Shown piece by piece: positions 1 to 36,089 of a DNA stretch of 36,089 nucleotides (position 1 is the first letter of the stretch; the number at the start of each line of letters is the position of its first letter). A program made the translations under genes and the position numbers. Source of the DNA: a virus; IMG/VR virus record IMGVR_UViG_3300045125_000002, positions 1 to 36,089 of that record; one strand, 5' to 3'. The notes below the pieces were generated by a model. It saw only the letters and a list, made by a program, of their open reading frames with translations. It searched no databases and was not told the origin of the DNA.

Positions 1-9
1 CGGTGGGGG

Positions 10-582
10 TTAGTGCTTTCTAATCCAGACTTGTGTGTTCTTTGCAAGCAATTCATACTCACCCTGATGGCGGTGAAGGAAGAGGTCAATACCAACTTGC
101 GGTGCAAGGCGAGGATCGCCTGACTCGTGCTGCCAAGTGTAATCATCAAAAGCCATAATGCCACCGCGCTTTAACTTAGGCCAGCTCAGTTCAGCATCCA
201 CTATGACACCAACTGTAGTGTGGTCTGCGTCTATGTAAATAAAGTCATAGCAGTTGTGATCCCTGAACTCACTAAGAAAATCCATAGTAGTACCTATGTA
301 AGATTCAATTACTGGAAAAGGTATAACCTTACTTAAGTAAGTCTTACGCACATCATCAAAGTCCATAGTCTTATGGTCAGGTTCATCGCTACCTTTCCAA
401 GTATCTACATCCATAAGGAAACAATTACTATCAGTAAGGACATTGGTAGCCAGCCAAACACTGGCATCACCAGTGTATGCACCAAGCTGAAGGCAGTGCA
501 AAGGTTGCCCTGCTAGTGGGAGCAGGTGCTTCTCAAAGTTATGCTGCGCAGTCTGCGCAAACCAGTTTGGATAGTCGGTCAT
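10..582 (-). CDS. SAM-dependent class I methyltransferase
   Basis: A 190-residue protein with the layout of the Methyltransf_24 type class I methyltransferases. The glycine-rich SAM loop LQLGAYTGDA lies at about residues 31-40, an acidic residue ends the next strand in FLMDVD (55-60), and IYIDADH (115-121) and GGIMAFDDY (140-148) follow, as usual in this family. The substrate cannot be told; small molecules, sugars or proteins are all possible, and no DNA-methylase catalytic motif (NPPY or PC) is visible. The start ATG overlaps the stop of the zinc-ribbon gene before it (ATGA), so the two are probably translationally coupled. It is the last gene of the early operon inside the window. Class is fairly certain, target unknown. 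Confidence 0.8.
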   Translation of the reverse strand: MTDYPNWFAQTAQHNFEKHLLPLAGQPLHCLQLGAYTGDASVWLATNVLTDSNCFLMDVDTWKGSDEPDHKTMDFDDVRKTYLSKVIPFPVIESYIGTTMDFLSEFRDHNCYDFIYIDADHTTVGVIVDAELSWPKLKRGGIMAFDDYTWQHESGDPRLAPQVGIDLFLHRHQGEYELLAKNTQVWIRKH

Positions 583-760
583 TTCTTATTGTCCGTAGAG
601 TAGAAGCCAGACCCCGTAAATACCACAGTAGGAGCTAGACCATACGCGAGTCATAGACTCGTGGCAGCCAACGCATACTGGGAATACCTCAGGCTCAGTG
701 ATCTTGCGTGTAATGGTGTAGGTATTCTTACACTTGGTACACTCGATAATCGTATGTCAT
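579..760 (-). CDS. FmdB-like zinc-ribbon protein, frame-disrupted
   Basis: Reading across two frame changes gives a protein of about 60 residues. It starts MTYDYR, like FmdB proteins, continues with CTKCKNTYTI and CVGCHES (two CxxC knuckles), and ends TGSGFYSTDNKK, the typical tail of FmdB putative regulators. The first frame change falls just after MTYDYR near 740 and the second near 635. The start overlaps the stop of the upstream gene (ATGA), and its own stop overlaps the methyltransferase start, which supports an intact gene in the original molecule. FmdB proteins are small zinc-binding proteins of unclear role. The family call is from pattern memory, and the given sequence does not encode the full protein. 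Confidence 0.6.
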
Positions 761-1140
761 AACTTAACCGCCTCTTCTGTATCCAAGAACCCTACAATTT
801 TATCAACCTTAGTAGTGTTATCAAACTCTGTAGTAGCTGGCATCTGCTGGACAAACCAAGCAGGCTCATCCATCTCCGTTAAATCAAAGGAGTAGATACC
901 AAGTGGAGTTGAACAGATGTAGAAGGGAAGCAAGTCTCTATGGAAGGACTGCTCAAGCAACGCTCGATACTTCATCTGCTCTATAAGTAGCGTAGAATAA
1001 TGGGTTTGGCGACACTTCAATTCAATGAAGTGACCAGCCTTCTTACTGGTACAGTCAAAGGCATCGTAGATTCCAGGCGAGCGCTCTAAGTCTGGGTAAA
1101 GATTCATCTTAAGAAAGTCAAAGAGCACCAACTCATTCAT
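757..1140 (-). CDS. PD-(D/E)XK-like nuclease domain protein
   Basis: A 127-residue protein. Around residues 24-43 it has IYDAFDC, then a spacer, then HFIELKCRQ. A D followed by E-x-K in a strand is the catalytic pattern of the PD-(D/E)XK nuclease fold. The rest has no motif I recognise, and the protein is short for an independent nuclease, so it could also be a degenerate or accessory member. It is coupled on both sides by ATGA overlaps, with the sigma-like gene upstream and the FmdB-like gene downstream. Its place in the early operon suits a role in DNA processing or host DNA breakdown, which is inference. Confidence 0.55.
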   Translation of the reverse strand: MNELVLFDFLKMNLYPDLERSPGIYDAFDCTSKKAGHFIELKCRQTHYSTLLIEQMKYRALLEQSFHRDLLPFYICSTPLGIYSFDLTEMDEPAWFVQQMPATTEFDNTTKVDKIVGFLDTEEAVKL

Positions 1141-1771
1141 CGGTATGGACTAGCCCCACCAAGTTTGTTTGTCAGCTCACGCAGTGAGTGCATACATCTG
1201 CGATCTGCTGATGACCTACTACACTCAAGCACCTGCGCTATCTGAGTAAGAGTAAAGTTCTCGTGGTATCGCATAATCAAATTCTTTTGGTCTTCCTTAT
1301 TCTAACTGCTACAAATGCTTTCTTAATATCAATCAGCATCGAAAGTAAGTTGCCACCCTCAGCAGGAGACGATGACCCACGTGGCTGCCCATCTTTAATC
1401 ATCTCTTGTGCTTGCTCAAGGACTGTGCCATCAAGCACCGAAGCAATCACAAAGGGAAGCAGTTGACCAAGCGTTGCCTGCTCGTAGTAGGCCTCATCAG
1501 CTACGGCATAGCCAGACTTAACAGCCTTCTCCTTGCGAGCATAGCGCTCTGCAACGCGGCTCATCTGCCACGCAATCTTCTGTTCGTTATGTCGTCTCTG
1601 CTCAGTGTTAGGTTCTGCTAACTGCTCGTTGATATAATCAGCACGAGACATAGCCCATATCAAACACTCTTGCTTCACGTCATCTCGCTCAACATATTTC
1701 TTGTAGCGATTGTAGATAGTTCCAGCAACACTGGGAACTATGTCATAGATAGATGGATGTATGCTAGTCAC
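1137..1771 (-). CDS. Sigma-70-like factor with C-terminal HTH, frame-disrupted
   Basis: The N-terminal half, from the GTG at 1771, has YVERDDVKQECLIW, which resembles sigma region 2 (the DLxQE-type helix). A middle segment is charged and helical. After a frame change near 1280-1310 the reading continues LIMRYHENFTLTQIAQVLECS, a region-4-type helix-turn-helix, and ends at a TGA overlapping the next ATG (ATGA). The GTG start overlaps the preceding gene by only 8 nt; an ATG at 1807 in the same frame is the alternative. If read as one protein it has about 210 residues. It may redirect host RNA polymerase or act as a sigma-like DNA-binding regulator. Region 2 is weak, so 'sigma-like' is safer than 'sigma factor'. 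Confidence 0.6.
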
Positions 1772-2165
1772 AGTCTGGTTCCGGAACTTCTGGCCACACA
1801 CCATCAAGTACCATCATTGCAATAGCTGAATAATTCAGTAAGTCTAAGAAACTATCTCGTAGCGATTCGTTAGATGGCTTAACCCCGCTATCAAGCAGGT
1901 TGTTAATCCTTGCTACCTTGTCCCACATCCGCACCCGCAGACCATTAAGTGGGCCACCTGGTGAGTGTGCAATATTCTTTGGGCCGTAGTCGTGATGCTT
2001 TCTGATAAGTAAGTTGCCAGCAGTATCCATAATGCGCCAGACATCAGCGATAAATGCTTCATCTATCTTGTCGGTATAGGCCGCACCAGTAAAGTCTCTG
2101 TCTCCATATTTATCTCTAGGATCTGAAAGCCCATATGCTGCAAAATCTGTACCATCTGTTGCCAT
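1764..2165 (-). CDS. DUF1599 / Nmad1-type protein
   Basis: A 133-residue protein. Its second half has the sequence pattern of the DUF1599 family, also named nucleotide modification associated domain 1: HHDYGPKNI near residues 57-65, then GLRVRMWDKVARI near 75-87, and SFLDLLNYSAIAMM near 104-117. The family is helical and is often encoded by phages near nucleotide or DNA-modification genes; its biochemical role is not settled. The gene sits 6 nt after the primase stop and slightly overlaps the sigma-like gene, so it belongs to the replication operon. Intact in the given sequence. Confidence 0.75.
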   Translation of the reverse strand: MATDGTDFAAYGLSDPRDKYGDRDFTGAAYTDKIDEAFIADVWRIMDTAGNLLIRKHHDYGPKNIAHSPGGPLNGLRVRMWDKVARINNLLDSGVKPSNESLRDSFLDLLNYSAIAMMVLDGVWPEVPEPDCD

Positions 2166-2171
2166 TCGCTC

Positions 2172-3093
2172 TTATCCAATCGCTTCACCTACTAGCAAAG
2201 TCTTGGTGGCATCTGCTCCATAGGCTAAGTAGTAGTCGTTGATGTCCATATTAGGTGGTAATGTTACAATCGTTCCGTTCAGCAACTCTTGATGGACACG
2301 CTTAGAAAAGTCAGCTCCAGGATTAGAGCCATCTTCTTTTACATCATTATCACCAACGATATACACAGTGTCATAACCTGAAAATAACTTAGCAAAGTGT
2401 GGCTTCCAAGCCTGCACTCCAGGTACACCAACTGCTGGAATACCAAGCATCCCTGAGACTATGACTGTATCTAACTCACCTTCACATACAACTATGTGTC
2501 TACTCATAATCGTTATGTCAGTAACGTTATACAGGTGTGCCTTCTGTCCAGTAGGTGAGCCATACTTAGGCTTGCCATCATCGAGTCTGCGAAACTTAAA
2601 GCCAACGCAATATCCCATAGCGGTGATGTATGGAATAGATAACCAACCATTGTGCAGTTCGTGTTCGTTGATAGGGTCGGTGACTGTACCGAGCATATAC
2701 AACGCTGCTACTTCTTCAGAGATCCCACGTTCTGAGAGCGCGGTTACGGCCTCCGGACTTATTTGTTGGGCGTATCTCTGCGCCGCTTCGAGTAGCAATT
2801 TCGACTGCGCGTTTGAGGCCATCCTTGAACTCCAAATTCTCTAGTATGCACACTAGGTTCACAGCGTTACCACCTTTACCGCAGGTGTGGCAGTAATATA
2901 AATTGTTATACACATCAATAACAGCAGACCTGCGACTGTCGTTATGTAGGCAGCACCGCACCGAAGCTGGACTGCCATCTCGTACCTCTCCTCCGAAGTA
3001 GCGAACTATCGCTGCTATGGGGACGGAGTTTGCGTCAACATCACCTTTGAATCTTTTTGTTTTACGTACCCTGGACCAGTCTTGTGCTGACAT
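2172..3093 (-). CDS. DNA primase (CHC2 zinc finger + Toprim), frame-disrupted
   Basis: From the ATG at 3093, which has a GGAGG ribosome site 6 nt upstream, the protein opens with a zinc motif: C47-x2-H50 and, after YNNLYY, C68-x2-C71, as in DnaG-type primases. A frame change near 2800-2822 joins this to the catalytic part. There VCEGELDTVIVSG supplies the Toprim glutamate and YIVGDNDV the metal-binding aspartates. Total length is 922 nt (3n+1), about 306 residues if one base is removed; that is shorter than bacterial DnaG and normal for phage primases. It would make RNA primers for the helicase encoded upstream. The function is clear; the break is probably a sequence error. Confidence 0.85.
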
Positions 3094-3188
3094 TCGCATC
3101 CTCCACATTTCTCGTGCCAGTGTGCGCTACGTTTGAAGTGACCGGCAGCGTTCTCTTCACCTGCTCGTGTGCAGTGTAAACAAATCAC
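3015..3188 (-). CDS. Small zinc-binding protein (57 aa)
   Basis: Starts at a GTG that overlaps the stop of the preceding small gene (GTGA). The sequence has CLHCTRAG, then HFKRSAHWHEKC and CECQHKTG, a set of Cys and His residues that would bind one or two zinc ions. It resembles small proteins found beside replication genes in actinophages, as far as I can recall. It overlaps the first 79 nt of the primase gene in another frame, so its last 20 or so residues share DNA with the primase N-terminus. No function is known to me. It is too short to be detected by length alone; the motif and the overlap support it. Confidence 0.6.
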   Translation of the reverse strand: MICLHCTRAGEENAAGHFKRSAHWHEKCGGCECQHKTGPGYVKQKDSKVMLTQTPSP

Positions 3189-3320
3189 GCTTGGTCTGCT
3201 TCCTCATCAAGTTCATATTCTTCAGTATGCAATTTCTGCATCTGCTTCTTTGATTGCTTCATCTACTGGTTCAGTCCAAGTCTCTGTACTTGTAATCTGA
3301 CCTTCTGGTACTGGTGTCAT
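3185..3320 (-). CDS. Small acidic protein, frame-disrupted
   Basis: ATG at 3320 overlaps the stop of the upstream gene. The first frame gives 32 residues rich in Glu, Asp and Thr and stops at 3222. The neighbouring frame then reads EEYELDEEADQA and stops at 3185 with a GTGA overlap to the next gene. The total is 136 nt (3n+1). The conserved overlaps at both ends suggest one acidic protein of 44 residues interrupted by one extra base. No function recognised. Confidence 0.45.
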
Positions 3321-3451
3321 TGTTTCTCCTTTAGTGTTTTGTTTAGTGTTTTCAGTTCTTTTACTATGGCAAAAAGTGCTATAAGCATTCCATCTTCATA
3401 GCCTTCAAAGTCATACCATTCACTAAGACTATAAATATCTTCTTGTTTCAT
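3317..3451 (-). CDS. Small hypothetical protein (44 aa)
   Basis: Intact 44-residue reading frame starting MKQEDIYSLSEW and ending LKEKQ, acidic in the first half and lysine-rich at the end, with one hydrophobic helix-like stretch (MLIALFAIV). It overlaps the resolvase-like gene by ATGA upstream and the next acidic gene by ATGA downstream, so it is part of the same translated chain. No family recognised. Confidence 0.55.
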   Translation of the reverse strand: MKQEDIYSLSEWYDFEGYEDGMLIALFAIVKELKTLNKTLKEKQ

Positions 3452-3804
3452 TGCTTCTCCTTGAGCCACTGTGTTAGATCTTGGACTACCCAAGCCTTTT
3501 CTATCGCAGCGTTGCGGCGCTTAACTACTACATAATGCAGTGGCACTTCCCCAATACCACGAGCCTTAGCGTAATTAAGCGCCTCAACCTCTGCTTGTCT
3601 CCAGAACTCAGGAAGGTTTAACCTCGCTGTGTTCTTGAGTTCTAGTATGTATGACTGTCCCGCAATGACACATACTAAATCTCCCTCATCATCTTTGCCT
3701 GCTAGTCGCAGGCGGTCAGCTACTGCACCCATAGATCGTAGCCATTTCATTACATCAATCTCAAAGGCTGCGCCCTTAGCCTTATTGTACTTCGGGCTGC
3801 TCAT
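3448..3804 (-). CDS. Holliday-junction-resolvase-like PD-(D/E)XK nuclease
   Basis: About 118 residues from the ATG at 3804 (SSPKYNKAKG); an upstream ATG in frame at 3843 is less likely. An early Glu in KGAAFEIDVMKWLR, then GKDDEGDLVCVIAG and YILELKNTARL give the E...GD...ExK order of the catalytic core shared by archaeal-type Hjc resolvases and related phage nucleases. The size also fits those enzymes. In a phage replication operon such an enzyme would resolve branched DNA before packaging. It overlaps its upstream neighbour by 23 nt. The fold assignment is good; the precise substrate is inferred. Confidence 0.7.
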   Translation of the reverse strand: MSSPKYNKAKGAAFEIDVMKWLRSMGAVADRLRLAGKDDEGDLVCVIAGQSYILELKNTARLNLPEFWRQAEVEALNYAKARGIGEVPLHYVVVKRRNAAIEKAWVVQDLTQWLKEKQ

Positions 3805-3952
3805 CTTTACCTGTGTCGTAGATAGCGTTACCGTTCTCATCAATCTTAATCTTAAATACTTTCAGTTCGATAAGAGCCATAATCAGATTAGCCATATCAG
3901 CCTTGAGTTGCTTAACCTCATTCTGTAGGTGTTGATACTCTCTACTAGCCAT
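3782..3952 (-). CDS. Small coiled-coil protein (56 aa)
   Basis: Start chosen at the ATG at 3952, which overlaps the TAA of the upstream gene (TAATG). The first 35 residues show a heptad-like pattern (YQHLQNEVKQLKADMANLIMALIELK), consistent with a short coiled coil, and the C-terminus is acidic. The end overlaps the resolvase-like gene. Function unknown; it could be a partner or scaffold for a replication protein, but nothing in the sequence shows that. Confidence 0.5.
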   Translation of the reverse strand: MASREYQHLQNEVKQLKADMANLIMALIELKVFKIKIDENGNAIYDTGKDEQPEVQ

Positions 3953-4092
3953 TACCAACCTCCCAAACATTCTTGAGAGTGCGTGTGCATCTCCCATTGT
4001 TTCCAGTAAGCGTACTTGTTAGGTGCATACAGTTCAGTCTTGCAAGCACCACACTTTCCATACCACTCATCTGCAAAGAAATCGTAGGTCAT
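3952..4092 (-). CDS. Small zinc-finger-like protein (46 aa)
   Basis: Starts with ATG overlapping the helicase stop (ATGA) and stops by TAATG overlap with the next gene. It has CGAC near residues 14-17 and HTHSQEC near 36-42, together a plausible Cys2-His/Cys zinc site, and is aromatic-rich between them. Intact in the given sequence. It belongs to a series of small Cys-containing proteins in this early operon. No function known to me. Confidence 0.55.
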   Translation of the reverse strand: MTYDFFADEWYGKCGACKTELYAPNKYAYWKQWEMHTHSQECLGGW

Positions 4093-4968
4093 ACTGCTAT
4101 CTCATTTCCGTATTCGTCATATGGTGTGTAATCGCTATTGTAACCATACCTTGCATCTCTTTGAAGCATCGCCCCATATGCGTCTTTATTTGCTATCTGA
4201 CAAGAACCATAGTCCACTAAGAGTATGACGTAGTCCTTACCATCTGCTGCGTGTGGACCAAAGCGGTTCTTCACTGCTGCAATCTTCAACTCAGCATTAG
4301 TTGGGTTGTATCCAAGGGTTAGTATCAGCGCTGGTAACTGGCTCACCTTGCCGTGAATAGCACGGCGTGCAGGTGGTTCAGTGGGTGAGCCATACTCTGA
4401 CTGCTCAGATACGTGATGCAATACTAGAACGCAGGCTTCAGTCTTACGTGCCATATCGTGCAGCTCCATCATAATTGCACGAAGCCCTGCCCATTCGTTA
4501 TCTGTTTCAGCAGCAACATTCATCAGGTTATCTATGATGATCAGTTCTGGTGACTGTCCATAGAGTTCAACGTATGCCTTTACTTCCAACTCAATATCAT
4601 CGAGTGACGGACTGGAATCAAAGACCCACTTGATGTGCTTTAATTTCTCAAAGTAACCATCATAAAAGTGTGAGTCAGTTGAAAGGTTCTGCTCCACGTT
4701 AACTTGATTATGACCTGATGAATGCGCTGCTGCTCTCATCATTACTGTCGTAGTGTCAGTATCTGCTGAGAAGAACAAGAGTTGGTACCTTTGCTTTGAC
4801 TGCATAGATAAGCGCAAACATAGACTTACCAGCATTAGGTGCTGCTGCAACCATACAGACTTGTCCTCTACGGAACTTAATCTGCTTGGCTGCTAAGTCA
4901 GACCATACATCAGGCAGAGGTGTTGCTTTCGTAAGGACAGTTCCCCACGCACGTTGTAAGTCAAGCAA
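4089..4968 (-). CDS. DnaB/RecA-fold replicative helicase, frame-disrupted
   Basis: The N-terminal part, from a TTG at 4968 with GGGGAG upstream, contains the Walker A loop AAPNAGKSMFAL at about residues 42-53. After a frame change near 4780 the reading continues FFSADTDTTTVMMRA, then Walker B in SPELIIIDNLMNV, LVLHHVSEQ, and a C-terminal NRFGPHAADG segment. The order fits RecA-fold hexameric helicases of the DnaB type without the N-terminal primase-binding domain. Total length 880 nt is 3n+1; about 292 residues when one base is removed. It would unwind DNA at the phage fork with the primase encoded just after it. An upstream open stretch after the WhiB stop may mean the true start lies a little earlier. 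Confidence 0.8.
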
Positions 4969-5013
4969 CGCCCTCTCCCCTCAGTGCTAATGTTTCTAGC
5001 CCTGCGTAATGGT

Positions 5014-5230
5014 CTACGATCCTGTTTCAGTAAGACCGCCCCATATACCAAAGGCTTCGTTCTTAATTCCCCACTCTGCGCATTCAGCTTTGTGTGGACA
5101 AGAATTGCAGATGGACTTTGCCATCAGCCATCTCTACGGTGTTCATTGACCCATCGGCTTTTTCCGGAAACCAAAAGTCACCACCTACTTGTGCGCAAGA
5201 AGGGTTCTCATAGAACCTTGGCTCGCGCAT
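5014..5230 (-). CDS. WhiB-family Fe-S transcription regulator, frame-disrupted
   Basis: The first frame from ATG 5230 reads MREPRFYENPSCAQ and continues to DGK; the adjacent frame then reads SICNSCPHKAEC and EAFGIWGGLTETGS before the stop at 5014. Removing one A from the AAA at 5117-5119 joins them into 71 residues with C12, C41-x2-C44-x5-C50 and GIWGG at 61-65. That is exactly the WhiB pattern: four cysteines holding a 4Fe-4S cluster plus the turn that contacts the sigma factor. WhiB proteins exist only in Actinobacteria and their phages, and some phage copies are known to interfere with host WhiB2 function. It sits between helicase and Cas4-like genes. The family is certain on motif grounds; intactness depends on the one base. 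Confidence 0.85.
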
Positions 5231-5233
5231 ACA

Positions 5234-5628
5234 TTAACGAACCCAGATAGTCTCGCACTTATCTGCTGCACCCTTAGGTGCTGCGCACATATAACCCTGC
5301 CAAGGTCCACGTGCTGATGTACCAGTCTTAAATGACATCACTCCGTGCTTGCAGGTCTTAGTTCCTGGTTGATTAATCTATCATCGGTGGATTCATTGGT
5401 GTTGCTGCAACTGGTGTAGCATGTAGGGAACTGAGATTTGATTGCAGCAACTGCTGCTCCAGTGCTACCTGATAATTCTGATGCTGTTGATTTAATCAAC
5501 GCAGATACCATTGATAGGTCAGTAAGACCTGTCTCAAGATCCTTTACATCTGATGCGTAAAGGTTGATAAGAGTTCCATCAGCTAACTTGTAGTTGATTT
5601 GGAACTTGGTGTTTTCATTTGCAGCCAA
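5234..5628 (-). CDS. Early-operon protein with C-terminal Cys/His motif, frame-disrupted
   Basis: Starts at TTG 5628 with GGAGG 7 nt upstream. The first 67 residues (FQINYKLADGTLINLYASDV) look like a small beta-rich domain. After frame changes near 5345-5420 a Pro/Met linker leads to TKTCKHGVMSFKTG, GPWQGYMCAAPKG and DKCETIWVR, which would give a CxH...C...C zinc site. The stop overlaps the WhiB-side ATG (TAATG). The arrangement recalls an actinophage protein found beside exonuclease and primase genes, possibly involved in single-strand DNA binding or recombination. That link is inference, and I cannot name a family with confidence. Confidence 0.5.
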
Positions 5629-5629
5629 T

Positions 5630-6589
5630 TTACTTTCCTCCGTTTGATTTGATATTGAGTCTTACAGATTCGTTACCGACAACCTTCGGAACAAACCCCA
5701 GAAGTTTCTCAACTTCTTTTGCGTCTACAGTCTCACGACCTTTGACTGTTGTCCAACTGATTTCAATGCCACTTTTGGTGACACCAGTGGAACCTTCTAG
5801 TGCAGCCTTGTATGTTTCTTTTTCTTTTTCAAGCTCTTTAATCTTGCCATCTAACTGTAAGTAGTGCAAGGCGTGCTTGTCAATCTCATCGTCCTCAATC
5901 ACGACTTCACTAAGGACGATACGTTCTTTTAATAGACCTACGCATCCCATCTCTCCAGATGGATCATAGTATTGGCAGAAGTCTTTGCAGAAACTTGCTT
6001 CCTTCTCAGGAGCAGGGGCTTCTGTCATAGCCTTGACATTGGCCAGCCAGTGCAGCGCAGCCTCTGCCATAGTCTCATCGTATGGTTCAGTAAAGACTTT
6101 AATATCTTTCTCGCTACCATCACGAGCAATCGCTACTAGGTTTACTGTCTTAACATCAAAGCCATTCTTTGATAGCAAGTAACCATAGACCTGCACCTGC
6201 CAGCGCTGTTGATTGCTAGGAAAGTAACCAAGGTTCTTTACCTTAGATGTCTTCCAGTCAATGACTGCACCAGTTTCAGGTACGAATAAATCTACGTGTG
6301 CTTTCAGGTCGCCATAAGCAACTTCAGTCTCAACTAAATACTCTTTGCCTTCTGGGTCTAAGTGACAAATCGCTTCTTCAATAGCAGCGTGGATAGCAGT
6401 ACCCATAATCGCTGCCAGCTTAGATTGATTCTCATTAGTCTCAGGTTGGCCGTTAAGTCTGTACCAAACCTTGCGCCGGCAACCACCAATCTCTGATGGA
6501 CCTACCTCAGTCTGCTGACTTCTATCACGACTTGCATCTTTAGAATGCAGTACGTGCAGCAGTAATTCTTTTGGATCTGCTATCGCCAT
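5630..6589 (-). CDS. Cas4/RecB-like PD-(D/E)XK exonuclease
   Basis: An intact 319-residue protein. Catalytic residues in order: H67 (GTAIHAAIE), D100 (AHVDLFVPE), D111-x-K113 (VIDWKTSK), and QVQVYGYLL with the Q-x3-Y motif. Four cysteines, C37 (GGCRRK), C201 and C205 (CKDFC) and C216 (MGCVG), match the one-plus-three pattern that binds an Fe-S cluster in Cas4 and AddB-type nucleases. The C-terminal third has a charged helix (KIKELEKEKETYKAAL). There is no CRISPR array in the window, so the likely role is phage recombination or end resection. It overlaps a small membrane gene by 10 nt upstream, and GGAGG at its end serves as the next gene's ribosome site. Confidence 0.85.
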   Translation of the reverse strand: MAIADPKELLLHVLHSKDASRDRSQQTEVGPSEIGGCRRKVWYRLNGQPETNENQSKLAAIMGTAIHAAIEEAICHLDPEGKEYLVETEVAYGDLKAHVDLFVPETGAVIDWKTSKVKNLGYFPSNQQRWQVQVYGYLLSKNGFDVKTVNLVAIARDGSEKDIKVFTEPYDETMAEAALHWLANVKAMTEAPAPEKEASFCKDFCQYYDPSGEMGCVGLLKERIVLSEVVIEDDEIDKHALHYLQLDGKIKELEKEKETYKAALEGSTGVTKSGIEISWTTVKGRETVDAKEVEKLLGFVPKVVGNESVRLNIKSNGGK

Positions 6590-6687
6590 CTCTTATCATC
6601 TCTCCACTGCAACCAGGCATCAAACCCATAAGCGCTAACAAAACCTATGAGGAATGAGATGCCGCAATATGCAATTAACTCTTTCAT
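6580..6687 (-). CDS. Small single-pass membrane protein (35 aa)
   Basis: Intact 35-residue frame that starts with an ATGA overlap on the peptidase stop and ends inside the start of the Cas4-like gene. Residues 4-20 (LIAYCGISFLIGFVSAY) form one hydrophobic segment, followed by a charged tail (WRDDKRW). Probably inserted in the membrane with the basic end in the cytoplasm. No function recognised. Confidence 0.5.
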   Translation of the reverse strand: MKELIAYCGISFLIGFVSAYGFDAWLQWRDDKRWR

Positions 6688-7244
6688 TTATGCGCCCTCT
6701 CTTGTGTAACAACTTGTATTGGTGGACAGGTGTTGATGTCAAGTAAGGATGCAATCTCTACAGCCTTCTTAGCAACAACACTTGCCATTAACAACGTATT
6801 GTAATTCTTATGTGGCAAGGAATACAAGTACCCTAAGGCATAATTTCCACCTGAGCCTGCCGAAAATAATCCGCGCTCGGATGCGTTAAAGGACAAGTCC
6901 CCGCCGATAGAGAACATATTGCCGTTGAACCCAATAAGGAACGAGAAGTTCATCTCCTTGTTGTCTATCTCGTAGTTACCTTCTTTGAAAGCTGCCGAGA
7001 TACTAGGCAGAATCTTTGCTCCCATAAACTGGGTCGGATGTTCACCACGATATAGCGGTGGTTTCCACGCATAAGCCAAGATGTCACCTGGCCGTGAGTC
7101 ACCAGTAAGACCAAGCAGATACTTTCCGTTGCTCACAATCTTGGGTGTTTGTACTGAGATGATGCGCGAATCACCATCAGTGATCTGCGAATCGGCTGCC
7201 ATTACTAAGAAATCGTTTCCTTGGATTCCTACGAGAGTTGTCAT
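6684..7244 (-). CDS. Proteasome beta / HslV-like Ntn-hydrolase peptidase
   Basis: From the ATG at 7244 the protein begins M-TTLVGIQGND. Removing Met would expose an N-terminal Thr, the nucleophile of proteasome beta and HslV peptidases. Counting from that Thr, Asp17 (AADSQ) is in the exact family position, Lys34 (TPKI) is one off the usual Lys33, and FSAGSGGNYALG at about 126-137 matches the conserved Ser-Gly-Gly region after the substrate cleft. The mature length of 185 fits HslV-type subunits. No propeptide, ATPase or activator is encoded nearby. It is the first gene of the early operon, facing the plus-strand island. No Shine-Dalgarno site is visible before the ATG. Fold and nucleophile are well supported; its target is unknown. 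Confidence 0.85.
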   Translation of the reverse strand: MTTLVGIQGNDFLVMAADSQITDGDSRIISVQTPKIVSNGKYLLGLTGDSRPGDILAYAWKPPLYRGEHPTQFMGAKILPSISAAFKEGNYEIDNKEMNFSFLIGFNGNMFSIGGDLSFNASERGLFSAGSGGNYALGYLYSLPHKNYNTLLMASVVAKKAVEIASLLDINTCPPIQVVTQERAHK

Positions 7245-7275
7245 ACTGGAGATAATATCACGGCGTGTCGTCCAA

Positions 7276-7303
7276 TTCACATACTGGGCAAGATGATTAT
7301 AAT
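7276..7303 (+). promoter_or_regulatory. Sigma-70-type promoter for the plus-strand island
   Basis: TTCACA at 7276-7281 (5 of 6 matches to TTGACA), a 16-nt spacer, and a perfect TATAAT at 7298-7303. Transcription would start near 7310, upstream of the zinc-ribbon and HNH genes. The -10 lies in ATTATAAT, which also reads TATAAT on the minus strand, so the site may serve the early operon too; I see no good -35 in that direction. Confidence 0.65.
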
Positions 7304-7331
7304 ACGAGCCGTAAGGCGAGTTACAGTACGG

Positions 7332-7347
7332 CGGCCCTCACGGGCCG
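7332..7347 (+). promoter_or_regulatory. Leader hairpin before the plus-strand genes
   Basis: A perfect 6-bp GC stem, CGGCCC and GGGCCG, around the tetraloop TCAC. It lies between the promoter and the ribosome site of the first plus-strand gene. No U-run follows, so it is not a plain terminator. It could protect the mRNA 5' end or control translation; that is inference. Confidence 0.5.
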
Positions 7348-7367
7348 AGGAGTGTGAGAGGCAGGCT

Positions 7368-7634
7368 ATGGTACTCCGTCTACCAACCCTGCGAAAATTC
7401 AGGTCTTGGCGTAACGCCTACAATGGCCTTCCTGAGCCTTTTGGGGCCGATATAAGGCCGTTAGGCCCAGTCCACGTATGTTCCTGTGGGTCACAGGTCT
7501 TTAGCGTCTTAGCATCCTTTGATGATTACGAGTTAGTCTGGTACTTCCTTGATGCTACCTGCGCTAGTTGTGGAAATCTAGTACGAGTTCCCTGCCCTCC
7601 AGATCGAGATGAAGCACAGACTCTCGGAGATTAA
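7368..7634 (+). CDS. Zinc-ribbon-like protein (88 aa)
   Basis: Start chosen at the ATG at 7368 because GAGAGG lies 6 nt upstream and the promoter predicts a transcript start near 7310, after any earlier start codons in this frame. Two knuckles, CSCG at about residues 38-41 and CASCG at about 63-67, are separated by an aromatic beta-like stretch (YELVWYFLDA), the shape of a zinc ribbon. The N-terminus is basic (LPTLRKFRSWRNAY). Its end overlaps the HNH gene start by 26 nt. It may bind nucleic acid and work with the nuclease, but no family is recognised. Confidence 0.6.
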   Translation: MVLRLPTLRKFRSWRNAYNGLPEPFGADIRPLGPVHVCSCGSQVFSVLASFDDYELVWYFLDATCASCGNLVRVPCPPDRDEAQTLGD

Positions 7635-7962
7635 CGAAGAGAATCGGACTGGTATATGCTCAGTCTGTGGCCCAACCAAAATCAAAACAAGGGATGCAAG
7701 AATGTCAACCCTTAAAAGCAAATACAGATGTTATGTCGTCTACCGCAGAAACGTTGTCAACAGCAGGTATCCGCACGCAGTACACAAGAAAGACTACTGT
7801 GAACACTGCAACTTCAAGCCAGTCCACTCTAGTCAGTTGGACGTTGACCACATTGACGGAGATAGGTATAACAACGACCCTGCTAACTTACAAACGCTCT
7901 GTGCAAACTGCCACCGACTCAAGACCCATCTAAGTGGGGATAGCAATTCAGGTATCTGGTAA
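7609..7962 (+). CDS. HNH endonuclease
   Basis: A 117-residue HNH protein. The core is LDVDHIDGDRYNND at about residues 77-90 (the DH pair being D80-H81), with the conserved Asn, then LCANCHRLKTH at 97-107. Structural zinc cysteines are C64-x2-C67 and C98-x2-C101, and there is an extra CSVC pair at 17-20. HNH enzymes of this size occur as free-standing homing-type nucleases and as packaging nucleases. Here the gene is on the opposite strand to everything else, with its own promoter and away from the terminase, which favours a mobile or moron origin over a packaging role. Confidence 0.85.
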   Translation: MKHRLSEINEENRTGICSVCGPTKIKTRDARMSTLKSKYRCYVVYRRNVVNSRYPHAVHKKDYCEHCNFKPVHSSQLDVDHIDGDRYNNDPANLQTLCANCHRLKTHLSGDSNSGIW

Positions 7963-8002
7963 AACAAAAAAAGGCCCCCACTCTCCGTAGAGAGCAGGGG
8001 CC
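7963..8002 (-). terminator. Rho-independent terminator of the late operon
   Basis: On the minus strand a long hairpin is followed by CCTTTTTTTGTTTT. The stem pairs GGCCCC (7973-7978) with GGGGCC (7997-8002) and CTCTC (7981-7985) with GAGAG (7990-7994), with a small CA/CA internal loop and a CGTA loop. It lies 20 nt past the lysis gene stop at 8023 and between convergent transcripts. On the plus strand no U-run follows, though the hairpin could still slow that transcript. Confidence 0.9.
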
Positions 8003-8022
8003 GATAGCCTCGCAGTCAAACT

Positions 8023-8229
8023 TTATTTTTTAGTCATAGTCAATTCGTGCTTAGGGTTAGCCCAAGCGATAACTACTGGTACAACTGCAAGCCATAGAGC
8101 GTTAGCTGCGTGCTTCCAGTCAGCAGTGGTGAAGTCAAGTGGTGACTTACCGATGATAACGATTGCAGTAAATAGGTTTCCTACAACCCACTTAGCCCAC
8201 ATCTCTAATACTTTGTTATTGAACTTCAT
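8023..8229 (-). CDS. Holin-like small membrane protein (68 aa)
   Basis: Two hydrophobic segments, WVVGNLFTAIVIIG at about residues 14-27 and ALWLAVVPVVIAWA at about 44-57, are separated by a short polar stretch with DFTTADWKHA, and the C-terminus is basic (KHELTMTKK). Size, topology and position after the endolysin fit a class II holin of the r1t type that would open the membrane at the end of infection. Last gene of the late operon, just before the terminator. A good ribosome site (AGGAGAAGCA) precedes the ATG. Confidence 0.7.
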   Translation of the reverse strand: MKFNNKVLEMWAKWVVGNLFTAIVIIGKSPLDFTTADWKHAANALWLAVVPVVIAWANPKHELTMTKK

Positions 8230-8237
8230 TGCTTCTC

Positions 8238-8738
8238 CTAGTCTTTGAACTTCGGGCTACCGAAGCCAACAAGAAAAACCTTTAACTTCTTTTTGTTATT
8301 GGTTTTATATGCGCGAACCTTCTGTGCTACTTCTCCACCATTGCGCTCTGATGAAGACTTCTTCTTAGTACCTGCGGTGTTACCTTCGATGGTAGTAACA
8401 GTGCCATCTCCGTTGTCCTTGACCACAATACCTACGTGGTCTATTGGATTGCCGCCTTCTTGAAAATCAAAGAATGCTAAGTCTCCTGGCTTTGGCTTGG
8501 CAGTTTCTGCATTAGACCAAGCGCCAGTTCCCTTGAACTTCTCAGCACCGAGGTGTGTGCTTACGACATTTGGGATCTTAAGACCAACCTGATGAGCGCA
8601 CCACATAACAAAACTACCGCACCAAGGAAGAAAGTTTGCTTTAGTAAACGCACCATACTTCGTCTCATTATCCTTAGGTCCTTCTACTGTGCCAATCTCT
8701 TTGGTGGCAACTGCTAGAAAATCTGCACGCTGACTCAT
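8238..8738 (-). CDS. CHAP-type endolysin
   Basis: A 166-residue single-domain cell-wall hydrolase. The catalytic Cys is C40 in FLPWCGSFVMWC, His is H101 in PIDHVGIVV, and the polar third residue is in TIEGN near 117-120, the CHAP order. KPKPGDLAFF (81-90) is the usual strand before the His. The C-terminus is lysine-rich (TNNKKKLKVFLVG) and no separate cell-wall-binding domain is visible. It would cut peptidoglycan peptides during lysis. Its start overlaps the stop of the membrane gene upstream, and the holin-like gene follows after 8 nt. Confidence 0.85.
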   Translation of the reverse strand: MSQRADFLAVATKEIGTVEGPKDNETKYGAFTKANFLPWCGSFVMWCAHQVGLKIPNVVSTHLGAEKFKGTGAWSNAETAKPKPGDLAFFDFQEGGNPIDHVGIVVKDNGDGTVTTIEGNTAGTKKKSSSERNGGEVAQKVRAYKTNNKKKLKVFLVGFGSPKFKD

Positions 8739-9007
8739 CAGACCTCCAGCTTTGTTTTGATTACTGCTTGGTTAATTTTTAATTCAACAACATCATTCTC
8801 AATGCGATCAATCGCATCCTTCATAGATTCGCCACCGTTGTTATACAACTGGTACTTGATTTTCTGTAGGTCTTCGCATATTGGAGTTATAGCAATCTCG
8901 ATTGCTGTCTTAATAGCGTGATGAAATGCTCGAAACAAACCATATACAGTGGCTGTTCCTACAAAGAAATAGGCATAGACGATGCCTGACCAGTCTGCCG
9001 GTGACAA
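8738..9007 (-). CDS. Membrane-anchored coiled-coil protein of the lysis cassette
   Basis: About 89 residues from a TTG at 9007. One transmembrane segment (IVYAYFFVGTATVYGLFRAF, residues 9-28) is followed by a helical region that ends in a charged coiled-coil-like segment (MKDAIDRIENDVVELKINQAVIKTKLEV). This layout is common among phage holin or antiholin-like proteins placed before endolysins. It overlaps the endolysin start by one base. Alternatively it is a spanin-like or unknown membrane protein; the topology is clear, the role inferred. Confidence 0.55.
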   Translation of the reverse strand: MSPADWSGIVYAYFFVGTATVYGLFRAFHHAIKTAIEIAITPICEDLQKIKYQLYNNGGESMKDAIDRIENDVVELKINQAVIKTKLEV

Positions 9008-9018
9008 GGTTATCTCTC

Positions 9019-10993
9019 CTATGAAATCGTACGGATTGTGACTAGGAGTAACCCGCCAAATCCTGAGTAGCGTTTATCGGTTGGTGTTCTGTTGATGAAG
9101 TCTGTCTCTTCAATGATTCCTGTATAGACCTGACCAGTACGGAAGTCTTCAATCTTGACGGTATCGCCAGCAGATTCAACCTGCTGAATAGCACCAAGAC
9201 GTAAGACAGCAGAACCATCTGAGCCTGCCTTGTTACCGAACTTGTCTGATTCTGAATCAAAGAGTGAGCAGGGATACTGGATAAGGTATTGACGTGGTAC
9301 TGCAGGAAGTGCCTTTACCTGATAGCCAGTAAACTTAGGACCCTTAGTTGCATCTAAGGCTGTAGCGGTCAAACGAGAATTGGAAACCAACATATTGCTG
9401 CGCTCCCAGTGGGTATGCAATACCAATCTGGTCAACTGTCGTACCTTCTGCGTAGGTACCAAGACCGTACTCAACACCATTCTGGTCTACTGAAGATACA
9501 GTCAGCGCACCGTAGGTAGTATCAAACTTTGGTACAACATACTTAAAGATTTTATTTTCTACAGTGTTGTAACGGACATAACCAGTACGGATAGTGCCAG
9601 TCTCAATCAGGTTAGTTGCGTGCTGGATATAGATAGATCCGTTAGTTGCAGTCTTTTCTGTAGTGAAGATAAGCTGGTTTGTATTACCAGCAAATGCGCA
9701 GGCAGTGGTATGACGACCTGTTGTAGATGGGTCATACAAGTCCCAAGCGTAGGCATAGACCAAGTTAAAACTTACCTGCTGACCTAAGTTGATACGGGTC
9801 AATCCTGGGTTGCCATCTACGTTTGTTGCACACCAGAGGTACTTATCTCTGAAGGCTACGTCATAGACTGGTTGCTCTGAGTTAAAGATAAGTGGGCCGT
9901 AGGCAATGCTGCCATCGGTCTGTGAGACATCAGCAACGCGGCATCCAAGGCTGGTACCGATAGCCATACTGCCAAGGTAATACGCAATTCGATATACCTT
10001 CTCGCCTACTGGCATCTCTGCTGCAGTGATAGCACTGGTCAGAGTTGGCATAGCGCCTGAGGTATTGAGTGTGAACTTGTAGATGTTTGACTGGATACCA
10101 GAAAATGCTGATACATAGATTGCAGCACCGCTTGAGGTGATGCTCGTAAAGACTACATCTGAGTCTGGGTGGGTATATACAGCACTAGGTAGCGTAGTCG
10201 CACTGGTTGCAATCTCATAAATCTTGTTGTTAATTGCAGCTACGATACGTTCCTTGGTGTATTCAAGGACTGCGTTGGTGACTGTAATACCAGGTTGAGT
10301 AAACATCACAGTAGGTGCAGTAGATGAAGTATCAGTCAGTAACTTCTTATTGAACTCTAACTTACCTGATGCAACATCGTTAGTTACCCAGTAGGCATAG
10401 ACTCCATCATCGCAGACTGCATATACTGGGTCATCAGTTCCTGATGTGTAATCTTGGAAGTGAGTAACTGTTCCATCTACTGCAATCTTGTCTAGGTCAT
10501 AGCCATCGTGCAGCAAGATGCCATCTGTACCACTCCAACGAATAGAGCGTGTGAACTGGAATGGTCTGGTGTTAGTCTGGAATCCAGTAGTGATTGGGTG
10601 TGAACTTGTAAAGGTATCAGGAAGGAGAGTTACCTGTCCCTTAGTCCACACATCACAGCCCTTGCTGTAGGTGTACTGGAAGCGCAGTGATTCATCCTGT
10701 GCTGGTTCAAAGAACTTAATGCCTTGACCAAGGTGGAATGTTGACTGGCTGCGTAGCCACCAACCAGTGAGCGTCTGCTCACCAGGCTCACGGCTCTGGT
10801 CAATCTGCTGCTTGCGGTACTGAGCAGTGACATAGCGGTAAGGATTGTTGTCATCGTTAAGCAAGAAGAAAGGTTGTCCACCGATTGAGATGTCATACGC
10901 CACACCGTTTTGATAGTACGTCTGTTGGTTTTGTGGGTTAGATAACTTAACCGGAATACGATCTGTTATATCGTAATAGTGGTCAATAGTCAC
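9019..10993 (-). CDS. Large tail protein, frame-disrupted
   Basis: The first 540 residues are read from ATG 10993; after a frame change near 9360-9400 the reading continues SRLTATALDATKG to the stop at 9019. Total length is 1975 nt (3n+1), about 657 residues. The protein is beta-rich with repeated short strands (for example VYAVCDDGVYAYWVTND, VYDVAFRDKYLWCATN), suggesting a beta-propeller-like middle. The C-terminal part (LFDSESDKFG, IEDFRTGQVYTGIIEE) looks like a small separate domain. Its place between fibre and lysis genes suits a tail hub, nozzle or baseplate role, but I cannot assign the part. Confidence 0.6.
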
Positions 10994-11026
10994 TCTTGCT
11001 CCTTAATGATTTTTGGTACGACAAAG

Positions 11027-11045
11027 AACCGCACGTTGTGCGGTT
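11027..11045 (-). terminator. Hairpin, possible terminator or attenuator
   Basis: Perfect 8-bp inverted repeat AACCGCAC / GTGCGGTT with a 3-nt loop. It lies just after the stop of the small Ala/Glu-rich gene and 34 nt before the large tail gene. On the minus strand it is followed by CTTTGTCG, a weak U-rich stretch, so partial termination or mRNA processing is likelier than full stop. Confidence 0.5.
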
Positions 11046-11059
11046 AGGGACAACAAGTA

Positions 11060-11305
11060 TTACTTAGAGAGTGCTGCGATTTCGTCTGCGGTCAAGACCA
11101 AGAGCTGCGAGTTTAGCGCTGAGCAGATTCCTTAGCGGCTGCTGCTGCAGCCTTTGCTGCTTCCTCGTTCAGCACGTGCGTGCTTCTGCTTGTGCTGCTG
11201 CTGCTTCCATTTCTGCAATTTCAGCATCGGTCAGTTCGATTACTGTCTCGATTCCAGTCGTCGCAGTTGATTTCAATGCGAGTCGGGCGTGGTTGTGTCT
11301 GTCAT
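11060..11305 (-). CDS. Small Ala/Glu-rich protein, frame-disrupted
   Basis: ATG at 11305 follows a strong AGGAGG site. Reading across three frames gives MTDTTTP, then ELTDAEIAEMEAAAAQAEA, then an Ala/Lys stretch, and ends LGLTADEIAALSK at 11060. The combined product is a helical acidic-to-neutral protein of about 80 residues that resembles small proteins often encoded next to phage tail genes. The gene length is a multiple of three although two or more frame changes lie inside, so compensating indels or several errors are needed. Function unknown. Confidence 0.5.
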
Positions 11306-11320
11306 TGTTTCCTCCTTAGA

Positions 11321-13517
11321 TTAGATTCCGATGCCATAAGGTAGGCGGTTGAGTATTGGACGAAAGTTGCCAAGACATAGCGGACTAAACCAGATAGCAG
11401 TAATTGCCGCGGTAGTAGCCCGCAAAGACCTGCGCCCAATAAGATTAGCGTCGGCGGCTGTAGCGTTATCTTTCTGTAACGTGCATCCACGCTTACAGAT
11501 TTATTATTACTGCGGATGCGTAATTTGGCATATAGATATCCATTATTTGCTGAACGTGCTTGGTGATGTATCCATTGACTGAACCAGCATAACGGGCATA
11601 GAATCTCCAGAAGCGGGAGTCGCACCATCTCCAGTATGAAGCCGACGAGCCTGTAACCGTTGAGTAGAGCCATTTATCTGGTATGCCACAGTTGGCTGTC
11701 GTGCTGTTGAAACCAATCCTAGCTGCGGTATTAGCAGTAGTTAAACCTCGTGGATACGCCAACTCCAAATCCGTATAAGTGCTTGGAATATGTAGTGAAG
11801 TCAATGCTAGAGCCCCACCTGCGCCGACTGTGCTGAGGAGGCGATAAGTGTGTATGTATTTGGCATAATTAGCTATCCAATCGTTAAGCGGCAGTTATGC
11901 CATGCAAGGTCAAGGTACTGCCAGCTAGTCATAGTTTCCTGAATTTGGAGTAAAACCTCCAATGAGTGTTGATTGCTGCTAGTGCTGCGCCATGATCCTT
12001 CGATGGCTGATACGTTAGCCCGACGATCCTGAGTGCTGCCACCGCGAGCCAACATTGTCTCATAGGTTGTGAGTGTTTTGCATAATTTTGTAAATGTAAA
12101 ACTCCACATAACCTGATCGGCAGTTTGCGGTCATGAACCAACTTCTCCAGTCGTATATTGGTTATGAGTTCTGTCGGTCAACTTGCAGCTGCTTCCTGTC
12201 TCCGAGCAAGGCGTGTATGCCGAATGGTTTGACCCTGTATCGCCACTGAGCCGCATTCCTACTTGGATTCGCAACATTGTTGAACGTATGCATTAGCAGC
12301 CATTACGAACCAACACTGAGGTCTGTATAACTGTCCGCTAGGAATTGAACTGAAAGTATATGGAAGCCGCTGTGCGCTTCAGCAAGCGTAGTAGTCGCAA
12401 TAGGCGTGTAAGTTTAGCTCCTGCTGCCAATTCAATCACACTTAGCCTTTTGGGATTGAGTTGTTAGATGATAAACGGAGTTTATGTTGTCAACATTATG
12501 CGCCTGCCTTTCTAAAGTTTAGGTTCGCAAATTATCTTACGCCGTAAAGGGCGAAGGTGGCTAGTATTGCGCAAAGCTGGATAAGATGACTAGAATGTTT
12601 CAAATCTAATGATCGTAACTCATGAGGTACTCATCGCACTGGTTTGTGTCCGTAATCTTGACGTCATCATTGCGCCGTCCTGATCACGTTGGCATCGCAA
12701 CCCTGTAGACCGATGCAGTTTTGCATTTATTGAAGTTGATTCGCGTAATCCAGAATATCTACTAACGCAGGCTCGAACATATATTGCTTCCGCTGTCAGT
12801 TCAACTTCCCGGAATTAATGCGACCTATCGTATAGCGCATGCAGTTACCTGTCGCTACCGGCAGCCTGCTGCTGCTGCCGTTGCCAGTTGAAGCCTGTGC
12901 CCATGCGTAATTAGCAGAGCCGAGTGTCTGAATTGAGTATACGAAGTGGTATTATCTGGTCGCTGACGCGCCTTGTTGAGCGCAGACCGTAAACGACGAA
13001 ATCTGCAAATGCTTATATGTGCTTGGGATTGAACTGAACGAAATCGTCGACTAGAACCACCTGCTCCGACTGTCACAGTTGCAATGGACTCGAAGGATGT
13101 GGCATGTAAGTGCTGGCTGTCTTGCAGAAGCCCAGATACCAAGGATAGGACTCAACGTTATATCTCCAATCACATACCAGGAATCGGTGTTCACTTTAAC
13201 CGCACTTGCTGATGAGTATTGTACACGCAGCTTAGGCGCAGTTGATGTTGCACCGTTTGATGCAATCAGTCACGCCTGATCCTTGTGCAAATGACACCTG
13301 TCCTGCTCCGATTTGGATGATGTTGATTTGGCTTCCGATTGGATAGGCAACCGAGCTATTTGGGTGGGATGGTGTAGGTCTGAGCAGATGCGTTGCTTGC
13401 TGTCACAAGTGTGTTGTTAGCATCTGTTAAGACAAAGGTGTATGTAGTACCAGTCTGTGCGTTAAGTGTCAGCGCCGTTGATGGGCTGACTGCTACCGCC
13501 TACGATATAAACGCCAT
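11321..13517 (-). pseudogene. Tail-fibre locus, not readable in one frame
   Basis: About 2.2 kb with no long reading frame, but protein-like fragments in all three minus frames. Near the start: AQTGTTYTFVLTDANNTLVTASNASA, QINIIQIGAGQVSF and APKLRVQYSSASAV. Further on, the same beta-module opening recurs three times: FSSIPSTYKHLQI near 13000-13040, SSIPS...SYTDLSV near 12314-12356, and LHIPSTYTDLEL near 11759-11800, each followed by remnants such as SNYAWAQ or NTAARIGFNSTT. The end reads PILNRLPYGIGI with a stop at 11321 right before the next AGGAGG. These modules resemble carbohydrate- or receptor-binding fibre repeats. Indel density is clearly higher than in neighbours, so this is either a decayed gene or a badly resolved variable region. 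Confidence 0.55.
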
Positions 13518-13838
13518 TAGTTGCCTTCCGATCCGAACGCGCTAAATGATGTGTTACCCGTAGTTGAGTAGACCGTAATAACATCTGTATTAGCCAAAGT
13601 TAATCCACCTTGTATTGAGTAGACTGCACCTGCTGCAAGTGGTACGCCGTATGCAATGTAGTGCTGGTTAGCCAAGGTTGCACCCGATGGGCGTACTGCA
13701 ATACGGATTGTATCCTGTGTGCCGCCAATATTAGAAGCGTTCAGCGTAGAGACAATCGTTGCACTACTTGCTGTACAGCAGCGTAGTGGCAGTTGCAGCG
13801 CTAGGCGCTGACTGCGCTAGGACTTTATATGTTGGCAT
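13517..13838 (-). CDS. Small tail-accessory protein, frame-disrupted
   Basis: ATG at 13838 overlaps the stop of the fibre gene before it (TAATG). It reads MPTYKVLAQSAPSAATATTL, then changes frame near 13765 and continues IVSTLNASNIGGTQDTIRIA, AVRPSGATLANQHYIAYG and ends SFSAFGSEGN with a TAATG overlap to the next gene. Length 322 nt is 3n+1; about 106 residues. The sequence resembles a beta-sandwich protein common next to phage tail fibres. Likely structural; exact place in the virion unknown. Confidence 0.6.
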
Positions 13839-14828
13839 TAGGATAGATCCCCAATCACGGTGAAGTTATTACTTGATGTACAAATAATTGTTGCTGCAGA
13901 ATACTGAGCGCGTAACTTAGGAGCAGTTGCAGTAGCACCAGTTGAGGTAATCACTGTAGTTCCATCACTTGCGATAGTGACCTGTCCTGCGCCAATCTGC
14001 TGAATGTTAATCTGCTGGCCTGTAGTAAAGACACCGTTAGGGATTGTCACAGTAATCGCACTTGCGTTTGAGCAAGTGACCAAACTTGTTGACATCTCCT
14101 GATACAAGAGTGTAGGTAGTACCAGTCTGAGCATTGAAGGTTAGGTCAAGTGTTGGCACTGCAACTGTTGCCCACTTAACACCAAGAGTCTGTGTTGAGT
14201 CTGCTGTAAGAACTGTGTTGTTAGCACCTACTGCAAGGCGTGCTGCCACTCCTGAAGATTGACCTGCAAGCAAGTCACCTTTTGCTGTGATAAGGCTTGG
14301 CAAGATAGATGCGTAGCCAAGTGATGTCCAGACTGCAGAGCCTGTACCAATCTTGAACTTACCAGTATCTGTCTCAAAAGCAATCTCACCTGCTGCAAGC
14401 GTTGGGTTTGCTGCAGTCAGCGCTGCTGCTGTATCTCTACGCATCTGCACTTGGTTAGAGTTACCATCAAGTGTTGGTGTAGTTCCGATTGCAGAGTTTG
14501 ACTGAATCATATTGTTGAACCAGTTAAGGTCACTACTAGAGAGTACGTGCTGGATTGTCGCCCCTGCTGAGTGTGTTACTGCAGATGATCCTGCTTGTCC
14601 TCTAGTAATGGTAAGTACGTCACCAGTGCGTGCTGTGACATACATAATCTCTTCATTGATGGTATCTACGTCAATAGCGATAGTGAAGATGTCACCAGCA
14701 GTGAGGGTGATTCCACCAAGCAGGGAAGCACCAGTACCAGCAGCAACAGTCAGTGATGTCGCTACTGAGTTGATAGTAGTAGCCAGAGTCGTGTCTTGGC
14801 TGATGGAGCTGTATTTGCGTACTGTCAT
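13838..14828 (-). CDS. Tail fibre protein, frame-disrupted
   Basis: From ATG 14828, about 250 residues are in one frame. They include an N-terminal TLTAGDIFTIAIDVDTINEEIMYVT segment typical of phage fibre attachment domains, then QVQMRRDTAAAL...GEIAFETDTGKFKIGTG, a motif repeated in many fibres that marks the shaft. Near 14095 the frame changes and the protein continues VTCSNASAITVTIPNG, INIQQIGAGQVTI and APKLRAQYSAATI to 13838. Total 991 nt is 3n+1, about 329 residues. The C-terminal module is paralogous to the first module of the following locus. It probably forms part of a receptor-binding fibre. Confidence 0.7.
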
Positions 14829-14838
14829 TTAGGCTACC

Positions 14839-15738
14839 TTACTTAGTGTAATGAACGCGAATTGGGAAGCGGTCTTGTAGTTTGTTGGATTCTTCTTGCA
14901 GACGTTGTTGGTATAACGCGAAGATATATTTAGATGCAGAAGCACCAGCAGTTGAAGGCAACTTGGCATCGTTTATATCTGCTTCTGCTGATGAAAGGTT
15001 AATACGTCCCGTATCAAGATACGAGAGTAGTCTGTACGAAGCTCCAAATGTAACAACGTCTCTTGACGACTCCGGTAAGCCTGTAACAGTAGCAAAGTCG
15101 TCAGTACCGTTAGTGAGCGTATTTGGGATAGTGGAATAATAGACTTGGACTGTACGACCAGGGACAATCTTTTCATAGATGTTCACCGTCTTTGTAGTGT
15201 TAAAGGCTGGCACGTTTGCCATCCTGTCAATACGCCAGTGGTTTACTGGTAGCCATTCTTTAGATGGACCAGGTGTTTGCCAAGAGATGTACAAAACATC
15301 TCGTGCATCATCAGGTAGTGGGTATGCAATCTGTGCTGCGTTAAAGGTAAAGGTTGTGTGTCCTACTGCAAAGAGTTTAGGATAAAGCGAGTTGATAGTG
15401 TCGTTGATTGCCTTCTTGACGTTGACCTTTGGGAAGGTTGGAGTCAAGGTAACTTGAGCATTCTGTGCGTGTGGAGATGGAGTAGTTCCTGAATATCCTC
15501 GACCAAATCCTGGGATAACATTCAGAGTATTGTTGGTGCGGTCAAAGGTGTTAATCCAGAGTAACTCTTCGTCAATCTCAATAACACCTTTTGCCAAGTT
15601 CTCAGATGAGCCAATGACAACAGATAGGTCGGTTGCGTTAATGGCAGTAGCAAGATTCGTAATACGATCTTGACGCAAGGTATAACCAGCAAGGCTGCCT
15701 CTTACCTCATCAACCATCTGAGCGAATGTGTAGCTCAT
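14839..15738 (-). CDS. Virion neck or tail protein (299 aa)
   Basis: Intact 299-residue protein starting MSYTFAQMVDEVRGSL with AGGAGA upstream of the ATG. The N-terminal 100 residues contain a beta-rich part with IEIDEELLWINTF and PGFGRGYSGTTPSPHAQNAQV. The following part has NVKKAINDTINSLYPKLFAVG and FNAAQIAYPLPDDARDVLYI, which recalls phage proteins that join portal and tail. It is probably a head-tail adaptor or tail tube component, judged from this pattern and from its position among structural genes. No enzyme motif. Moderate confidence in 'structural', low in the exact part. Confidence 0.55.
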   Translation of the reverse strand: MSYTFAQMVDEVRGSLAGYTLRQDRITNLATAINATDLSVVIGSSENLAKGVIEIDEELLWINTFDRTNNTLNVIPGFGRGYSGTTPSPHAQNAQVTLTPTFPKVNVKKAINDTINSLYPKLFAVGHTTFTFNAAQIAYPLPDDARDVLYISWQTPGPSKEWLPVNHWRIDRMANVPAFNTTKTVNIYEKIVPGRTVQVYYSTIPNTLTNGTDDFATVTGLPESSRDVVTFGASYRLLSYLDTGRINLSSAEADINDAKLPSTAGASASKYIFALYQQRLQEESNKLQDRFPIRVHYTK

Positions 15739-16787
15739 CTATTTTTCTCCTATAGAACTGGACGTTACTTTGTAAACGTTCATCGTTTGGTGAAATCGCA
15801 ACTGCTCTCTCACCGTGCTTGAGTGCTGTCTTAAAATCTCCTAGTTGCCACGCACTCACTGCAACTAAGTCATCTGCCATATGGCCCCAAGCCCAGTTTT
15901 CTGCAAGGAACTCCATAGGCTTTGTGTCAAAATCAAGCGCTCGCTTTGCCACCATATGGCAAGGCTCCCAGTCCTTTTCCATATAGTAATAATTTGCAAG
16001 CGCTAAATATGATTCTCTACTAGGCCACTCTTCAGTAGATTTCAAGAACCACTCTTCTGCATTCTTTGGTTCAGCTTGTGCCAGTATTCGACAGGCTGCA
16101 CTGCGTTCCTGCTTGAAGATTGATAGCTCTAAATACTTCTTAAGATTCTCTGCGCACTTGTCGTACTGTTTATAGTACGACTGCTCTCTACCAAGGTAGT
16201 ACAAGTTTCTAGCGTCAGGGTTTTCTTTGACTGCCATCTCTAGTAACGGTAGGTACTGAGCGCTAGACTGTACTCTTTGTTTTGGTGATGGTGTATCTCA
16301 AAGCCTTCTATGTACTCAGACTTCTCTTCACCTTCACCGTACCAGTAAGGTACTTCGTGTATTGGGTAATGCCATCTGACATTAAATCTGCGATGTACCT
16401 TAAACCCATTGAACTCACTGGCTACAGAACCATCTGCATTGAATGCTTCTATGCGCCTGATATGATGGTCTATCTATTCCTAGTGCGTGGGCTTTCGCTA
16501 GTGCATCCTTCCAGCCAGGTGCTAGGACTTCATCTACATCTAAGGCTATACAGTAATCAACATCTTCTGGTACTGACTACCAGTGACGCATTTCTCGCGT
16601 CATCAAACCTAAAGGGATTGAGAGCGATTTGATGCACCGTGATACCAAGATTTCTAGCAACGGCAACTGTGTTATCTGTTGATCCTGTGTCTGTAAGGAT
16701 GTGGTAGTCGGCATCTCTTGATGACTCATACCAGCGTTCAACGTGCTTCTCCTCATTCTTACAGATTGTGTATACAGCTATTTTCAT
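15710..16787 (-). CDS. GT2-type glycosyltransferase with C-terminal TPR repeats, frame-disrupted
   Basis: The N-terminus reads MKIAVYTICKNEEKHVERWY and DTGSTDNTV, the nucleotide-sugar-binding start of family 2 glycosyltransferases. After a frame change near 16570, CIALDVDEVLAPGW supplies the DxD metal site. A second change near 16465 continues FNGFKVHRRFNVRWHYPIHEVPYW. A third near 16250 leads into NPDARNLYYLGREQSYYKQ and LALANYYYMEKDWEPC, helical repeats of TPR type. Total length 1078 nt is 3n+1, about 358 residues. It probably glycosylates a surface or virion component, with TPRs for protein contact. The last 29 nt overlap the next gene. Confidence 0.75.
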
Positions 16788-16791
16788 AGCT

Positions 16792-16953
16792 TTATTCTAC
16801 AGGCAAGGTATCCAAATCAGTCTGTGCTGTAAGTTCATACTCGCCCTGCCCGCAAACATTGCACTTGGTCACAATTTGAGCATCGTCAGCGTTGCGAGTC
16901 TCGATGTAGTAATGACCGCAGCAAGATGAATTGTATTCGTATCTGATAGCCAT
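16792..16953 (-). CDS. Small zinc-ribbon-like protein (53 aa)
   Basis: Intact frame starting MAIRYEYNSSCCGHYY and containing CNVCGQGEYEL; the two Cys pairs around residues 11-12 and 32-35 could hold a zinc ion. It lies between the glycine-rich adhesin and the glycosyltransferase, in the late operon, unlike most other Cys-rich small genes here. The pattern resembles a minimal zinc ribbon. No function recognised. Confidence 0.6.
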   Translation of the reverse strand: MAIRYEYNSSCCGHYYIETRNADDAQIVTKCNVCGQGEYELTAQTDLDTLPVE

Positions 16954-16962
16954 TAGTTCTCC

Positions 16963-17778
16963 TCATAGTAAAGATAATACAACGCCGTTACCGCCTGAGC
17001 CAGCAGTACCTAATGTGGAAGCACCGCCACCACCACCACCGCCAGCGCCGCCGTTACCGCCATTGTTTGCGCTGGCATTTGAGCCAGTCGGCTGTATATC
17101 CCGCGCCTCCACCACCGCCAAAAGTAATTCCTGTTCCTGATGACCTAGTACCGCCAGCATAGAAATCGCCTGTGCCGCCAGCACCGCCTGTGCCTGTTCC
17201 TGATGTACCTGCTGCACCACCACCGCCGCAGATAAGTCCACGAGCAGCAGAACCACCAGTTTGAGTGCCAGTTACCGCACTTGCACCATTAGCACCGCCG
17301 CTTGAAACTCCTGCAACACCATTGGCTGATGCATAGCCAATTACCAGACGATGGCGCACCAGTATATGAAATAGTAGAATGTCACTGTTTGATTGGGTGT
17401 AGTTGCTCCGCCACCTGCACCGCCAAGAAAAGCAGAAGTTCCACCTGACCCACCGCCAGCCATCACCATTCCGTAAATGGATGAACCACCATTAGCACCA
17501 GCAGCAGCAGTATTTGTTCCAGTACCACCTGCTCCGACAGTTACAGTATTGGTTGCATAAGTCCAACCAGCAGAATAGCCACCTGCTCCACCGCCACCGC
17601 CACCGCCTGTGGTCTGTGTGCTTCCTGCACCACCGCCGCCGATGACTATTGCATATACTCGGTTGATACCAGTTGGGATCGTGACAGATGAAGTTCCTGT
17701 TGCAGAGATTGTTTGTTGCAACTTGAGTCCGTAAGGAGAATCAGTAAAAGATGAATTTGAATATATCGTTGAACTCAT
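16963..17778 (-). CDS. Glycine-rich tail adhesin B, frame-disrupted
   Basis: Starts MSSTIYSNSSFTDSPYGLKL and has a head domain QQTISATGTSSVTIPTGINRVYAIVIGG, then long Gly-rich stretches broken by AGGYSAGWTYATNT and similar. Frame changes near 17345 and 17090 must be crossed to reach the end, GNGVVLSLL at 16963. The head domain is paralogous to the gene before it. Polyglycine stretches of this kind pack as polyglycine-II helices in the tip adhesin gp38 of phage S16, with loops that bind receptors, so a receptor-binding tip is likely. That function is inferred from composition and position. Confidence 0.65.
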
Positions 17779-18696
17779 AATTGCTCCTTAGTAAAAAGGT
17801 AAAGGATTCCTGCGCCGCCAGCGCCACCTGTATTATTACTACCACCACCGCCACCACCACCGCCTGCGCCGCCAGCGCCACCAGTAGTACCTGAGGCATT
17901 TGAACCATTACCAGCAACTCCTGCGCCACCACCGCCAGCACCGTTAGTGTTTGTGCCAGTTGAACCAGTCCCGCCTGTCGTAACCGCACCAGTGAGGATA
18001 TTGATTCCGTTGCCGCCGTTGCCACCTGTACGAGTTCCTGTGGTTGCAGTAGCAGCACCGCCGCCACCTGCTGCTAAACCGTTTCCGCCAGCACCGCCAG
18101 TATTTGTTCCTGAACCAGCGCCAGTTGAATTACCAGCGCCACCGCCAGAAATACCATCTCCGCCAGCGCCACCAGTAGTACCGTTTGTTGTGCTATTACC
18201 ACCACCACCAGCACCAGAACCGCTATTGCCTTTGGCTGCAGTTCCACCAGAAGTGCCACCAGGTATTCCCCAATAGTTTGTTCCACCCGCGCCAGCACCA
18301 CCACCGCCACTTCCTAATGAACCACCTGCTCCGCCAGTTGCACCGCCGCCTGCAATTATATTTCCATATCGGGTATAGTTACCTGCAGTAGTAGAAGTAC
18401 CACCAGAGCCAACAATGCAACTAGATGTAGCGAGCGTCCAGCCCCAAGCGATACCACCAGCACCGCCACCGCGACCATCGGTGTTACCACCAGCACCGCC
18501 ACCTACTGCAATGGCATATACAAAAGTAACTCCAGCAGGAATTGTTACTGATGTGGTTCCAGCATTGATTGTTTGTTGTAAGCGCAAGCCGTAAGGCAGA
18601 ACAAAATGTGTGTTAGTCCAAGGCGTGTAGTTACCGCCTTGCATACTATTGCGAACTGGTCTCACCTGATGAGCTCCTGCGTGTTGGGTTAGCCAT
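17775..18696 (-). CDS. Glycine-rich tail adhesin A, frame-disrupted
   Basis: The ATG at 18696 gives MANPTRRSSSG and a frame change near 18662 leads into MQGGNYTPWTNTHFVLPYG, LRLQQTINAGTTSVTIPAG and a Gly-rich region of about 230 residues with Asn, Ser and Thr between glycine runs. It ends AGGAGILYLFTKEQL at 17775 by overlapping the start of the paralogue. Total 922 nt is 3n+1. The shared 'PYGL-LQQTI-TSVTIP-G-YAI' head and Gly-rich body show that genes A and B arose by duplication. Probably a host-recognition adhesin; the repeat body is prone to length change. Confidence 0.65.
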
Positions 18697-18768
18697 TTAC
18701 AAGCACCTCGCGTGATTCCAGATAAGGATAATAGTTACAGTTATCAGATAAGCAGCAAGCCACTTCAT
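18697..18768 (-). CDS. Very small membrane peptide (23 aa)
   Basis: Reads MKWLAAYLITVTIILIWNHARCL: one basic residue, a hydrophobic stretch of about 15 residues and a basic tail. It starts by TAATG overlap with the tail gene upstream and stops just before the next ATG (TAAATG). The overlap makes translation plausible, and the hydrophobic core suggests a membrane peptide. Given other errors in the window, it could also be the start of a longer gene cut by an indel. Confidence 0.4.
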   Translation of the reverse strand: MKWLAAYLITVTIILIWNHARCL

Positions 18769-19130
18769 TAGCTGATGCGATTCACATATCCCGAGATCGT
18801 AATAACCGAAGCGGTTGCAGCAAAAGCATAGACAGTATTTGCAGCAGAACCTGTGCCTGTCAATGGCAAGCCAGCGACAATGAGAACATCGCCTGACTGT
18901 GGTGCAAGGGTGATTGGCTTAGCGTGTTGTACCGCGCCTGTGCCACCAAACTGAACTGTGAGCAATACTGGAGATGTTGAAGTGTTGTTTGCGTATAACC
19001 AGATTTCGTCAATGGTTGATGATGAAGTACCTGTTGCGTGGATAGTTGTACCAGTTGATGCAGTCTGAACAACTGTGATTGGCTGACCCTGTGTTGAGCC
19101 TGAAAGAAGAGTCTTAGTAAAAGTTGCCAT
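18768..19130 (-). CDS. Tail-associated beta-rich protein (120 aa)
   Basis: Intact 120-residue protein starting MATFTKTLLSGSTQGQPI, with short alternating strands (IDEIWLYANNTSTSPVLLTVQFGG, PLTGTGSAANTVYAFAATAS). This is a common type of small jelly-roll-like phage protein placed among fibre genes. It lies between the collagen-like fibre and the glycine-rich adhesins. It may cap or attach a fibre. The structural role follows from the position; no motif gives more. Confidence 0.55.
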   Translation of the reverse strand: MATFTKTLLSGSTQGQPITVVQTASTGTTIHATGTSSSTIDEIWLYANNTSTSPVLLTVQFGGTGAVQHAKPITLAPQSGDVLIVAGLPLTGTGSAANTVYAFAATASVITISGYVNRIS

Positions 19131-19139
19131 TGTTTTATC

Positions 19140-20070
<931 letters not shown>

Positions 20071-20419
20071 TCATACAGTAACGCCTGCTGTCACGATAAA
20101 TTGACCTTCAAGAATGCGAGTAATAACTGAGCCTGAATTTAACACTATGTCGTAGAGCATACGGCTCTGCTCTCATAGCTGGTATCTACTGCAGATAATG
20201 TAACGGTGATGCGACCATTAGGTGCATCAACTGTAATCTTTCCGTTTGCTATTGGTGGCAACAAGAGTTGTACTGGTTGCTCCAGGAAATGGGCGTACTG
20301 TCATAGTGACGCCGTAGTTGGTAAGATTCCAAGGAGTACCGTCTTCTAGCTATCTGGAATTGAAAAACAAATGTAGTTGATTGCGGCACTACTAAGTTGT
20401 AGGTAGCAGGAGAAGCCAT
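20071..20419 (-). CDS. Tail protein with beta-rich domain, frame-disrupted
   Basis: ATG at 20419 overlaps the stop of the upstream gene (TAATG). Fragments in order: MASPATYNLVVPQSTTFVFQ, then WNLTNYGVTMTVRPFPGATSTT, then NGKITVDAPNGRITVTLSAV, and LYDIVLNSGSVITRILEGQFIV to the stop at 20071. Joining them needs several one-base changes; the total is 349 nt (3n+1), about 115 residues. The sequence recalls small baseplate or fibre-attachment proteins with repeated beta-hairpins. Probably links the collagen-like fibre to the virion; inferred from position. Confidence 0.55.
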
Positions 20420-20714
20420 TAGTTAGCCACCTCGCGTAGCGCTGCTGCTGGTTCTAGCTGAGTAGTACCAGCGATTGAGTTGCAGACACCTGCAACGTCT
20501 AACATTAACTTGCGGTCTGTTACTCCGTTGATGTAGTTCAGTACACCTACTAGGTCAGTAACTTGTCCACCAAGTGCATACACTTCTTGCTGCAGCCCAA
20601 GCCTGAGCAGCACCTGCCTGATCTTTGTAATCTTGGCATAGCGGGATAGGTGCCACCGTTAGCAAGACGGTTTAATTCATCGTTGAGTGTTGACCCATAT
20701 ACTCCGTATGACAC
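20419..20714 (-). CDS. Virion-region protein with GVYGSTLNDELNRLANGG motif, frame-disrupted
   Basis: Start placed at GTG 20714 with GAGGT upstream, giving VSYGVYGSTLNDELNRLANGG. A frame change near 20630 leads through GAAQAWAAA, another near 20600 into EVYALGGQVTDLVGVLNYIN and the end LEPAAALREVAN at 20419. Total 296 nt is 3n+2. The protein is alpha-helical and resembles small proteins encoded between capsid and tail genes of actinophages, as far as I recall. Its role is unknown. The TAATG overlap with the next gene supports the end. Confidence 0.5.
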
Positions 20715-20722
20715 CTATTACC

Positions 20723-20879
20723 TCACTTCTTCTTTTTGCTGCTGCTGCGTTGTCCACCAAGTTTGGATATGGACGACCTGCTGCCTTTGCTTTAGCCATA
20801 GCAGATTTCTTTTGTGCAGGGTTAACTTCTTAGAAGTCTTATTAGGATTCTTTGTATCCCAAAATTTCTTTGTCTTCAT
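20723..20879 (-). CDS. Small basic protein, frame-disrupted
   Basis: ATG at 20879 overlaps the preceding stop (ATGA). It reads MKTKKFWDTKNPNKTSKKLT, then in the next frame AQKKSAMAKAKAAGRPYPN. Two ends are possible: a lysine tail SSSKKKK with a stop at 20723, or a longer end in the frame of LVDNAAAAKRRSEV. The shorter one gives 157 nt (3n+1). A highly basic peptide in the capsid-to-tail region may bind DNA or a head component. The exact end is uncertain. Confidence 0.5.
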
Positions 20880-21181
20880 TTCTTCTTCCCCTTGTTTCTA
20901 GCAGAGATTGCGGCTGCTTTCTTCTTTGCATCTGCTTTACTAGATGCGCCCCACGCTTGGAGTGATAACAACAAACGAGTTGGTTCTCCATTAGGCTTAC
21001 GCTCTGGTCCTGCAGCGTTACCCATACGAGCAAGGAAACTTGCTCTACGTGGATTGTCCCCAGACTTTACTGGCGGCTTAAGGTTACTGCCTTGTGCCTT
21101 AGCACTAGCACGACCTTTAGCATTGAGGCCACCCTTTGGGTTCTGCCCTTCCTTACGTTGCCACGCTGGAGTCTTTGCCAT
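20876..21181 (-). CDS. DUF6321-like basic protein (101 aa)
   Basis: Intact protein starting MAKTPAWQRKEGQNPKGGLN and containing GNLKPPVKSGDNPRR-like and FLARMGNAAGPERKPNGEPT segments, then LLLSLQAWGASSKADAKKKA and a lysine tail. This pattern resembles the family named DUF6321 (name from memory). It is strongly basic (many Lys and Arg) and probably interacts with nucleic acid or assembles in the virion. It follows a second small basic gene after 2 nt and overlaps the next one by ATGA. Confidence 0.65.
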   Translation of the reverse strand: MAKTPAWQRKEGQNPKGGLNAKGRASAKAQGSNLKPPVKSGDNPRRASFLARMGNAAGPERKPNGEPTRLLLSLQAWGASSKADAKKKAAAISARNKGKKK

Positions 21182-21183
21182 TG

Positions 21184-21363
21184 TTATCCCATCTTCTTTC
21201 GCATACCCTTAACTTTCTTCAAGTTAGGATTTGCCTTAACTGCTGCTGGAGATGCTTTCCTCGCACCCGCAGCAAGAATTGCACCCGCACGTTCCTTTGA
21301 GACACCTTGCTTCGCAGCAATCTTTGCCTGCACTGCCTTGAATCCTGGATGAGCTTTCTTCAT
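21184..21363 (-). CDS. Small Lys/Ala-rich protein (59 aa)
   Basis: Intact frame starting by ATGA overlap at 21363: MKKAHPGFKAVQAKIAAKQG, VSKERAGAILAAGARKASP and ending LKKVKGMRKKMG. The HPGFKAVQxKIA...AGAILA pattern is one I associate with small proteins of actinophage virion regions. Two helices and a basic tail are likely. It and its two neighbours form a set of consecutive basic genes. Function not established. Confidence 0.6.
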   Translation of the reverse strand: MKKAHPGFKAVQAKIAAKQGVSKERAGAILAAGARKASPAAVKANPNLKKVKGMRKKMG

Positions 21364-21473
21364 TCTGCTTCACTCTTTTCCTTAAGTTCATTGATGTATC
21401 CCATTTCGTTTGCCGGAGCACCCGTCTCAATGTCATCGTATGTTGCATAACCGCATCCGCATACTGCACACAT
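21360..21473 (-). CDS. Very small Cys-containing protein (37 aa)
   Basis: Reads MCAVCGCGYATYDDIETG and ends ELKEKSEAE. The CxxCxC start could bind a metal ion, and the rest is acidic. The stop overlaps the next gene's start by ATGA, supporting translation. No family recognised. Confidence 0.5.
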   Translation of the reverse strand: MCAVCGCGYATYDDIETGAPANEMGYINELKEKSEAE

Positions 21474-21474
21474 A

Positions 21475-21637
21475 TTACTTACCTACCGATTTCTTACCGT
21501 GAGCAAAACGTTGCTTTATTGCCCTTGGTCATAACTGTCTGTCCACCTGCAGGCATTGAAGGAGTGATGCCACCCTTGCTTACTCTGTCGAATGGAACAA
21601 AGTCAGTTGATTGCGCTTTGTCGCCTTTATCTGCCAT
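21475..21637 (-). CDS. Small hypothetical protein of the capsid region, frame-disrupted
   Basis: ATG at 21637 with AAGGAG upstream. First frame: MADKGDKAQSTDFVPFDRVS and GGITPSMPAGGQTVMTKGN; a frame change near 21515 leads to QRFAHGKKSVGK and a stop at 21475, for 163 nt (3n+1). About 53 residues, polar with a basic end. Probably a minor virion or assembly peptide, judged only from position. Confidence 0.45.
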
Positions 21638-21651
21638 TTGTTTCTCCTTGT

Positions 21652-21913
21652 TTATAGAGCGTTGCCATTGAAGGCAACACCTGTGTCGTTGCTGAGTCGG
21701 ACTGCAGCATCAATATCCTTTGCTTAGTGGATACTGGTTCGATTCCCTGACGGATCGCGTCATAATAGGAACCTAATTCTCTATCGTGTTGCTTGGCTGT
21801 TGGGATGCCATCAATTGCGTAAGCTGTTCCTACTGAGAGTTGCAGATTACCTACCTTGCAACCGAAAGCATCCTTCTACATAGTTCTGGATGTTCTGATC
21901 CGAGTAGGTTCAT
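21652..21913 (-). CDS. Connector-region protein, frame-disrupted
   Basis: ATG at 21913 overlaps the stop of the upstream gene (ATGA). Fragments: MNLLGSEHPELCRRMLSVAR, then GNLQLSVGTAYAIDGIPTAK and HDRELGSYYDAIRQGIEPVS, then KDIDAAVRLSNDTGVAFNGN to the stop at 21652. Two or more frame changes; length 262 nt is 3n+1, about 86 residues. It lies after the capsid gene, where head-completion proteins usually lie. No motif gives a function. Confidence 0.45.
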
Positions 21914-22237
21914 ACGATTGGACTCACATAATCTCCGTAGCCATTAGCAATCAGAAATGCTGCTTGCTGCATCTGTAATAACCTGCTGGTGTCCACCTAA
22001 GATGTACCAGTCTGCATCAGCGAGTGTGTTCTGATATGGATACAAGGTTGTTTCAATAACTCCATCTTTGACAATAATGGTAACACCACGAGCGATGTCA
22101 GTAAGGAATGGGTTAATGGTTCCTGTTGATGTACCACCTGCAATACGGCGCTGTGATAAGCGTGTGTACTTATCTGGCCAAGGTTGGTTTGCTCCCCAGG
22201 TCTGATACTCCCAAGGTGTTGTTGCCATATATGCCAT
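21910..22237 (-). CDS. Connector-region protein, frame-disrupted near its end
   Basis: Start at ATG 22237 with AAGGAGAACTA upstream. The main frame gives 93 residues with PWEYQTWGANQPWPDKYTRL, SQRRIAGGTSTG and DADWYILGGHQQVITDAAS. A frame change near 21955 then yields FLIANGYGDYVSPIV and a stop at 21910 that overlaps the next ATG. Length 328 nt is 3n+1, about 108 residues. It follows the capsid gene after a hairpin and is probably a head-tail joining component. That is inferred from position. Confidence 0.55.
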
Positions 22238-22264
22238 TAGTTCTCCTTAGTGAACTTACTGATG

Positions 22265-22314
22265 AGGCTAGGAGTTTCCCTAGCCTGCCACCCGTCAATC
22301 AACTAAAGTTGATT
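22265..22314 (-). terminator. Two hairpins after the major capsid gene
   Basis: AATCAACT / AGTTGATT (22297-22304 and 22307-22314, 2-nt loop) overlaps the capsid stop, and AGGCTAGG / CCTAGCCT (22265-22272 and 22279-22286, 6-nt loop) follows. Both are perfect 8-bp repeats. Neither is followed by a U-run on the minus strand, so partial termination or mRNA stabilisation after a highly expressed gene is likelier than a full stop. Confidence 0.5.
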
Positions 22315-23242
22315 ATCCGTTTGTCGCTGCAGTCTGGATCTGATAAAGAGCCGCTGTACGAAGGATGTTGAAGCCACCGAAGTAGTACCAACCAATGGTG
22401 TGGTAACGGCGGAGGGCGTCAATTTGAGGACCGACAACTGTTGAGATGTCCTGTCCTTGTGCTTCAGCAAGTGCTTCACGACCAGCAATAATCGCCTTGT
22501 AGACGTTTACTGAACCTGAGTTTGCTGCGTATGGAACACGAGGTGTTTCCACAACGAATGCACCTTCAATAACGCCAACTGCACCAGCCACGAATGGTGT
22601 GCGGTCTACGTACTGGGTGAGTCCTTGGAATCCACCAGTACCAGTTTCAGCACGGAGGTCGGCTGTCTGACGTGGGTGGAGGTATGCAGCGTAGAGTTCG
22701 CCGATACGTGGAAGAGCCTTGTTTGTACGAAGCTCAGTTACTGCTTCACGGATGTCCTGAACAGACATCTTCATTGAAGAAGTGATTGTGTTGGTTGATG
22801 TTGCTGTTCCTGCGTAGATAATGTTAGTACCTGAAGTAAGAACTGAAGCAACTACAGCATCAATAGAGTCTGCAGCGTTGTAAGCGATGATGTCAGCAAG
22901 AGCTGTGTCAACATCGTTGAAAGAAGTTAGGTTCAACTTCTTTGTGGTTGTTACGGCTGAGCCGTATTCGTTGAGGGTTACAGTAATCTGGTTTGGATTA
23001 CCGAGAGCAATAGAGGAAACGTCAGATGTTTCTGTCAAAGTCGTTGTCGCCTGAGCGAGGTCTGAGTAGATTGAGAATACAACTGATGAACCTGGCATTG
23101 CTTGCTGTACCGGCTTAACGTCTGCTAGAGCACGCATTACAGGAATGCTACGAAGTGCCATACGAACGTACTGATCATACGCTGTTTGTACTAGGTTGCT
23201 AATCGCAGATGTACCGGTGAGTGTACCACCTGGAACTGCCAT
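22313..23242 (-). CDS. Major capsid protein (N4-gp56-like, HK97 fold)
   Basis: Intact 309-residue protein. An N-terminal helix contains QTAYDQYVRMALRSIPVMRA. A strand-rich middle includes VVFSIYSDLAQATTTLTETS and YGSAVTTTKKLNLTSFNDVD. A later part has YAAYLHPRQTADLRAETG and HTIGWYYFGGFNILRTAAL near the C-terminus. These are the landmarks I associate with the N4-gp56 family of HK97-fold capsid proteins. Its place directly after the scaffold-like gene, and the lack of a prohead protease domain in the frame, fit a scaffold-assisted assembly. High confidence in capsid role, moderate in the family name. Confidence 0.85.
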   Translation of the reverse strand: MAVPGGTLTGTSAISNLVQTAYDQYVRMALRSIPVMRALADVKPVQQAMPGSSVVFSIYSDLAQATTTLTETSDVSSIALGNPNQITVTLNEYGSAVTTTKKLNLTSFNDVDTALADIIAYNAADSIDAVVASVLTSGTNIIYAGTATSTNTITSSMKMSVQDIREAVTELRTNKALPRIGELYAAYLHPRQTADLRAETGTGGFQGLTQYVDRTPFVAGAVGVIEGAFVVETPRVPYAANSGSVNVYKAIIAGREALAEAQGQDISTVVGPQIDALRRYHTIGWYYFGGFNILRTAALYQIQTAATNG

Positions 23243-23267
23243 TTAGGTTATGCCTTTCGGTTGTTAG

Positions 23268-23742
23268 TTAGAGTCCAGACTGTCTAATTACTTCATCCAA
23301 CTCTTCTTTGCTGTTAGCGTTTAGCAACTTACGCATAATGTCATCGTGAGAATCAGGAGTTAAACCCTGCTCTGTAACACTATTCATACGCTTATACGCT
23401 GCAGCTTGAGCTGGATCAACGACAGGCTGGTTGGATTCAGTGGGCGTGAAATCCGAAAACGTCTCCGTTATCGTCTAGCCACTTAGACAAAGACTCCTCA
23501 GTTGGGTCTAAGTCCGATGGAATAAACTTGGCAATCTTGCCATTTACTCCGCGAGATTCGAGGACATCTTTAATTGCTCGTTCTCTCTGTGCTTTGGAAA
23601 GCCCTTCAAACTTCTCACGAAGTTCCTGAAGTTCTTTATCCTTCTGCTTTGCTGCTTTACGCAGTTGTTTGACGAGATCATTATTCTGATTTGACTCCGT
23701 TGTGAAGTCGTCATCGTCATCCTCGTACTCGTAATTGGACAT
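23268..23742 (-). CDS. Capsid scaffolding-like protein, frame-disrupted
   Basis: From ATG 23742: a very acidic start (SNYEYEDDDDDFTTES), then a coiled-coil region (LVKQLRKAAKQKDKELQELR), then IAKFIPSDLDPTEESLSKWL. At 23449-23451 a TTT (minus strand) precedes a premature stop; removing one T continues FTPTESNQPVVDP, through KRMNSVTEQGLTPD and ends ELDEVIRQSGL at 23268. The corrected length is 157 residues. Acidic N-terminus, central coiled coil and position directly before the capsid gene are the usual marks of a phage scaffold. Confidence 0.7.
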
Positions 23743-23782
23743 AGTCCATCTCCCATTCTTCATTAGTTGAAATCGCAGGCCT

Positions 23783-23857
23783 CATATAACTCTGGGGATT
23801 GTTATATGGCTCCTACTACCGGTATTTTATCTCTCCATCAGTCCGGTCTTCTGATGG
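23783..23857 (-). promoter_or_regulatory. Two stem-loops before the scaffold-capsid genes
   Basis: In the 124-nt gap between the internal virion gene (stop 23867) and the scaffold start (23742) there are two inverted repeats: CATATAAC / GTTATATG (23783-23790, 23801-23808) and CCATCAG / CTGATGG (23835-23841, 23851-23857). No U-run follows either. They may separate or regulate the capsid transcript; no convincing promoter was identified in the gap. Confidence 0.4.
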
Positions 23858-23866
23858 CAGGCTTAT

Positions 23867-25091
23867 TTAGTATTGACCAACTTGGCCAAATGATTGACCG
23901 TATCTAGCACGGTCACGGTCTAGTGCACCAACTCCTGATGAACCACTAAACGCTGCTTCTTCTAAAGACTTTAATCTTTTGCGGCGCTCTGCTGCATTAG
24001 CAGCACCTTGTGTACCAAAGACCTCTGCTTCCGCAGTCTGTTGTGTATAAGGTCCTTCTTTGTAAATGTCAGCAAGTTGAGTAGCGCGTGGAAGGATTTC
24101 AGCAATAGTTGTATAACCTTGCTGTGCTTGTTCCTTAGTAATACCTTGTCCTGCAAGAGATTCTGCAGTTCCACCTTGTGCCTGTAGACCTTGAGCAAGT
24201 GCAGCTCCACCAATCTCAGCAGCAGCTCACCTTACGCTTAATATTGGCCAAAGCGTTCTGTGGGTCAAGTGTATAAGCAAGAATATCTGCATTGCTTAAA
24301 TCTGGGTAGAATTGACGTAGCGCTCTTAATACTTCTGGATTGGTATTAAGTACACGCTGTTGTGCTGTAGCAATACGGTCTTCTAACTCTGATGCTGAAA
24401 CATCGTTAGCAAGAAGTTTCTGAAATCCTGCTTGTGTTCCGATTGCATCTTTACTGTAATAGGTTGCAGGTAATCCATAGTTACGCATAATGTTCTGATA
24501 CTGGTCTTCAAGACCAACGTATTCTGCTGGAGTTAGCGCTCTTAGACCAGCTTTAATGCGGTCTTGGTTTGCAGCAAAACGTTGTTGATATGCCTTGGTA
24601 TTCTGTAGTTCAATGGCAAACTGAGATGGAGATACATTTGATTGTAAAAGATATTTCACTTCTTCTACAAGACTACCTAATCCATATTTACTGAACTCGT
24701 TATAAAGAATATCGTAAGCAGATTGACGGTCACGGCGTGCTGCGTCTTCCTGCAGCTTTGATTTGTTGGTCTGAAGTAAGAGGTCATCCAGACGTTGGAT
24801 CCAGCTTGGTAGTGGTTGGACTAGTAGGCCAGTTGGAGTTGTAGGTCCTGCAGGACCTGTTGCAAATTCACCAGTTTCAGTTAAACGTGTTGGGGTATAA
24901 ACAGGTGCACCAACATTAGATGCTTCTTCAGCCTGCGCGAAATACCACGAGTAGCAGAGAGTAGGTGCTTTAGGCCTGCAGTTGTAGCAGCAGCTGTTAG
25001 GCGCTTGGCAGTTACTTTGAACCGGTTAATGGGTCTGCTAAGGGGTAACTGGGTCTGGTGTATATTTACCTGTTAATGGATCGTATGCCAT
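23867..25091 (-). CDS. Virion protein of the head region, frame-disrupted
   Basis: ATG at 25091 gives MAYDPLTGKYTPDPVTP; later frames add GAPVYTPTRLTETGEFATGP, LVQPLPSWIQRLDDLLLQTN and a long helical part (VEEVKYLLQSNVSPSQFAIE to DPQNALANIKRK). A frame change near 24225 leads to EIGGAALAQGLQAQGGTAES, ATQLADIYKEGPYTQQTAEA and the end YGQSFGQVGQY at 23867. Length 1225 nt is 3n+1, about 408 residues. Alpha-helical, Gln- and Ala-rich, placed between the giant virion protein set and the scaffold; a DNA-ejection or internal virion role is likely but inferred. Confidence 0.6.
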
Positions 25092-25093
25092 CT

Positions 25094-26228
25094 TTACCCC
25101 ATAAATCCAAAGTCTCGAAGTACAGTTCTAGCAACATCTGATGCTTCTTCTTTTGCCTGACTCTGTATACTGCCAACGGTTATCTTTACGCAGCGCTCGC
25201 TGGTATTCGTATAAAGACATTTCTTTATCTGGTCCAATCGCCATACGTAAAGTTGGGTCATCAAGAGTGATGCTATTTGGGTTGATTTCCAAAGTCTGAG
25301 CAAGGATGCTTTTATATGGAGAGTAAACTGTTGATAGGTCTACGCCTGATGCTACAAGTTTCTTTACCTGGTCTGGCATACCAAGAGCAGCGGTTTCTCT
25401 AATAGTATTTTTGATTGCATCAATTTTTTCGCCAGACTTAATACGCTCTTCAAAGTTTGCTATTTGGTCTGCATTAAGTGCAATGCCATTAGCAAGGGCT
25501 GTCTTCATTAAATCTTGTCGAGTAGACTCTGCTGCGCTCGCTTCCGCAGTGGCTTTCTTTGCCTTGATAGCGCCAAGTTCTGCAGCAAATTTCTTGTCCT
25601 TTTGAATAAGGTCAATAAGGAACTGCTCTTCATCAAGACCGCCGCTAACGGTTGCTGTAAGCACACCATTCTTGGTTACATACTGGGTCTTCTTAGCTGC
25701 TTTCTTTTGAGCACTGGTTAATTTATCACCAAGATATGCAACCTCTTCAGGCGTTGCTTCACGGCCTAGTAACTTGGTAGTTAAATCCTGAACTACTCCA
25801 GCAATTTTAGTTGGGTCCCAGATTGAAATATCTTGGCGTACAGAAGGCTGTGTTGATGCAGCACCTGCTGCTGGTACAGCTTCTTGTACAAGATAATCAC
25901 GAACAGTAAAGTCTTTGCCAAGTTTTGCAGACTGAAGACTTGCTGCCTGAGCAGCGGCTGCATAAGCATTAACCAAGGCATCTGAATATTTACCAGTAGT
26001 TGATACCTTGAATCCAGCATTCTTGAGAAGTGTTGCCAATTCCTTACGCTGTGCTGTAGTCATATTGTAAATTGCTACAGCAGTAGGGTCTGTTGTTCCC
26101 CTTGTCTGGGTTCCAGACACACCTGCGTATGGGTCTGGAGTGGATGAAGACATAGAAGACCCACTAGGTATGGAATCAGTTTTCCAGTTGTTGTAAAACG
26201 CTGGTGTGTCTGCCAATTTAGTCTCCAA
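25094..26228 (-). CDS. Virion protein of the head region, frame-disrupted near its end
   Basis: ATG at 26228 overlaps the giant gene by 11 nt. 350 residues are in one frame, with AGFKVSTTGKYSDALVNAYA near 88, LLGREATPEEVAYLGDKLTS near 160, GGLDEEQFLIDLIQKDKKFA, and LYEYQRALRKDNRWQYTES. At about 25165-25190 the frame changes and QSQAKEEASDVARTVLRDFG completes it at 25094. Length 1135 nt is 3n+1, about 377 residues. The helical Ala/Lys-rich pattern recalls structural proteins downstream of phage portals. It probably forms an internal or neck part with its neighbours. Confidence 0.6.
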
Positions 26229-29200
26229 TTAGTCTTGAGAAAAGAACATTGTAAGCATCTTCAGCATTTGCATTCTTTGCTGCGATTGCTAAAAGTTCTG
26301 TTTTAACATTTTGCTTGAGCAAATCTTTGTATGCTGCAGCGCTCCCGCTTGAGCCAACTACAAGATCACGTGTATAGACATAGTTGTCATAGATTTGTGA
26401 CATTTGCTTAATGGCATCAAAAGCCTGTGGGTCAGCCTTGCGTGCTTCGGCACCCTTTTGGTCAATCATATTCTGCAGGTCTTGATACGCTGTTTGACGT
26501 GCTCGCTGACGCTCTGCTCCAGAACCTAGTTCTGCTTGAAGCGCTGGGCGTGCTCCCTTAAACTGCTTTGACCAAGTATCCCACTGAAGTTTTAATTGAG
26601 TCTTCTGAGCATCGTTATATGTTTTTGCAAGTTCAGCTTCGTAAGAATCCTTCTGGTCATAATAGAACTGCACATCACGTGCTGACTGAGTATCCTGTAA
26701 GAAGTTATCAATAGTCTTGCTGTATTTAATACCAGACTTAAATAGCAAACAGTATGCGTCAAAGTCAAAGTCTCCGACCTTTGGCATCAAGAATGGAGCA
26801 CCTTGTGGGAACTCTTTAATCAAACTTGCGTTCTTATCAAGCCACTTTGTAGTTGTATTTACTGCACGAACTACCGGTACTACGTTGTCGTCAGATTCAG
26901 AAACTGTGTATGGCATCTGGTCTGGATATAAACGTAACCATTCGCCCATAGCCTTATCAAGACTACCGTTGTACTGGTTAATAAGATTGTTAAATACCTG
27001 CTTAAAGTTTACGCTGATTTGTCTCGTAGCCCAGTCAGCCATCTCTGACTTCAAGTGTTACCTGTGGTGATGCTGGCGCAAAGAAACCAAAGATAAAGCG
27101 TGTAGCCAAAATGCTGATAGTTGCAGCACGCAATCTTGTCTTTGTAAGCCTGCATTTCACCAGGTGATGGTGGAATCCACTCTACCTGTTTGTGGGTCAA
27201 AGGTTGGCTTTACACCGTGACCTGTAGCCTCAAGGTATGTAGCAGCCTTACGGAATGCTGATGCGTACTGAGATTGACGTTCATCGCGGTTTAGAGTAGC
27301 CAAGAAACGTGATACGTGCGCTGGGAAAATAGCATTAATCATTGGTTGATCTTGAGCGTATGTTCCAAGAACAACTTTCTCGTACTTATCAAGTGCAGGT
27401 ACTGCATTAAATACGAACTTCATTGGAACTGCTGCTACTGGACCAGCAAATGTTGGGAACAATGAGTCCGGGTTCATTGATGGTGTAAGCATATTGAGCT
27501 TTCCACCAAACTCTACTGGCATTGGAGCCTTAAATGCTTCTGGTGCACCAAAAACCTGTGCAACATTGTTCATTACTTCGTATACAGGAGTTAATCCTGG
27601 GTAGAAGAAGTACTGAATCTCCATTATCATCCTGTCTGTACAAAACCAGAATGTGTAATTCCTTCGTATGTAAGAGACAAACGTGCGGATAGATTCTGGG
27701 TTGTACCGCACTGTGCGATAAACACGGCGATAGAAGTCTTCAGTTGCACGGTAGAATCGAGCAAAGTTACGGCTTGCCATAGCCAACTGGCTACGAACAG
27801 CAGGGTTATCTACGAAAGCAAGGACGCGATTCTTAGCAAGTTCTTCTGTAAGAGCAACAATTTCTTTCTTAGCGTTAGCAATTCCTGCTTTAAGAGCATC
27901 TCCTTCAAGTCCTGCAGTAAGAGCATCTGTTAAACGCTTTTCAAGACCTGATTCTGCTATCTCTTTACGAACACGAATCATCTCATTAATAACAATAGGC
28001 TCACGAGAGAAGCGAGCATTAGCCTCACCCATCGCATCCCAAGCACGATCAGTAAGACTTGCTGCAAAGTTACCTGTATCTGATACCGGAACGAGCGTAG
28101 GACCAGAGATAAACTCTGGAGTTAAATCTGTACTCATACGGTCTGGTAAGTCTTCAAGGCTAAGATTCTTAGCTGAGACTACATATTCACCATCATCGCC
28201 ATAGTGTACGAACCTTTGCAAGAAGGTCTATAGTTGATTTCACCATCGCGCTTTGAATAAAGGTTACGAATTGCATCGTATGCACGTTCTTAGCGTGGAC
28301 ATTAATGTTGCCACCGACTGATTCATCGTATAACTGAAAACGATTGCGTTGTAATGGAGTTAAGTTGCGTAGGTATTCCTGCATTGCTGCAAGAGCCTTT
28401 GGTTCATCATCAAGGTGCTTTACTGCAATCTGAGCAAGTTCATCTGTAGATGAAACGCCTAGTTGTACAAGCCAAGAAATACGATTCTGTTGGTTTGCTA
28501 CTGGGTTAAATTGAGTAAATGCTGAATCGCCTATAGCCTGTTTGTAAGCAACGCCATCAATTTCAACTGCAGCCATCTTGCCATAACTTAGTAACATCAC
28601 TGCTAACTTCTAAAAATTGGTCTACCACCACGAAGCCCGTTCTTTCCACCTTCTGAAATAGCATGAAGTGTGTCATCAAGGTTTCCATACTTGTGCAATT
28701 TCTGCAAGATACTCAGAACCTTCTGGATCTACAGCGTGACCAATACCATCGTCTAGTACAGCATCTGCCATAACTTGTACGCACATCATTAGTTGACTGT
28801 GCTTCTCTTACTTTAACAGCATACTTCTTAAGGTCTTGACGGCGTACAAGCTTATTAAGAACTCCTACTTCGCCAGCTTCAAGGTCTAAAGTAAGGGCTT
28901 TCTTGCCGTACAGTTTGAAGAGTATCTTCACCTGCTAATACCTTTGGCAAGACGTAAGCGTGTAGAGAATGCACGTCCTTTGACAATTCCCCAAGGAGAA
29001 TCACCTACTGCAAGGTGCATCATTAAATCTTCTGTTGCGTTACGCACAGCAAAACGAGGACCAGCAAGGGTTCCAATAACCCAACCTGATAGTAACTTTA
29101 TCCAACCCATCTTTGATGAGATAGGCCTAAGCATCTTATTGATAATGCCTGAGCGCACAGTCAATCTATCTAGGTCTACTACAGATGGAACTGCAATACC

Positions 29201-30931
29201 AGATGAAAGTTGATATGGGAACAAAGCAAGTTGTTGTTCACCAAATTGTGCAGGATTACCTTTGTTAACTCCGTTAACTACAATATCTGCAGCATATATT
29301 CTTTTCAAGACCGCGTCCTGCAAACTGGTCCATATAGAAGCGCCAGCCTTAGATTTAGATACGCCACGAATTTCAGCGACTGTATTCCAAAGTCCTGTAA
29401 AGATTTGCTTGCGTTGACCTTCAGATCCTGCAGCAAAAGCCTCAGCAATCATCTTGCTGTGATAACGAGAGTTAGCAAGACGAGCCACTCGATATACTTG
29501 AGTAGCAGCATCTGGTGACATTACATCAAAGAAACCATCCATGAAATATGGGATGGTTGTAAACTTAGCAGCAAAGCGGTCAATACGTCCTTGAATCATA
29601 TCAAGTGGCATACGAAATGCACCGGTCAGGACCTTTAGCCTTAGATATAAATGCTTCATATCCAGCAATACGTGATGGGTCACTAATAAGACCTGTTGTT
29701 ATGTCAGCATATTCTGGCTCTGAACCATACAAGGCTTGAACAATCTTGCGTCCAGATTTGTCAATATCAATTACTTTATCTGCTGCTGTATATAAAGCAA
29801 TACGTGCTTTACGTGCAGCGTCAAGGCGTGGAATCAAAGGAGTTTGACGCGCTGGTTGTCCAGCAAGAATTGATTTAACATCTACGATGTTAGCAAGATA
29901 ATTCTTTGCTGTAGGCGCATCCTTGACACCAGCCTTAATAAATTCATCTACAGCCGCTGGACCAAATTCTGGGGCAATACGCTTAAGGCGTGTGCTTGCT
30001 TCAGTAGCTGCTTTAATATCTTTAGATGTACGAGCAATCTTAAGATTATCTAATTCTTTGCCGTAAACATTAAAAAAGTTTACAACATTAGGATTAGTAA
30101 ATGCAGCATCTAGTTTTTCTGGGTTACCGATAATCTTCATAAGCGCATAATTTGCGGCATCGTAGGCTTTCTTAGCCTTGCCCAAAATAAGCGTAGGATC
30201 TGTAAAGATTCGATATGACGCATCTATGGTACCTGAGATACCTTTGTAAAGGAAACCTGTACCTTCTAAACCTTCTGGAAGAACAGCATTAGCAACTTCA
30301 CGACCGGGTGAATATTTAGCAGCAACTACTGCATCGTATGTATCCTGAAATAGTGGGTCTTGCTTCTTGCTTGCTTTAACAGCAATTTGCTTTTCTGCTT
30401 CAGTACCAGTAGCAATAATCTCATCTAGTGGAACACCAGTAGCCGCTTTGATTGCAACATTTACACGGTCAGGTGAATATTTTGCTTTGCTTTTTCAATA
30501 CGTACTGGATCAAATACTAAATCGCCTTTGTCTCCAGAAGCAGCCCAAGCATTTTTAATGCCCTCTAAACCCTTAAACTGTATGCCTGGTTGTTGTTTTT
30601 CTAACGCTGGAATATCTAACTTTCCAAAACGATAGAGACGGGTCATAAAGTCTGACGCTTCTTGCAATCCAGCAAAAGCAGCACCACCTGTATAGTGCCA
30701 AGCAGATGCTAACCAACCACGTTTCTTTTCAGGTTCCTGTCCGTTAAATGCTACAAGTGCTGCCTGTTGATCTTGTGGTAATTGAGAATACTTTTGTTGC
30801 GCTTGAGCAGGAGGAAGGTCTAAAAGATTCTTATGTGTATCAAGCAAGTTAGATAGAGCATCAACTTGTTTTTTCTCATTAGGATTTAATCCAGCCTGTG
30901 TAGCAACAAGTTTTAAGTTTGTGCTAGGCAT
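26218..30931 (-). CDS. Giant virion protein (~1570 codons), split by several frame changes
   Basis: I read one gene from ATG 30931 (overlapping the previous stop, TAATG) to 26218, 4714 nt (3n+1). Segments in order: NLLDLPPAQAQQKYSQLPQD; IFTDPTLILGKAKKAYDAAN; IDRFAAKFTTIPYFMDGFFD; LAGPRFAVRNATEDLMMHLA; YGNLDDTLHAISEGGKNGLR; NVHAKNVH; YYRRVYRTVRYNPESIRTF-like and WFCTDRMIMEIQYFFYPGLT; FGFFAPASPQVTLEV; ATRQISVNFKQVFNNLINQY; and the end AEDAYNVLFSRLIGD. Breaks lie near 30480, 29650, 28930, 28780, 28700, 28590, 28215, 27130 and 27055. No stop-start pair with a ribosome site separates the pieces. Mostly helical with no enzyme motif I can name. Size and position suggest an internal or ejection protein; if the last break is real, 26218-27054 would be a separate gene. 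Confidence 0.6.
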
Positions 30932-31335
30932 TAAAGTCCTCTTGATGCAGCTTGCTGATAAAGTATTGTTATCTCACCAGTTGTGTCGTAAGGCAAAAGT
31001 TTTGCCAAAGTGTCTGAAAGTTTTTCTGTTGTGCGTCCTACTCCTAGAACTTCAGGGCCAGCACCAGGTCCTTGACTAATACCGTGTGTAATTGGTTCAT
31101 CAGGACGTTGTGTTGGTTCAAATAAACCTGTAACTGGATTAGGCACTGTGAACAATGGTGCCTGTGAAAGCATAGGATTTTTCTGTGCTGTTGCTAGTGG
31201 AGCGCCTGCTTTATTAGCGGCGTACTCAACACCTGCACCGTATTGGTCTGGCTGGTACTGAAGATCTGTACGCTTTGCAAACTTGCCAGGACCTGATACA
31301 CCCTGCATAGGGTTAGTAGCGTCTTCAAGCGCCAT
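30931..31335 (-). CDS. Hypothetical virion-region protein (134 aa)
   Basis: Intact frame starting MALEDATNPMQGVSGPGKFA, rich in Pro, Gly and Gln (YQPDQYGAGVEYAANKAGAP, FTVPNPVTGLFEPTQRPDEP) and probably disordered in its first 90 residues, with a short helical end. The start overlaps the upstream gene by 11 nt and the end overlaps the giant gene's ATG (TAATG). Likely a minor virion component or a chaperone for the giant protein; no motif shows which. Confidence 0.55.
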   Translation of the reverse strand: MALEDATNPMQGVSGPGKFAKRTDLQYQPDQYGAGVEYAANKAGAPLATAQKNPMLSQAPLFTVPNPVTGLFEPTQRPDEPITHGISQGPGAGPEVLGVGRTTEKLSDTLAKLLPYDTTGEITILYQQAASRGL

Positions 31336-31543
31336 CTGTATCCTCCTGAATAGTCTCTAAATCTGTAGCGAAGTCTTCCCACGCTTTGTTAATTTCTGTT
31401 GTGCGGTTTGCATTGTAGATGGATAGTTCCATTAGGGATTCCGCTAACCCTGTTACTGACTGCATTATGTTGTAATTAAACTCTGCTGCGATGACTAAAA
31501 AGTCGGCGAAGCGTACTGGACGGCGAACCTTATTCTTATCCAT
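31325..31543 (-). CDS. Small hypothetical protein (72 aa)
   Basis: From ATG 31543 (an earlier ATG at 31552 is possible): MDKNKVRRPVRFADFLVIAA, EFNYNIMQSVTGLAESLMEL and acidic end DFATDLETIQEDTDGA. A basic start, a helical middle and an acidic tail. It overlaps the next gene's start by 11 nt. Lies between portal and giant virion gene. Function not recognised. Confidence 0.55.
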   Translation of the reverse strand: MDKNKVRRPVRFADFLVIAAEFNYNIMQSVTGLAESLMELSIYNANRTTEINKAWEDFATDLETIQEDTDGA

Positions 31544-31571
31544 CCAGTACACCCGCTTCCTAAAAAGTTTT

Positions 31572-31712
31572 TTACTTCTTAACTTTCTTACCTGGCTTAG
31601 CAGCTCCTGCGTATGGAGCCATTACCTTTCCACCTGATACCTTAGTTGTCTCTCCCATCGCGCCCTCTTTTGGCTTTGACATTGGAGCTGGTGCCTGTGT
31701 TCCTTTTCTCAT
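31572..31712 (-). CDS. Small basic protein (46 aa)
   Basis: Intact frame with a strong AAGGAGG site 7 nt before ATG 31712. It reads MRKGTQAPAPMSKPKEGAMG and ends AAKPGKKVKK. Low-complexity, Pro/Ala/Lys-rich and basic, probably unfolded. Follows the portal gene by 18 nt. It could bind DNA or a portal partner; that is a guess from charge. Confidence 0.5.
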   Translation of the reverse strand: MRKGTQAPAPMSKPKEGAMGETTKVSGGKVMAPYAGAAKPGKKVKK

Positions 31713-31730
31713 CTTTCACCTCCTTAAGGT

Positions 31731-33485
31731 TTATGCCGCGCCGCCGATTGATGCGAGCAATGATGCAATATCTGGACGTCCTTGTGGAGTTGGTCCACCA
31801 GCAGCAGGGGCTGCACCGCCAGGTTGTTCCATACTTGGCTGCGAGGCAGGGACGGGAGCCATACCTGCTACTGGGGACTGAGGCTGCATCGCTGCAGGCT
31901 CTGGCTGAGGTTCAGGCGTAAACGCCTTCTCCACAACAGCTTCAATGCTCATACCCTTTTGACGATTCTTGATCATCTCAGAGAACTTAGAAAGTATCTG
32001 AGTAGGGTCTTGTCCTTGTGCTACAAGTTGCGGAACAGCAAGTGCTGTCTGTCCGATTGCAGCGCGAAGGGCATCACGCATTTCTTCAATATCAACTTTT
32101 TGCTCTTCTTGGCTTACGTTGATTTCGATAGGTAGTTCACGGCGCACATAATCACGTGAAACAAGTTTATCGCTACGCATCTGTAGCAAGGCTACTGTTG
32201 CGTTGTTTGGGTTCATACCGGACATAATTCCGTAACGAACATCTACGGTGTAGTCACCGTTAATAGCCTTAGAAGGTGTGTACTTGAGTACATAAGGTGT
32301 GCCGTCATCAACGCCACGAATTTCCTTAACTTTATTACCAAAAATCTTTTCATCAGTCTTAAAGCAAAGACCGATAAGTTCTACGAACATACGTGCAAAC
32401 TGTGACTGTGCTGCCTTGATCTGTGTATCAAAGCCAGCCTGTAGAGCCTGAACACCACGACCAGTAACAACTGATGCGTCAATGTTTCCAGAGCGAGTCT
32501 CAGGATAGCGAGCGCCGACACGAAGTTCACGCTCTAGTACGCCTGATTCTGAGAAGACACCTGCTGGTAGTTCTAGCGGAACGCGGCGAATACCCTGTGG
32601 GTTTGCAGAACGCATAATGGAATCTGGACCAAGAGCAAGTTCTTGCACATCTTGTGGAATAGCAATAGGTGCTTGGATAGATTTCTCTGCTGCTTGAATC
32701 TGCAATACAGCCATACGAGCACGAGCAAGTTGTACACCGAGCACATCATCGTACTGACCACGTGCTTCACCATCAATAGATGGGCGCATTGAGACGCGAA
32801 CCATACACTCACCGATTGGGTTTGGTGTATTGGATAGAACTAAATTCTTGCGCTCTGGTAAGTAGATAAGGTCTTGGTCTTTATCGTGGTAGCGAACCAA
32901 AGAAAGGTAAGGAGAACCTGGTGTGTACTGGTTCATTCCTACGATTTCTTTATAGAACTCTGGATACATAGATGCCAAAGTCTGTCCGTCCATACCGACA
33001 ATCTGTGTCAAGGACAAGCAGCGACCAAAGCGGTCAATCTCTGGGTATGCACCAAATGGGTTAATCATCTTAATGATTGGCTCATCGTTTTCATAATCAA
33101 GTTCAACTCGACCAATGAGCATTCCATAGGTGTTATACCAGTCAGCACCGGTGTACATCTGTACGCCAAGTTCTGAACGATCTACATAGTAGTTTGCAAT
33201 GCGACCACGAAGGTCTGCTGCTTTACGTGCTGTATCGGATACAGTGTTGGCAGCAGAGCAGTTAAATGAAGGTAGCGGTGCCATTGCTTCTGCAAGGTCA
33301 CGCGCAGATACGTCAATGATGTTAGCAACGAGTGGCTTTGGGTACTCGTCTGAGAACATAGAAGGGTAGACCTTAGAGATGTCTCCCTGACGTACTGAAA
33401 GGACATCACGCATACGACCATCACGCGCTGCGTACTTGGTCTGTAAGCGAGCTACCTTTGCGGTAACTTCTTTAACTGTTAGCAT
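31731..33485 (-). CDS. Portal protein
   Basis: Intact 584-residue protein directly after terminase and one small gene, the usual portal place. N-terminal helices (MLTVKEVTAKVARLQTKYAA) are followed by the portal core: ADWYNTYGMLIGRVELDYEN near 120-139, INPFGAYPEIDRFGRCLSL near 147-165, and a helical stem region with LGVQLARARMAVLQIQAAEK near 252-271. The C-terminal 100 residues are Pro/Gln/Ala-rich and probably flexible (MQPQSPVAGMAPVPASQPSM). It would form the dodecameric DNA gate and dock the terminase. Confidence 0.8.
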   Translation of the reverse strand: MLTVKEVTAKVARLQTKYAARDGRMRDVLSVRQGDISKVYPSMFSDEYPKPLVANIIDVSARDLAEAMAPLPSFNCSAANTVSDTARKAADLRGRIANYYVDRSELGVQMYTGADWYNTYGMLIGRVELDYENDEPIIKMINPFGAYPEIDRFGRCLSLTQIVGMDGQTLASMYPEFYKEIVGMNQYTPGSPYLSLVRYHDKDQDLIYLPERKNLVLSNTPNPIGECMVRVSMRPSIDGEARGQYDDVLGVQLARARMAVLQIQAAEKSIQAPIAIPQDVQELALGPDSIMRSANPQGIRRVPLELPAGVFSESGVLERELRVGARYPETRSGNIDASVVTGRGVQALQAGFDTQIKAAQSQFARMFVELIGLCFKTDEKIFGNKVKEIRGVDDGTPYVLKYTPSKAINGDYTVDVRYGIMSGMNPNNATVALLQMRSDKLVSRDYVRRELPIEINVSQEEQKVDIEEMRDALRAAIGQTALAVPQLVAQGQDPTQILSKFSEMIKNRQKGMSIEAVVEKAFTPEPQPEPAAMQPQSPVAGMAPVPASQPSMEQPGGAAPAAGGPTPQGRPDIASLLASIGGAA

Positions 33486-33497
33486 TGTAATCCTTAA

Positions 33498-33680
33498 TTA
33501 GTAGGTAAGGCCTGAAACCTTTGTAGGCCATTCGACCTTATCTGTTGCTAATGCTTGTGCTTTACCTGCAGCATACTTAGCATCTACTGCTGGATTGATT
33601 TGAGGTGTTGTTACAGCACCCTTATCAATGTATTCTTCTTCACCTTCTGCGTTGGTTTTCCAACTTGGTGTTAGCGCCAT
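33498..33680 (-). CDS. Small hypothetical protein (60 aa)
   Basis: Intact frame: MALTPSWKTNAEGEEEYIDK, then TTPQINPAVDAKYAAGKAQA and KVEWPTKVSGLTY. Polar and probably weakly folded. It lies between terminase and portal with 9 and 12 nt gaps, so it is part of the packaging operon. The ATG at 33680 has GGAGATAAC upstream. No family recognised. Confidence 0.55.
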   Translation of the reverse strand: MALTPSWKTNAEGEEEYIDKGAVTTPQINPAVDAKYAAGKAQALATDKVEWPTKVSGLTY

Positions 33681-33689
33681 TGTTATCTC

Positions 33690-35550
33690 CTAAACAAATG
33701 TTTTCTTTGCTTCTGCTAGCGCTTCATCAATGTTAATGACTATTCGCTTACCTAACTCTGCGCGAGATAGGAATGGGTTTTTGAGGTGATGCGTTGCGTA
33801 CTGGCCGTAGTTGAGCATCTCGCGTGCGCGAATCTCACAGAACCAGAGCGCCATCACCATATCTGTCTTACCCTTAGTGGTGGGTGTCCACGTAATCAAC
33901 TGCTCAATCAGAGCCTTGACATTCTCAGTCTGATCACTGGGTAGATGTATTAAGTTATCGCGGTGGTGTTTACCATCTGCTTGCTTAGTACCAAAGAGGG
34001 TAGCCATAGATGCAACACCGAAGCCTGCATCCCACTTATTACCGCCAGTGTGGTGTTCTCGTAAGATAACGCCGCGACTTGCAAGATACTGACGGATTCC
34101 TTCATCTTGAGTCAAGAATGCCTGAAATGCGTTCTTCTCAATAATCCATTCACTGGGCGTATACATCTGCGTCCAGTTGATAATGATGTCGCGGATTTGC
34201 TGCGGGGATGGACTTGTAATCTTGAGAGCATCTACGATGTAGCGCTTAGATGTGGTGCGATCTACTGCGTAGCAGATAGCTGCAGTGTCTCCGACAATCG
34301 CAGGGTCCATACCGCAGATAAAACTAAAGCCTGTTAAATCCTTTGGATGTCCTGGATGTCCCATCTCAAGTCGTCCTGCCTTGCGCATACCGTCAATAGA
34401 GCCGCGAACACATACTGGGTCAAAGGCTGCATTCTCAGATACATCTTGCTGCTGATAGACCAGCGCCCAGGTGGATGTATCCATCGCTTGGCGTTCATTG
34501 AAAAGGTTACGACCAGACCAGCGTGGGTATAGACCGTTCTCGTCTTTATCATCATCTGTCTGTCCATCAAAGGGCATATCAGATTTAGGCCAGAGTGTGA
34601 CCCACTTGTCGGGGTCTTCATCTGTCTCAAGAAGGGCTGGCATCGCAAGATATGTCCAAGGGACTTGGCCGCCTGGGTATCTATCCTCATTACGTAACTC
34701 TCTGTATAAATCTACTGATGCTACGCGAGTTCCAATAACAATCAACTTACCAGTTGGGTTAAGACGGGACCGCACGTCTTGGGTCAACCAGCGAATCTGC
34801 TTCTCAAACTCATTAGCGTTCTTGAGTGTTACCGCATCGTCTACAATAATCATATCGGCACGCTTGCCGTAAATCTGACCGCCAATACCGACTGCCTCGA
34901 TATTTGGATCCTTCTCACTAGACTCACGGAGTTCATCACCAAAGGTGACGCGGGTTGCTTGCCAGGAGGCTGTCTTAGAGTTAAACCCTACGCCAGCAGC
35001 ATAAGCGGTCTGAAGGTTCTCATACATTGGGTGAGTCAGACGCTGCTTGATGGCGTAGAGAAAGTCGGCTGCTAGTTGCTGAGTCTGGGAAACTATCAAG
35101 ACTCGGAAGTTGGGATTCTGAGCAACCTTCATCGTCACGTACTCAACCGTAATCGTCATAGACTTGGCGTGGTTGGGCGGGATGTTAATCAGGATGCGGT
35201 TGTTGTTGAGGCCGCGCTCATACTTCATAGAAGGGTGCATCCACGATGGGTCGCGTCCCTCTATTACATCTACTAGGTTCTGCTGGTGCGGAAAGACCTT
35301 GTGGTTCATAAAGCGCTCGCAGAATTCTGCGTAAGCTCAGGTCGTGGACGTCACCTTCTGCAAAGTTCTTATCTTTTAGACCGAGGCGGGTTCTATCAAC
35401 CTTGTCTGCAAAAATCTTATCGGTGCGGCGGTAGTAGTCATAGGTCTTCATAGACTTGCCGGCTTCAGCGCAGGCTGACTCAATAGTCATACCCTCTGAG
35501 ACGCAGCGAAGGATTATTCGCTTTGCGATGTCACTAGACTTCTCGGACAC
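33690..35550 (-). CDS. Terminase large subunit with N-terminal helix-turn-helix, one frame change
   Basis: Start set at GTG 35550, because AAGGAG lies 5 nt before it; the GTG at 35556 would overlap that site. The N-terminus (IAKRIILRCVSEGMTIESAC, then AGKSMKTYDYYRRT) is a helix-turn-helix as in small terminase subunits. The TT at 35333-35334 (AA on the plus strand) holds an extra base; without it the protein continues AYAEFCERFMNHKVFPHQQN. The ATPase has NIPPNHAKSMT as Walker A and ADMIIVDDAV as Walker B. The nuclease part has ICGMDPAIVGDTA and EWIIEKNAFQAF. Corrected length is about 619 residues. It translocates DNA into the head. HTH and motor in one chain is unusual; without the correction they would be two overlapping genes. 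Confidence 0.85.
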
Positions 35551-35567
35551 ACCCACTCCTTAAAAAA

Positions 35568-35595
35568 GCGCCGTGATTGACGCGCCGTGATCGAC
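35568..35595. repeat. Tandem 14-bp repeat before the terminase
   Basis: Two adjacent copies, GCGCCGTGATTGAC and GCGCCGTGATCGAC, 13 of 14 identical, in direct contact. They lie 6 nt upstream of the AAGGAG ribosome site of the terminase gene, between it and the promoter candidate, so they would be in the 5' leader or form an operator or terminase binding site. Confidence 0.75.
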
Positions 35596-35614
35596 TCTTC
35601 TTTATACTGGGGAA

Positions 35615-35643
35615 GGTATATCTCTACTCAAAATATTTTTCAA
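35615..35643 (-). promoter_or_regulatory. Candidate late promoter
   Basis: On the minus strand TTGAAA (35638-35643) is separated by 17 nt from TATACC (35615-35620), a 5 of 6 and a 4 of 6 match to the sigma-70 boxes. A second candidate uses TTGAGT (35626-35631) and TATAAA (35601-35606) with a 19-nt spacer. Either would start the packaging and structural transcript. AT-rich sequence makes chance matches possible. Confidence 0.45.
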
Positions 35644-35762
35644 TTTTGCTACTGAGCAGATTGTCTCATATATTGAGATATAGGTGATCAACAAATTGAT
35701 AGACCTATCCCCCGTTTAGTAAGGCAGCTCGCTTCGCCCTAGGGGGCTACGCGAGGGGTTTC

Positions 35763-35779
35763 ACCCGTAGCGTACGGGT
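35763..35779. repeat. Inverted repeat ACCCGTA-GCG-TACGGGT
   Basis: Perfect 7-bp arms around a 3-nt loop. No U-run follows on either strand. It is one of a series of palindromes in the control region and may be a protein-binding site or a hairpin of an RNA made from this region. Confidence 0.6.
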
Positions 35780-35822
35780 CGAAAATTACTCCCCGTATTT
35801 TCTCCCCTACTATATATAAGGC

Positions 35823-35843
35823 GGGAAAAATACAGTATTTCCC
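35823..35843. repeat. Near-palindrome around AAATAC-A-GTATTT
   Basis: The 6-bp perfect arms AAATAC and GTATTT around one A extend outward to GGGAA and CCC with two unpaired A. An AT-rich palindrome of this length is typical of operators bound by dimeric repressors, but no repressor gene was found in the window. Confidence 0.5.
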
Positions 35844-35854
35844 ACTTTTTTGAT

Positions 35855-35868
35855 GTGACGTTAGTCAC
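35855..35868. repeat. Inverted repeat GTGAC-GTTA-GTCAC
   Basis: Perfect 5-bp arms with a 4-nt centre. Short, so chance is possible, but it lies within a cluster of similar palindromes in the gene-free region. Confidence 0.4.
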
Positions 35869-35973
35869 GCGGTATAAAACCGCAGGTCAGAGGGCAGTTT
35901 AGCAAATATATTTTTTGGGGGAGTATACATACCCGCCGCGTCAAATTTAACCATATGGGGTCGCCGTTTCTGC

Positions 35974-35994
35974 CCGTCTCGGATGGCGAGACGG
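35974..35994. repeat. Inverted repeat CCGTCTCG-GATGG-CGAGACGG
   Basis: Perfect 8-bp arms, GC-rich, with a 5-nt loop; the strongest hairpin of the control region. No U-run follows on either strand, so it is not a standard terminator. Confidence 0.65.
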
Positions 35995-35997
35995 CTA

Positions 35998-36019
35998 GGG
36001 CAGGGCAATCGGGGCAGGG
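35998..36019 (+). other. G-quadruplex motif
   Basis: Four runs of at least three G with loops CA, CAATC and CA fit the canonical G-quadruplex formula. A second, relaxed set of G-runs follows at 36046-36070, with one loop of 8 nt. The G-rich strand is the plus strand, opposite to transcription of the late genes. Confidence 0.55.
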
Positions 36020-36089
36020 CTAGACGGCAGATCAATGGCAGCGCAGGGCAGGGCAGGGCGTAAGGCGGGGCGGTTGCGGTTGGTAAAGG

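Follow-up and report, generated by a model that had tools for sequence, protein, structure and literature searches.

A proteasome-like Ntn peptidase gene heading the presumed early block of a probable actinophage lineage, and its exchange for a putative metallopeptidase

Organization of the locus

The window analysed here is a DNA stretch of 36,089 nucleotides, positions 1 to 36,089 of the IMG/VR virus record IMGVR_UViG_3300045125_000002. Its minus strand carries a gene for a proteasome-like Ntn threonine peptidase. The features of this region are as follows:

5630–6589, minus strand: PD-(D/E)XK (Cas4/RecB-like) exonuclease, the conserved next gene, recognized by family matches and used as the anchor of the slot survey
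6684–7244, minus strand: coding sequence of the Ntn (proteasome-like) threonine peptidase, 186 aa, with ATG at 7244–7242; assigned by family matches, conservation and predicted fold
6738–6740, minus strand: codon of the Asp166 equivalent (ORF residue 169), invariant; assigned by alignment position
6849–6857, minus strand: Gly-Ser-Gly loop with the Ser129 equivalent (ORF residues 130–132), invariant but for one Thr replacing Ser
7140–7142, minus strand: codon of the Lys33 equivalent (ORF residue 35; Lys34 counted from Thr), invariant
7191–7193, minus strand: codon of the Asp17 equivalent (ORF residue 18), invariant
7239–7241, minus strand: codon of the catalytic Thr1 (second codon; exposed after removal of the start Met), invariant in 131 of 131 viral relatives
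7242–7260, minus strand: extended -10 element TGA-TATTAT-CTCCAGT-ATG, 7 nt 5' of the start codon; a leaderless mRNA is implied
7256–7269, minus strand: leader motif GACACGCCGTGATA, common to most relatives in the leader comparison and one half of the inverted repeat GTGTCnnnnGACAC
7609–7962, plus strand: divergent HNH endonuclease ORF, the other boundary of the slot, found by ORF and neighbourhood comparison

Translation of the minus strand of 6684–7244 gives 186 aa with a single terminal stop (MTTLVGIQGNDFLVMAADSQITDGDSRIISVQTPK...AGSGGNYALG...; read from 7244 to 6684 also as MTTLVGIQGNDFLVMAADSQITDGDSRIISVQTPKIV...GLFSAGSGGNYALG...), and the plus strand of the same interval has stops throughout. 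In nearly all IMG/VR loci the peptidase gene immediately precedes the gene for the PD-(D/E)XK exonuclease, beyond which lie a small conserved ORF and the genes for DnaB, RusA and primase; on its other side are the lysis genes and, in many loci, the divergent HNH ORF. It thus stands at the head of the early/replication block, as the earlier note on this DNA had proposed in calling it the first early gene. A tRNA scan returned none.

Several departures from this arrangement were seen. In the window, the DnaB-like helicase is split across two frames (4089–4968, minus strand); since Walker A is in frame in 265 of 266 loci, this split represents a private frameshift or an assembly error. In ct2KA10 (L085), the peptidase ORF (6001–6537) directly follows the portal ORF and does not head the early block. 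A WhiB-family gene directly follows the homologous peptidase gene in DSL-LC01 (L082, 8001–8954). In the distantly related Streptomyces phage Manuel, a WhiB-like gene precedes that of a RecB-type exonuclease, which has no detectable match to the exonuclease of the window. An early function in controlling the host may be common to the peptidase and WhiB.

Leader and start codon

The pattern TGN-TANNNT was found 6 or 7 nt before ATG in 67 of 98 distinct leaders, and in none at the other spacings tried. Over the whole window there is a single match to the extended -10 pattern where about two per spacing are expected by chance, so that the evidence for a promoter is the conservation of this element at one place across relatives. 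As the extended -10 lies only 6–7 nt before ATG, the early mRNA of the peptidase gene would be leaderless. An inverted repeat, GTGTCTTGCGACAC, occurs just 5' of the -10 element in most relatives (upstream of 7260, minus strand) and is degenerate in the window; the leader repeat is possibly an operator.

Met directly precedes Thr, and the reading frame is closed 0–5 codons upstream of this Met in many relatives, so that a propeptide is absent, in line with the earlier note. A longer GTG start at 7280, which would add a 12-residue extension, was ruled out by the same closure of the frame. In 10 of the 131 relatives, ATC (L007, L008, L020, L043, L047, L048, L053 and L054 among them) or ATA (L046) stands in place of ATG at the peptidase start. 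In most of these relatives, a Shine-Dalgarno-like sequence lies 6–8 nt before the start, into which an inserted ORF (HNH or a small gene) reads from upstream; ATC instead of ATG removes the TGA stop of the upstream frame at this point. ATC and ATA are possibly rare start codons used with translational coupling.

The earlier note had also seen no ATPase partner nearby. This holds more widely: AAA and AAA_2 domains were absent from 18 phage records, several of them possibly fragments, while 14 of 14 control genomes gave matches. An HslU-like gene (AAA_2) was accordingly not present in these 18 records, a result that refers to phage genomes only.

Family affiliation and active site

The 186-aa ORF matched the Pfam Proteasome family PF00227 (E 7.6e-07; 29.4 bits against a cut-off of 22.4) and phrog_1040, 'peptidase HslV family' (E 1.2e-24). 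A phmmer search of PDB sequences returned HslV at about 1e-4 and BPH, the betaproteobacterial proteasome homologue, at 4.5e-4. Membership in the PF00227 superfamily is borne out by the score, the Ntn fold and the N-terminal Thr with Asp17, Lys33 and Gly47. Of the 'proteasome/HslV-like' label given to this protein in the earlier note, the superfamily part therefore stands, and the HslV part falls: scores of 33.4 and 33.2 bits compare with NCBIfam cut-offs of 137 and 157.75 for the HslV equivalogs. The 20S proteasome beta subunit was rejected likewise, with 26.6 bits against 224 for the archaeal beta equivalog (NCBIfam) and no other proteasome beta model among the matches listed. The protein does display the features of group I proteasome homologues (HslV, BPH, AAH, CPH, PPH), being compact, without insertions and without S12/H5, and having BPH and HslV as best matches.

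Counted from Thr, the active-site landmarks lie where the earlier note had placed them: Asp17, Lys34 and a GSGG loop at 129–132. The Lys is one position beyond the canonical 33. The equivalents of Thr1, Asp17, Lys33, Gly47, both Gly of the GSG loop and Asp166 are invariant in 131 of 131 aligned viral relatives, the Asp166 equivalent being assigned by alignment column only, one at which the HslV rows have no Asp. Scanning IMG/VR with the window protein revealed 311 stretches encoding relatives, 80 of which were retained, and a profile scan yielded more. None of the peptide patterns that retrieved these 80 loci covered Thr, Asp17, Lys or the Gly-Ser-Gly loop, so that the conservation of landmarks among them is largely unbiased; one pattern includes the Asp166 equivalent. 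Values of dN/dS against closer relatives were about 0.1 (approximately 0.07–0.14), disregarding the high dN of several pairs that were out of register owing to a small indel. The peptidase is presumably catalytically active.

Predicted structure

The AlphaFold2 monomer model, built from a 39-row alignment, had a pLDDT of 91.5 and a pTM of 0.88. It is predicted to be an Ntn sandwich with helices at residues 50–59, 70–88, 133–142 and 151–168, and the chain ends after the last strand. The top solved structure was BPH (Z 20.7, rmsd 2.7, 174 residues), followed by proteasome beta and HslV with Z of about 19–20; these matches span 165–175 residues. The nearest viral model covers the whole chain with a TM of 0.88. 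Thus, PF00227 above its cut-off, phrog_1040 and the Ntn model agree in placing a proteasome-like Ntn peptidase at 6684–7244, for which the earlier note had given no strand. Two findings had been named there as grounds for abandoning this assignment, a predicted fold other than Ntn and relatives lacking the Thr nucleophile; the predicted fold is Ntn, and the relatives keep Thr1, which is Ser in one distant phage.

BPH and HslV are homomeric double rings without alpha subunits (PMC8665760). Resemblance to these two proteins is the basis for expecting that the phage peptidase probably assembles into a ring.

Relationship to known proteasome homologues

Phage-borne proteasome homologues have been described before (Fuchs, Alva, Lupas 2021; PMC8665760). 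PPH, AAH and related group I proteins, as well as PHROG 1040, are likewise phage-encoded and compact, with an Ntn fold and the catalytic Thr beside the start Met; like the window protein, they have no propeptide, no S12/H5 C-terminal elements and no AAA+ partner (PMC8665760). PPH, however, is about 140 aa long and lacks helix H2, whereas the window protein has 186 aa and contains H2 (helix 70–88), which sets it outside PPH. BPH (PDB 5ovs, 5ovt, 5ovu), the best structural match, also has no propeptide and no known unfoldase, but shares only 21–22% identity with the window protein, in which the H2–S5 loop is shorter than in BPH-like rows. HslV (ClpQ) has the same fold and active-site layout but is distant in the tree.

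In a 48-row tree, the window protein falls inside a 17-row clade (96/97) of IMG/VR phages. Proteins of Vibrio, Aeromonas and Moorella phages form another clade (98/94) together with AAH-like proteins of Rhizobium and Streptomyces plasmids, which display MTCIVGL...GFTSSFRMGQLL and a GCG loop. This AAH-like group is so named by host only, and it is from these plasmid homologues that the clade of the window protein is set apart. BPH-like proteins make up a separate clade (98/96), with HslV as the outgroup. The proteins of Hum25, Pumpernickel, LeeroyJenkins, DSL-LC01 and ct2KA10 were unplaced, some of them on long branches. By identity, the window protein is an ordinary member of a known superfamily, but it belongs to a distinct clade.

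Distant homologues were found in phages of Vibrio, Aeromonas, Xanthomonas, Geobacillus, Moorella, Arthrobacter and Microbacterium. Those from actinophages have the same active site and are annotated as 'ATP-dependent protease subunit' (the Actinomycetia phage DSL-LC01) or 'protease' (the Arthrobacter phages Hum25 and Pitbull, and the Microbacterium phages Pumpernickel and LeeroyJenkins). They differ from the window protein in their neighbourhoods and are 27–34% identical to it where matched; LeeroyJenkins was reached only via an Arthrobacter protein. In Aeromonas phage 2L372X (L095), the adjacent genes 2L372X_210 and 2L372X_211 are both annotated as peptidase HslV family and possibly encode a two-subunit phage proteasome.

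The large terminase subunit (TerL) and capsid protein of the window are nearest to those of ct2KA10, an unassigned phage (48–49%), and then to those of Streptomyces phages (43–46%), which makes an actinobacterial host likely. A search of cellular genome contigs for a close prophage copy revealed none. The relatives found there were only 21–36% identical and, by sequence, represent HslV, BPH-like proteins and one short prophage-type homologue; all being distant, no host is shown by a prophage.

Exchange of the peptidase gene for an HExxH ORF

To survey the content of the slot, the exonuclease sequence by itself and a profile of it served as queries against IMG/VR, and the contigs with at least 800 nt upstream were retained (n = 113). 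The Ntn peptidase occupied the slot in 92 contigs and an ORF of about 110 aa with a zincin-like HExxH motif (MPRIYSVKIFGQRYKIDY...VLMHEVTHAVIHESLL...FDVEEVCDLVGYHI...) in the other 21; no contig had both or neither. Likewise, no Ntn match was detected in 18 records of the HExxH type and no match to the HExxH ORF in 15 records of the Ntn type. The leaders of the two types are homologous, with up to 87% identity over 120 nt, and the coding sequence changes at the start codon. The extended -10 layout is also present in 24 of 33 HExxH-type leaders.

HExxH and a downstream EE are invariant in all 43 replacement proteins examined. These proteins score just under the Pfam cut-offs for DUF6782, a putative metallopeptidase family (25.4–26.6 against 27), and Peptidase_M78 (18.6–19.1 against 22). 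The model of the replacement (pLDDT 85.7) ranked IrrE/PprI, SPRTN, ArdC, Wss1 and other metallopeptidases first, with Z of at most 7.5; a Z under 8 is insufficient by itself to establish the fold. Because the HExxH motif and the family matches agree, the replacement is likely a zincin and a putative protease. PADLOC matched neither the peptidase nor its HExxH replacement.

On the exonuclease tree, parsimony gave 10 changes of slot type, at least 6 of them on well-supported branches, compared with 24 in shuffles. This count comes from a quick tree, and recombination between exonuclease and slot would produce the same pattern, which is still an exchange of the slot. Since a putative protease has repeatedly and cleanly been replaced by an unrelated putative protease, proteolysis appears to be the selected function, which suggests that the position serves proteolysis early in infection.

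The lysis region of these phages also varies, carrying either a CHAP lysin (8238–8738 in the window, minus strand) or an unrelated ORF (L188:995–1447, phrog_32486) with the motifs SDHNSG...HLHIS, and both types occur with either slot protease. A comparison of this variation with the slot exchange was dropped, the alternative ORF having no informative family match.

Possible function

We propose that the gene encodes an early, ATPase-independent Ntn peptidase of the group I branch (BPH/HslV-like) that is aimed at one or more host regulator or defence proteins, a reading to which we give slightly more belief than doubt. Transcription of the early block would begin with this gene; in most relatives an extended -10 promoter would yield a leaderless mRNA. 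Thr1 would be exposed by the host Met-aminopeptidase, and the subunits would probably form a ring with neither an alpha ring nor an AAA+ unfoldase. The peptidase would cleave or degrade one or a few specific host proteins as infection begins; the first place in the early block suggests a target that is already present at that time. Degradation of host defence proteins, raised in the earlier note, is possible. In about a fifth of the relatives the HExxH protein fills the same slot, and proteolysis would be the conserved task of that slot. By analogy, a precedent for the use of a metalloprotease-fold protein on entry is ArdC, an antirestriction protein of plasmid R388 that has a metalloprotease domain and acts in the recipient cell (PMC7213743). 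More tentatively, and with doubt outweighing confidence, the position could be a dedicated 'takeover protease' slot of a large actinophage lineage, in which an Ntn peptidase or a zincin interchangeably attacks the same host target, possibly a defence protein. Given the WhiB-like gene in Manuel, the slot may also be a wider early-takeover position with general early cargo. A point against a takeover role is ct2KA10, where the peptidase gene follows the portal gene instead of belonging to the early block.

The main alternative is that the slot protease clears DNA-bound or crosslinked proteins or otherwise serves the replication module. We consider this unlikely, even though the peptidase gene directly precedes those for the exonuclease, DnaB, RusA and primase, and the fold matches of the replacement include SPRTN (6mdx, Z 6.9) and Wss1 (5xbn, Z 5.5). 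The metalloprotease SPRTN and the proteasome are alternative proteases for DNA–protein crosslinks in animal cells, and either can degrade them in egg extracts (PMC6375733). This parallel, however, comes from another domain of life, the similarity to SPRTN is weak and common to many zincins, and the 186 aa of the peptidase show no DNA-binding part. About equally improbable is a role in regulating early genes of the phage itself, for example by cleavage of a repressor bound to the leader inverted repeat. ImmA-type M78 proteases cleave their repressors, the replacement protein is weakly similar to M78/IrrE, GTGTCnnnnGACAC lies just before the -10 element in most relatives, and the protease gene is the first under that promoter. 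However, the window yielded no repressor gene, its copy of the repeat is degenerate, and two unrelated proteases would have to recognize the same repressor. A non-protease Ntn hydrolase, such as an amidohydrolase or a connectase-like ligase, is marginally less probable than these two: both helix pairs are present, no connectase-type insertion occurs between S3 and S4, and the gene is exchanged for that of an HExxH protein.

Processing of scaffold or capsid by a prohead maturation protease would account for the gene order in ct2KA10, a phage with a terminase 48% identical to that of the window: there the portal ORF is immediately followed by the peptidase ORF. Scanning the head genes of the window revealed no recognizable prohead protease. 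This role is nevertheless very improbable: the peptidase gene heads the replication block in the window and more than 100 relatives, and a different kind of protein replaces it in 21 of 113 contigs. In addition, the capsid protein of Streptomyces phage Manuel is homologous (43%), yet this phage has no match to the peptidase, and in LeeroyJenkins a capsid maturation protease is annotated as distinct from the Ntn protease. Least credible of all is the insertion of the peptidase into the host 20S proteasome, or its capping, to give hybrid particles. Many Actinobacteria possess proteasomes, and the hosts are probably Actinobacteria. Nothing, however, links the peptidase to the host proteasome, which the earlier note had suggested it might join, and no specific similarity to PrcB is seen. 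Related proteins also occur in phages of Vibrio and Aeromonas, hosts that are not known to have a 20S proteasome. The closest relatives in structure and sequence, BPH and HslV, are the homomeric double rings without alpha subunits mentioned above (PMC8665760).

Significance

Fuchs et al. found no gene context hinting at the function of phage proteasome-like proteins, and their survey reported no AAH in Actinobacteria-specific phages (PMC8665760). Apart from this survey, our literature search for the function of phage HslV or proteasome proteins found only unrelated papers. As far as our searches show, the context of the present clade is both informative and undescribed. Its new elements are the fixed early position, the recognizable promoter layout and, within one clade, the repeated swap with a metallopeptidase-like protein; the swap newly supports proteolysis as the purpose of the peptidase gene. 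Actinophages do carry such proteins, unlike the result of the 2021 survey for AAH. Together with the cultivated phages of Arthrobacter and Microbacterium, this clade closes the actinophage gap for related proteins, whether or not these count as AAH. The cultivated homologues, in phages of Arthrobacter globiformis and Microbacterium paraoxydans, make proteolysis early in infection testable. If the slot does serve host takeover, phage proteasome homologues would gain their first functional role, and the swap would exemplify the convergent displacement of proteases with the host as the driving force.
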